The notes beneath the pieces were generated by a model. The model made no database searches. It had not been told where the DNA came from and saw only the letters and a list, made by a program, of their open reading frames with translations. A stretch of DNA of 64,000 nucleotides from Clusia tigrina. Taxonomy: Eukaryota > Arthropoda > Insecta > Diptera > Clusiidae. The stretch is from assembly GCA_920105625.2 (NCBI GenBank), contig OV050030.1:410703034-410767033 (forward strand), written 5' to 3'. Shown here piece by piece: positions 1 to 64,000 of the stretch; the first letter of the stretch is position 1; each line of letters opens with the position of its first letter. A program made the translations under genes and the position numbers.

Positions 1-2
1 CG

Positions 3-1795
3 GTATCATCTGTTTATTGCCCACCTAGACACACTGTCACAAGGGCTCAATTTAAAATTTTTTCCAAGTCGTTGGGATAAAAATTTATAGCAGCCGGTGA
101 TTGCAACGCTAAACATACGCATTGGAGTTCACGCCTTATAAATCCCAAGGGTAAACAGTTATACTACGCCTTGACGAATCGGCGTAACAGAATTGACTAT
201 GTGTCTTGTGGTAAACACACTTACTGGCCTACGGATCAACGGAAGATCCCGGACTTACTAGATTTTGCAATAACGAAAGGACTCCGCCAAAAACTTCTGT
301 CTACGGATTCATGCTTTGAGCTGAGTTCAGATCATTCCCCAGTTATAATGCACCTAAGGAAATACCCAGAAGACACAAACCAACCTTTTCGATTAGTAAC
401 AGGGAAAACAAATTGGATAAAATACCGTAAATATATTTACAGTCACCTTCCTGATAAATGTAGTCTTAAAAGCCCGGATGAATTAGATTCCGCAGTATCA
501 TTCAACTGCACACTGATATCAGCAGCAATCCACGCTACACCCCCAAACGGCCAAATCCCACGCAAATCAATATGCTCTACATCATTCGAAATTGAAAGAC
601 TGTTAGACGACAAAGAGACGGCTCAGACGACTGTGGCAAAAGCACAGGTCACCAGCGCTAAAGCAAAAATTCACGACAGCCAAAAACGAACTGCGAAACA
701 CATTGCGAGACGAAACTGAAAGTTGTATACAGGCCTACATCTCGCACCTGAACCCCCTTGAATCCACAAACTACTCCTTATGGAAGGCAGTCAAAAACAC
801 GAATAAACCTACAGAATCGGACTCGCCTATACGACTTATAGACGGAAGATGGGCAAGAAGCAATGAGGAGAAGGCGCAAGCTTTTCCCCAACATCTTAAA
901 ATCGCATTCCAACCAAATCCTCCTAGTAACAACTTTAAAATATCAACATTATACAACCTAATTCCCCAGATGGACCTACGGTTGAGGCCTAAAGAAGTGT
1001 GGCATTTTATCTCAACTCATTTATATCAAAAGAAAGCGGCAGGCCACGATCTGATAACCACAAAGATGTTGATGGAGCTACCTCAGCTTGCAGTAAAGCA
1101 TTTAACAATATTATTTAACAGAATTCTTAGACAAGGTTACTCTCCTCAAGTTTGGAAACTGTCCCACGTAAGCATGATACCCAAACCTGGCAAAACTCCA
1201 ACGCAAGTCTCGTCATACAGACCAACAAGCCTGTTATCCGTTGTCTCGAAACTATTCGAAAAATTATTGCTATCAAAATTAACCCCATATCTAGTACAGA
1301 ATAAAGTAATACCTAACCACCAGTTTGGCTTTCGAAAAAGCATGTCACTATTGAACGAGTACACCGAATAGTGTCCCAAATCAGAAAGGCGTTCGAGGAG
1401 AAACAATACTGCTCTGCAGTGTTCCTCGATGTCGCACAAGCCTTTGACAAAGTGTGGCACGAGGGCCTCGTCTACAAAATAGGAAAACTTCTGCCTTCAA
1501 ATATCCATAGTATCCTGGAATCATATTTAAAGGGTAGGCGATTTCAAATCAAATGTGAAGGTTACCTTTCATCAGAAATGGATATATTGGCTGGAGTACC
1601 TCAAGGAAGTGTTCTTGGACCGATACTGTACACACTATACACCTCAGATTTACCAACAAACAAATATCTGCTCACCTCAACTTTTGCCGATGACACTGCG
1701 ATTTTATCTTGCCACAAGCACCGTTAAATAGCATCGCGTGATCTCAACGAACATTTACAAGTGGTTGAAAATTGGACAGGGATGAGGGATTTATA
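3..1795 (+). mobile_element. Jockey-like non-LTR retrotransposon, EN-RT remnant (5' end outside window)
   Basis: This is a decayed second ORF of a Jockey-type LINE, encoding an apurinic-like endonuclease followed by reverse transcriptase. The frame from base 3 reads an endonuclease segment with GDCNAKHTHW, then PDLLDFAI and SSDHSPVI, the conserved EN motifs. The RT follows with PKPGK, SYRPTSLLSV, FGFRK, VFLDVAQAFDKVWH, GVPQGSVLGPILY and FADDTAIL (the catalytic ADD near 1690). The reading frame is broken by a TAA at 78-80, by a shift near 703-719 and by another near 1345-1371, so it is a pseudogene. The C-terminal thumb continues to about 1795 and is then cut off where an unrelated opposite-strand fragment starts. 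The ORF1 and 5' part lie beyond the left edge or are lost. Clade assignment is from motif style and not from a tree. Confidence 0.9.
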
Positions 1796-1796
1796 G

Positions 1797-1990
1797 ATCG
1801 TGATTTTTGTTCGTCGGAAAAGGGTTCTGCTTAAGTTTTTATTTCAATTGCCTACTGAGCCAGAAGTAACGCATGTTGGCAAAAGTACTTCTTCGCGTAA
1901 TCTCCATGCCGACAGCGTTCATGGTGTTGATGTTATTTCCCAGATAAACAAAGTCCTTCACAACTTCAAAATGGTTATTGCCAAAAGTGG
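1797..1990 (-). mobile_element. RTE-like LINE fragment (RT C-terminal region)
   Basis: The minus strand between about 1990 and 1800 reads HFEVVKDFVYLGNNINT, then EITRRSTFANMRYFWLSRQL. This is the conserved block just downstream of the RT catalytic region in many arthropod RTE-type endonuclease-RT proteins, where the usual form is FEVVDDFVYLGS followed by EIKRRI and ANR. It is interrupted by a stop after the QLK and ends abruptly beside the Jockey remnant. It is a dead fragment. The clade name is tentative because related blocks also occur in other LINE clades. Confidence 0.65.
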
Positions 1991-4029
1991 GGTGCTGTCC
2001 AAGACGCTAAGACTCTTTGTTGTTGTTGAATGAATGATATCATCGAATGATACTCCGGAAAGTAAGTATTTTGAAAATTATATAGAGAATTGTGCAGAAA
2101 GCTTTCAGAAACTTTTCGCCCAATACCAGTTAATAATGGTGTTTAAGGTAGGAAAAAGTTCGTTTAAAAAAGAATGTAAAGAAGAAAAGAAAAGTGTTGC
2201 GACTTATACAATCAATGGATTTCAGAGTAAGCATCACAGACCCATTCAGATAAATATGGTTATGAAGGTTCGCAAGGAAAATGAGACGCGCATTTTGAGA
2301 ACGGCAACAATAACATAGAATCTAACAGATGAGACAACAGCATCTTCCAGAAGATCAGTATCAGAAATATAGAAGAAAACACCAAAACTCACGTCGAGGT
2401 GTCGCTATCAAGGTGTTTTTCTTAAGAAGAAAGGAATATGTCAGCTTAATAGTGGGGCACTCCCGTTGACAAGTCATGCGGAAAGTCATGGTCTGTGAAA
2501 GTGTGTCACCTTTCATGAGGCATCCTGCGATATCCAATTGAGGATCATTTCGTCTCCTTTCAGGTTTCATTCTAGAAATAGTCGCACAATAACTGCTACA
2601 ACAGCAAACACTGCCAGCTAATAGTTTTAAATTTCATATTCTTACTCTTTCGTTGTTGTTGCTGTTTGTCTTCGTCAAATTTTTGCTCCATTTCCTTTAA
2701 AAATTTTCGCTACTATTCTTCTTTGTGGGAGCTTTTTTGTAATTGTTCACATTTCCTGCGTCAATATTTTTGGTTTGACATTCTTGCCCACTCTCATGGC
2801 ACACGCTGCCAAACTATTTGTGATTAGAACTTGTTGAAACAACCACCGACAGATTGCGGTTTTCTCTTTCATGAGATCTTGTGCGGTCCTCCACACAATA
2901 GAAATGTGAAAATAATGCAAGAATATTGATAAAAATGTGCGAACCAGAAAATTTCAGGGCCCCTGTCCCATTTCCTATGATGAATGAAGGCATGTAAATA
3001 TAAATATACTGATTGTACACCTCCATTCTTTTGGATTGATTAAGTAGCAAGTAAATTCACACTCCACCTGATTAATGATGTCTCAGAAGCTGGTTTGGCA
3101 TTTGCATTCACTGTTTGTGTATCAATCATCGGGAACTTCAGCAGCTTTCATCGACAGATTAGTCATATATTTCGTCCTTCTGCTAGGTCCACACCATTCC
3201 ATTCACTTTATCTCCAATCGGCACACATGTCTTGTTTACTTAGACGCTTGATATTCAGATGCCTCTCCACTGCGAGTGAGCTGAAGATGGCTCCTTTCGC
3301 ATGCGATATATCATCTGCTTGTATCGTTACTGCACAATGCATTTCCATCCACCTCCCCAGAGTTCCACCCACCGGTTCTTGTATTTTATGTTTTTATGGC
3401 ATGTTGCACAAACTTGTGTGTGGCAATCGCAAATTGTTCAACTACGCCTGTTTGCACAAAGTATGAATTTTCTTGAGCGTACGTGTATACATCATAAACT
3501 GAAATTGTTTTACAGCAGTTTCAGCTTCTGGTTCTCTCTGGACGCGTCCTTGTTATTGCTTCTGTGTTAGTTTGTTTTGCTGCCAATTTTAAGGTCTGTT
3601 CGTTCGAGTTGTAAAACATAAATGTGACCCTTCGCTGTGATTTTATTTAAGTACCAACAGTTGGGGTCCCCCACCGCTCTGCAGGCAGTACGGTGAAACT
3701 TATGACGCATGTTTATGTGGTTTTAATTTTTTTAAACTCCGCATCCTGCTGTCCATAAATTTTAAATGTTTATGGAACTGCTGAAAACACCATTTTCTAG
3801 CTACGCCGAATTTAAGGAAGACCACGAAAATGTCACGAATTTTTTCCTATTGAAGAATTAATAAAGGTGGAAGGAGAACTGAGTCACTGAAACAATGTTC
3901 ATGTTACGAGTAAGCATTGAAACTGGTCAGAAAAGCTCTGAACGAATTAGAATGATTCCCAATTTTGTTTAATAAGGACAGAGCTAAAAGTGAGCATAAA
4001 ATGCCTCCTGAGAATGATATAGAGCCTCA
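1991..4029. other. Gene-poor AT-rich stretch with unassigned small ORFs
   Basis: Small open frames occur at 2034-2318 (+, 94 codons, lysine-rich) and 3095-3466 (+, 123 codons, cysteine-rich). I recognise no domain in either, and their codon composition looks like chance in TA-rich DNA. A CAACAG/TTGTTG-type simple repeat occurs around 2590-2670. Older repeat remnants may be present but none is identifiable by eye. Confidence 0.4.
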
Positions 4030-4510
4030 TTTGGTTGGTTCGTTGTACCAGCGAAAATCCCTCATCCAATTACCGCAGGTGCGCCGTTTTGATACCGCTC
4101 CTTTGGTTTATAATGCAATGAAATATTGTTGTATGCCGGCTCTTACAGTCAGTTGGAGAGGTTTATGAACATGAGAATTCCCCATCTTTCAGCTCGCGAT
4201 CTCTTCTATGTTTTGCAATATTGTTTTGCCTGCTGTTTTTCATTTCCCTTGTGCCAGGGCGGGACAGCCACATAGGAAGTGTTCCACGGTTTTCCTTTCT
4301 ACATTGCTTCCGCAGCTCCGACAACTGGTATTGAACATTATTTCTAATTTTGCCGCATATTCCTCAATGGGCCAGTTGCTTGTGATGAGTGCGGTAAGCC
4401 TAGCTGCATAGCGACGACCTCTGTTCATTAACTCTGTGGCTTTGTTTTTATTGCAGTTGGACCAGAGTGCTCTACTGATCTTGCAGTTTTTCCAACCTCC
4501 TCCAAATAGA
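4030..4510 (-). mobile_element. LINE 3' end: RNase H-distal zinc-knuckle C-terminus plus 3' UTR
   Basis: The minus strand reads RALWSNCNKNKATELMNRGRR, then an open stretch with LTALITSNWPIEEYA and a C-x2-C...H-x4-C type knuckle (CRSCG, then VEHFLCGCPAL), roughly 4500-4245. After a frameshift it ends FINLSN and a stop near 4148. This is the C-terminal tail that follows RNase H in LOA/I/Jockey-group insect LINEs. The sequence after the stop, down to about 4030, contains GGTATCAAAACGG. That resembles the GGTATCACAATGG box in the tails at 17.7, 23.8, 51.2 and 54.7 kb, so all appear to be one class of element. The copy is 5'-truncated and frameshifted. Confidence 0.75.
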
Positions 4511-7175
4511 GCTTATATATGAATTTTGGAACATCACTTCTTCCTGTTACTATCACATCTAACATTGACATCAAGCATTTCAGTACTAGATATAATAATA
4601 AGGTAGCTCTGATTAAACGTGAAGAGACATCAATCCAATATCTTATATTGCTTGATAGCATGGGCACACGAGTCGCAAGCGTACACTCCATAATTCACCC
4701 GACAAGTAAAAAACATGTGTCTTAAGCCTAGTGATTTTTGTTGTAGCTGTGATAATGATGAAGAAGAGGTGAGCAGTTTCACAATATATACTGAGAGTAC
4801 CAGAGACTCAACCAATGACAAAGAATGAAAAAGTTATGTTCCTTGTTTACTGGCCTGAGAAATTCAATAGCGAAGGACTCAGAATCTTGTTAAGCTTCAT
4901 CGGTAGTTTCTAATGGAGTGACCGAGGAATATGGTAAGGGCTTATAGGGATTACTTGATATCAGAAATAATCTTTTTAAGAAGTCTTAGACTTATAGCCA
5001 CTTCTCACCTAACCTGACTTGTATTGGTGGTGAATTGATTGTATTTTTAAGAAGCAAAACATCCAAAACGACGAAGAAGTCCTTTCTCAAATACGAATAC
5101 AGAGATGATGTCACCTGACGTTGTTCTTTTATAAATCCTTTCAGTTTCTATTTACCAAAGAAGTACTTATTAAAAGAGGGAGTAAGTTACCATTTTCTAA
5201 GTTTAACGGGTTTGTATTGGGGCTTATGCTGATGCGATGAGACTTTTTATCGTGCCATGACTATCAACATACCATCAGAAAATATTGAGCAATATAAGCA
5301 TTTTCATCTCATATAAGACGATAATGTGAATAACATAGCAAGAGGGTTTTGTTTTACCACCTTTTGTTTTTTGTTCAGATTTTAAACAAAATTATTTACA
5401 TATCCACCCGCCATCCGCACGCCATCCACCCGCTAGATAAGAATATTTGCACTCTCTTTATAATATGATTTCTTTATCAGAGTTCAAAATGAGTAAATTT
5501 GAGCTCTCAATAAGGGAAAGTGAAGTCAAAACCTTAGCCGCTAAGGTATGGACCATTTTTCTAACATATGTAAACGTCCCTATAAGTCGACATCCCGAAA
5601 TTTACCATATCCAGTATTGTGCGATCATCTTATACTCGTATATAAATGGGTCATTTACGGTTGTAAGGAATATTACCCCCTGGAATTTATATTAGTGAAA
5701 ATTCTTAGAGCGTCAACAGTTGTTCAATCACATACACTTTGACTTATGCCTCTGATATGCTACCGTAATCTGACAAGCCAGCTGTTGATGTTTTTACCCT
5801 GTGGAGGTTCCCTTATTAGCCATCCATTACTCACTTCTGTATTGCAATATATTGATCTGTACATTATGGATAGAATATCCCCGTTTCATTACTGTAATTT
5901 GATATCCTAATACTATTATACAATCTCCATGGTCTCCTGGCAAGCATACTAGTCTCTTAGTGGCGAAATCGAATCCTGCCCAGAGCATTTTCTCGAAATG
6001 CTTCTCTCTAAAACTAAATAAATATGGTTCTCTGCGAATCAAAAGCATTAATTGCTATTACCCATTCCTCCAAATCTCTGCATATATATAATTAATTATG
6101 GTGTAATAATAATAATAATATTTTATTTAACACTGCATAATCCGACCTAATTTAAACTAATATTAACATATTCAGTGAATGACATAGTTAGTAATTAGAG
6201 CATCAGCTTTAAAGCCAATTTGAATGCGAATAGTTCCCAGTTGCGTTTCCTTCTAATTTAAAGCAGACAATGAAGGAGCTCCGCTCCGTATCTGCTAATC
6301 TAAGTATTAGCATCACTCGAGTTGACTCTATGCAATAATTTACATAAAATGCAGCAAAATATCAACAGCAAGAGCAGCAAAACGAAAACACAAATGACTT
6401 CCTTGTGCTGGAATACTTAATTTCATTCTTTACTCTTAGACACCGCCAGTCAGATGAGGCAAGGAGGCTGCCAGAATGTGAGTGTGAGTGCGAGTGAGTG
6501 TAATAATGGTCAACTTAATGAAGTCATAAGCAAACAAGTGAATTCAAAACAGAAAACATACCCAAGCATAAGTCTTTCTCAATGATGTATAATAAAAAGT
6601 ACAATACATACACCCAAACACATATACTCAAGAATATATATTCTGCATACAACTGGTCGTGTGTCTGCTTTGTATTTGTATGGAGAAGAATACTGTCAAA
6701 GGATGCGCTACGCTCCACATACTTCAAGTTTATGCAATACTTTTATGTGGAGAGCAAATAATCAAGTCCTACGCTGCAAAATATGCAACATATTCTTTCT
6801 ACATGCACTTCCTGCCAATTTAAACTGCAAATTGTGTGTGTGTGGCTGTGTGATTGCGTATTTGCCTGTTTGTATGTGTGCGTGAGTGTGTGCGAGCGCA
6901 TGGGTAAACAGTTGGCCGTAAAGAAATTTAATCCCTGCTTATACATGTGACAGCAAACATCATCATTTATGCACACTTGCATACATGCTGCACGCTAGCA
7001 CGAGTATGAAGGAAAATTGGGTCAATCTAGACAGTCGTAGTGGTAACGATGTTGCTGGTGACTGCTGGCTGATGACGGGTTTGGTGGTGCTGACACTGTC
7101 GCAGTCGACTGCTGTGCGGCCACCCACCCCCTTTGCACAGCTGCTTATCCTGCCATAATGACTTTTGTGTTATTT
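4511..7175. other. AT-rich DNA without recognisable gene
   Basis: No coding signal is seen. There is a (TAA)n/(AAT)n run near 6100-6125 and a TG/CA-rich stretch near 6830-6900. A CACCTAACCTGAC string near 4998 could be another eroded CCTAA-type LINE tail, but nothing coding supports that. Confidence 0.4.
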
Positions 7176-7180
7176 CATTT
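7176..7180. repeat. 5' target-site duplication CATTT of the BEL element
   Basis: CATTT immediately precedes the TG of the 5' LTR and is repeated exactly at 14400-14404 after the CA of the 3' LTR. A 5-bp duplication is usual for BEL/Pao integrases. It fixes both element ends. Confidence 0.95.
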
Positions 7181-7613
7181 TGTTCACTCCGAATCCTAAC
7201 GTTCAGGTGGCTTCCGCCTGGTACCTGGGGCACCATGTTTTCGGTCTATCTCTGCGTTCCATCGTTCGGTACGGTGCGAAAGCACGTGTTGTGCGGTGGA
7301 GAGCGAGAGAACAGTCGAGGCAGGTGCATATCGTATTTGTGCGGAAGCCATCTTTATCTGCTGGCATATTTTGGCGCGGGGCTACGAAGCAGCGGCAGCT
7401 GCTCTCTTTGCGCGGTGGTCAGTCTGTTCTGGAATTGCGGCAAGTGTGGATCGGCGCCCAACATAGTATATTAAATATAAATTATACAATAAATATATAA
7501 AAAGTGAAAATTGGCTAAGGAATGCTGCTGCGTATTTTTCGTTTAACGTGGTTTTCATAAGTTAATAAATAAATATTTTTTAATCAAATAAATAGTTCTA
7601 TCTGAGTGCAACA
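7181..7613 (+). repeat. 5' LTR of the BEL element
   Basis: This 433-bp LTR begins TGTTCACTCC and ends GAGTGCAACA (TG...CA). It holds the promoter and polyadenylation signals. An AATAAA lies at 7488-7493 inside an AT-rich block (7465-7500) that also contains TATA-like strings, so the exact start and poly(A) sites cannot be read off. The first 280 bp are unusually GC-rich, and two overlapping frames stay open across it. These same ORFs recur in the 3' LTR and are a by-product of composition, not genes. Confidence 0.96.
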
Positions 7614-7616
7614 TTT

Positions 7617-7634
7617 TGGTCCTTCGAGCCGGAT
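7617..7634 (+). promoter_or_regulatory. Primer binding site, complementary to tRNA-Tyr 3' end
   Basis: Three bases after the LTR comes TGGTCCTTCGAGCCGGAT. This is the reverse complement of ATCCGGCTCGAAGGA plus the added CCA, which is the 3' end of insect tRNA-Tyr as I recall it. All 18 bases pair and complementarity stops at the next base. It primes minus-strand cDNA synthesis. The tRNA identity is from memory and should be checked against a tRNA set. Confidence 0.82.
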
Positions 7635-7650
7635 AAGAATCCGGTTTTTG

Positions 7651-7656
7651 GTAAGT
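7651..7656 (+). promoter_or_regulatory. Candidate splice donor in BEL leader
   Basis: TTTTTG|GTAAGTG, 37 bases after the 5' LTR and 16 after the primer site, matches the eukaryotic 5' splice-site consensus over GTAAGT. Candidate leader acceptors are at about 7850 (pyrimidine-rich, TTTTTAG) and about 7942 (TTTTGTGAAGCAG). A further one lies after pol at 13476-13477. Use in vivo is inferred only. Confidence 0.45.
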
Positions 7657-8097
7657 GTCGATTGTTTTAATCGAATTAAAAATATTATTATTATAAATTA
7701 ACAATAATTTAAATTTGATTATACACAAATTGATTATTTTTTGTGTTTCGGTTGGGTTTGCCGTGCGTTCGGGTGTTTGTGCTCTGTCGGCGCTGCTGAC
7801 TATTGAAACCATTGCGCTGTTGTTGTCTTCGCTGCATTATCGCCGTTTTTAGGTACTGGTGGCTAATGCAGAAAGCAGAATAAGAAAAGTAGGTCAGTGG
7901 CTCGTGCGATCAGCTGCTGTCTCTATTTCTTTTGTGAAGCAGGGCCGGTTACAGCAATTGGTTTCCTGAACATTGTGGGCCCTTCTGTCGCAGTGCGTTT
8001 AAACGATAAGTGTTGGGCGTGGTTTCAGTGCGGTTGCGTTCGGAGGTGCATATAAGCCAATATTGAGCTGCGTTCGCAAGCGCATAAGTTCCGCAAA

Positions 8098-11000
8098 ATG
8101 GTGGACTCGTATATTTCGGCGGCAGATGAACTTCTGATGTTCATAAGTCGTTTTGAACGGTGCTCGCCGGAAAGTCACTCCATTATATCACTTCAACTTG
8201 ATGAAGCAGAATTGGATGCTCGGTGGGCTTCGCTTAAAACGGCAAAAATAACTGCCATGTCCGAGGCGCGGGTCATGAAAGACGGTGAATCACTGTTAGA
8301 GTCAATCGGACAGCGGTTCGAGTCAAGTTTTGATACTTTTAAGCGGGGTCGTATTTTGATCGCGGAAGTGAGACAACGTTTAGAGCAGGCAACTCCCGTT
8401 CCTACTACAGGGGAGCCATTTTTATCATTGACGCACAGCATCCACGTACCCCCTTGTGATATCCCTGCCTTTGAAGGGAGTTATGCTGCATGGCCCACGT
8501 TCCGTGACATGTTTACAGCACTATTCATTAACAACACGCGGCTGTCTAATGCGGAGAAATTCTACCATTTGTCCCTTAAGACCCGGGGAGAACCACATGA
8601 AATTGTCTCCAAAATTCCAATTACTGAGGCGGGTTTTCAGCAAGTGTGGGAAAACTTACTGGAGCGCTACGACAACAAGCGCATCCAGATCAACAACCAA
8701 TTGAAGACACTGTTGGGTCTTGACCCGGTTAGAAGAGAAGATGGTGGGGAAATTAAACGCCTACAGCGTGACATTGGTAACTGTATCGCTGCACTGACAT
8801 CTTACGGCATCGACGTTGCGAGTTGGGATGCCATTTTAGTATACTTGTGCTCCATGCGGCTGCCTGAGCTCACACTGTCCCTGTGGGAACAAACCATGGG
8901 GGGCCGCGCAGATATTCCAGAATGGAAGGCGATGGATGACTTCTTGTCATTGCGGTTTCACACACTCGAGGCGATTTCGGATCTCCGGTCGCAAGGCTCC
9001 ATTTCATCACAAATAAGGGTTCAGCCGAATCAACCGCGAACAGCACGGGTGCAAACCCATCCAGTAAGTGTTACCCCGGAAGGGTGCAAAGTGTGCAGGC
9101 GGTCTACACACTCGGTGCGAAATTGTCCTGCGTTCCAGGCCGCCACCGTATCAGCTCGGTGGGGCTTGGTGCGCAAACACGGGTTGTGTGTGAATTGCTT
9201 GTCAGCTTCACATAGAGTGGCAAATTGCCCCAGCTCCTTTTCGTGCTCCACCTGTCGGGAGCGGCACCACACTCTGCTGCATACGGACTCGCCACGGGGT
9301 CGTCCAACCGCTGCGACGCCAAACCCACCATCCACATCGGGGAGGGGACGCTCCAATTCAAATGGACGCTCCTCCCTGGTCCATCCACCCGTACCCAAGT
9401 CTTCTTACCACACTGCGCAGGTATCGCGTCCGGCAGATAGGGCGGGGCCGAGTCCAAGTCATCCAAGTGGCCGCCTCTCCAATCGTGTTATCTTGGGTAC
9501 GGCCTTAGTCACGATAAAACATCAAGGAGTATGGTACACAGCCCGGGCTCTGATAGATTCTGGTTCTGAGGGGTCCTTTGTTTCGGACCGCCTCCAAAAG
9601 CGCCTTAAGCTGCCGGCGCACTCAGTACATGCCCAGGTATCGGGGGTCAGCAATACCCTTGCTGGCACCGTTACCAAAGCATGTCATATCACCATCGGGT
9701 CGCGGTACGATGCCACTGTGCGTCTCCAAGTATCGGCTTTGGTGTTGCCTACCCTGACAGGTGAACTGCCGCCGCTCCTATTGAGTAAAGGAGAGCAACA
9801 CAAACTGAGACATTTCAGGTTAGCCGATTCAAGCACTTCACACTCCACCCAAGTAGATTTGTTAATCGGAGGGGATCTTTACCCTCAGGTCTTGCTTGAT
9901 GGGTTGCGGCGCAACGTGGTGGGGTCACTGATTGCCCAAGAAACGGTATTCGGCTGGATCCTTACTGGGCCTCTGCCGGATACACGGATATCCACTTTCA
10001 CAACTCGCGTGCAAGTGTCTGAAACTGCTTCGCTCGACCACCTTCTACGACAGTTCTGGGAAATGGAACAGCCTCCGCAAGATCGAAAGCTGTCCCAGAC
10101 TGATCAAGACTGCCTTAATTTGTACTCCCAGACTACTCGTCGGGATGCTACGGGGCGATACATAGTCTCTCTGCCGTTCAAACAAGGGTTTGTTCCGGAG
10201 ACGTCTCTAGGAGCGTCGCGCTATATTGCCCTTCGGCAATTTGAGCGCAATGAGTCCCGGCTGGTAAAGAGCCCGGCCGATAAGCGACAATACGACGCGG
10301 TGGTACTTGAATACGTGACGTTAAATCACATGCGCAAGGTTCCACCGCCGTCAGTAACTCCTGTGCCTCATTATTACTTGCCACATCATGCAGTAATTAA
10401 GCCAGAGAGTACAACCACCAAACTTCGCGTGGTGTTCAATGCCTCACAGGCGACTTCCAACACGGTCAGCTTGAATGACGTGTTACACACAGGGCCAGTG
10501 TTACAAGCCGATCTGACCCGGCTAATAATCCAGTGGCGTATGTTTCGCTATGTCCTGAACGGGGACATACAAAAGATGTACCGTCAGATTCTGGTTGAGC
10601 CAAGCCAGGCTTCATACCAGAGAATTGTGTTTAGGGAATCTCCCGACAGCGATATCTCTGACTATGAATTGAAAACGGTCACCTTCGGGGTGAATTGTGC
10701 TCCTTATCTTGCAATAAGGACACTTTTGCAATTGGCAGACGACATGGAGAGCAGGTTCCCATTGGCTTCTCAGGTGCTACGTAATTCGATGTACGTGGAT
10801 GACGCTCTAGTGGGTACACATGATATTGCTACTGCCATTCGCACCAGGGATGAGCTGATTGAGAGCTTGGATTCAGCCGGGTTCTCAATGCGAAAGTGGG
10901 CAGCAAATTCTACAGAAATTTTATCCGGTTTGCCTCCAGGGCATCTGCTTAGGGAAGATTTTCTCCAGTTCGAGGAGACCAGCACCACTCGCACTTTGGG

Positions 11001-13386
11001 TATTCGATGGAATGCGCGGGGGGATTGGTTTTATTTCCACGTGGCAGCTTTGCCAATCGTTGCCGTATACACCAAACGTAAGGTCCTGTCGGTCATCGCA
11101 CAGCTGTTTGACCCAGCGGGATGGTTGGCTCCTATTGTCATCTCCGCTAAGATCTTGATGCAACAGATATGGCTGGATCAAATAGGTTGGGACGAGCAAC
11201 TTACTCCTACCACTTTAACAAGGTGGACACACTTCTTATCGCAGTATCAGGCAATCTCCCAAGTACGCGTGCCTCGCTGGGTACGATCTGCACCTGATCG
11301 CGATATTGAGTTCCACGCCTTCTGTGATGCTTCTCAGCTAGCATATGCTGCAGCCCTTTACGTTCGGTGTAAAGGTGACAATTCCATCTCTACCCATTTG
11401 CTAGTGGCGAAATCGCGGGTGGCCCCATTGAGAACTATCTCTCTTCCACGTTTAGAACTATGTGGGGCAACACTTTTAGCAGAGCTGATTTTCCCTCTCA
11501 AACCTCTATTAAATATTTCAGATGACAACTTGTTTTGTTGGTCCGACTCTACGATTGTGTTGGCATGGCTGCGAAAGCCACCCCACGTGTGGAAAGTCTT
11601 CGTGGCGAATCGAGTCACTGCTATTACCAGCAAAGTAGGTGTGAACAACTGGCGTCATGTCCGCTCAGAAGATAACCCAGCAGATTTAGCTAGCCGTGGT
11701 GTGGCACCTGATGCACTACTCCACAACAGGCTCTGGTGGGAAGGCCCGGCCTGGCTGCAGCAGGAGCGGAAACGGTGGCCGCCTCCGTTGGACGAAAACG
11801 TGTTAGCAACCGATGAAGAGCAACGACCTGCAAAGTGTCATGTAGTATATGTGTCCTCTGCGGACGACCCAATGTTGCGCTTCTCCTCATTTTCTAGGGC
11901 CCTCCGAGTGTTGAGTTTCGTACGCCGCTTTATGCGCCACTGTTCGGTGAAACATCGGGACACGACTCCTGACAGGGGGTCCCCGCTTACTCGGGGAGAA
12001 ATCACTGAATCGACCACTTGCCTTATTGTGCTCGCGCAGAAAATGTATTTCCCAAAAGAATACAGCGCACTTGTGGCACGGGAGCCGATATCCAGCTCCA
12101 GTTCGCTTTTGGCTCTGAATCCGTTCGTGCACTCCGATGGTACTCTGCGCGTAAATGGTCGGTTGGCGCTCACTACACATTTGCCATTTTCGGAGAGACA
12201 CCCGATCATTCTGCCATACTATGGTCATTTGACTCGTCTGATAGTGAAGTTCATCCATCAGGTGTCCCTACACGGGGGGAATCAACTAATGTTGCGGCTA
12301 ATCCGGACCCAATATTGGATTCCAAAAGTGAAAACGCTCATTAAAAGCACAATTCTCCAATGTAAGACATGTATTCTGTGGAAGAAGCGTCGACAACAGC
12401 AGCTCATGGCAGCTCTTCCGGTTGAACGTACCACGTGTTCACGTCCTTTTACCCATACTGGAGTTGATTTCGCGGGGCCGTTTGATATCAAGCACTATAA
12501 GGGGCGGGCATGCCACGTTACGAAGGGGTACGTCTGCATCTTTGTATGCTTCGCTACGAGAGCAGTTCACCTTGAGGCGACTACCGATTTGAGTACTCCT
12601 GCCTTCCTTGCGGCATTGTCTCGGTTTATCGCCCGCCGGGGATGTCCTTTGAAAATGCACTCGGATAATGGTCGGAACTTTGTGGGCGCGGAAAAGGCGT
12701 TGAGGCTTGATTTCCAGCGGGTGCTCCGCGAAATCCGTGACCGAACCGTGGTGGGTCACTTTCATACTCAGATCGAGTGGGATTTTAATCCCCCCCATGC
12801 TCCACATATGGGGGGCCTTTGGGAAGCAGCGGTCAAGAGTTTCAAGTACCATTTCAAACGCATGGCAGGGCAACTTAAGTACACGTTTGAAGAATTTGTG
12901 ACTCTCTTAGCGCGCATCGAGGCGTGTCTTAATTCTAGGCCTATCAGCGCTCTGTCGGAGGACCCCACGGATCTCCAAGCGCTGACGCCTGGTCATTTCT
13001 TGGTGGGTGCGCCACTGTTGGCACCAGCTGAGCCTCCGGATACAACACCCTTTCTCTCAATTTTGAACCGATGGCAAAAACTGAAGGCGCTGGCCCATCA
13101 ATTCAGCGTCAGGTGGAAAAACGAATACCTTCTCGAGTGTCAACGGCGGAGTAAGTGGCGAACGGCTCAAGTGAATGTCAAGGTGGGTGAGTTAGTGGTT
13201 GTGCGGGAAGACAACCTAGCGCCTCAAGAATGGCGGCTGGGCAGGGTCACCGATACGCACCCTGGTCCTGACGGAAAAGAGCGTGTTGTGGATGTGCGGA
13301 CCGCACGTGGAATGCTAACCCGACCTATCACGAAGGTGGTGATCCTACCGGGAGAAGAGCCGCCTCCTACCAGCGGAGGGGTATAA
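8098..13386 (+). CDS. BEL/Pao Gag-Pol polyprotein (1762 aa)
   Basis: This frame encodes all proteins for retrotransposition of the BEL element. Domains in order: Gag with a DUF1759-like block (about residues 115-270); zinc knuckles starting at C330 (CKVC...HSVRNC) and C364 (CVNC...HRVANC) with a third CSTC motif; A17-type aspartic protease with D487-S-G; reverse transcriptase (about 700-960) with RVVFNAS at 777-783 and the catalytic Y899-V-D901-D902; RNase H with D1077, E1120, D1150 and D1196; HHCC integrase zinc finger (H1387, H1392, C1422, C1425); integrase core D1457, D1523, E1576; and a DUF5641-like C-terminal region (about 1660-1755). All catalytic residues are present and there is no stop or frameshift. 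The ATG at 8098 is the first in frame with Gag and has a purine at -3 (AAAATGG). The length is typical for Pao/BEL. It is translated as a single frame, so processing relies on its own protease. Confidence 0.96.
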   Translation: MVDSYISAADELLMFISRFERCSPESHSIISLQLDEAELDARWASLKTAKITAMSEARVMKDGESLLESIGQRFESSFDTFKRGRILIAEVRQRLEQATPVPTTGEPFLSLTHSIHVPPCDIPAFEGSYAAWPTFRDMFTALFINNTRLSNAEKFYHLSLKTRGEPHEIVSKIPITEAGFQQVWENLLERYDNKRIQINNQLKTLLGLDPVRREDGGEIKRLQRDIGNCIAALTSYGIDVASWDAILVYLCSMRLPELTLSLWEQTMGGRADIPEWKAMDDFLSLRFHTLEAISDLRSQGSISSQIRVQPNQPRTARVQTHPVSVTPEGCKVCRRSTHSVRNCPAFQAATVSARWGLVRKHGLCVNCLSASHRVANCPSSFSCSTCRERHHTLLHTDSPRGRPTAATPNPPSTSGRGRSNSNGRSSLVHPPVPKSSYHTAQVSRPADRAGPSPSHPSGRLSNRVILGTALVTIKHQGVWYTARALIDSGSEGSFVSDRLQKRLKLPAHSVHAQVSGVSNTLAGTVTKACHITIGSRYDATVRLQVSALVLPTLTGELPPLLLSKGEQHKLRHFRLADSSTSHSTQVDLLIGGDLYPQVLLDGLRRNVVGSLIAQETVFGWILTGPLPDTRISTFTTRVQVSETASLDHLLRQFWEMEQPPQDRKLSQTDQDCLNLYSQTTRRDATGRYIVSLPFKQGFVPETSLGASRYIALRQFERNESRLVKSPADKRQYDAVVLEYVTLNHMRKVPPPSVTPVPHYYLPHHAVIKPESTTTKLRVVFNASQATSNTVSLNDVLHTGPVLQADLTRLIIQWRMFRYVLNGDIQKMYRQILVEPSQASYQRIVFRESPDSDISDYELKTVTFGVNCAPYLAIRTLLQLADDMESRFPLASQVLRNSMYVDDALVGTHDIATAIRTRDELIESLDSAGFSMRKWAANSTEILSGLPPGHLLREDFLQFEETSTTRTLGIRWNARGDWFYFHVAALPIVAVYTKRKVLSVIAQLFDPAGWLAPIVISAKILMQQIWLDQIGWDEQLTPTTLTRWTHFLSQYQAISQVRVPRWVRSAPDRDIEFHAFCDASQLAYAAALYVRCKGDNSISTHLLVAKSRVAPLRTISLPRLELCGATLLAELIFPLKPLLNISDDNLFCWSDSTIVLAWLRKPPHVWKVFVANRVTAITSKVGVNNWRHVRSEDNPADLASRGVAPDALLHNRLWWEGPAWLQQERKRWPPPLDENVLATDEEQRPAKCHVVYVSSADDPMLRFSSFSRALRVLSFVRRFMRHCSVKHRDTTPDRGSPLTRGEITESTTCLIVLAQKMYFPKEYSALVAREPISSSSSLLALNPFVHSDGTLRVNGRLALTTHLPFSERHPIILPYYGHLTRLIVKFIHQVSLHGGNQLMLRLIRTQYWIPKVKTLIKSTILQCKTCILWKKRRQQQLMAALPVERTTCSRPFTHTGVDFAGPFDIKHYKGRACHVTKGYVCIFVCFATRAVHLEATTDLSTPAFLAALSRFIARRGCPLKMHSDNGRNFVGAEKALRLDFQRVLREIRDRTVVGHFHTQIEWDFNPPHAPHMGGLWEAAVKSFKYHFKRMAGQLKYTFEEFVTLLARIEACLNSRPISALSEDPTDLQALTPGHFLVGAPLLAPAEPPDTTPFLSILNRWQKLKALAHQFSVRWKNEYLLECQRRSKWRTAQVNVKVGELVVVREDNLAPQEWRLGRVTDTHPGPDGKERVVDVRTARGMLTRPITKVVILPGEEPPPTSGGV

Positions 13387-13953
13387 CGGACCTTGTACTT
13401 CTTTAATTTATAGTTTCTATGTTTTCTTTTATATCTACTCCCTTCTTGTACTAATTAAATTTTTGATATTTTCTCAGATTTCGGCCCGCGCGGTGCACAA
13501 GACCCGCTACTCGCTTTCTGACGGATGCTGCTTTTTGTCTGCCAGTTGTTCGAGTGTGTCCATGCTACCACCTCCACTCTCCATGGCGGTGCCACCGGAC
13601 CCAACAGCACCTCGTCGGGCCAGGTCAACTAAATTCGACTTCCCATCGAGCTCCACCTCTCTATTACCGGCGCGCCACCTGGCTGCGTGGTTCCGAAAGC
13701 GCCAAACCAAGGGCAGGAAGAGACCAGGCGGTAACCATCCCGCGCTGTTCCGCCCTTTCTGGGTATTACGAAGAGACCGGTGCAGCTACGCCCTACTCCG
13801 CAGATCATCTGCACTATGTGTTAGCAGATGGGCCACCGCATTGAGGGGTGCGCATGCTTCCTGAAGTTGCGCCCTCGGGCACCAAACCACCCTCCATTGA
13901 TGAAGGGTATGAACGGGATCCGGCGTGGATATGTTCTTCTCTTGCAATAATGC
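13387..13953 (+). other. BEL 3' untranslated region with possible accessory ORF
   Basis: About 570 bp separate the pol stop from the polypurine tract. The first 90 bp are T-rich and end in a splice-acceptor-like sequence. The rest (13478-13950) is GC-rich and open in several frames: 13562-13864 gives a basic 100-residue proline- and arginine-rich product, 13554-13844 overlaps it in another frame, and 13507-13710 is open on the opposite strand. No transmembrane or envelope-like features are seen. I cannot tell which frame, if any, is used. Confidence 0.4.
13449..13477 (+). promoter_or_regulatory. Candidate branch point and splice acceptor after pol
   Basis: TACTAAT (13449-13455) is followed by a T-rich tract and TTTTCTCAG, with AG at 13476-13477. 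Branch-to-AG spacing of about 23 nt is ideal. It lies 90 bases after the polyprotein stop and could join the leader donor at 7651 to a 3' exon starting at 13478. This is a sequence match only. Confidence 0.45.
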
Positions 13954-13966
13954 AAGGGGGGCGGCA
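13954..13966 (+). promoter_or_regulatory. Polypurine tract of the BEL element
   Basis: AAGGGGGGCGGCA ends exactly where the 3' LTR begins. It is the expected plus-strand primer site, purine-rich except for two cytosines. Confidence 0.8.
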
Positions 13967-14399
13967 TGTTCACTCCGAATCCTAACGTTCAGGTGGCTTC
14001 CGCCTGGTACCTGGGGCACCATGTTTTCGGTCTATCTCTGCGTTCCATCGTTCGGTACGGTGCGAAAGCACGTGTTGTGCGGTGGAGAGCGAGAGAACAG
14101 TCGAGGCAGGTGCATATCGTATTTGTGCGGAAGCCATCTTTATCTGCTGGCATATTTTGGCGCGGGGCTACGAAGCAGCGGCAGCTGCTCTCTTTGCGCG
14201 GTGGTCAGTCTGTTCTGGAATTGCGGCAAGTGTGGATCGGCGCCCAACATAGTATATTAAATATAAATTATACAATAAATATATAAAAAGTGAAAATTGG
14301 CTAAGGAATGCTGCTGCGTATTTTTCGTTTAACGTGGTTTTCATAAGTTAATAAATAAATATTTTTTAATCAAATAAATAGTTCTATCTGAGTGCAACA
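13967..14399 (+). repeat. 3' LTR of the BEL element
   Basis: It is 433 bp, with the same ends and, by eye, the same sequence as the 5' LTR at a constant offset of 6786. The CATTT duplication follows at 14400-14404. The AATAAA at 14274-14279 would direct polyadenylation of the genomic RNA. Confidence 0.96.
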
Positions 14400-14404
14400 C
14401 ATTT

Positions 14405-15317
14405 AACATTTCTGATTTCTCTGAGCGCACGCACAAAAGCGTTAGAAATGACAATGTTGTAATTTCTTTTTGTGCATTCTGCTGCGCTATAAATAACTCC
14501 GCTTCCTAGGCTACCATTTCACTGTTGCGTGCAAATCTGTTCTGGGCGCTTCTCGTTTGTGTGCGTTCTCCATCGCTCTCTGCACTTACGGCAACCTACA
14601 AATGTGCTTTTGTTGAAGTGCGCGTACCTCCTGTTTGCCATACCCCCATTGTTTCAGTTTTATCTTTTTGCGTTTGCAGCTCACTTCTCATCATCATGCC
14701 TCGGCAGACTGCTAAGTGCCTACAGCGTAATCTGTTCCTTGGTATTTCTTTTGCCATTATCCTGCATTACGAGTGCATTTGTTGTCTCCGTCCTAGCTGC
14801 AGTTTTAATAAGAAAATTTTAAGCACGCTAAACCTTCTTCTACTAGTTTTTTGTGTGTTTTGTTTCTGGAATTTGTGAAACAAATGAAAATAATTGGTAC
14901 TGCGATTTATGACGGTTTATCACTTAGAAACTATTCATTTCATAAACTGTTTGCAGTCATTTAGTGCTGAGGGCTGCTTCAGTTCTAATGAGCAATTTTT
15001 TATTTTTGTTTGTTTATCTTGTGTAGTAAACATTTTGAACACTGCAACTACTTCGGATTTTTGTGTAGTTGTGTTTTTGTTGCCAAATTCCAAATTCTTC
15101 ACAATTACAAGAATTTTGTGTAATGTGGGCATTATAAGCGCGACTAATTCGTTGCAATTCACACTAAAAAAGAGGTGGCATTCTGAAAATGAAGTTGCGT
15201 TCAAAAATGATACAAATTTGTGATAAAATTTTGCAACATCAGAATTCCAGATGAATTTATAATTCGCGTAAACCAGGGAAAAGTTTGAATAAAGTTAGAT
15301 TCATGTCTTTTTTATAT
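14405..15317. other. Pyrimidine-rich DNA without recognisable gene
   Basis: Open frames at 14525-14878 and 14529-14822 are leucine-, cysteine- and phenylalanine-rich translations of TC-rich DNA and overlap in two frames, so I treat them as chance. Nothing else is identified. Confidence 0.4.
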
Positions 15318-15960
15318 AGGGTGTAGTAAAAAGAAATGCATGAAATTTAAGGCTTTATTTTGCATAATTAGAATGATCCGATTTAAGTCAAATATACATT
15401 CACCGTTCTGTTCGGTAACTTATTGCCATTTTGAAGATAATTTCATTATGCCTGTCTCAAAGAAACCCTCGTCATTATTGGCACAAAACTGGGACAGTCG
15501 ATTTACACAAGCTTCTCTTGAGGCGAATGTTTCCCCAGCAAAATTATTCGCCATAGACAGCAGCATGTTGTAATCACGTGGTGCATAATAACCTCCCAAC
15601 CAAGCTCCCTGAGCTTCTGTCGAGTCACTATCCATGTGTGTGGCCTGGCGTTGTCCTGATAGAATACGATTCCTCTCCTATTGGCAGAAGCTGGCCAGTT
15701 CTGGGCGATAAATTCCTTCAGGTGGTCCAATTGTTGACAGTAAAGGCCCGCATTAAGAGTTTGGAGGGAGAGGAGCAGCTCATAATAACAGCTCATGATG
15801 ATGATGTCACCACAAACATAGCAAACCCTTACTGGCCGTCAATCCTGGCTTGGCCACCGGTTGCGCCGGCTTACCGCGACTCGACCACGACCGTTTCCTC
15901 TTGACTTTGTCGTAAGTGACCGATTTTTCATCACCAGTCGCCAGCCGCTTCAAAAATGGG
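15318..15960 (-). mobile_element. Mariner transposase remnant (mellifera-type)
   Basis: The minus strand carries a degraded mariner transposase. From about 15950 down it reads VTGDEKSVTYDKVKRKRSW (first catalytic D in the GDE motif), VAKPGLTA, LLCLWWHH-like, LYCQQLDHLKEFIAQ, then FYQDNARPHT (second D) and VTRQKLRELGWEV. It ends with SREACVNRLSQFCANNDEGF and GIMKLSSKWQ at 15420. The PYSPDLAPSD block with the third D is missing or scrambled between two frames, so the copy is dead. The family is judged from the wording of these motifs. No paired terminal repeats were found. The TAGGGTGTAGTAAAAAG near 15318 could be one end. Confidence 0.82.
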
Positions 15961-16959
15961 TCGATTTTGTTGCTAACAAAACATTGTATGATCGTGGTAG
16001 ATCAAAATATTTTTTTTCAATAAACCTCACTGGTTGAGAAGTGTAGTATTCGGTATTAACAGAATTTTACCTGGAAGACAATTTTCAAAACTCGTTTCAT
16101 ATGCCAGAAACTTCTACCATTATATTTTATCCTGGTTGAGCAGTCCTCAATTTGTTTCAAACCAGTTCGCCACATTTTCTCCATTGTTTTGACTGAAGTT
16201 TTCTTTCTCGCTGGTAGTGGGGAACAAGAATTCTTCCTTAGGGTCGAATCAAATCATGATATGTACGCGATTTATCGTAGTCAGATCGAAACTTTTAGAG
16301 GTGTGCGAACTTTGCTGCAAAAATTCGGAGTTCTAAGTATTCACACATACATTGAAGTACATTGTGAACAAAGGCCCTTGTAGAACCTGAATCATATTTC
16401 ATATGGTATAAATAATTTAAGATTCCGCTTCATTAAACTGCAATGGTAAAATTAAGTTGAGATTTATATTAAAATATCCAAAGATGAATCGGAGGTGTTT
16501 CTATTTGTTTATTAAAAATACAAGGAACAAAAATATCAGTTGACTTACATTTGAAGACTTGAAATGATATGGGAATTCTTCTAATCTGAAACAAATGAAC
16601 CTGTTTTTCAAAACAAGTCGATTGCTTCGACTCACATGAGAGTGAATTCTAGGAAAGAAACCATTTTCACAATGCAACAGATATACGAGTATTTATAGTT
16701 GATTTGCTGTATCTTCAGAACCACACAAGGGTAAGGGTGGGGCCTGCGCCGGCTGTAATCAGGTTTTAACAGTCTTTCAAACTTTTCTAATGAAGTGTAT
16801 ATTAGAACGATATAGACAAGATGCACTATAATTGATTGCTCGCAGGAAAATATTATTATACTTTTCTACACAGTTAACGTTCTATCAACTATGAGTTGAA
16901 TTATTGAAAAAGTGGCAACGACTTCAATGTATACTCCACAGAAGTCCCAGGACTCATTA
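15961..16959. other. Unassigned AT-rich DNA
   Basis: This may include the lost 5' half of the adjacent mariner copy (minus strand near 16150-16200 reads VKTMEKMWRTGLKQIED), but I cannot align it to a known N-terminal domain. Confidence 0.35.
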
Positions 16960-17487
16960 CTTTCAGCATGGAACCATTCGATTCGTTTCTATTATATCGT
17001 CCTATGGCTCCGCGGGGGAGCAAAGGGCCGCAACAAGGTTCATCCATTTCCCTCTGTCATGCGCCAACCTATTGATTTGTCTCCAGGTTTTGTTGGTGCT
17101 GAATACGCAACTTCCAGATTTCCCCTACAGGTCAGTGATGGCCTACCTGTGCGACGGCTGCCTTGAGGGTTCCAGTCGATTCCGCTGCGGGTGATGTCTT
17201 TTTGGTCTCTTCTTAACACGTGCCCGAGCCAGCCCCATTTCCTTTTCAAGATTTCCAGGCGCATTTGTGTCTGGTTACAGCGATTCCACAGGTCAGTGTT
17301 TGAGATCGTATCGGGCCAGAAAATTCTCAATATTTTACGGAGACAACGATGCATGAAAACCTGCAGCGTTGGTAGGTCAGAGGCTGCAAGGTTCCAGGTT
17401 TCGCAACCGTACATAAGATTGGACTTCACGATGGAGTTAAATATTTTTATTTTTGTGCGCCGTGTGATGATCGTGGGGTTCCACACA
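16960..17487 (-). mobile_element. RTE-like LINE 3' end
   Basis: An open minus-strand frame (17486-17040, 148 codons) encodes the extreme C-terminus of an RTE-type endonuclease-RT protein. It contains IFNSIVKSNLMYGCETW, FMHRCLRKILRI, then WGWLGHVLRRD and DWNPQGSRRTGRPSLTC. These motifs (LYGCETW, GWLGHVLR, ALDWNPQGKR-like) are characteristic. The reading continues with RMTEGNG and then decays towards 16960. The RT core is absent, so it is a 5'-truncated insertion. It is the best-preserved LINE ORF fragment in the window, apart from the R1-like one. Confidence 0.8.
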
Positions 17488-17639
17488 GTGTTTCATGTTC
17501 CACGTTCGTTTCTAGCGAATATCTAATGTTATATTCAAGCACAATTTGATTTAATTCTAAACGCCGTTCTTTTGAGTTGGTTCAAATGTTGCTTTGTACT
17601 GACAACCGTATCGAAGAATTCATTCAATTCGTTCGTACT

Positions 17640-17860
17640 AAAGGTAGGTAGGTAAGGCGGCTGCCCGAGGGACGCACTTAGCCCATCATTGACCCTTTGT
17701 GATACCGTATCAGGTCACATCCCTTTCAAAGGTCCAGCCATTTGGAGCTTTTATTGAAGCAGTCGATGGAGCGAATCTTTTCATTTGCAACATCTCCCAC
17801 AGAGTCCAGAAAGTAGTCTCCTTCTAGACAACGCAGGACACGTGCATAACAGGTGTGCAA
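17640..17860 (-). mobile_element. LINE 3' end (C-terminus plus CCTAA-class tail)
   Basis: The minus strand reads ARVLRCLEGDYFLDSVGDVANEKIRSIDCFNKSSKWLDL and a stop at about 17726. This is the terminal segment (LG-x-F-L-x2-L-x2-V-A ... FIN-x-S-K-W) of the RNase H/zinc-knuckle LINE class. The 3' UTR contains GGTATCACAAAGGGTCAATGATGG and ends with GCCTTACCTACCTACC at 17641. This matches the layout of the tails at 51.2 and 54.7 kb. Confidence 0.65.
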
Positions 17861-20755
17861 TGGACTCTTCGTACTAAATATATTACCTATAATTTCACTG
17901 GATATAAGTCCTATAGCAAGAAATTTCCTACTCAAAACCATCAAGGAAATTTATCAAGGTTTATATGCGTACATTTAATTTATCATTGGAATTACTAAAA
18001 GAAAGATTCTTTCTTTGTAGACGATTATTACTTATTTTAAATTTGTTCATCCTGGTTTTTGGTTATGATTTCTTTAAATAACTCAAATTCATCGTAACCC
18101 ACAACTTTCAGAAGTAATCCAAAAAGTACTCCACTTATTTACCTTTAAAGCATTTGCATTCCCTTAATACGCATTTCTTCTTCTTTCAAAGGGTAACAAA
18201 AATTTGCGCAGATATTTTCATGCAAGATAAACTTTAAATCTCTTTAACATGTACAATCACAATATGCGACTGCAAGCAATTTTCCATTGTTTTGCATGGC
18301 TTACTTGTAAGCTCTTTCTATATCCCCCTATGCCCGTCTCCACTGCACACCCAATGGACCAATTTAGAATTTGAGAGCTGTGCTTAGAGATCTCATAGTA
18401 TGAAAGTAAAATTTATCTTTATAAAATCTTTACGACCACTCCCTTACATAAGCACATGTCAAAGTTTCGTATTAAGGGATTCGTTGCTTGTGTCAGCAAC
18501 TACGAGTATTACCATTTTTGATGCACTATGCATTGGCGATACTTAACTCTCTCTCTCTAGTGAGGGGTCCACCCCCCTTAAACACACTCCACTTATAAAG
18601 CAGCAGTTATTGTGGACGACTATAGTGCCGAAAAGAGCACAACAACCATAACAAAAAGAACAACAAGAAAAACAGCAAGACAACAACAATTGCAATTGCA
18701 AAGCTGTAGCAGCCACAGCAGAGCAGCAACACAATGTTTCGGTACTCTGCCGCATAGCCAGGGCCCATAAATACGTACTCTGAAGAGTTACTGCAGATTG
18801 CAGACATGCCAGGCCACCACATGTCGTGCTGGCACTACAAATGGAGCGAGTTTATTAAATGATATTCCTTACGACTGTTTTGCTCCACACTTCTGAAGGA
18901 TATTGTTGTTTGCCACTGCCAGGACGGGGGACTGTAAAAATTGAGCAAAATATTGCAGCTTAGACATACTGAGGAAATTATTAGCTTCTAAACTGGCATG
19001 AATTTATACACAGTGTGAGTGATGCAGGAAATTATGCAGTTTATGCCATGCCACATACCCAAGTATGCGCTGCTGGAGCACATCAAAAGAACGCCAACTT
19101 GAGTCTTTGGCCAGCTTAAAGGATTGTGTATTGTAGTGCACTCAACGTTTAAGGAAAATTGTGTAAATTTGTTCTTTGTCTATACTAACTTTTCTGAATG
19201 CTCTTCTGGGATATCACAGAACTAGTCGTAAAATCAAACAAGGATTAATTCCACAATTACAGCTTCATAGAACAATGCTTGAACTCAAAAAGAAATGCAA
19301 TTAGAGGATGCTAAGGTATATTAAAGAGTCGGCGGGGTATTGTTCTATTCTCCTTCTTTAGTTGGGTGCCTATTATAGGTAATATGTTAATTATTAACCT
19401 TAAGTAATGAGTTAAATATTTAATTTGTCCTTGATTTGGGTTCAGTAAGTGAATTTCGAAACGAATCTCTTTACATTTGAATCTACAGAGGTCTTCTTCA
19501 AGATGTCCCTGGATACGTTCCGAAATGTCTCTACTACTCATCCGTGCTTAATATATCAATCTTATGAAGATGATGCTCTGATCATGTTGAAGGGCTCACT
19601 ATGTATTCAAAAAAACATTAGATATCTTCGATTCCTATCCCCATTACACTGGCACTTCATGTCATATGAGAGTGAATTTTTTCAGTACCTTCAAATTGCA
19701 TTTCTTTACTCCAAAGCTGAGATGAGCCGCTATTACGACGCATTAAAGCAGTTGATTCATTTAATTTATACAAATTTTAGTTTCTTTTTCTCAATGCTGG
19801 TGTTTCTCTAACGTGTCCCTGACAGTCGTGGCAGTTCCGTTTCCATTTTACTGATGTTATATTTGTAATTTACTTTATTGCATAAGTTGAAAATTTTTCA
19901 AAAATTTTGTTCGTGAATAATACAAAGGAACCCATCACTTCGCTGCTGTGCTCTCACGCACCACTTCACTTTACTATAGAATAGCAAATATCCGCAAGTA
20001 TACATCATAAACTATCCGCAGTGTGTGAAATGCACTCTCACACACGCACACAAGAATATACTTCAGTGTATTCCTAACACACACACACTGACTCATATGC
20101 ACATGCAAGCGCATGCATGTAATTAGTCTCATCCACAGTAATTGCCAACGTGACTGACATGCGGTAGAAGGAAGGCGCAGCAGCAGGGAAGCGTGTGAAG
20201 CATGTCACGTAACTAATTTCAAAAAGCACATTTCAACACCTGCGCCATACGATGCGGCTTTCTGCAATTTTTGTTTTCAATATTTGCTTTTCCCTTTCTG
20301 TATTGCTCTTATTTTTTATTTGTTGGTTTCATTTTTTATTTTATTTTTGCGAAGCCATAAAAAAGGACTCCTTCAATATACGTCAATGGTGCACAGTGGG
20401 CTAAACTTCCAATATAACTCACAGAAATCTGAGATTATATAAGACTGCACGCGTCCATCGATCGCAGTGAAAAGTAAAATGAAATTCCATTCATATGTTG
20501 GTAATTTTTTGGATAGAAAGAATGTACAGATAATCAGACAGACATGGCTACAGTCAGTGAGGAAGCGACGCTGTTCCAGAATATATTTCAACGCGTCCTT
20601 TGGGGCATTATTCCAAATTCGCTCAAATTTACGTGTATTATATCCTATTCACCTTTACCATAAATAGATAAAAAGTAAAGAGTGAGACAAATGAGAGGTT
20701 TGCATAAGGAGGTGTGGTAGGTATTGACATATAAATATAGATAAAATAATCATAT
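17861..20755. other. Gene-poor DNA with CAA/CAG-rich microsatellite
   Basis: A CAACAACAAG/CAGCAGC-type low-complexity block lies at 18630-18735, and CA-rich DNA near 20030-20090. The frame at 19449-19811 (+, 120 codons) has no recognisable domain and overlaps an antisense frame. It is probably chance, or an eroded repeat. Confidence 0.4.
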
Positions 20756-21280
20756 TGTTACGAAATTTCCCTCCTGACAATTTATACTGTTACGAAATTG
20801 CCCTTTTGAATATTTACTCTAACTCTCAATACTCGGATTCGTATTACTGGAATGTGTAGTTATCAAACAATCGCTAGTTAAATTAAAATAATTAACTTTA
20901 TTTAAATATTACACACTTAATATTAGCCTTAAAGTTTACTTTATTACAATTTGCACTTTATTTAACAATTCAATTAATCACTTTATTACTTATTAATACT
21001 GTAACTGCTGCACGTGAAATGCACGACGTAAACACTGTCACGATTTCTGCTCAACTGCGTGTCGACTTTAATTGTGTGGTGGCTTATATACATTTCTTAT
21101 GGTTGAAGTAGAACAGTCTAGAACATTCCCTACGAATTCCCGAATTTTATTTACACATCGAAAGAGGGTTCTTTAGTAAGCTTTTTTCCGACTATATTGT
21201 GTCTTGACTTATATCCAACTCTCTCGTAGTAACTGAACTTAATAGAGATATCCTAAAAGTATGCAATCATTTACGTTTCA
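20756..21280 (-). repeat. Gypsy-type solo LTR, copy A
   Basis: This 525-bp TG...CA unit is flanked by ATAT (20752-20755 and 21281-21284), the 4-bp duplication expected of Ty3/Gypsy integration. On the minus strand it has TATATAAG (near 21090) followed about 30 nt later by a GCAGTTG initiator-like string, and several AATAAA signals beyond it, so transcription would run leftward. The left end carries a 32-bp tandem duplication starting TGTTACGAAATT. No internal gag-pol lies beside it, so it is a recombination relic. Copies B and C are relatives. Confidence 0.82.
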
Positions 21281-23699
21281 ATATACATATAATGATCATA
21301 CTCACTTTCTGAATCATTGTGGTTTTTCTTCATCGGTTCATCCGCTGTCCGTGTGTGTTCAACTTTATTCGACACCGTAAGAGATATCTAAACGAAACTT
21401 TCCAAAGTATTTTGAGACAGAACTACGTAGCTTTGGGAACTCGTTTGTGATTGCTAAATAACACGCCTACTTCCCATATATGCAACTGTCGACACAGTTT
21501 AAAAAATTACTAGTAAGTGGATCGAACTGGTATAGTGACAAAATTTGGTAGTTATGCAGATGTGTGTCCTAGTACATTTATAGCATAATTTAGGTAGCAA
21601 TTATAAATGCCACTCCCACTACTAATACTTGTTCATAATTCAAGATCTTTGAAAAATATATGCATTATACGAGTATATGGTGCGAAGAGCCAATTCAATT
21701 CGAAAAATGGAATTTTCATCTGAAGCTGGTTGGAAAATCACAAAATGCTCGTAACTGCTTTCCCACCTTGAGGCGCTTATCGACATATTGCTGCAGTTTT
21801 GTTCAAGCATATCAAAGGTTCCTTGTTTACCAGTATAATATCTAAGAACTTTTGAATTATGTACACTGGGAGCTTCTGTATCAAAAGTAGTAGTTGTGTA
21901 GCAAAAACGCAAGTGTCTTAATAATTGCTTTTCTGTAAGAAAGTTTTAAGACGGGCTTTGTTCACTCATTCAAAGCATTGCAAAATTATAGTCTCACAGC
22001 TACGCTATGAAGCTGATGCTTACAAACGTTCAAGGATTATTACAAAGAAAGCTAAGAGTCTTCAACTAGGCGGACATTTTGGAAGGCCCTCTAAATGAAT
22101 AAAAAATAGTGATATGATATTTTTGTTATCAGGCTCTAATACTTAAGAGAGAACCCTCTCACCTGGACTTTCTTACCTACTTAACGTAAATCGCTTCCAT
22201 TCCATATTTATTATGTGTCTGAAAGTTTGGAATCACCTTTTCAGAATGCAGCCATTGCCCGTCATGTACCCAGTTTAATGCTGATGAGTGACCTGGTTCG
22301 TAGGATGAGTGGCTACACTTGAGATTTGGTCCACTGTGCGTCAGTTATTATGTTGTTATTGGCAATGCATGTGTGTGCCATCCGACGAGCGAGCTAGCGA
22401 ACGAACGTTGGAAGAATCCTGACAAATACATGCGCAGCTATTGACACTTTGGTATAATAAACACATATTCACGCTTGTGAGGGTGTGTGTGCGTGTGCCA
22501 ATATGCGGCTACGTATTCGAGCAAATGCGTGTAGTATTAATCGCGTACGTTTTTCTTTCTGACTACCTTTTGCCGCCATTATGAAAATGTATTTTCAACC
22601 ATGGCTGCAAAATATCAACAAGAAAGACTTCCAATAAACCGTTTCGCCTCGGAGTGTATAAATAAAAACATTGTATTTGCATTAGTATTTGTATACAATT
22701 GCGTGCACCTGAGTATGTGTGTGTGTGTGTGTGTGTGTATGTGTGTTTATGCATGGGTGCTGGGTTAAACTACTGCGCCGTCACTATTACAAGCGAAATC
22801 AAATTTTTAAAATCGTTCGCTGAATGAGAATAACTTGATCCTTTTAGCATATTTTCAAGTGAATTTTTTATAGACGAGGATATGTTAGGCAAGCACATTT
22901 GCACCCATTTACATATACTGTACACCCATCCTTATACACACACACATAGTCCCGTACACATATCTTTCCATCGCAGGTGTCTCTGTTCCATTGAATCTGT
23001 TTCGTGCATTATTATTCATCTGTCATATTAATGCGTAAGGACTTAAAGTGTAAACTAGGATATTTATCAATTTCAAGGTTCGCTTTCCTTATTCGTTGCA
23101 GTGAATTTATGTGCTATTTGCGTTGGCAGACTCACTCTGCACATATTTAGTTTTGAGTAATTGTTCCCTACAGCAGGCACACTAATTTGTTACACTTTCT
23201 AGTACGAAAAGGTGGCTTGTTGATAACAATTTGTTTAGTTCCCTTTTACCAATCGATTTATTTAATTTTATTTTGCAATCCATTAGACCAGAAAAGATTG
23301 GGCTCGCTTAAAATATTGTACCATGAATTCATTGGGTTGCTTACTCAGCAAATAAACGCATTGATCAGTGGGAATAGCAATCATTTTAAAAAGTGCGATT
23401 TCACTCAATTGCTATTAAAAAAAAATAAGCAAATAAGTTAAGAAATAAACACGCATCGATAAATTTTATTTTCTTTGTGTATCCTTCTTTTGGTTTGGTT
23501 TACATTAAACTTATAAAATCACCGGCAAAAATTTAAATATTGTGTTAAAATCAAACCTTGATTTTGTAAGTTTTTTAATATATATAAGTAGAAAGTATCC
23601 TTACTCCAGTTTTACTGGAACATTTAGGTAAATAAGGCGGTGAGCCCATTTGCTATATTAAAGATTTTCTATAAGGGAGTTATATACTTAATTGATTTA
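21281..23699. other. AT-rich DNA with microsatellites
   Basis: A (TG)n run lies at about 22717-22745, with TG/CA-rich patches near 22480 and 22930. No coding or element signature is seen. Confidence 0.4.
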
Positions 23700-23876
23700 C
23701 TTGTAAATAGATTTGGAAGCTTAGGCTGATTGCTGCTAGTTTCTTGGTAGGCGTTAGTTGATATCTAATCTTTCCGTTCTCTCTAAAAACAGGTATCACA
23801 ATGGGCCAATGGGCCAGCAAGTGCCACTTGTGTAACTCGCAAGTTACCTGATTAACTTAGCCTAACCTACTCCTCC
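23700..23876 (+). mobile_element. Eroded LINE 3' tail of the CCTAA class
   Basis: GGTATCACAATGGGCC at about 23792 is followed by a short spacer and ends TTAGCCTAACCTAC. This matches the box and tail of the other class members. The upstream bases can be read as a decayed C-terminus, but only weakly. Confidence 0.45.
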
Positions 23877-24004
23877 CGGTACATTTCACAATGATTTCCC
23901 ACCTCTCTTGAAAAGATTCATAAGTAAATAGAATTTGTGGATTTTAAGTGTACTTAAAGCAGTATTAGGGTGAGAAGGTATGTTGATCAATTTTGCATCT
24001 AATC

Positions 24005-24180
24005 TAATGGAAAGTATGCTGGCCTTAGAGTCATTGGGTCGCGGTTTCCAATTCTGCTAAAGGAATGGTCTGAAAAATTTGGGTTCTACGAGCAATAGTT
24101 TTTCTTCCGAGTCGAAAGCTCAAGTTAATAGAACACATTCCTCGAAGCCCCTTGCAGCATAAGGTATAATAAAAAATAGA
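24005..24180 (+). repeat. tRNA-derived SINE, copy 1
   Basis: TGGCCTTAGAG near 24018 resembles a pol III A box, and CGGTTTCCAATTCTGC about 30 bp later an altered B box. A body follows, containing AATGGTCTGAAAAA, then TTCCGAGTCGAAAGCTCAAG, CCCCTTGCAG and a short AATAAAAAATAG tail. The body aligns with minus-strand copies at 29.7 and 42.7 kb, which is what defines the family. The head is degenerate, so this copy is unlikely to be transcribed. Confidence 0.6.
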
Positions 24181-24190
24181 ATGTTCCATA

Positions 24191-24478
24191 ATTTTAGAGT
24201 TTTTTTTCCTCCTTTGGGAGACGTAAAATCCTCATGGAGACCAGCAGGCTCCTGCCGCGCTGGTACTTTGGGACTCCTCCGAAGAGGCCTCCGCCACTAA
24301 AATCGTCTCCTTTCCATCAACATCCCCTCGGATAACGCTCTGTAAAGCAGGTGTCGAGGTCGGGCGCTATGCTGCCTCTACTATTCTGCCGCATCCATGC
24401 GACTTTCTCTAGTTTGTAACGACTCTTTTCTATAGCTGGGGTAAAACTCAGCGGCTCCAGGGGTCGTATACAGAAAAA
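24191..24478 (-). other. GC-rich block ending in poly(A) on the minus strand
   Basis: A sharply GC-rich island holds a coding-like but unassigned minus-strand sequence (for example LFGGVPKYQRG). On the minus strand it finishes CCAAAGGAGG followed by eight As, which suggests a retroposed 3' end, possibly of a LINE. I could not match it to a known protein. Confidence 0.35.
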
Positions 24479-24650
24479 TATAAAATCCTGTGTGTTAAAT
24501 TAATTTCAACGTATTTATTTAGTGTATTGATTATGGACTCTTGTTAGTCCTTGCTCAAAACAATACTACTTCCTTAACTCTATACAAATCAACTTGCTTA
24601 GTGTATACTTGTTTGCCTGTCTCTACGTCCCGGTAAGTATGTGTCTCTGT

Positions 24651-24695
24651 GATTCAGTGGGAGAACGATTAAAAACCAGAGGCTCTCACTGAATC
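24651..24695. repeat. Hairpin H1, unit 1
   Basis: A 13-bp stem (arms 24651-24663 and 24683-24695, one G-T pair) with a 19-nt loop at 24664-24682. It is repeated at 24794-24838 and 24937-24981. Confidence 0.9.
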
Positions 24696-24717
24696 CCTGT
24701 AGTCTCTGCCTGTGTAT

Positions 24718-24762
24718 AGCTTAGCAAGAAAACGATTAAAAACCAGAGGTTCTTGCTAAGCT
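24718..24762. repeat. Hairpin H2, unit 1
   Basis: A perfect 13-bp stem (arms 24718-24730 and 24750-24762) over the same 19-nt loop (24731-24749) as H1. It is repeated at 24861-24905 and 25004-25048, where the outer pairs have begun to erode. Confidence 0.9.
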
Positions 24763-25048
24763 TTCTAAGTCTCGGTTGCGTATGTGTCTCAGTGATTCAG
24801 TGGGAGAACGATTAAAAACCAGAGGCTCTCACTGAATCCCTGTAGTCTCTGCCTGTGTATGGCTTAGCAAGAAAACGATTAAAAACCAGAGGTTCTTGCT
24901 AAGCTTCCTAAGTCTCGGTTGCGTATGTGTCTCAGTGATTCAGTGGGAGAACGATTAAAAACCAGAGGCTCTCACTGAATCCCTGTAGTCTCTGTCTGTG
25001 TATGACTTAGCAAGAAAACGATTAAAAACCAGAGGTTCTTGCTAAGCT

Positions 25049-25783
25049 TTTTATGTTCGTATGGTACTTTGTAGAGCTGTTGCTAGTCAGGATGCTGGTG
25101 TCCGAAGAAGAGACCTACTGCCTGGGCTACGTGGTTTATATAGTCCCAGGTCGCAGCGGCGGACACATGTTGTTGTTCGCAGGCCACCGTTGTGTGATTT
25201 TACTTCCGTTGGCCAGTAGTCGATTGTTGTTGTTGTGGCAGGCTTGTTGTTGTTGCAGTCAGGCTTGTTGGTGTTGCCGTCTTTTGCCCTTGGGCCACCT
25301 TCAACTTCTGGCGGTCAGCCACCTCACTCCAACGGTCCCTGGTTAGCCTGCAGTATTGTTGCCTGCCAGCAGCGCTGTCCGGAATCCTATAGTGTTGTTG
25401 TTGTTAATATTTAATAACCAGCATTTCCCTCTTGTGCTTTGTACTTGCCGGCCGTTGGCGTGGTGGTGGTTCTGTCGTTGTCCGTCTTGTGCTTCGCTCT
25501 CGTTTCTTCGTGTTGTTGGTGTAAGATTTCCGAGCGAGCGCACTCGGTAAATTCCACCGCTGAGTTCGTGCACTCACCTTCTCTTGTCCGGCATGTATTT
25601 GTTGTATTCCTCGTCGCTGCGTTTTTCCTCGCTCTTTGCAAGCATAGCGCTGATTGGCAAGATCGTTGGCTGTGCGTGAGGTTGCTTTTGTTGTAATCCT
25701 AGTTATTATTCCAACTGGTCTAATATGCTGCTACTGATCTGCGCTCCTACCACGGCCGCGCTAATTGGTTACAATGCTTGTAG
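25049..25783. other. Promoter-like, TTG-rich flank of the hairpin array
   Basis: The sequence is GC-richer than its surroundings and contains GTTGTTG-type runs (25200-25285) and short internal repeats around GGCTTGTTG. ACTATATAAACC on the minus strand (25133-25146) is a plausible TATA box driving transcription leftward through the hairpin array, towards an AATAAA at about 24508. TGTAACCAATTAGC on the minus strand, starting near 25774, could be an LTR 5' end. The overlapping ORFs here (25053-25346, 25343-25696) show no domain. An LTR identity for 24.5-25.77 kb is only a hypothesis. Confidence 0.35.
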
Positions 25784-26515
25784 TTTTTTTTTCGTTAAAT
25801 TTCTAATGCAGTTGCTTCGGTTCGGGTATTTTATCGTGATGTCTGTGTGTATATAGTTTCGTGGCGACTCTGTCATTTGTAGTGTGGGCCAAAATTTCCC
25901 GCAGAAGATTTTGGTTCTTACAAGTTTTAGTTGCGTCGATTCTTTCTTGCATACTTAGATCTTTTAGTACTTCTTCTGCATATCTTTGGAACGCCTTCCA
26001 ATTGCTATCTGATGAAGTAACTGCTTCGATAAAGTTAGTGATTGTGAGATGGGTCCCAGTCACTGCCTGCAATATCCACCGATTCGCATCGAACCTTGGA
26101 CAGTCGTAGATTATGTGTTCTGCATCTTCACTCACGCGGCACGTCGGACACAGCGGGTCTTCCACAATATTGAATCGATTCAAGTAGTGGCGAAAGCACC
26201 CATGGCCTGAAATGAGGTGCTTGGTGTAGAAGTCTGGGCACGCAAAGTCATTCTTGTACCACAATTTGATATCTGGTATGAGTTTATGGGTCCATCTACA
26301 CATGTCCGTCTCATCTCATTGTCTTTGCCACTTGCGCATCATCTGCTCTGTGGACTCTTCTATTTCCGCTGTCGTTGGTCTTTCACAATGTGTTTTATAT
26401 AGTTGACCCAATCTCTCCCCCCTCATTGCAACCGGCGGCTTTTTCGCTATTACCGCAGCGGCCTCATCCGACACAGTTCTATATGCAGATAAGATTAAGG
26501 GAGTGTTCGTTTCCG
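25784..26515 (-). mobile_element. R1-clade LINE, 5'-truncated 3' end with poly(A)
   Basis: A single minus-strand frame starts near 26500 with LSAYRTVSDEAAAVIAKKPPV, the R1-clade signature after the RT. It continues through a TGA at 26316-26318 into RWTHKLIPDI, LISGHGCFRHYLNRF, and the C-terminal zinc knuckle CPTCR...EDAEHIIYDCPRF. It ends at 25803 and is followed within about 20 bp by nine As (25784-25792 on the minus strand). Apart from the one stop, about 240 codons are intact, so the insertion is fairly young. Everything upstream of the post-RT region is missing. It is not in rDNA, so this is either a non-site-specific relative or a stray insertion. Confidence 0.88.
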
Positions 26516-29044
26516 AAATCTAATGATCCTCATCTTGTAACGCCGTCTGTGGGCTGGTATAAATTCCTTCCTTGGCAGACTTATATGTTTGGAATGATAT
26601 TTCTATGGAGGATGTTTTTGATAGAATTTTTGTTTAATATGTTTAACGGGTAATAATAGGTGGGTTGATCAAAAACTAGCCTCACTCTGTTTTATATAAT
26701 TACAAAGATTTTTGAATTTACGTGTAAATTTCCTTGATTACATCTTTTCTAACACTTAATCCATAAATGTGCTATTTGCCTTTAAATGGACCTCTGAAAA
26801 GTCTATAAAAGTCCCCTCAATAATATCTAGTTTGGTGAGTGAGGAAAATCTTAACTGGTAATATCTGGTAAACCATCAAATAGAGCAAAACTATTGTTTG
26901 CCAATTTAATTGCTCAAAGCATTACCCATGCATTTTGCCTCATGGAACTGAATACGTTTTGACTGATCCTATCTTCTGAAGCATTTCTCTATGCAATCGA
27001 TTCATGAATTTTATACCATGTAATCTTGTTTGCTGTATTGACTTTTAATGTTTGGACTTTGTCTGGTCACAGTTGTAAGTAAACTTCATCTTAGACGGCA
27101 GAAATGAAAAATACGGAAATGGTTGCCATTGAAACTTCACATATTTACTTTCACAGACAAAAACACAGCTCAAAGAAGAGTGCATGCATTTAGAATTTTA
27201 AATGGAAAGGTCAAACAAACTAAACACTGCACTCAAGATATTATCCTACTGATCTTGTGAATATTTCAACGCCGCAGATTTACCAATTTCCCTTCTACTG
27301 TTCTTTTCCATTCTCCCTCATCCCTCTTCTTACTCACTCCTCAACTCGTATACACTTCATGATGCGTTTGTGAATTTGCGGGCATTTATTTACTGCTGCG
27401 CTTGTATGATTTGCACAAATGCTGCAAACAACATTGCAAACAGACATCAATCTTATCATCAGCATATGTGCTTCAATACACGAGTTTCTCTCTCTGAGTG
27501 TGTGTAGGGAAGACTAGGTTTGGTTGAGAGTGAGGGTGTGTATGTGTGTATAGCGAATACTTAGTTCCCTGGTGCTGATTTGCATGCAATAGCATGGGAA
27601 TATTTGCAGCTATTTTTAGTTTAATTTGAAACTGAAATCAAGTCGTAACGTAGCATGTTGCAAATCGAATGCTTCAGGAATTTTAAATGCATGCGGCATC
27701 GCCGTCAGCATCAGCGGAAGGATATGAGATTGCGGAAAAGCTTTCATTACTTAGGTTTCCAGTTTTGCTCAATGCTCTTATTTGTACCTAGAATTGGAGT
27801 TGAAATTCTTTACTTTCCTAGCAGCGCTTTCCAAATATTTACTCTTTGTTTAAAAAAACCGAAGAATTGCTCAACTTTCTGCCATGAATAAGCAACTTGC
27901 AATTTTTCTTCCCATGTTTGTTTGGTTTGTTTTTTTTTTTTTTGTTGTTTTTCCTTCCCACATATACACATGCATATTCATGCATGACTCGTAGGCGTGT
28001 GTGTGTGCATATATAATTGGAATTTTATACATATCTCAAATATTCAGTGATTTCCTTCCAAACAACTCAACTGAGTGTAAATTGTTTTCACATTTTATTT
28101 TAATGTTACTCGTACCAAAGATTTTTCTCTACATTTTATTCTAGAATTTCTCCGGCAACTTTTATGCCATTTATTTCTTGGTTGGTTATTGGCACCAATG
28201 TGCAAAAATATACAATCTGAGTATATTTTTAGAACGTTAAATTACCTGCTGCATGCAGTGAAGCGCAGCTTGGCATCATCCAGCACTGTATGTGACGTAC
28301 TTCTATGATAAAAATATATGTGATAGGAGTGTGTCTACCTTTATTTTAGGTTCATTAATTAAATATAAATTTATATATGTAGCAAATATAAATTCAGTAC
28401 TGACATGAAGAACAAGTAGCAGTGAAAATGCTGAAATCGTGTACGCATGAAATTTCGCACAACTCTTTCGTCTGAGAGTTTGACTGAAAATATCTAGAGA
28501 TATCATTCTGTAGTTGTATAAACTAACCGTCAGTATTATATCACATAAAGAACGTTCACAATAGAGATGGATGCAGAACCGTGCCGGAACATTTCAATTT
28601 ACAAAATTTGTTAGCCTTAATGTCAAAAGTTTATGTTGGTATTAAATTTGTCTATAACAAAATATCATAGAAATATTTTCTTCAGTGTGGGACCTGCAGA
28701 ATTCGGATATAATAGGAAGATTATTTTATTTACATATTCAGTGAAGATTATTTTATTTACATGTTCCATACAGACTAAATCACCATTGAAACACACCTGA
28801 GAACACCAGAAAGACACCTTCAATAAGTATCCAGAGGGAACTTGTTCAACTATATATATTGTTTGTTGCTAGGTTTATAGTTACAGGGTAAAACTATGCC
28901 AAGCTTATAATAAAGAATTTAGATAATAAAGTATTTTTAGTCACAGGCTAAAAGTATGCTAGGATTATAATAAGGAATATAACTTTTCTAACATGTTACA
29001 GTTGATATTTTATGTTCTTTAATACAAAAAATTACATAATATAT
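26516..29044. other. AT-rich DNA, local duplications near the right end
   Basis: No gene is seen. A T-run lies at 27932-27943. Two local duplications lie at 28716-28765 (GAAGATTATTTTATTTACAT twice) and 28870-28980 (a roughly 48-bp block around TTATAATAAAGAAT, twice with divergence). Confidence 0.4.
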
Positions 29045-29640
29045 TGTTTCGAAATTGCTCTCCTGACAATTTATATTTCAAGGAAATTGCCCTCCTGACA
29101 ATTTATTTTAACTCTCAATACTCGAATTCATACCACTGGATTGTGTAGCAGTCAAACAATCGCTGGTTAAATTAAAATATTTAACTTTATTTAATTATTG
29201 CAATTTACACACTTAATATTAGGCTTAAAGTTTACTTTATTAAAATTTGCACATTATTAAATAATTCATTAATCACTTTATTACTTCTTAATTACAATTA
29301 CAAATGTTACTGTGCACGATGTACACATTGTTACGATTTCTGCTCAACTACGTCTCGACTTTAATTGTGTGGTGGCTTATATACCTTCCGAATGTTTGCC
29401 TTAGAAAATTCTAGAATATTCCCTACGCTATAAAAGAAGTTTCTGCAATATTCTCAAATCTTATCTACACTTATCGAAGCTTATCTCTCGAATATTATCT
29501 ACACAATAAAATAACTTTCAAGAGGGTTTTTAAATAAGCTTTTTTTCCAAATATATCGTGTCTTGACTTATATACACCTGTCTCGTTGTGAACTGCACTT
29601 AATAGAGGTACCCTAAAAGTATGTAATCATTTATGTTTCA
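29045..29640 (-). repeat. Gypsy-type solo LTR, copy B
   Basis: This 596-bp relative of copy A has TG...CA ends and ATAT on both sides (29041-29044, 29641-29644). It keeps the 32-bp tandem duplication at the left end and the minus-strand TATA (GTATATAAGCC near 29380). It carries an extra block around 29430-29500 rich in TTATCTACAC that copy A lacks. The right end abuts the TAA-rich tail of a SINE, so it probably inserted into that tail. Confidence 0.82.
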
Positions 29641-29644
29641 ATAT

Positions 29645-29812
29645 TTATTATTATTATTAATATAAAATCATAATCAATTTTGTCTGCAAGGGATTGAGAC
29701 TAGCAACTAAGGCCTTCGACTCGAAGATAAGCAGATTTAGAGCGAAGCATTTTGTAGACCATGCCATGGGTAGGATACGAACCCTCTACCGCACTACTGT
29801 GAGACTGACATA
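29645..29812 (-). repeat. tRNA-derived SINE, copy 2
   Basis: The minus strand reads GCGGTAGAGGGTTCGTATCC (a good B box and T-arm), then CATGGCATGGTCTACAAAA, CTTCGAGTCGAAGGCCTTAG, TCAATCCCTTGCAG, and an AATAATAATAATAA tail. It aligns throughout with copy 1 at 24.0 kb. The A box is decayed. A solo LTR occupies the end of its tail. Confidence 0.62.
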
Positions 29813-31734
29813 TTTTCCAAAAAACCACCAAGAACAGCTGTCTTATATTTATAGATTATATCTGACGCTCTATGGTAGTGATGCCCAAATTCAGTGCTCT
29901 CAAACGTGGCTGTGGGTATTTAGTAGTAAGGCAAGGGGTGTTGTGCGGGCAAAGGAAATTTTCGTATATGTATAGGCAAAAGTCTCGACAATTGAGAATG
30001 GCATACAAGTGTGTTTGTGCCTTGAAAACAAATTGCACTGTGGGACAAACAAAAGAAATGGTAATTTTTTTATGTTAGAACTTTTTTTTCACAATAATAC
30101 AAAAATACACAATATATTTGTATCATAACAATTCCAATGTGACATATAAATAAAAGGGCTAAAGAATTGTATGATCAGAAAGTTATTAGTAAAAATAATT
30201 AAAATTTGTTAATAAATAGTGTAAATAGTTCTATATTAAGTATGTATATTTAAAATATCTATATTAGGTTCTTCTGTATATCCTTTGTAGATGAAAGACG
30301 CAGCACTGTTGTAAGATTAACATAGAGTCTATGGTATTTCCTATTTCTGACCATACTTTTAGGCATATTATTTTGTGAACACCATCGATGAGGTTCAATG
30401 ATTTTAAAGATAAGTCCCCAATTTGAGAATCATCAATAATATGAGTATGTACAATAAAAAGTTAATTTTGCATAGATAGGTTTAATATGCATGGGGAGAA
30501 TATTAAAGGTATGAATTGCAAGAAACGCAAAATCTTAAGGAAATTCTTGAATTTTTCTCTACGTTGTTAGAAGATGAAGGGCCGTGGTTGTGTATAACTC
30601 ACAGAATAAATATTCAAATATTACTCAAAAACAATCGCTTGAGTTCCAATTCTTGCGAAACTTTTATTTGAACTCCACCAGTAAATAAATATATAACCCT
30701 AGAATTCAGTAAGTTTTATTCTTATTTATGACTCAGAAAAAATTCTATTCATTGTTGATTCAGTCATTATTTTTGCAATCATTACATATAAATTCTTGCC
30801 TCTCTTTTCATCTTCAATAAACATAAATTAATGCAATATTTTTCCATGAATTGCACCAAATGTACACTGACACAAAAAAGAAGGAAAAAAAAACGAAGCA
30901 AATACGAGTACACAAATTAATTTAATTACTTTGGCATTTGTTCGCAGGTTTACATATTGATGTTGCGCATATTTTCACATATATCTGATTGAATATTTCA
31001 GATGACAAGTTGGGAAATATGCGCATTTCGTATTTATGAGCCAAGGAATTCAGAAAGAATTTCCGCATGGTAACAGAAGGTAGAAAAAAAAGATATACGT
31101 GTGGCTCAGTTCAGGGTTTGCGTGAGCAAATAAAGCAATTTCTCTCTTTTGCTGTATTTACTTAATTAAACAAATTTGCTTTTACTTAAAGAACGCAAAA
31201 GTTTCATGGACAAAAAGTTGTACCTAAAGTAATGTATATTAGAAAGAAATGTTGTACCAAAATTTAAGTTAGCAACAGAGTGTAACCAAGTGAAGGATAT
31301 GGCACAAAAATGTTTATAAATAATCAGAAAAAAGATGAGGCTGTTGCGATATTTTGATTTAAGGCTCCAACTTCATCAGCTATCTAATGTAGTAAGCACA
31401 GAAAACTTATGAATTAAACCAAAAGGAAATACTTTTTATCCTTCCAGGGTTTCATAATGCTAGAAGCGATCGAACATATTCTCTAGTAACTTCGTAGCAG
31501 AACTATGTATAAAAAAAAAAAAAATTATATAGTCTGTAGATCAGAAATACACCCCATTAGAAGGCATACAGGTGTGCTATTAAAACATAATTGACCTTCA
31601 CAGATTGCTTACAATTGACACGCAAACACAGACGCCGAAATATTCAGTGTTCTAAAAGTAAAGTGTTCACTAAATTCAATATTTTCAATTAATTGACTTA
31701 AACTAAACATGCATTTAATTATATTCATATAAGG
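29813..31734. other. AT-rich DNA without recognisable gene
   Basis: A few short A-runs are present (for example at 31509). No coding potential is seen. Confidence 0.4.
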
Positions 31735-31960
31735 CTCGTTTACCTTTAGCAAAGAGTCATACTTGAAAATCCTCCGAGTTGACTTTTCTGCCTATTAAGC
31801 TGCTATTTGCATTAGGTGCGTATCGGCATCAAGTTTGAGAGAATCACCTCGTTTAACTTTAGCAAAGAGTTACACTTGAAAAACCTCAGAGATGACTTTC
31901 CTGCCTTTTAAGCTTTTATTTGCATTAGGTGCGTATCGACATCAAGAGAGAGAGAGAGAG
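31735..31960. repeat. 113-bp tandem duplication ending in (GA)n
   Basis: CTCGTTTACCTTTAGCAAAGAG at 31735 recurs as CTCGTTTAACTTTAGCAAAGAG at 31848. The block continues through TTTGCATTAGGTGCGTATCG in both copies. The second copy ends in an AG dinucleotide run (31945-31960). Divergence is about 10-15% by eye. Confidence 0.85.
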
Positions 31961-34900
31961 ATACGTTTTTGTACAGACACCTCTGGCAATGTATGCGGAT
32001 ATACTCCTACCTTTATCACAGTGCTGCCTTCTTGTTAACACCACAAACGCCCTGAACGTATAATTCACCTTAATGACATTCTTATGTTTTACATCTCTAA
32101 TTGAAATGTTACACAACCACAACAACTACAGCCGGAGATGCAAAGACTGAACCCAGCACAGGAGCAATGTCCTGACAAATGTCTCATTAGGACAGTGGTA
32201 GCAGCAGCAGTCCCAACAACACCGCAGGAACTACACACACAGTGTCACTAGGCATGAACTGCATATTAGGCAGCTAATAGGGCGCATCTCTGCAAATTAC
32301 GAAGTGTAATGATGAAGCACAGCAGTGACTACATTGACAATGACGTCAACGGAGAAATTTTCTAAATACAGAAACAAGAAAAGCCCTGCTGTGTAAATTT
32401 TATCATAACTGGCTTGGTGTGGCATCTACACGAGTCTTTCAACACTAAACTACGTGTTTATTGATTTAAAGTTTAATATAATGCAGTCCTTTTCGTAAAT
32501 GTGTGAAATTGTCTGCAGACATAATTTTAAAATACAATTATAAACAGCCGTTGCAATTTCGTTCTTACAGGCATAACTTGACTCATGTGGTTAGCTAAGA
32601 GTTTAGAAAACTTATTTACTTTGATAATTTCATGTGTGGCTCTCACATCAACACAAACACAAACTAAAATTGTAATTTGATGTTGGGTTGGATGTGACTT
32701 TGTACTATGGGAGCGCTCTTTGCTAGACATTAAATTAATGATATAATTAAGTAACAAGCCTAATGATGGCACAAGGATAAGAAGCATATGGAGAGAAAGA
32801 GGCAGACAGATCAGAATGCAAGAATAAGCCACAAGCACTTGCACAAACATGACAAAATAAGGCGAGTGCAAAGAGGATCCCAGCAGAAAAGTGGTGACTG
32901 TATCAGGTGAGATACAAAGATAGAGACGGAATTTACTGCGTTCTCTTTGGAGCTATTCGGCAAGATTCTATGAATACATAAAAGCCATAAGTATCGTGTT
33001 TGAGAAAAGCAAGACAATTTTTTAGAAGGAGTTATTCACCTGGTGCAGATATGATACATGAAAGTATGTAAGTAGCGAGATTCGTCTAATGTTCATGATT
33101 CTCTATGCTCAGACAATAACAGTGACATTACTCTCCTGATACCTTATTTTCTTCGCTATATATCCGATAGAGAAAGACGCTGAGTACTCGAATAGTGTGG
33201 GGCTTATGTGATATATCGAGCTATGGTTCTGAATAAATCGAGCACAACTTGGATGCTTAGTTGATATATAGTTCGCAAGAATGTTCGCTTAACCACTGAC
33301 TCTAGAGATTGAGTACTATTTTTGTGATCATAGCTTTATTATCGCCACCACACAATTAGCTGCAAGGCATAGAGTCACATTTAGCTCATCAAATATCCTA
33401 TTCCAAATGCATATGTCGACAACCATAATTTTATGGTGTTCAGCATTATATGTCGAGGTATTTCTGCTCATTGTTCCCGTCATGTGACATTTGATGCTAT
33501 CAATTAATTTAGATGGGGAAGTCCCATGAACCCCACCTTTCAACTTTAGAGCATTATTGCTAGGTATTTATTTTTTTCACGTGTTAAAGTTCATAATTGC
33601 AGACTTCTTGGAGCAAAAATTATGTTCATTCTATCTGTGGTTATATTAAAAATGTCCAGTGCTCTACTTTAGAACCCCGACACCAACTTATTAATCTGTG
33701 TTTGAACTATTCGTACTGAGCAGTGAGCAGACTTGGGGAACCTGCACTGCATTTTCATCACTTCGGAATGAGAAGAATCACTTTGTGGTGAAAGTGTCAT
33801 TTGTAGAGAAACTTGTTACACCCCAAATTCACCATTCCATTTATGGAAATTATATGGAATGTGTTTCTCAGACATTACCACTTCACTTGCCATAAATTTT
33901 CCCGTATGATAGCAAAGTACATTACGGAGAAGATCATTCCATTCTTAACTGCCTTAACATACATGGCCATTTCCTTAAACATTCCTCAACTTATTCTCTT
34001 GGGATACAATAACAACAAATTAAGTGTAACACAGAAGTCAAGATCACAGTTTAATTACCATCTAGAATTACGTATATAAAGTCTACAATAATATTTAAGT
34101 TATTGGAAATTTTCCACTTTGTACTAAGCCTTACAAAGCCTTCCATTAAATTTAAGACTCTTAGCACTGGAAGTCTTGTACAACACACTTTCAAGTACTC
34201 AGGACTAAAAAGCATTTACTATACCAAATATGGTACACAGCTACCCTTGCAAGAGAAATTGAATTAGTTGTATAAGTTGGCAAAATAACTGTCAGTGTAT
34301 ATTAATAGCAGCTAAGCAGCAATTTCTCCCTTCAAGGAGTGCTACACAGAAATTTTTATATTTCCTCATTAAGTTGCAAGCATTGTTGTTGCTGTGTGAT
34401 GCTGTTATTGCTGTGTGATGATGCTGTTGTTGTTGTAGAGTGGTGCTTGGATGACCCGCCAGCAACCCTGAGCAATTTTTTCACATTCTTGAAATGTCGG
34501 AGGTGAGGTGGGGGTGTAAGAGTATGAGGGCCAGCAGGCATGTGGCTTCTCATACTCGTACTATTGCACTGCTGTAGGGCTATCCATGTAGATGGTTGTG
34601 AATGTGTTTGCATGTGTTGTCCAAGGATACGTATGCTCCACATGCACTTAGCGCGTTTACTGCATTTACTACACAGCTACAATGCGGGGCCTTAATTTGG
34701 CATTATCCTCAATTAGTGTGTAAGAGTAAAGAAGGTTTTATTATAGTTTTAATTAATAAGCTAAACAAATGTTCCACTGAATTCATAGTTTAATAATGTT
34801 CTGCTGTTATGACCCAGCGACTTCAAAGCAGGAAATCTACCAAAACTATTGATTCGTTGCCGTTGCCCACATCTTAATGCGACAGACAGCAACCAAACTG

Positions 34901-36007
34901 ATGTCTAATGAAGTTTCTATGTTGTGCGTGAGTGTGTGCGTGTGAGTAAATGTGTGTTTGCGGTTGTTTTTCGATTTAAGTGTATTGCCTATTCGGCTTA
35001 CTATTTAGCAGTGCTAGTCAACAACAGCCACCCACTACTTTCAAGTCGGCCTCTGTACCGACAGCTTAACTGAAGAACAATTGCCGTTAGTTAACCGTTT
35101 GGGTTTGCGGTCAACGCTGGTCTGCTGTTAACCTCAAAGAGAGTGCTATTTTCAGCTTCAAATTTCTGCTCACACCTCACTGCCACGTTTCAGTTTAACG
35201 GCACACATACATACACAGTCATTCCGAGACCTGGACTGCCGTGTTGGCTTTGTTAGCGCCCCATTCATCAACTCATGAAACAACATCCTTAATGCAAACG
35301 GACACTCACGGGTAATTTCCTAAGACCGTACACAATTTTCCTGCGAGCGTTCTAGTTTCACTTTGTATTGGTTGTGTTGTTGTTGTTGTTGCTGTTTACT
35401 TAAAGCATTCATTTTGTGCTTATTTAATGAATTAAACAGCTGCAAAATGGTTTTAATTGTAATTTCAGCAAAAACCTCAGTGAACGAAATGATTGCTTTA
35501 GGGTCAAGGAAAGCTGTGAAATTTATATTAAAGTTAATTAAAATTGACGTACGGCAATTTAAGCGAGCGCGTTGAGGCGTATAAGTTATCAAAACTAAGA
35601 GTGTGAAACGGGCAAGGAAATCGTCTTTGATTGAAAGCGTAACAAAAGGACTTAACGAGGAGGTTTGTTAATCGCGCACATAATGAGCGTTAATGGGAAT
35701 TTACATAAATTTAGTCTTCAACGGAGTTATTGGAATTCTTTCAGAACATGTTTCATTTTGCAGGTAAAATCCTTCCTTCATGGCCTGAAGTAGTTGATCA
35801 CAAATGGAGTAATTCTTCCTTGGATCAGTGATTAAAATTATTTTGAATGAGTTGATTAGTTTCCAAAAGGAGTTCAACTATTAAAATGATGGCAGTGATT
35901 GGCACATTTTGTATTGACTTGAAATGACTCTTAAATACTTAAAATCGTTCGGAATTCAAAACTGATATCAATTTAAAATACAATGAATTGAAACAAACTG
36001 ATTCAAA
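31961..36007. other. AT-rich DNA, microsatellites only
   Basis: There are TTG/CAA-rich patches at 34380-34440 and 35370-35400. Open frames here (for example 32527-32871 and 34356-34643, both minus) follow low-complexity DNA and show no domain. Confidence 0.4.
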
Positions 36008-36009
36008 TA

Positions 36010-37283
36010 CGAGGGCAGATTGATATTGAAGCTACCTAAGAAGGAAAAAAACTTTTTTTTTCAAAAACCATTTATTTCTCAACATAGTCTCCTTTTACTT
36101 CGACACACTTAGTAAGACGATATTCCAACTTTTTTATACCATCTGAATAATACGATTTCGGGAACCCCTCAAAATACGCGTTAGTTTCGGTAATCACTTC
36201 TTCGTTTGAGATGAATTTTTTTCCTGCGAACCATTTTTTCAAGTCTGGAAACAGGAAAAAGTCACTAGGAGCTAAATCTGGACTATAAGGTGGATGATTA
36301 ACCAATTCGAAGTGTATGTCACGTAATTTTAGCATCGTATCTAATGCTGTGTGAACCGGTGCGTTGTCTTGAAGAAAGAGCATTTTTTTCCTCTTTAAAT
36401 GTGGTCGTTTTTCCTTGATTGCATCAATGAATTTATCCAATAATGCACGATAATACTTTCCTGTGATTGTGGATCCTTTTTCAAGCTAGTCGATGAGCAA
36501 TATTCCGTGTGCATCCCAGAATACAGTGGCCATAACCTTGACAGCCGATTTCACTGGCTTCGCCTTCTTCGGAGCACTTCCACCAGCTTCCACCCATCTT
36601 TCGATTGATTTTTGGTTTCAGGTGTGTAGTGGTGGACCCACGTTTCATCAACAGTCATTAATCGACGCCAAAAATCAACAGGATTACGCTTTATCATGTC
36701 CAAACACCGCTGTGAACTCGTTTTTGTTCGACACTGAGCAAACGCGGCACCCATCTTGCCGATAGCTTTTTCATATGCAAATGTTCATGCAAAATGTTGA
36801 ATACACGTTCATATGATATGTTTACCATTTCAACAATCTCAAGCAACTTGACTCGGCGATCATTCATAACGATATCGAGGATTTTCTTGATATTTTCTTC
36901 AGTAACCACCTCTTTTGGCCTTCCTGTTGATGGTATTGTTGCAGTGCTTGATCGGCCGCGCTTAAATTCAGCAATCCAATATTTTACCATGTAATCTGAC
37001 GGAGCAGACTCACCGTAATGTTTATCGAGCTTTTCTTTTGTCTCTTTCGCCGTTTTCCCTTACAAATAATAGTGTTTAATCACTGCGCGAAATTCGCTTT
37101 TTTCCATTTTTCAAGAAACACAAAAGTTGCTTACTTCAAACGACTACAACAAATAAACTAATCGATGAATTTGGGTGAAATTTTAACAGCTGACGTTTGA
37201 CAGATCGCAATTTCTAAAAAAAAAAGTGTTTGTGTTTGTGCTGCCATCTAGCGCTAGTTAGCTTCAATATCAATCCGCCCTCG
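36010..37283 (-). mobile_element. Mariner element with near-intact ends, broken transposase
   Basis: This 1274-bp element is flanked by TA (36008-36009, 37284-37285). The terminal inverted repeats begin CGAGGGC and continue GATTGATATTGAAGCTA, matching at 24 of 25 positions. The D34D transposase runs on the minus strand from ATG at 37105-37107. It has an N-terminal HTH region (LLEIVEMVNISYERVFNIL), the WVPRLL linker, first D in VDETWVHH, second D in FLQDNAPVHT, third D in SPDLAPSDFF, and stop at 36072. It is disabled by a TAA at 37060-37062 (codon 16), a frameshift near 36740, and more shifts between about 36440 and 36560. The terminal repeats are far better preserved than the gene, so the ends could still be mobilised in trans. 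Confidence 0.93.
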
Positions 37284-37285
37284 TA

Positions 37286-39786
37286 GCTGCAATAGGTGTC
37301 TCTTAAATACGAATTTCCACAAAAGTCAATTAAGTCACTGATTCATATATTAATTGGATAGGACTTCAATAGCTGCTCACAATTTTAATTCCATTTGTAT
37401 GCTCAACGTAATCCTTCCCCAGTGGCATACTTTTAGCACATAGCTTCGGCTTTCTACAACTTTACATGGGAATATAAAGTAAATGTGGTTAACTTGTAAC
37501 ATATCTGAGCAAATCCTCCAAAGGAATGTACTCATGCTAAAAGATAGAATACAATGCTTTTGCGGCAAGCATGGCGAAGGACACACGAACTTTAGTTTTA
37601 GATAGAAATGAAATATTGATAAAAATATTATCCAAAGTCATTCTATAAATAAACACGTTATTCAACAACGGAAAATCCTTTGAAACCACATGCGGAAAAG
37701 GAAACTACATTTAACGAGAGCTAAGCAGTTAATAATCGGCCACAAGCTTTCATACTGAAGAGTATTTTTAGAAATGTCTGAAAAGTTGAAAAAAAAACCT
37801 CAATCAATGTATGAGTAATGCTGTTTAAACGGACTTTTCATGTTGCTGCTGTAGCCTGATGTTAACTTCACCCTCACTCTCTGCGAAACCTCCTGTTACA
37901 TAGAAACTGCGCTGCACTCGCTTGGCCCGATGGAGCCACTCTGCAAATGAAGAAAAATGAACATTAGGATTATATTAATGTCAATTCGCACGTTACTCCA
38001 TTTAAGTTGTCACAGCGGTGCCCCGATAATGTGAGCCAAAAGCAATCTGAATTCAAAATAGAGCAAAATAGGTACGGCAGTGGTAGGCATCAGAGAACCA
38101 CGGGAGCAGTCTCACGCAGCAATTGGGGCTTAGGCCGGTAAATCCTTTATGAACTCTGATACGCTGCGCACACATTTCCAGCCAACTGTCGCCCGACAAA
38201 ACCAACATCAACGCCACATTCAATAATAATATTTTGCGATGGCGTTACTTGCGGCAAGCACACGCACAAACCCGCAAACATACGAACGCAAACAAACCGA
38301 ATGGGACGATTTGAAGAGACAAAACTGTAATTGGCACTAAAAGCGATTTTGCGTGGCGGCCGTTGAAGTAACCACGTTCCTGAGTAAGTCGCTTTTTATT
38401 TAATTCTGTTGCGGAAATTGCGCCAATTGCTGTTCTCTCCTTTACGCTTACGTTGCTCTTTTTTTCACACTAAAAAGTGAGTGCCCCCCCAAGCAGCCGC
38501 AAGTATGAGTCTAATCAAATTAATGGAATCCTTTTTGCACTGCTCCGTGGATTGTGAGCCTGCATAACCAGCTTAAGTTCCTTTCTTCCGTATTCAGTGT
38601 AGTTGCCACAGCACGAGAAGCAGTGATTTGAGTAGTCCTTCGCGCTCCGAAGCAAAACGTTGCTCCTTTGACATTGTCACAAGCGAAGCAAACACAAAAA
38701 TAGAAGTTTTTATTTTCTTTTTTTCCGTTTTTTTTTTTTTGTTAATTTTATTACTCATTTTATTTGCAATTTCCTTTTATTTTATTTACTTGTTTAGAAC
38801 TTCCGGATGCGCGACCGCGGAGGTTGCCATAGAGACTGCTTAAATGTAAGCGATGTTTATTAAGTTAAGCCAGACATAAATAAGCGGTCATAATTATATT
38901 TATGCATTTACTGGTGGAAGGACTCTTGAGCCTTCCGAGTTCAATAAGGTCTGAGTGGAATTTGATGGCTGACACAAGATGGGATAAGGGGGTGCTGGAA
39001 TATTTGGAAATTCAAATCTGGAATATAATTATGAGTGGGGAACTATCTGCATAGAGAAACAATTTTTAGGCACTCAAAAATATTGATATAATGACAGACA
39101 GGATAAGCACTATGTAACAGGATAAGGACAGGAAGACAGTCCACAGATTTTCATTCAGCCATCATGTTTCCATTCATCATGTAATTTTCTATTTTCCTTT
39201 TTTTTATTGAAACATTCTAATAAGTATACAATGTTTGTTTCCACAACGACTGGTAATTTATGCCCAAAGAGCTGCTTACATTTAATAAATTATATAAACA
39301 AATCAATACATTCTAGAGAAAGTTATTGAATCCGCTCCACCAGTTCAAAAAGTTTAACTCTTAAGAACCGTTTTAGCAAAACATAATCACTGATTACTGA
39401 AGAACCGCACAACTCACTGATGAATATCAACCGATGAAAATCAACTGTATAATTGCTTGCAAAACACCAACTGTCCATTTCAATGAACCCTTTGTCTTCT
39501 TATAGTTTTTAAATGTCAACAAAATAAATATTTCATCATGAGAAGTAACTATTTCATCATGAGATAAAGAATAGCATCAGCAGGAAGGTGCTGATGTCTT
39601 TACTTTCAGCGTGAGAACCAAATATCTCAGGAGAAAGCCTTGCTTGAGTCTCTAGGATGCAAATTGTTTACATTTGCCCCATCATGAAATAAAATACTGC
39701 ATCTATCAAGAATCTACTTTTATGCATCTTTAAGATGCAATTTGCTTATGTTAGTTATTGGCTTTATGAACGAAGAATTATCTTAA
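37286..39786. other. AT-rich DNA without recognisable gene
   Basis: There are T-runs at 38719-38741. The frame at 38628-38843 translates T-rich DNA and is not convincing. A run of seven Cs lies near 38486. Nothing else is identified. Confidence 0.4.
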
Positions 39787-41910
39787 CTTACATGCCAAAC
39801 TTTATCAAAAGCCTGAGCCATGTCAAGAAATATGGCTGACGAAACTTTTTTTATCCAATAATTTTTCAATTGCGATTGTTATTCTGTGTATTTTTTCGGT
39901 TGTTGAGTGCTTATTTTTACAGGCAAACTGATAAGATGTAATAAGACTCGATCTTTCAAAGATTGGCTTAAGGCGTTTTAGTGGTAATTTTTCAAATACC
40001 TTCGATGTTGTTGGCATTAATGATATTGGGCTGTATGATGAACCATCATGCTGCGGCTTGCCTAGTTAGCAAATCATAACGACTTCAGCTATATTCGAGT
40101 AGATGGGCACATATTTTGGGACGAAACAAGCTTTAATTATATCGGATAATCTAGCTATAGCTTTACATGTTAATTTCTTCAGGATCTCCAATGTAATGTG
40201 GTCAATTCTGGGAGTTTTGTTGTTCTTTACCCCTTTTTGGATAGATCATTTATTTCGTGAATAGAAACTGGTGGAAATTGTTCATTGATTGCATTATCAG
40301 AGCTATGATTTATAATTATATCTATGTTGGCATTTGTGGCAACAGTAGAGAAGATGCTTTCAAGACGTTCAGTAAATACGAGGTCTGTTCAAAAAGTATC
40401 GCCATCCTGGCCCCCTGTGACTTTTTCTTGTTCCTGAAACTGAAAAGGCCCATGAAAGGACGAGGCTACGCCACGATTGAGGAGATAGACAAAAATCGAG
40501 TTCAAGCTAAAACACGTCCACGCACAATAGCTGTCAAAAACTGACTGAGCATTCAAAATGGCCGAGATTGTCAACATAAGGGAGGGTCATGAGTACCAAC
40601 ATAACGCCACAAAAAGATCGAAAATCGAACATCCGTAACCCGAGAAAATCCAAAATTTGCGATACGTTTTGAACAGACCTCGTATATTTGCTATCTCAAG
40701 AGCTCTTTTAGCCCATTTATAATCAGATGTTTTTAGTGGAGGAATATGTTTGATTTGTCGTTTTAGTCGTTTTGTACATTTCCCTAGTGAATATCCGGAT
40801 CTACATTTGGTACTAAGGTTGCTAGGGTACAAACTAAGGGAATAATTTTGAATTCACGAAGGGATCGCTTTAGCCTTTGAGTTGCATTTGTTATTAGGAG
40901 ACCGGGTTTGGTGCCATTTCTTCCTCAATAAACGTTTTTGTGCTATGAGATCTCTTAGTTTACGTGGGTAGTTTATACCAATCTTCTTTCTTTGAACCTG
41001 CGGTGTACTTTCCCGAGCCGATTTCTGTATAAATTTAACAAACTTAAGTCTTCTATTTCCATCTCGTCATGATTGTGAATGGTTACTTCACAATCAATGC
41101 CTTCGTCCAGCTTTAAACGGAAATTTTCCCAAATTTTGTTGCTGTTTGTTAAGAAAGGATTTCCTTCTCTCGTTATGACATCATCACTGAGTGTTATATA
41201 AACTGGAGAATGGTTCGAGTTTAAGTATAATCCTTCTTCAGCATGGAAGTAGTTGACTGACATTTTATTAATTATGAAAAAGTCCAAGGTGAGGTGGCCA
41301 GTATGTTGTCTTTGCTGTGGACATAAAATCGCACATTAATTCCCTTAGAGCGTTTGACAGTACCCGGCCTTTCGTAGTTGTAATCCTAGAGCCCCATGAT
41401 ACATGATGTTTCACTTGAAGGGGAAAATGCTGTGAGATTTTTATAATTAGTGCTATCTGCAGTATTAATCTTATAGACTTCGATGCTTAGCAATTTAATT
41501 GTATATTATTTTTTGCAATTGGTGCCAACCGTTTGATTCAACACATTATATTCTTTGATACCTGATGACATGATGGGTTCTGGCTAACTAACTGCGGTAG
41601 GCTTTTCTTTAGCTATTTTTTGAGCAAGTTGATTTGCAAAAGAGTTAGTTGCTGGTTCATAATCAATATGCTCAAACTCTGGCGAGGATTTCGCTTTTCG
41701 TTTATTTCTATTTTTCTTCTTCTTTCTAACTATCTAGGATCTCTCTTAAGCAAGCTCTTCTTCATATGTTTGATATTCGACGGCATGAGCAGATTGGTCA
41801 TCAATTATTTTCGAATAGGCTGCAAGCTGTGATTTTAGATTTTTGATTTCATGGTTAAGATGAGTTACTTCTGCGTGAAGTTTATTGCATAAAGGTGTTA
41901 GCTCTGACAT
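39787..41910 (-). mobile_element. Jockey-like LINE remnant, ORF1 start to RT
   Basis: Reading leftward: a coiled-coil-like ORF1 start, MSELTPLCNKLHAEVTHL from 41910; then a scrambled endonuclease (GSRI/THWP-like at about 41400-41300 and LDLNSNHSPVYITLSD at about 41190); a linker with RLKRQIKHIPPLKTSD and KWAKRALEIAN (40760-40685); a 304-bp mariner-type insertion; then RT with PTTSKVFEKLPLKRL, SYQFACKNKHST (39990-39880) and FLDMAQAFDKVWH (39830-39790). The catalytic DD half of RT is missing. It has multiple frameshifts and stops, so the copy is old and predates the insertion at 40379. Confidence 0.85.
40379..40682. mobile_element. 304-bp internally deleted mariner-type element
   Basis: It is flanked by TA (40377-40378, 40683-40684). 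The 24-bp terminal inverted repeats, CGAGGTCTGTTCAAAAAGT.., differ at one position. Just inside the left repeat the plus strand reads LAPCDFFLFLKLKRP, MKGRGYATIEEI, the transposase segment around the third catalytic D. The rest of the gene is deleted, so it is non-autonomous. The target is the EN-RT linker of the surrounding Jockey remnant. Confidence 0.92.
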
Positions 41911-42062
41911 TTTTTCCTACAATGGGTCATTATTTTCGCCACAAGTGTGGCTCATACTCTGACAGTGTGCCTTTCAAACATTTTGTACTATACTTTTAGG
42001 CAGTAGCAATAATAGCTTTTTTGATGCTCTCTAAATCGGCGCTTGACAGCTCCATATTTCGT

Positions 42063-42156
42063 CAAGAATGATAGAATAGATCAGCTGTGCTCAGTTTTTG
42101 TCGAGAGAGGAATAGCGGACCTGCGCATGGCATAATCTTCTATTCTATCATTCTTG
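42063..42156. mobile_element. 94-bp miniature inverted-repeat element with 9-bp TSD
   Basis: It has perfect 18-bp terminal inverted repeats: CAAGAATGATAGAATAGA at 42063-42080, with its reverse complement ending at 42156. The flanking direct repeats ATATTTCGT at 42054-42062 and 42157-42165 are identical. The 58-bp core has no coding capacity. A 9-bp duplication is typical of Mutator-like transposases (8 bp would suggest hAT or P), so the family is uncertain. The perfect repeats imply a recent insertion. Confidence 0.85.
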
Positions 42157-42409
42157 ATATTTCGTTGCTCTCCGCTCTTTATGTGTTTTTCGCAGCAAAG
42201 CAGCTGATTTTATCAACAAATAATTAAACAAAAATTATTTTGTTTGTACTTACTGGCACTGTTCACACGCACAACTTCTGTAGAACTTTATTTTATTGAT
42301 GCGCACAGCGCTTTTTATACTAACTTAAGGCTTTGAAATTCATTTTAAATGATCAGTCATTTTGCTTTGATTACTTTACTTCACACCTGTATGAAAGCTG
42401 TCTATATAT

Positions 42410-42538
42410 TGTTACGAAACTGCCCTCTTGACAATTTATTCTGTTACGAAATTGCCCTCCAGACAATTTACTCTAACTCTCTGTACTCGGATTCGTACCA
42501 CTAGATGTAGTCACGTTTCATTATGCAATCACGTTTCA
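42410..42538 (-). repeat. Gypsy-type solo LTR, copy C (internally deleted)
   Basis: It is 129 bp, with the same ends as copies A and B and ATAT on both sides (42406-42409, 42539-42542). It retains the 32-bp terminal tandem duplication and the first part up to ACTCGGATTCGTACCAC, then jumps to the other terminus. The promoter region is lost. Confidence 0.8.
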
Positions 42539-42639
42539 ATATATATACATACTATATAATGTAATGACGACCAACTTTCATGTTTTTAGCAATGTTTAAC
42601 ATTCTGATATTTAACAAAATCTTGATTTTTTAAACTGAA

Positions 42640-42735
42640 TTTTTTACATCTTACACCATAACTAATTATGACTGCAAGGGTTTAGGGGAATGAGTACCAG
42701 CTATTGAGGCCTTCGACTAGAAGAGAAAAGGATGT
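42640..42735 (-). repeat. tRNA-derived SINE, copy 3 (5' truncated)
   Basis: The minus strand reads TTCTAGTCGAAGGCCTCAAT, then CTGGTACTCATTCCCC, AACCCTTGCAGTCATAA. It aligns with the 3' body of copies 1 and 2 and lacks the tRNA-like head. It lies about 100 bp from solo LTR copy C. Confidence 0.6.
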
Positions 42736-42739
42736 TCTA

Positions 42740-45700
42740 TAATTATAATAGGGTATGTACAGATTACTAGGCTACTGATAAGTGCCTAAGTTTACATTTC
42801 AGAGTGTAATTCAAAATTAAAAATAATTAAACTAATTAAAGACAAACAACATTTCCATATGTTCGCTTTAGCATTATTCTGCTTGCGGTTTTTGACGAAT
42901 TTTCATTTAACATTTTATTAGTTTATTAGAACATAGTTCAAGAACAAATTGTGGTGTTGAATTTTTTCCCATCATTTCCTCAAACATCAAGTAGAAATAT
43001 TTGCTGAATAATATAAGAACACCACAAACACCAAATTAAACAATAGAAAAGCAATCGCCAATAGAGTGAAATTTTGCAGAAGTCTTCCGAATATGCACAA
43101 AGCAGGAAATTAAGATAAATATGCCTACCTCATCAATGAGAATGTGTGTAAAGACCACAGAACGCCAACAAAGAAAATTAAACTAAAGGAAAGCACTGAG
43201 GAGACGAGCTCACACACAGCAGACTAGCAGATACAGCAGACTAGCAGATACAGCAGACTAGCGGATACAGCAGACTAGCGGATAAAGCACATGGTAATGG
43301 GACGATAACGATCACAACAACAACGATTCACATTCTAATTTCAACAACCAAAACAACAGCCGTAAGCCGAAAGGCAAACTATTGCTACATACAACAGAAT
43401 TATAGCCACAAGTCGAAATCACAGTATACAAACTTGACGCTGACCACATAAAACAAAGTACATACAACAATAAAGCAATGCTACAACAACACTAATATGC
43501 TCTTAGCAGCAGAGCATGTTGACCACTGCCCCAGGCATTTCTGATGAACCAGGATTAAAATGGAATTCATACAATCAGAAAGTGCACCTTGGCTTCGTTA
43601 TAAAAGCGGCTACAACTGGTCACATGCAAAGAATGTCTTCTTTCTGCGGCCTCCACAGCAACAACAACTCGTCTATCTGTGTATAGCAGGATAATAGTAA
43701 TATAGCAATTTAGCAGAGCACTCCAAGAAAATATTCAGAATAAGGGCTGAAACATACGGAAACTAATTTCACTGTCAATATAAGACTAGAGGATGTCTGC
43801 AATTACATATACATTATAATTTATTAATCAGATAACTTCATTTTATATACTAAATGAAATGATGTACTTAAAGAAACTAAATGTGTTTGTCATCAACTCC
43901 TTGACACAAACCAGCTTACCTCCAGATTTGAGTCGTTACAATATCGTGATTGTTTTAACATCGCAGACAATTTGTAATACTACCAGCAGTTGACATAATA
44001 TGACTCTTAGAGTGAAAATCTAAGGAATTACATGAGAATATGTAAGAGAAAAGTTTTGCCTAGACCACTGAATGAGGGTGTGATCATCATCACTTAAAAA
44101 ACAAAATTCCCGAGGAGAGGAGCTGATTTAGTCGATAACCATGGAGGAGTCCAACACATCAGCATGGTGACGACCTTGCTGATGGTGCATAAAGCATTTT
44201 CACCTGACCTCAACGCAAAAAAAATAAAAAATCACTTCAATTTCACTTCACACCTTTGGAAATTAGGCCTTTTTCAATGCGTTTTTCTGATACCCATCTT
44301 TATGTTTTATTTTGCTTTCCTCTAAGAATTGTGTACCAAAATGAAATAGGAATGGAGAACAAAAAGTAAGGAAGGAGAATATAAAAAACTCATTTTCAAA
44401 CTATAAAGAAGAGAATGTCAGCTGGCCGTAATAGTGTTCCTAACGGTACATTCCAATAACGATGTTTGAAATGATCACCATCTCTATGGAATCATCTTCG
44501 AAAAGGAACTCGCTACATATTTGGAATCAAAAGCAAACTGCAAACAAAATAACTGGAATATATCCATTACTCCAAGAATCTTCTATATTAGAACTGGTCA
44601 CTTACTATCCATGCCATTATCTTCATATCAACAAATGAAAAGTAACATGAGGGCTATATTAGAATGGATGGACTCAACTTCAGCTGAAACTATTCGCAAT
44701 AATTGGTCTGAGTGCATTTTACAGAATTGTTCCACAACACACCTACTAAAAATTCCCTAATAACTATCTTCGAGGATCTATAAATATATCTCTTATATAT
44801 CTCTATAAGTCCCAGCGAGTGCTAAAATTAAACAAATACATTTCTATTGAAATTTTCGATTTATAATATTGAAAATATTGGATAATTTTTCTTGGTGATT
44901 TCCATTTACATTAGAAGTAATTACAGTTCTTTTCCTATCAATATTCCTTTTTTTAATTAATAATTATATCTAATTTCTGCCAACAAAATAAGGAAGCACA
45001 GTAAATGTGAAGTTTCCGTTGCCAACGTCTTTCCTAACAGCACACGCATCTAATTGGGAACTAAAAATAAGAGCAAATTACAGTTTCTATTTAGAAATAG
45101 GTTTTCTAAAAAATGTTCCTCCACAAACTTGAAAATAAACTTAAGATTCAAAGGATAACAATCTACAAAGGGCACTAGTAAATATCATCATATCCTGCCC
45201 CTACCCAAATGCTGTCCTTACCAAGCCAAACTACGTGTAAGCAAGTGTCTGCATTCTCGCAAACAAGACTCCGCCATTGTTCCTCAGCTCTTGGCTTTGC
45301 CTCTATTTTCGTTTCTCTTCACTTCACATCTTCACCCATGCTGCCCAGCTCTCTTCTGTCTTTCATGTACGCTTAGATAGCTGTTGACTTTCTTTGTTGT
45401 TGTTATTGTTGATGGTGTTGTTGTTTGTTGTTGTTATTGTTATTTATTTAGGTGTTGTCCTGCATTCTCTGTACACGGTACGAAGTAACCCCCCCTTGTT
45501 GCTGCAGTTACGGTTACTGACTGACCCACTTGGCAGCTTGGTACTTGTTTAACAGTCGATAAAAAAACCTTTGTGATCGAATTTATAATGACTCCCTTTC
45601 AATACAATAACAAGAATCACACCAACAACATCAAATTGCGTCAAAACATATTGCACCAATTTACACCAGAATTTAGAGCGGAATTTGTTGCATTTGGCAA

Positions 45701-48484
45701 GTGCGTTTTGTTATCTGGGGCTAATGTGACTGCATTCGTATCCATTTGCATGGCCGGCGAGGATAAGTGGTAAGCAAGGGAATCTGGAGCATGGCAAATG
45801 GAGGTGGTGCTTGAAAGATTGGCAGATGGCACCAATGCCTTTCGTACGTAACAACGTGCATAGGGACTGAGGAGTGACAAAGCACTGCTGATTTTTCAGT
45901 TACAATCGTTCTTCAATTCGATGTTGATAAGGAGCTTGTTTTTGGCAGTAAGGTGGTACTTTACTGAAATCCTTCTAAGAACTACGAACCACAAACTAGA
46001 ATTTCAGTTCAATAAAAACAGCATATGGTTGAAGGAGGCAATGGAGGTCAGGTTAGTGCCTGCATTAAAGTACGTTGACGAGGCATCAGAGTGATTCGAT
46101 ATTATCAAAAAGGCACATTACTGATGATCTAAAGATACTACGAATACATTGGACGACTCTGGCTTAAATTACACTTTTTTGTGTGGAAGTTTTCAACCCA
46201 GTTCGAATTTGCTGCATGCAAGAAAGTATTTTAGAAATAATACTCTTATGTGGGTGGTGTGTCACCTCTTAGTTACAATGACTACACTTCATCCTAAATT
46301 TGTGGAGGCCTGCATTTGGTTTGAAAGCACAGATGAACAATATTCATGGTCAACAATTCATCTTATGAAGGCGACTATTCAGTGAATACAGTAGTTTATT
46401 TGTCAGAATGAAATACTGAATATTAACGCGTCCCCAACAAGTGCAAAAGGATCCAACCGTCATCCAACATTCGATCTCTCTTTATGAAGTTGCCCAACAG
46501 TTCTGCTCAGACCCATTAAATGCATTCAATTGTCGTCGCTCGGCAGCTCATTTGATTCTCACAGATGTTGCAGTTACTTGTGGAGCGGATTTCATTTATA
46601 ATACATCATTGTCACAGTTTCACTTTATAAATTAAAGTGCTCCCACTTATTTAAACATTAGCTACATGTTTAATAAGATAAGTCCTTAAATTTAATATGT
46701 ATTCCAATTCGTATCTTTCTAAGATACTTAAAGCAAGATCGAGGAAGCATCAAAAATAGACACCGCAATACAATATGAATCCGCAAACTTTCTATGAATT
46801 ACTGACTCTCAAACGTAAGAGGGTTGGTATCTATCTGAACTAAATTTGCACAACATCCCACATGAATGTGTGGCATGACACATGGCACAGGTATATAAGG
46901 GTTGAATGTCATGTTTGCTCACAGTGAACCCAAAAAGCGTTGGGTTGGATGTTTTAGTTGAATGGCTGCATCCATAGAAGAGCAATTTTTCCAAGTTTAT
47001 GACCCCATTGCTTCAAAAATGTACACAAATTTCAAATAGTAACTAGTAGTGTAGATGTGAGGTTAACAATTCCTTTCAGTGTAATATGTAGATCGAATGG
47101 TTGAGTATGTAAAATTTAAAAGAAATTAAGTTTATTTCTGAAAGGGGAATTAATTACGTTTGTTTTTTTCCCAGTGTCACAGATTTTGTTTGGACTGATT
47201 TAAAGCAGCTTTAAAGGAGAAGCACTCACAAATCCTTTCAGATCCAACAGCCTGATGAAGATATTGTATTCTGAAATCCCACATTTTGAGTGGTTTATTC
47301 GAGTAAGTTCCAGTAGTTAAAACCTAAATGGGGCTTTATCTAATTAATAGGTTCCAAACTTCTCACTGAGAATTTTCAAGATACCCACAATCAAACAACC
47401 TAATTAAATTTACAACTCTCATAAGTTATTTTCTGTTAAGTGTGCTCACATCCTTGAGTAAAGCTCACCAATTAATCCTTGTAAGAAAAGAAAATGTGTG
47501 TCTATCAATAAAATTTTCACCAACAAAAATGAAATAAATTATGCTTAGATGCAATTTATATCAATAAGTTTCACACACATATGCACACTAACTAACGCAC
47601 ACAAATAAAGAAAAGCAGCATTCGAAGGCATAATGGCAACGTAATGTAACGCATACGCCATGGTGGGTTTTTAACGGATTCCTCATAAACTGATGCGGCT
47701 TTAGCACACAATACGTCACCTTTTTACATATGCCAAACAGCATGATTTACACTGTGTGCGTGTTAATGTGATTCCGTATAAGTATATGGAGATTGTGTTC
47801 ACGTGTGTGTGCATTCGTTTGTGAGTCGCATTGAGTCATGTTCTGTGTCACGCCTTTGCGATTTTATTTTCATTTTACTACGTGCGTTTATTTTTATCTC
47901 ATTTTGTTTGTATTGTGCTTTGAGTGTACGACTGAATGCGTGTACAAATATCCCTGTGTGTGTATGTGATACTGACAACATTTTGCACAAATTGTTGTCA
48001 TCGATAAAATCGAATCAAAATATTCGTTGCAAATGCAATATGCGCAATAGTTGAACCGTTTACTGCGGCATCGGAATGTGTAACCTGCCCGCGTTGATTT
48101 CCTCCAAGGAATTTGCCGCAAATAGTCCCTGCCATCCCCTAAGAATTGAAGTTTTATTTTTTATTGGTACTTTTGAGGTCATACCACTTGGTGGAATGAA
48201 ATTCTTTTGTTCTGTTGCTTTGACACTTTGGTATCTTGGGAAGTTGTGTGCTGTGTCTATGAGATTTTAATTTTGTCAAACACAGCGACATAAAAAAATT
48301 CGTTCTGTCAGTGGGAGTTTTAGGAGGAATTCATTATAGTAATTATTGAAACCTTTTGGAAAAGAGTACTTGAAGCCACAGAAATTCGTTGGATTTACAT
48401 AAAAAGAGCGACCATATTAGAATCCTATACGGACATAGCCAGAGGTATTGATTACCTTCCTTCTTCCCTCTGTTTCGAAAGAAA
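42740..48484. other. Gene-poor DNA with a 17-bp tandem repeat
   Basis: Contains the 17-bp repeat listed separately and TTG-rich runs at 45390-45455. The open frames at 44521-44760, 45573-45773 and 46149-46385 have no recognisable domain or neighbours that would support a gene. Confidence 0.4.
43216..43283. repeat. Four tandem copies of a 17-bp repeat
   Basis: ACAGCAGACTAGCAGAT occurs four times head to tail without gaps. Units 3 and 4 share an A-to-G change (AGCGGAT), so the array grew by duplicating a variant unit. Confidence 0.95.
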
Positions 48485-48640
48485 TTTTTGGGTTTGGATT
48501 CCTTCCAGAGAGGAATGGCTCGAGGGGGATCCATCACCAGATACTCCCATCAAGATATACACACACGGATCAAAAATGAATATCTGTGTGGGATCAGGAG
48601 TTTATTGCGATATGCCCTCAATCAGTGAATCATTACACAT
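48485..48640 (+). mobile_element. LINE RNase H fragment
   Basis: The plus strand reads IKIYTHGSKMNICVGSGVYCDMPSISES, matching the start of a LINE RNase H domain (I-x-I-Y-T-D-G-S-K; the catalytic D is H here). About 50 residues are recognisable, after which stops intervene. It is a dead fragment of the RNase H-bearing LINE class. Confidence 0.72.
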
Positions 48641-49909
48641 TAAAACCTAAATGGTCACCAGACCTAATGGTACCAAAATACTATGTTTATGCTAAGGAGC
48701 TTGTCTGTTAACAACTTGCAAGATATGTGAAAGATATTATTTTATAAGGACACAGCCGAAGTCCCAGTACACTCTGATACAAAGCATACCAATAGGGGTC
48801 CAAATATGAAAATCTTTTCTCTTCATACCTTTTCTTGCCATAATTCACCTCCCATCTAAATCTACGCTTTTGTGCTAACGGCTAACTTTTGTTTTCCTTA
48901 GCTTTAATTCAAGCCTAGTGTATAATGGATCTGTCACAACCAAAATAGAGGAATTAGGTACTATCATAATCGAATTTTAGTGGTCTTAATTCACCACTTC
49001 AACTGAAAATGATTATTACCAAGTTTATTTTTATTAAATATCAAATAGCACAGATTCTTCACTGGACTCTCGAAGAGTGTAACCAGCAAGACAAACACAT
49101 TGATTCATGTCATCGAAATATACCAACAATAGCCTCAAAGTGCCTCATCTTTTGTAAACCAATCATCAACTGACAATAAACCACAAAAAATATACACTAT
49201 GTCTTGCCTACGTGGCTTACACAGGCACTCACAAACAAAAAGTGGAACAATCCTCCAACAACATTTGCCAATTTCACCAGATTTGCAGAGAACTTACAAA
49301 AAAGCCAACAACTTTTACTTTTCTGACCGCAGCAACAAAAAAAAATCAACTTAAAAGTAAAGAATTATGTAAATCTCTATGCAGTAAAATACAAAACTTA
49401 AAATTAAGTTTAAGCTGAAATATATACGCAAGCACAACAAAAAGGCTTAAAGGCAAGGCCAGTGCAAGGATGAAAATCTGTTAGAAGGCAAAGCACTACG
49501 CCCGAGCCCCCCGTGGTTGGCGTTGACAAGAACTGGCAGCATAACAAAAGCAAAAACAAACAGAAACACAAAAATGAAAATAAAAACAAAAGCGGAAAAT
49601 ATCCAACAGGGTAATTTGAGGAAGAACTTAACTTTTTGCATTAACATTGTTGATTATTAAAAATTTACAACGCAACATATGCAACGACTATAATAGCACC
49701 AACAAAAACAACAACAACAGCACTACCACTACCAGCAGCAGCACCACAAACGCTACTCCAACAGCAAGAAAAGTTTCCCAACTACGAGTAGCAACCTACT
49801 CTGCAACCAACCAACAGGCGGGACTTTATGAAGTTCGTTGATGTTGCGACTTTCCAGGTACACACACATCCGCATACAACACTCGACAACACACACACAT
49901 ACACTCACA

Positions 49910-49953
<44 letters not shown>

Positions 49954-51180
49954 CAAAGAGAAAGCCGGTATGAGCGCGACAGAGTTTCCTACTCCCTACT
50001 TTACACAGCCGTAATAATAAAAGTGTTAAATATTTGCTGATGTTTATGCTGTTTTAGTAGTTTATGTTGCTCTTGTGTGGACATTTTACATTGACAACAC
50101 ACACACTCAAATATGAACACACACAAACACACGCACATTCCCATGCCTATACGTATGCATATAAAATCATTCCGCATGCATTAAAAAAGGCATAAAGTAA
50201 AAAACAAAACGAAGGAAAAACTTTTCCAACACACAACAAAAAAGCGTCAGGAACACCACAAAAACAAAAAGTTAAGAAAATCTCTTAAGAGAGATTATCT
50301 CCTGGTATTTACATGGGCGCTCGTACGTGTGTAGTGGTATAGCTGTGTTTGTGTGTGTGTTTGTGCGTACTATTGCAAGGTGTCTGCGTTAGTGTTACCG
50401 CCTGCACCTCCCGCACCGGCTCAGTAATAAGTTTTCGAGTTTGCGTGCGTTGGATTGCCTGAAGCTCACATTCCCGTAGGAATGGATTTTTCTCGCTTGT
50501 TTTATTTTTTGTCGTGGTTGTTGTTAGTGTCCTTATTTTCATCATCTACGCTCGTAAATAAGCAAATAAGAAAGTTTTCCGTATGCTGCTGTTGATGCTT
50601 CTCCTGTTAGCTTACCTCGGTTTTAATGCTTAAATTAACTAAAAGATTATTACTTTTATATTGTAACTAAACTTTTTCATCATCTCGGTTGGCAGGAACA
50701 ACAGCGACAACACCGGCACCAGAGGCAGGGCAATATTTCATGCAATATATAAAACGTCAACTTCCGTTCAAGTATTTTATTAGAGGGTTTCTACGTCAAT
50801 ATGCGACGGGAGTGAATTTTATTGTGATTAAAAACTTTCAAATCGGTTCCGCTCGAATTGCATAACTCTGTGAAGAAAGTTGGAAATATTCTAAAGATAT
50901 GTACGAATACGGAGTTTCTGCAGACACCTGGAACTACTATCTCGTAGCAAGGCAGCTAGAAATACATACACAAGGAGGTGTTTTCTTTCGAATACGCATC
51001 CGAGGATTTTATACGCTAGAGACCACAACATTATAAACGAGTTCCTAATGTACGAGAGTACCCAAGAACACCACCAATTGAACAAATTCCTCGCGCAAAA
51101 TGTCTCCTCATAAATTTGTTGTGTTTGCTCATGGGGTCACTCCATATTATCTGCACTACGAGTTAGCCCGACTAAAACAG
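48641..51180. other. AT-rich DNA with (CA)n and CAA-rich microsatellites
   Basis: (CA)n lies at 49886-49951 and CAACAAC/CAGCAG runs at 49700-49760. The overlapping open frames at 49753-49956 and 49828-50040 are translations of the CA repeat. Confidence 0.5.
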
Positions 51181-52660
51181 TAGTTGTTTAAGTACTACAA
51201 GTTAGGCTAGGTTATCGTGGTAGCCGGTCTACAGACCAACTCACTCAGACGACCATGGGTTGTGATACTACCGGGAAACCACGCACCTCTAATTTACTCG
51301 AAGCCCTAATAAAGCGCAAGATTTGTCTGCCCTTCGCGCCAGACACTTCTGTAAGAGACTTAAAAGCGTAAAGAGCCTATAGAAGAGATGTTCAACAGTC
51401 TCCTCTTTCTCCTCATCCCCACAGCTTCTGCAGTATTCATGAGAGAATACTCCCAGCCAGAGAGCATGCCTGCCGAATAGCCAATGATCAGTTATACAAG
51501 CCACGATCTTCTCTCGACAGGGCAAGCAAGACTCTGGATTTCCTCCTATTAAGCTCCGGCCACATTAGCCTAGTTGTGAAGCAAGTGCCCTCGTGTGCCC
51601 AACACCCATTGGCCTCACGCACTACCCTATCGTTCTGCATCAGTTAACAGGTGGCAATTGGTATATCAACCTTGCATCTGTCCATGCAGAATGGAAGGTT
51701 GGCGCCCCGTCTGGCTAGCTCATCAGCCCTACAGTTCCCATCAATATCCCTATGTACCGGAACTCATATTAGGCTTACTGATATCATTTAAGGCTGCCCG
51801 GCAGTCCTGAGCAATTTTTGATTTCAGTGCCACCGAGTTCATTGACTTCATGGCCGCCTGGCTATCCGAGTAGATATTTATAATAGTTTTTGTTGCGTCG
51901 TGTCTATTGAAGTAGACGGCTACCTCCTTTTTGGCTAGGACAACTGCCTGATAAACACTGCAGTGGTCAGGAAGACGGAACGAAAGTTCAGTCCAGGTTC
52001 TTTTGAGAAAGCTCCAAAGTCAATTCTATTGTCAAGTTTGAATCCATCTGTGTAGAAATTCAGTTCCCCCTTCTCTATGCCATGAGTGTTGGGCACTCTC
52101 TTCTAGACGGAATATGTGTCTGGAAGTGCCTTTCAAAGTTGAGATTAGTTATAGAGTGGTCAATGTGTTGGATAAAACTACTCCAGGTATGCAGGATAGT
52201 CGACTGTTCAATCTGCCGCACATTTCAGCCTTAGTTCTGATGCGGCGGGCACTTGTTTCCCTACTGGCTCTAATGTAGGTAGGTTGAGTATCACTTCTAA
52301 TGCTTTAGTTGGAGTGGCCGTTCTTTGGACTGTGCTCAGAATCTTCGAATAGCTTTGTTTTTCAGTGGCTGGCCACCATACCAGAATTCCATATAGCAAT
52401 ACAGGTCTGACCACAGAAATTTACAGTCAGTGCATAATTCGTTGGGATAGCGCCCACTTGCTTCCGACCGCTTTTTTACACGTGTATAAACCAGTTTCCA
52501 GGTAAGCTCCTATGCAGTAATTGTTCCAAATTTTTGACTGTCTCCTTCATCAGAATTTCCACACCTTTGTTTGTTAGCGGGGAGACCGTAGGAAGTCTAT
52601 TTTTCTTAGAGAAGAGGAATAATTCCATTTTATCGTACTAACTGGTACAGCTTACGTAAT
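51181..52660 (-). mobile_element. LINE 3' half: RT C-terminus, RNase H, zinc knuckle, 3' tail
   Basis: Reading leftward: RPVLLYGILVWWPATEK and ALEVILNLPTLEP (52414-52208), the segment between RT and RNase H; a broken RNase H with DSQAAMKSMNSVALKSKIAQ (51860-51780) and LARRGANLPF-like text; the terminal CITDHWLFGRHA with CRSCGDEEKEETVEHLF (51500-51380); and a 3' UTR with GGTAGTATCACAACCCATGG and GTAGACCGGCTACCACG, ending in CCTAGCCTAAC at about 51190. Several stops and shifts are present. This copy links the coding region to the tail seen alone at 54.7 kb. Confidence 0.82.
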
Positions 52661-54649
52661 GGTCTATAAGAGGGATACTAAATAAGTGGATGGAATTCAC
52701 TTATTTTTTCCGGCATAGATAGGCTTGTATATCAATTAGAAATAACTATTATACGATTTTCTAATGCCGCTGTAGTCTCTTGTCCTATTCTTCCGGAAAA
52801 ACAAGCAGCTTTACAACGCTTCAAACCCGAACAACTGTTTTTGTCGTTGGCTCATTTTGAAAGAATCTGCCTATTGGTATTTGCTCTCTAGTTAATAAAT
52901 GTACGAGTATATCAGAGACACGTGAACTATCACGATGTAACTCAACTTCTTTGAAGCACCATGCTTTTATTTTTTCATCCTTTGTTTGCATCCATCAATA
53001 CGAGCTTCTTCTTGTGTAATTGCTAAATTATGGGAACCTCCAATTGTTACTCTGGGGCCAATAAGGATAGGACGTAATTAAAACTCACAGAGTGTGACGA
53101 TCTTGCGATCCCGAGTACAGCATTAATGTTCTCCCGGACAACAGCTGTATTTGGATCCCCACTCTAGGCTTGTCTGTAAACGAACGACTGCGCAACTGCA
53201 TTTGACATACCATTGAAATACTGTGGCCTTAGATGCAAATTCATAACTATATATAACTGTTGAGATATTCCCCGTCTGAAAAAGTGCAAAATAATCCCAC
53301 GAAATCGCCACGGGTGTTTTCGTTGAGACACAATTTTAAAGTTTATGTCAACCACACAAATAATAACCGTGTAAAAAAACTTTCTGAGTACGTGCATTGA
53401 AAATTGCCAACTTTATGATGATAACGTTAGATTGTTTAAAGCCACACCAGGTGATCACGCGAAAGTGGAGCGGCAACGAAATAAAAAGGCGGTTATGCCG
53501 ACCCAGAACATACGAATAACTGAAACCACAGAGTGGTAGATTGTTATTGGTTTTTCATTGCTTCTTTCTTTAGCTGGGCTTTATATAGTCTAGTGCTTTG
53601 CTGGTCTTCACAAAAGAGAGGAGGAGCCAAAAGCAAAGCTTCCGGAAGTACTTTCGATCTCCGGCCCATCGTAAGCAATTGCAGTCAGAGATGATTACAC
53701 TTTTTATGGAACGGGTGGCAAAATACCGAAAGGTTACCTTCGTTGAAGCCCAACGTTTTTCAAACTGTGTTTTCGCTTAAACACCAGGGCTTCCATATGT
53801 GAGAACTTCTATAGTAACCTAAACCTAATTATACTTTTAGTAAACTGCTTTAATATGCCAATGTGATTCAATATTGAAGGATCTGTTCTGCTTAATTTCA
53901 TTTGCCAAAGCACTAAAGTCGGGTAAAGGTCAGCATGAATTGTAGAGAGAATATAATAAATATCGTTTACCTATATACTCGTAACCAACTGTTTTCAGAT
54001 ATGGCACTGGTCTGAAATATAAAAAAATCCGTTGATGGGTTCTTTACCACTGCCGATGCCATGTGAATTCATGCCAAGTATGTCAAAATATGAATTTTTA
54101 GAAACATCAGTTCGTCAAACTCTGCTATTAGAATTCATGGTGTAAAATGGGTAGAGCGGTACTCTTTATCATGCTTTATAGTCCTTACTTGCTATAAAGC
54201 CTGTCTTCCTCAAATAATCAATGCTCCATGTTAAGTTGCACAGTAATGCTTGGCTTTCCTAGTTTAGAGCATATGGTTAAAATATATTATTAAAAGCAGG
54301 AAACCACTGCACCTGCATTCCACCCAGAGTGTTTTTGCCCTACTATCAATAAGTTGGTTTATGCTGTTTCATTCTGATGAATTTTATTGTATTTTATTTG
54401 TTTGTATCGATAGCTCATATATTTTAGTTTAATAATTTGGTTTACAAAAAGTGTGTTCTCGGTTTTCTGAACGAAATGATCTTTCGGGATTCCCTCAGCG
54501 GTTGAAGTTAAAAGTAAAAATGGTTTCCCTCGACTGTTGAATTCAAAGTGTGAATGTTGTGTGGCTCGCTGGATATTCGAAAATCAAATGAAGATGTGGT
54601 GCGGCTGGTCGAAAATCAAATGTAGTATGGCTCGGGGTTCGGAGTGAAT
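52661..54649. other. AT-rich DNA without recognisable gene
   Basis: Short open frames (53123-53397 minus, 53598-53780 plus) have no recognisable domain. Nothing else is identified. Confidence 0.4.
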
Positions 54650-54747
54650 CGGAGGTGCGTTGTTACGCGGTGGTATCACAATGGACCCATGGTGGTCTGA
54701 ATGAGCTGGTCCTTAGACCGGCTGCCACGTTAACCTAACCTAACCTA
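54650..54747 (+). mobile_element. LINE 3' tail ending in (CCTAA)n
   Basis: It reads GGTGGTATCACAATGGACCC, then CATGGTGGTCTGAATGAGC, CTTAGACCGGCTGCCACG, and ends TTAACCTAACCTAACCTA (to 54747). It is the same tail as on the minus strand at 51.2 kb, without coding sequence. The end consists of about three pentanucleotides. Confidence 0.75.
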
Positions 54748-56920
54748 GTATGGCTCCCTCGATCGTCGCAAATGAAGTGGCCGAGTCAACCTGCGAGACA
54801 TCGCAAGGAAACGATGGATGCGATAAAAGATAGCTGCGGAGCGGTACAAACCTTTGCCAGCTTTCTATACTCACAATTCAGAGCATGCCACTTTACGAAT
54901 TGAGAGGCATATCATGGTGACGCTCGCACAGGTTCACAACGTAAACACTCTTAATTAAATAAATCATCTTCATATAATATGCTCTGCGATATTTAGACTC
55001 AATACGAATAAACAACAAAATTGCTTTTAGATTTAAAATTGCCAAACGAATTTCCATTGTGAAATTTATGGAAATTTCGAGCAGAAAATTCACAGAAGTA
55101 CAGAGACTTCAAAGGAATTGAATACATGTCTAGTTAAAGTCCTCACTAAAGGTATTCAACTGACCTAAAAATGAATGAATTGGCGATGATAGGTGCTAAG
55201 CCATAGCTTATGAAAATAGTTGAGGACAAGTTCATTCACGCCATTTTATCTGTTGCTTAGGACATGCGCACCTTTCAGAAATTCCAAAACACCGAGTTCA
55301 AATTCTTAAGTAAAACAGGAGCTCAAGTAAGGTAATGCAGACTGAAAATTAGACACAATGCATGTGTCCAGGCATTTGATTAACTGCTTGGCGCGCACAT
55401 GGAGACATGATGATTGATGTGCAGCAGACAACAAAGAATATGCAAATCTGCGAAACTTAATTTTGTAAGCTCGCTGGAACAGACCAAAACGCTTCCCTTC
55501 CCCCTGCATTTATCAAAGCCCAATGGAAAATATTGTAATAATTTTTGTGTTTCTTTATTTAATTTTTTTGCGTTACTTTTACGCAAAAATTGCTTTTTAA
55601 TTTGCCACGCATTGCACCCGAGCAATTATTGAAATTTTTTGCACAATTCAATAAACAAAATAAGCCGAGATTAATATTAAATTCCGGGAGAAAGTACGTG
55701 GCTGCAGCCGGAGTAGAAGCTGGATCGGGACTGCGGGCTGCTGGCGAGCCCACTGAAGTGTTGCCGAACTGCGCACTGCGAAGTGCTTCATCAAAAATTA
55801 CCATTAAAAATTAAGCTAGAGCTGTGCGCGGAAATCGCGCAATACCCCGGTGAAGGGACTCGTTTCAGTGGCTCTGAGCGGGGATTTTCTGGGGTAACTT
55901 GCGTAACTGATAGAATAAGCGAGGTTACGCGTTTATTACTTTTCAATAAATCATAATTTTACGAACTTTTTCTGCCGCTCTTTTTATTGCCCGGCCAGTG
56001 GGGTTACGATTTTGAACACTCACGGAGACTGTTGATTGTGAGTATTGGAGCGTAAAAAATAAATTTAATAATCGGAAACCGTGAAGAACTGGGCGGCAGG
56101 AAATGTGGGTGTGTTTGTGTTTTTGTTGGTGTTTTTGAATATTCGCATTTTGCATATTTGGCAGCCAATAAAACACGCCGCTCGTAAAAGCGTACGCGAA
56201 TTCCAGCAAACACAGACGTCGTGGTACTTGCCAGCACCCAAATTTTATCGTTAACGGTGAGCATATAAATAATAAACAGTGCTGCTGCTTCTGCTGCGCT
56301 CTGTGTTGACCAACTCCGTTAACCGACCGTCACTTCGCTGTTCTTTTCCATAACTTTTTGCCTCCCACACCGCACTGATAAGCATAAAGGCCATCCATTT
56401 ATTTCTTAGGCCACATTTTTCTGTTGGTTGTACCCGCAGTAATTTTATGGCGGCTGATTTTTCAATCCACCACGTGTTGCCGCGCACTTTCCTTATCACC
56501 GTGAATGCAGAATGAGCCGGCGGCGGTAATAAACCAGAGTGCAGTACTTTTTCAAAATTACTTTTTACTTAATATAAATGAATATTTTTAATGGGGCCCT
56601 ACCTGTGCATGAAATATTGTCTCATAAAATTATAATTCCTCCAACTGAGATTACTTTAAGCAGTTGAGCATAAAATTATTCTGTTTGTATTCACACTCGC
56701 AGGTCATGCATTAAATCAACGGCGCTCAGTTGTGGTCTGCTGGCACACTGCAAATCGTTTGGAGGAGGGGTACTGAAATTGTATAGAAACATCGTACTAT
56801 GAACAATAATGAAAGTAATTCTCTTCAAATCTCTTTGTCATATCTTTCAATTCACTTTACTCCTCCTTCACGCTGAAAGGAAGGCCCCCGTAATTAAACG
56901 GCTACATTCAAAATAAATAT
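54748..56920. other. AT-rich DNA with a GC-richer island
   Basis: The island at 55685-55890 is GC-rich with short open frames on both strands. No domain is recognised, and no promoter or splice context supports an exon. Confidence 0.35.
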
Positions 56921-58770
56921 TTATGATTGATGATATATGATAGTTCGAATGATTTCTGATTGTAGACGTTGTATTACGTCAATGTGTGATTTACTTCCTG
57001 TACCCCATATCCCGATTCCATAACTACAAATGGGAACAATTGTTACTTTGTAAATTAAGAGCTTATTTTCAATAGAGAGAGACGAGTTTTTGTCAAGTAG
57101 CGAAAAGAGTTGGAAAAATCTGAATTTCGCTTCATTACAATTACAATTATGAATCATATACGCCTTTTAGGCAGTCATTTAAATACCTTTTGTTTGTAAT
57201 CGATTTTAACAGGGTTATTGTTTATGGTAAGTGTTCTTCTTGGTATTTCCTGTTTATGTATATCACCTGTACCGTCTTGTCTGCATTAATTTGAATACCT
57301 CAGTCATCGAACCAGTTCAGAACAATATCAAGGTGGTTTTGTGGATTGTGAGTGGCTGCAGTAATGTTCTTGTTTGACTATAGTAGTACTGTATCATCCG
57401 CAAAGGTTGCTAACAATCCATCTTCTGTGGGGATAGGTGGTATATCAGCTGTGTAAAGGAGATACAGAATAGGGCCCAGTACACTACCTTGGGGTACGCG
57501 TGCTTCCATTCGCATCATGTTAGAGATTTTATCTTTGGATATGACATAGTAGTGTCTGTCTGCTTTTTAACAGCAATAAAATAGTCTTTGGGAAGCATTT
57601 CTTGGAGCTTATGGGTGAGACCAATATACCAAACGCTTTCAAATGCCTTGGAAACATCAAGCTTAGACATAATTTTTATTTTCTTTGTCCATCGGTATTT
57701 TGTTGACTACTCGGTAAGTTTGTTGTATTATAGAGTTTTTGCGCCGAAAACCTAATGAAGGGATTAGTTTTTTGTCCTCAAGTAAAAGCTCTCGACGGTT
57801 AAATATTAGTTTTCAAACAGCTGTGAGAGTACTGGCAGTAAGCTAACTGGTCTATACGAATTTGGCAGGTTGGGATCATTATCATTTCTCGGTATTGCAA
57901 ATATATCTGCTACCTTCCATACAATTAGAAAATATTTAATGGCTATGATCGAATTGAATAGATTTCTCATATATATAATTTTTTTATTTTATAGCTCTTT
58001 TAATAATTTGCCAGTTATGCCGTCGTATCCAGATGACTTTTTGGTGTTAATTTGAGTTTGGATACAGTTTCTTATTTCTCTGAAAGTCATTTTGCCGATG
58101 ATTCTCAAGTAGACCATGATGGGTGGTTGATTTAGGGTTTGTGCAACTTGTTGCGAAGTGTTGAGTCACAAGTTTTTTAAGTTCTCTGGTTGCTCTATTG
58201 AGTTTTGCTTTTCTTTGATCACATCTATTTGCTTGGAAACTAGTTCTGAGGTGTCTCTTTTCGTTTATCTTATTTTTTATATGAGCGGGTCATCTTTAGA
58301 GTGTGTTTTCATTACTGGAGTCCAATCTAACGGTGCTTGGAGTAGTGTTGCAGTGAAAAAGGCTACCGCACTGTCAATTTCAGGATGATTTTTCAGAAAA
58401 ATTTGGGTGTTCAAATTTTTATCTACCAGCTCGCGATACGAGTCTCAGCAGGTTTTGTGGTTAAATATGTACTTTTTCAATGGAGTAGTCGTTGTGTTCT
58501 AGTATAGCATCACAAGTGAGTGGTCTGAAGATAATTCAAAACGGGCGTGTATAGAAAGTATCTGATGATTAATGTTTTTCGTTATGAAGAAGTCAATGAC
58601 ATCAGGAGTTTTTCTTATATCTATTGCCCAATATGTTGGCTGTGCTTACACCCATAGATTTGTTTTGTAATATCGCCTCAATCAGATTTTTACCTTTTGC
58701 ATTAGTGAATCGAGATCTCCAAACAGCGTGTTTGGCATTAAAGTCACCTCCCAATATATATTAGAATTAA
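56921..58770 (-). mobile_element. Jockey-like LINE EN-RT pseudogene
   Basis: The minus strand carries nearly a whole ORF2 in decayed form. It runs from the endonuclease GGDFNAKHAVWRSRF (about 58750-58700) and the linker (RTSFQANRCDQRK, about 58200), through RT with LGFRRKNSIIQQTYRV, LDVSKAFESVW and PQGSVLGPILY-like text (57490-57450). It continues to the catalytic ATFADDTVLL (about 57410-57380) and the C-terminal SLENKLLIYK-like SIENKLLIYKVTIVP, CSYGIGIWGTGSKS (57075-56990). Stops and frameshifts are spread throughout. Wording differs from the copies at 0-1.8 kb and 40 kb, so it is a separate family. Confidence 0.88.
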
Positions 58771-61599
58771 GAATAAACACGAAGCAATCGATTCCTATTT
58801 AATTAATAATGCATTGAATCTGAAACGGTATCATAAATATAAGATAACAAATTAATATTATTTTCACCCACTTAGTAAAACGGGAAGCTGATTAAACAAA
58901 ATCGTCTGGAAGGAGCCTTTAAATACTACCACTACATTAAGTACGAAAAACCGTCACTTTCAGATGAGGGTCATCATATTTGATATGAGGTGCTGTTGCT
59001 TTTCTATTGTTTACTAGTCATATACATCATTACTTTTAAGTTGTGAATAATGTTGTTGCCTTCTGCCCTCCCATAAACATATACGATGATGCTCTTTTGC
59101 TGCCACTAATTGGAATCCCAGAAACAAATTAACATTGCAGGTATTGCTATATTCAGAACCTTGGACATTATGCTGTTTCCTGCTGAAATCAATAAGCAAA
59201 CGCATGGCTTATAAAACATTTATAAAAAAACTATTCATCGTAATGTGTTCTCTTTTGATTTTGCATAGTAACTTTAAAATATAAAATTGGGAATTTAACA
59301 TTGAAATATGCCACAAAGCTACGCTACAAAAATTTGCAAACCCTTAACTACATACCCTGTAGTTTAGAGATTTCAGTTTTAAATTGAAAACATTTGTTTA
59401 ATTAATAAAAACACTTCGGCCCATTCATTCCTTGAATTATTGCTGACAAATGTTCCCCGCACGAGTCAAAAATTAAAAATTTGCTGTAGAATCAAATTGT
59501 TAACAATCTACGGCACAGAAAAATAATTAAAACATATTGTAAAAATAATTAAAGGATCCACTTAAGAGGAACCCAACAGACCACCGAAACGAACCGTAAC
59601 GAAACAAAACCAAACAAAACAAAATCTCATTACAATTGACAGAGTCCGACAAAAAGTGGACTAAAAGAGAAAAGAAGAATAACCAAATAACCGACACAAA
59701 AGGACCATTACATTTTATAATTATCCTTTTAATCCTTTTGTTGTGCAAAGACCGTCCTTAATTAAAAATAAAGAAAATAACACAAAATTTGGGCAATTTT
59801 TTATCATGAGCAAATTTGCTAATCAAAGTTGAAATGCGGAGGCAGCAAAAACCACACCAAAAGCAAATCTCAACCAAATCAATTTAACGGATACAATGCA
59901 ATAATTAGATACAAAAGATACGAATCGAAAATAACAACAACAACAACTAAGATAACGACAAACTAACTTCTTAATGGGGAACATCAAAATTTAAGTGAGC
60001 TAAGTTGCTACTCGTATAAAGCCGGGTTCTCTGAATAAGTTGGACGGAAAAAACCATTTAATTGTATTCCTGCTACGAGTACTTTCGTCCGACACTTCTG
60101 TGAAGTATTTAACTTAAGAAGGTAAAGTTGTATCCATGGAGAGGGGACGCACGTATACGGCTCAAAGGATACACACACTTCCTAGTAAATGTGTATTGAT
60201 CAACTGACCCAGAAAATGGGAGAAAAAACATAAACGAAAATTATGCAAACAAGTTAAACAAACTATTTCGATACAGTTGAGTGGGCGTATTTCCTTTAGT
60301 TGATTTCAATTAAATCAGTTCAAATCAAATCAAAGCCTTGCATCAAATGGCGCCGCCACTTTGCACGCCATTTAGAAAAATCTTATTTTCGGCAGTCATT
60401 AAATTTTAATGGCTTCAGCTTTATTTGACAACTTAAGTACTCTGCAGCAATGAACGGCCATATTTGCGCAGTTAACAACAACAACAATAATAATAACAGC
60501 AACAACAACAACAACAATAAAGCTGACACTCACAGCAAACAATAACACGGAGCGGCAGAATGTGATAACCAACCAATGTACCAACGAACCAACCCACCCG
60601 CCGCCGGCATAGTGAGCGACGGAGGCATTTATTGCCGCCCGTTTTTACTGCTGGTGCTACAAAAGTTAAACATCAAAACGTTGCGTCGCATTTGGCACTA
60701 ATTTAATTAACAATAAACACGCTTGTTTGCATACGCGTACAGCATTTAATTGTGCTGCAGCAAATACACAACAACAAGAACAACAACTAGGAGAGTACAG
60801 GACAGATACCGGCCGGCAGGACACTGACATTAAAAACTCCACTTCTGGGACTGTGACGCAAGCAGCACATGAGTTGTCGGATTGTTGTCTGCCAAATTAT
60901 GTACATCTACGGGTGTTTGAATGGACTTTTCACATGAATCGACAATTTTAATTACGTATTCTATTTTCCTTTTCAAAAAAAATGGTAGCTTTGCACTTAG
61001 GGATGTGGCTGACAATGGTCTTTGTACAGTTGGTTGTCATTGCTAAATCTATGATGAGTACACGGATTTAAGAAGCGAAGTAAAACATGATAGTCTTAAG
61101 TAATCGAATATTCGAATCAAACTTATAGCTATTTCGAATACACCACTCTTTTTCTGAGATGTCCCTCAATGAAAGGTAATTTTCTCCGAAGGAGATATTA
61201 TATCTTAGAAAGCAACATCACACCAACTATGAACCTTCCAAGGTATCGACTCTGGGTCTTCAGCCAATACGTATATCCACCATTGCATATGCTATCTGAA
61301 CTATAGTGATATTCTCAAAATCAATGCACGCGATTGTTCATCACAATGTTGGACTATGCAGTCAACATTATGCGTGAGAATTATTGCAACTTAAATGGTA
61401 TATTCGTCAAAGTTATACTTTAGAGTCCTCGGAATTCCCGTCTTTCCGCCAAAAATTGTCGACTACTTGTTTTCTGTTATACTACCGAGGAGTTATTGAT
61501 TGATGACAATTATAAACAACATTCAAGTTGTTCTTTTTCGGAGTCTCGGAAATTATACAATGTGTAGCATAAAGTAAATAGGAATTGAACCGTCAATTA
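58771..61599. other. AT-rich DNA with CAA/TAA microsatellites
   Basis: (CAA)n/(TAA)n runs lie at 59935-59950 and 60474-60522. No gene is recognised. Confidence 0.4.
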
Positions 61600-61790
61600 G
61601 GACCGGTATTTACCTAATTTGGCACCGTGTGATTTTTACCTTTTCGGAAAAATGCATTTGACTTTGATGAATACATTTTGTGGACATAGAAGCCATTCAA
61701 AAGGCTTGTAAAGACATCCTGGACGGCATCCGGTGCGCATAGCTCTATTCAGTCGAGAGGAAATTTATTTTGATATATAAAATAAGTTTT
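61600..61790 (+). mobile_element. Mariner transposase C-terminal fragment
   Basis: The plus strand reads LPNLAPCDFYLFGKMHLTL, around the third catalytic D. Frame shifts follow, then VEAIQKACKDILDGI-like text and an SVE-type ending. It is a short dead fragment without terminal repeats, from a mariner family distinct from the 36-kb copy. Confidence 0.75.
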
Positions 61791-64000
61791 GATAAAAAAA
61801 ACTATCCTTTGTTCTTATCCTCTTTCTATTGCTCATCATGCTCGATGAAGGAAGGAAGCCAGGAATTAATTTGGTATATCAGCTCAGCAGCAAACTTAGG
61901 TTGACATTTCCTTGGTCACTGTTGTCTTGTTGTTGAGACGCCACTTGGTAGCGAATCTCTGCTCCTTATTCCATTTGTCTTGATTCGGTTATTGGTATTC
62001 ACTGCACCAGATCCTTAGCTAATTGCGGGTGCAGTCGCTAGAAAGTGATTTGAAACATGAGCAAAATAGCTCCCGCAACTATAAAGAAACTCAAAGATAC
62101 GAATTCAATCCTCTGTCGTTCTCTGTGTCATTAAATAAACGTTTCAACGGTCAAGTTTCTATCCTTCGCTTGTTTGATGATTATATACACAGCAATCCTG
62201 TCTTCGCAATAAGCGTTCTTCTATTACAAGATCACAACTGCCGCGCAAGACCAACATCTCTCTTTGGTATTCTCCAGATGTGACTGTTTAAGCATCGAGT
62301 AATATAACTCTCAGAAATTCCAATTGAAATTTAAAATTACTTTGATTAAGGAACTATCGTAAACCCACATATGTCCTCCAATTTGGCAGGGACTGTTATA
62401 TGATAGTTTAAATGCCATCCCTCAAATCCATCTCTCCAATTTATGAAACTACACAATTTGTGCTCTTTCTTACTACCTTTGTACTTGACGGTTGACATTA
62501 AATTTATCGAGCACTGCAAATGCATCCATAAATTTCCAAGGATAATAGGCACTTTCATGTTTTCATGCTTAACAAATTACATTTAATGGACAAATTACAC
62601 ATAAACCGCCATGTACAATAATAACAGTTCATTAAAATGATTGAAGAAGCCAACCTGCTCTATGCTGGCATATTAATTTACTACCTTCACTTGGGTAATT
62701 GAAACACATTAATGACTACGTTGAAGTCATTAGTATCAAAATCCGCTGATATTCATATGCTTCACATTTGTATAAACACCAGTTTCAAATGAGAGTGAGT
62801 GCAAAGATTAATACGATAATATAATAATATTATGTTAAACCTGTTCAAAGGAATTGAATTTAACAATGGAGGCCGGAACTGAACTCTGCCTGACGTCAGT
62901 CGGTGCTAAGCCCGAACACGCGTATGTCTGCAGTAGCTCAGGTTTTCCTTTTGATTCAATTCAATTACGGAAATTCGCTGTAAAAGAGATTTGCTTGCAC
63001 GTTGCCTTAAGCACGTAATGCATGGCGTATGAGTGACATTGATTTTTTGTATAATTAAATTTAATTAAATTTGTGTTTACTTTTTATGGAAGTTTCTCGG
63101 TGTAAGGGCACAGTAGGCCACTATCCGTTCTGTTCCTTTCAATGCAATTAAGGCAATTTTCCCGTCTGAGCATGAATTTCTTAATATTGTGTTGCAGAGC
63201 GCATGAAATTTTAATTAGCTTGATGTGTGCCAAACAAACGTTAATCACACGTGCGCAAATTCAAGGTTGAGAACATATATATATTTTTTTTTTGTTGCTC
63301 AATTGAGACGTAAGAGTCGCAAACTCAGTGTGAGTGCAAGCAACTTTTTCGTTTGTTTATAAATGCCATTTGTATATTTCCTACATATCAAGTGCTATTT
63401 TATTTTATTTTTCGTGTTTTTTCCATTAAGTTCTGAAGGACAAGGTTTCCCCTCATGACTCTGACCAAGGTTTTTTTGGGGTTGTACTATACACATTGCC
63501 CCATTCCGGTGTGGTTTTTTCGTATACATTTTTGTTGCTCTCAGTTGATAAGACAGCACATAATCCTCACTTATAGTGTGGTATAATTTCTGCTACGTAT
63601 GAGAGCTGTTTTCTGTTCCCCAAATATAGCAATTTCTGGAAATCATTTTGATTCCAGGGAAACCATAACTAAAAGTATGGTACATCAGCTCATAACAGCC
63701 CCAGACTATTGTGTTTCTAACACTGAATTATATGTTGATTTTAATCTAGATCATCGATAATAATATTTTGTATTGACGATTACTTAAATGTTGGTAATTA
63801 AACCTATATTTTATATTTGTAAACAAATATGGATATTTTTAACAAACACTTTTTAACCATTTTATGTCGTCTCGCTCTCCTTTCTATTTCCATTTACAAA
63901 AAAGCCCACAATTTTGTTCTGGTTCCTTGATTTACATTAAATTTCCTTACAGTTCTACATATCAGAGAATCACGTCCTAGTAACTGTTTATTAAGATAGT
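61791..64000. other. AT-rich DNA without recognisable gene
   Basis: The open frames at 62023-62283 (+) and 62346-62558 (-) carry no recognisable domain. Short T-runs lie near 63282 and 63470. Nothing else is identified. Confidence 0.4.

Follow-up and report, generated by a model that had tools for sequence, protein, structure and literature searches.

The question raised by this locus is why a short stretch of an insect genome should repeatedly present one and the same loop on stems that differ from each other. In the window, that is, the whole 64-kb stretch of DNA analysed in this work, a preliminary description had noted three 143-bp units with six hairpins and six identical 19-nt loops, and independent searches for repeats, loops and arms found exactly this arrangement. 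The array and its hairpins are located as follows:

24637..25050, minus strand: tandem array of three 143-bp units, in sense order H2-H1 three times (repeat and arm search)
25004..25048, minus strand: hairpin H2 of unit 3 (arm pairing around the loop)
24937..24981, minus strand: hairpin H1 of unit 3 (arm pairing around the loop)
24861..24905, minus strand: hairpin H2 of unit 2 (arm pairing around the loop)
24794..24838, minus strand: hairpin H1 of unit 2 (arm pairing around the loop)
24718..24762, minus strand: hairpin H2 of unit 1, with 13 of 13 pairs (arm pairing around the loop)
24651..24695, minus strand: hairpin H1 of unit 1 (arm pairing around the loop)

A tandem-repeat scan assigned the array a period of 143, 2.9 copies and 97% matches. 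The six exact copies of the 19-nt loop, AACGATTAAAAACCAGAGG, all lie within it, and no further copy with up to 3 mismatches was found elsewhere in the window, against a chance expectation of 0.00. Each stem had been described as complementary to its own partner arm, and the 13-bp arms, which are 19 nt apart, were indeed found to be complementary to 100% in H2 of unit 1 and to 92% in H1. Perfect arms of at least 12 that enclose a loop of 10-30 nt occur in the 64-kb window only in the H2 hairpins of units 1 and 2, and 20 shuffles of the window contained a mean of 0.1 such structures. The search for decayed further units outside the array edges gave a signal not above that of shuffles. There was no Rfam 15 match at the gathering score in the window and none up to an E value of 5 in 23900-26600, and neither a ribozyme nor another described RNA was thus found for the array.

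The two stem types had been considered unrelated in sequence, a view that the comparison of the stems does not sustain. With the loop as anchor, 8 of the 13 pairs differ between H1 and H2 (7 two-sided, 1 one-sided), corresponding to 8 positions in the 5' arm and 7 in the 3' arm; because every one of these differences is a transition, the two stems are relatives, the probability that two random 13-mers of the window have their purine/pyrimidine pattern in common being 1.1e-4. Intermediate stems in other copies in the genome connect the H1-type with the H2-type. In a gapped alignment of H1 and H2, the stem has 7 transitions and 2 transversions, and its contrast with the spacer is not significant (P 0.27). 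Since the units are near copies of each other, the window array represents only two independent hairpins, H1 and H2, and covariation counts from its six rows, which amount to two types, are not independent figures.

Information on the home of the array comes from its surroundings, in which the following features were identified:

24415..25922, minus strand: solo long terminal repeat (LTR) of the Ty3/gypsy type, TGTAAG...GTTACA, 1508 bp (termini, target-site duplication (TSD), alignment to other copies)
25923..25926, minus strand: TSD AACT, 5' copy (LTR bracket search)
24411..24414, minus strand: TSD AACT, 3' copy (LTR bracket search)
25135..25142, minus strand: TATA box TATATAAA, presumed promoter, marking the presumed start of R (motif)
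24514..24519, minus strand: AATAAA, presumed poly(A) signal near the presumed end of R (motif)
25927..26315, minus strand: LINE-like (non-LTR) C-terminal frame piece, interrupted by the LTR (frame; zf-RVT below threshold, E 0.051)
24200..24410, minus strand: remainder of the LINE-like insert, ending in A8 at 24200-24207 (sequence)

The search for LTR-like brackets returned one with 5-base inverted ends and a 4-bp duplication, 25922-24415; a bracket of that quality arose in 5.6% of 1000 shuffles. When the flanks of the LTR are joined, the LINE-like frame continues and closes with two stop codons. We take the interrupted frame piece to be LINE-like and R1-like; no relatives of it were found in the protein collection, the viral contigs or the bacterial contigs, and the comparison with the PDB returned a single chain at E 0.84. 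As a partner LTR is absent within the window, the LTR is considered a solo LTR. An alternative start at 25773 (TGTAAC) was rejected, since it has no TSD and other copies begin at 25922, and the 3' UTR of the LINE was rejected as the home of the array because the copies elsewhere align to the LTR and form flanking pairs. Read on the minus strand, the TATA box precedes the array and the AATAAA follows it. A TATA-type motif was present within 330 nt upstream in 38 of 41 array sides, and in 34 of these its distance to the first loop is 105-112 nt; within 330 nt downstream, AATAAA was present in 34 of 41. Provided that these signals are used, the array would lie within the R region of the LTR.

Several other elements are present in the window. 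These comprise a near-intact BEL/Pao element at 7181-14266 (plus strand), with 300-bp direct repeats that are 100% identical and a 1776-aa ORF that contains Peptidase_A17, DUF1759 and Integrase_H2C2, the reverse transcriptase and the integrase core being below the Pfam cut-offs; mariner-type transposase fragments at 36072-37059 (minus strand; DDE_3, E 2.1e-07; HTH_48, E 2.1e-04); a diverged repeat family at 20745-21134, 29041-29427 and 42406-42567, which starts with TGTTACGAAATTGCCCTCC or similar; and an ORF piece at 17040-17492 (minus strand) with DUF6451 (E 1.7e-06), which by eye resembles LINE-like C-terminal sequence. The BEL/Pao, mariner-like and LINE-like sequences near the array point to an insect host, perhaps a fly.

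The 1.214-Gb genome was searched for the loop with up to 2 mismatches, using the reversed loop as a control. This resulted in 1794 + 2072 = 3866 matches, as compared to 7 + 8 = 15 for the control. From the matches listed, 39 regions were taken, all of which are within the first 91 Mb of contig 1. In all 39, one flank or, mostly, both can be aligned to the window LTR; locus L019 aligns unbroken to positions 1-1508 of this query, and other copies reach both ends piecewise. It is because of these flank alignments that the LTR is regarded as the home of the array. A second sample was obtained with the perfect stem of L034 and L037 as query, which was found in 34 places, 13 of them with a different loop of the CATCAGGTTTTCAATCG type. 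Each of the 20 regions taken from this sample has at least one alignable LTR flank, as do all 59 regions examined in total, all of which had been picked by loop or stem. This choice of loci by an exact loop or an exact H3-type stem biases the counts of loops and of H3, but not those of the other stems.

It had been proposed that a genome-wide search should reveal the loop on varied but paired stems, and hairpins were indeed present in 39 of 39 regions among the matches listed. At least 9 of 13 pairs are formed in 200 of the 204 loop matches of these loci and the window; the four with fewer pairs, which were left out, are one in L038 that lies outside the array and three in rearranged arrays (two of L043, one of L048). 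Also left out were 16 of the 76 rows of the stem sample, namely, 15 in which fewer than 9 pairs form and a row of L054 with 9 pairs; by eye, all of them are off the arrays. A bacterial loop match (L001) lacks pairing arms and was dismissed as a chance match. A frequent array order in sense is H2-H1-H3-H1c, as against the three H2-H1 pairs of the window subfamily, and other arrays hold 3 to 6 hairpins. The loop had been called invariant, which holds for the window array, whereas in the family it measures 19-20 nt and has variants. Twelve of the 20 regions picked by stem seem to belong to a sister LTR family, in which the array is built alike; the identity of this family to the window LTR is about 66-79% over most of the aligned U3 side, with short pieces of up to 91%, and 2 of the 12 loci (L049 and L056) have no U3 match. 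In this sister family (L049-L060), several loci alternate stems at 67 and 101 nt, and the loop is of the CATCAGGTTTTCAATCG type.

Copies with paired LTRs provide information on the element to which the array belongs. The two LTRs are 99.1% identical over 1385 in L016, 100% over 1536 in L019, 98.4% over 1397 in L020, 99.3% over 1449 in L025 and 99.5% over 1445 in L029. TSDs were identified in L016 (ACAT) and L019 (GCAT), in addition to the AACT of the window solo LTR, and inspection of the L020 flanks revealed no matching duplication. A TGGCGCCCGAGCAGGGAC-type sequence, presumably the primer-binding site for a lysine tRNA, follows the LTR in L020 and is present as the reverse complement in L016 and L019. 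In L020, the one pol-bearing copy scanned, aspartic protease, reverse transcriptase, RNase H and the integrase zinc domain scored above the Pfam cut-offs and gag below (20.2 of 24.1 bits), and no match to the integrase core was found in its open pieces. Across these pieces the domain order is gag-protease-reverse transcriptase-RNase H-integrase. Judged by its LTR pairs, TG...CA ends, short TSD, domain order and sequence resembling a primer-binding site, the element is of the Ty3/gypsy type. The ORF after the integrase (L020:6053-7267), located where env could be expected, matches Peptidase_C48 (E 2.9e-26), that is, the Ulp1 protease family; Ginger1 and Mutator transposons contain Ulp1 domains as well (PMC2836005).

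Derivatives that hold only gag and protease were also observed, with near-identical LTRs, at L019:2534-4867 (by Pfam) and L016:2328-4799 (minus strand, by eye). That of L019 is a single ORF of 777 aa with gag and protease only, in which gag exceeds the Pfam cut-off, and its identical LTRs suggest that it moved recently. By eye, the C-terminus in L019 and L016 resembles the end of the Ulp1 ORF of L020, which would fit a deletion of pol together with most of the Ulp1 ORF. In L025, three LTRs at a spacing of about 3849 bp form a tandem of the type LTR-internal-LTR-internal-LTR.

The genome copies permitted the covariation analysis that the preliminary description had called for. The tree comprised the 13 stem classes that occur in 3 or more loci. 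Between these classes 22 pairs change, and 9 of the changes are two-sided; a tree built blind to pairing also gave 9. Permutation of positions produced a mean of 2.3 two-sided changes (P 5e-5), and 0-3 were obtained when the partner was slid by 1-3. The events are few, about 9 independent ones, and 8 of the 9 retain a standard pair. In H2, stepwise series were found at pair 8 (T-A, T-G, C-G) and pair 9 (G-C, G-T, A-T), and wobble intermediates exist in 3 loci for pair 8 and in 5 loci for pair 3. When read by loop orientation, 33 matches in the genome have a sense G-U at pair 9 and 1 has a sense A-C; 24 of the 33 have one identical 20-nt loop and are probably one subfamily. The early proposal of a retroelement leader or UTR element in which pairing matters is thus in agreement with an array that is in an LTR and has covarying stems, and the opposing possibility, an ordinary LTR part devoid of stem covariation, is correct as to the LTR but not as to the stems.

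Further measurements bear on constraint. An apparently slower change in stem and loop (0.4-1.3% in the H1 arms and loop, as against 4-5% in spacers) was dropped from the argument because the H1 hairpins had been chosen by their own loop and stem. With hairpins anchored by their neighbours, the arms (0.059-0.063) and the loop (0.074) of H3 and H1c are equal to the spacer (0.061), and the H2 arms (0.062-0.072) to theirs (0.069), the H2 loop being lower at 0.037. Since arms and loops, except the H2 loop, vary like spacers, most of the variation is considered decay in dead copies, and covariation is the one line of evidence that speaks for constraint.

Based on these data, the array is probably, though by no means certainly, a cis-acting structured element in the LTR R region of an abundant, recently active Ty3/gypsy-type retrotransposon. 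At each of its two ends, an LTR transcript would then have two to six hairpins, and every hairpin would offer a similar single-stranded loop of 19-20 nt, supported by a 13-bp stem, to a common ligand, for which the Gag of the element itself or a host factor for RNA binding or export is the most likely candidate. Pairing would be all that the stem needs, so that it could drift via wobble intermediates; repetition would raise avidity, and recombination would vary the number of units. Candidate steps that may be served are packaging or dimerisation, export and strand transfer. A common loop on stems that drift while remaining paired is the pattern that most likely indicates a protein-docking RNA element. 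A more specific version, put forward tentatively, is a multivalent RNA array in which one repeated hairpin module with a shared docking loop for Gag or a host export factor serves as a tandem amplifier for packaging or export; the compensating transitions might make neighbouring stems less able to mispair, and the array would be kept by gag-only derivatives that lack pol.

The main rival, which we consider unlikely, is an element that acts at the DNA level, namely, protein-binding or insulator/enhancer sites in which the 19-bp core is the site and the inverted arms form a cruciform or half-sites. It holds this position because related Drosophila leader repeats are read as DNA sites: in insect LTR elements, tandem repeats of the leader are reported to function as insulators and to be bound by DNA-binding proteins (PMC8872304, PMC5408687), with an insulator, HP1a and RpL22 as examples (PMC8872304). 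The words "hairpin" and "stem" do not occur in PMC8872304, nor do "hairpin" and "stem-loop" in PMC5408687. The distribution of wobbles is compatible with DNA-level action in that the intermediates are split between sense and antisense G-U, as if neither RNA strand were favoured. In younger classes, H1 is fixed for a sense A-C at pair 10, which reads as G-U on the opposite strand. H2 and one H1c class likewise have a sense A-C at their terminal pair, whereas sense G-U intermediates are found at pairs 3, 8, 9 and 2 of H2. Of 2600 cells, 182 are sense A-C and 24 sense G-U, an excess that does not favour sense RNA. The search for a pattern with a pyrimidine-purine closing pair gave 0 matches, although decay alone would rarely yield such a pair. 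Less favourable to the preferred reading, the two strands of the R region were predicted to fold only moderately better than shuffled sequence (z -3.06 and -2.30), the signal was weak for stretches of one or two hairpins (z -0.8 to -3.3), and in the minimum-energy fold of the R region some hairpins pair otherwise. Against a site in duplex DNA speaks that it does not need 13-bp arms that drift in matched pairs across a 19-nt gap.

The two-sided changes between classes could also arise without selection, if hairpin-templated repair or template switching by reverse transcriptase copied one arm to the other and so kept imperfect palindromes matched, a possibility to which we attach a low probability. 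Short inverted repeats are known substrates for hairpin-templated correction. Among the 38 single-locus stems that are at most 2 bases from a class, a limit within which a clean two-sided change would fall, 0 of 50 changed pairs were two-sided; the difference from the classes (9 of 22; Fisher P 5.8e-6) disfavours a routine joint rewriting of the arms. The 14 single-locus stems that are more than 2 bases from a class are closer to what arm-copying would produce, with 10 two-sided changes besides 38 one-sided ones. One and the same pair-5 change, in variants of a single older stem, accounts for five of the 10, so that these variants are probably one older class. When all single-locus variants are pooled, 10 of 98 changes are two-sided, a figure that still differs from the 9 of 22 between classes (Fisher P 0.0014); five stems found in two loci were outside both counts. 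The ratio of transitions to transversions is 17:1 in the two-sided class changes and 35:15 in the near single-locus changes, which also argues against arm-copying. Rewriting as a regular process, which had been suggested at the outset, thus finds weak support at most, but rare arm-copying may be restricted to the replicating lineage. Pairing was probably kept either by selection on that lineage or by such a rare process there. The least probable explanation, and a very improbable one, is a source of small RNAs, in which hairpins are diced or the array feeds siRNA or piRNA silencing of the element, since the 13-bp hairpins and thousands of loop copies that recommend it come with no Rfam match, with stems that are short for known insect Dicer substrates and with a shared loop left without a reason.

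For the preferred reading as a structured RNA element, links to several known systems emerge, and no description of this array layout was found among the matches listed in the open-licence literature. The MPMV-type constitutive transport element has identical repeated loops on variable stems at which one host protein docks; the array is alike in its repeated loops on variable stems but differs in location. TAR-type and HTLV/BLV-type retroviral R regions have one or few unrelated stem-loops. The array would resemble these in having stem-loops in the presumed R and then at both RNA ends, whereas it repeats a single hairpin module with a shared loop, upstream of the AATAAA. As regards a retroviral-type R stem-loop element, covarying stems are present, the signal being weaker against all single-locus variants. 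The third ORF of Errantivirus is env, in contrast to the Peptidase_C48 ORF that is the last in L020, the one copy concerned. The LTR ends of Errantivirus (ZAM/Tirant group), which has three ORFs, are AGT/AnT (PMC5408687), as opposed to TGT...ACA here, so that the element departs from Errantivirus on both counts. In longer retroviral R regions, residual conservation was linked to stem-loops (PMC3601003). Stem-loops in the leaders of Ty1/Ty3 and retroviruses are needed in cis for RNA packaging or dimerisation (PMC4974528, PMC5454406); by eye, the array has no palindromic kissing loop of more than 4 nt. The leader repeats of the insect Ty3/gypsy elements gypsy, ZAM, Idefix and Tirant are likewise in tandem and variable in copy number (102 bp in 2-6 copies in Tirant, 307 bp in 2.3 copies in ZAM; PMC5408687). 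They are in the 5' UTR outside the LTR, whereas the present array is inside the LTR, in the presumed R.

Judging from the 3866 loop matches and about three loops per LTR, the array is estimated to be present in roughly a thousand LTR copies. The usual interpretation of leader repeats in insect LTR elements is that of DNA regulatory sites; in the present array, matched changes in the two arms are a hallmark of a folded nucleic acid. The copies preserve the intermediate steps, so that compensatory evolution can be followed as a natural record within a single genome. As a possible signal for packaging, export or strand transfer in an animal Ty3/gypsy element, the array is a candidate that can be put to the test.
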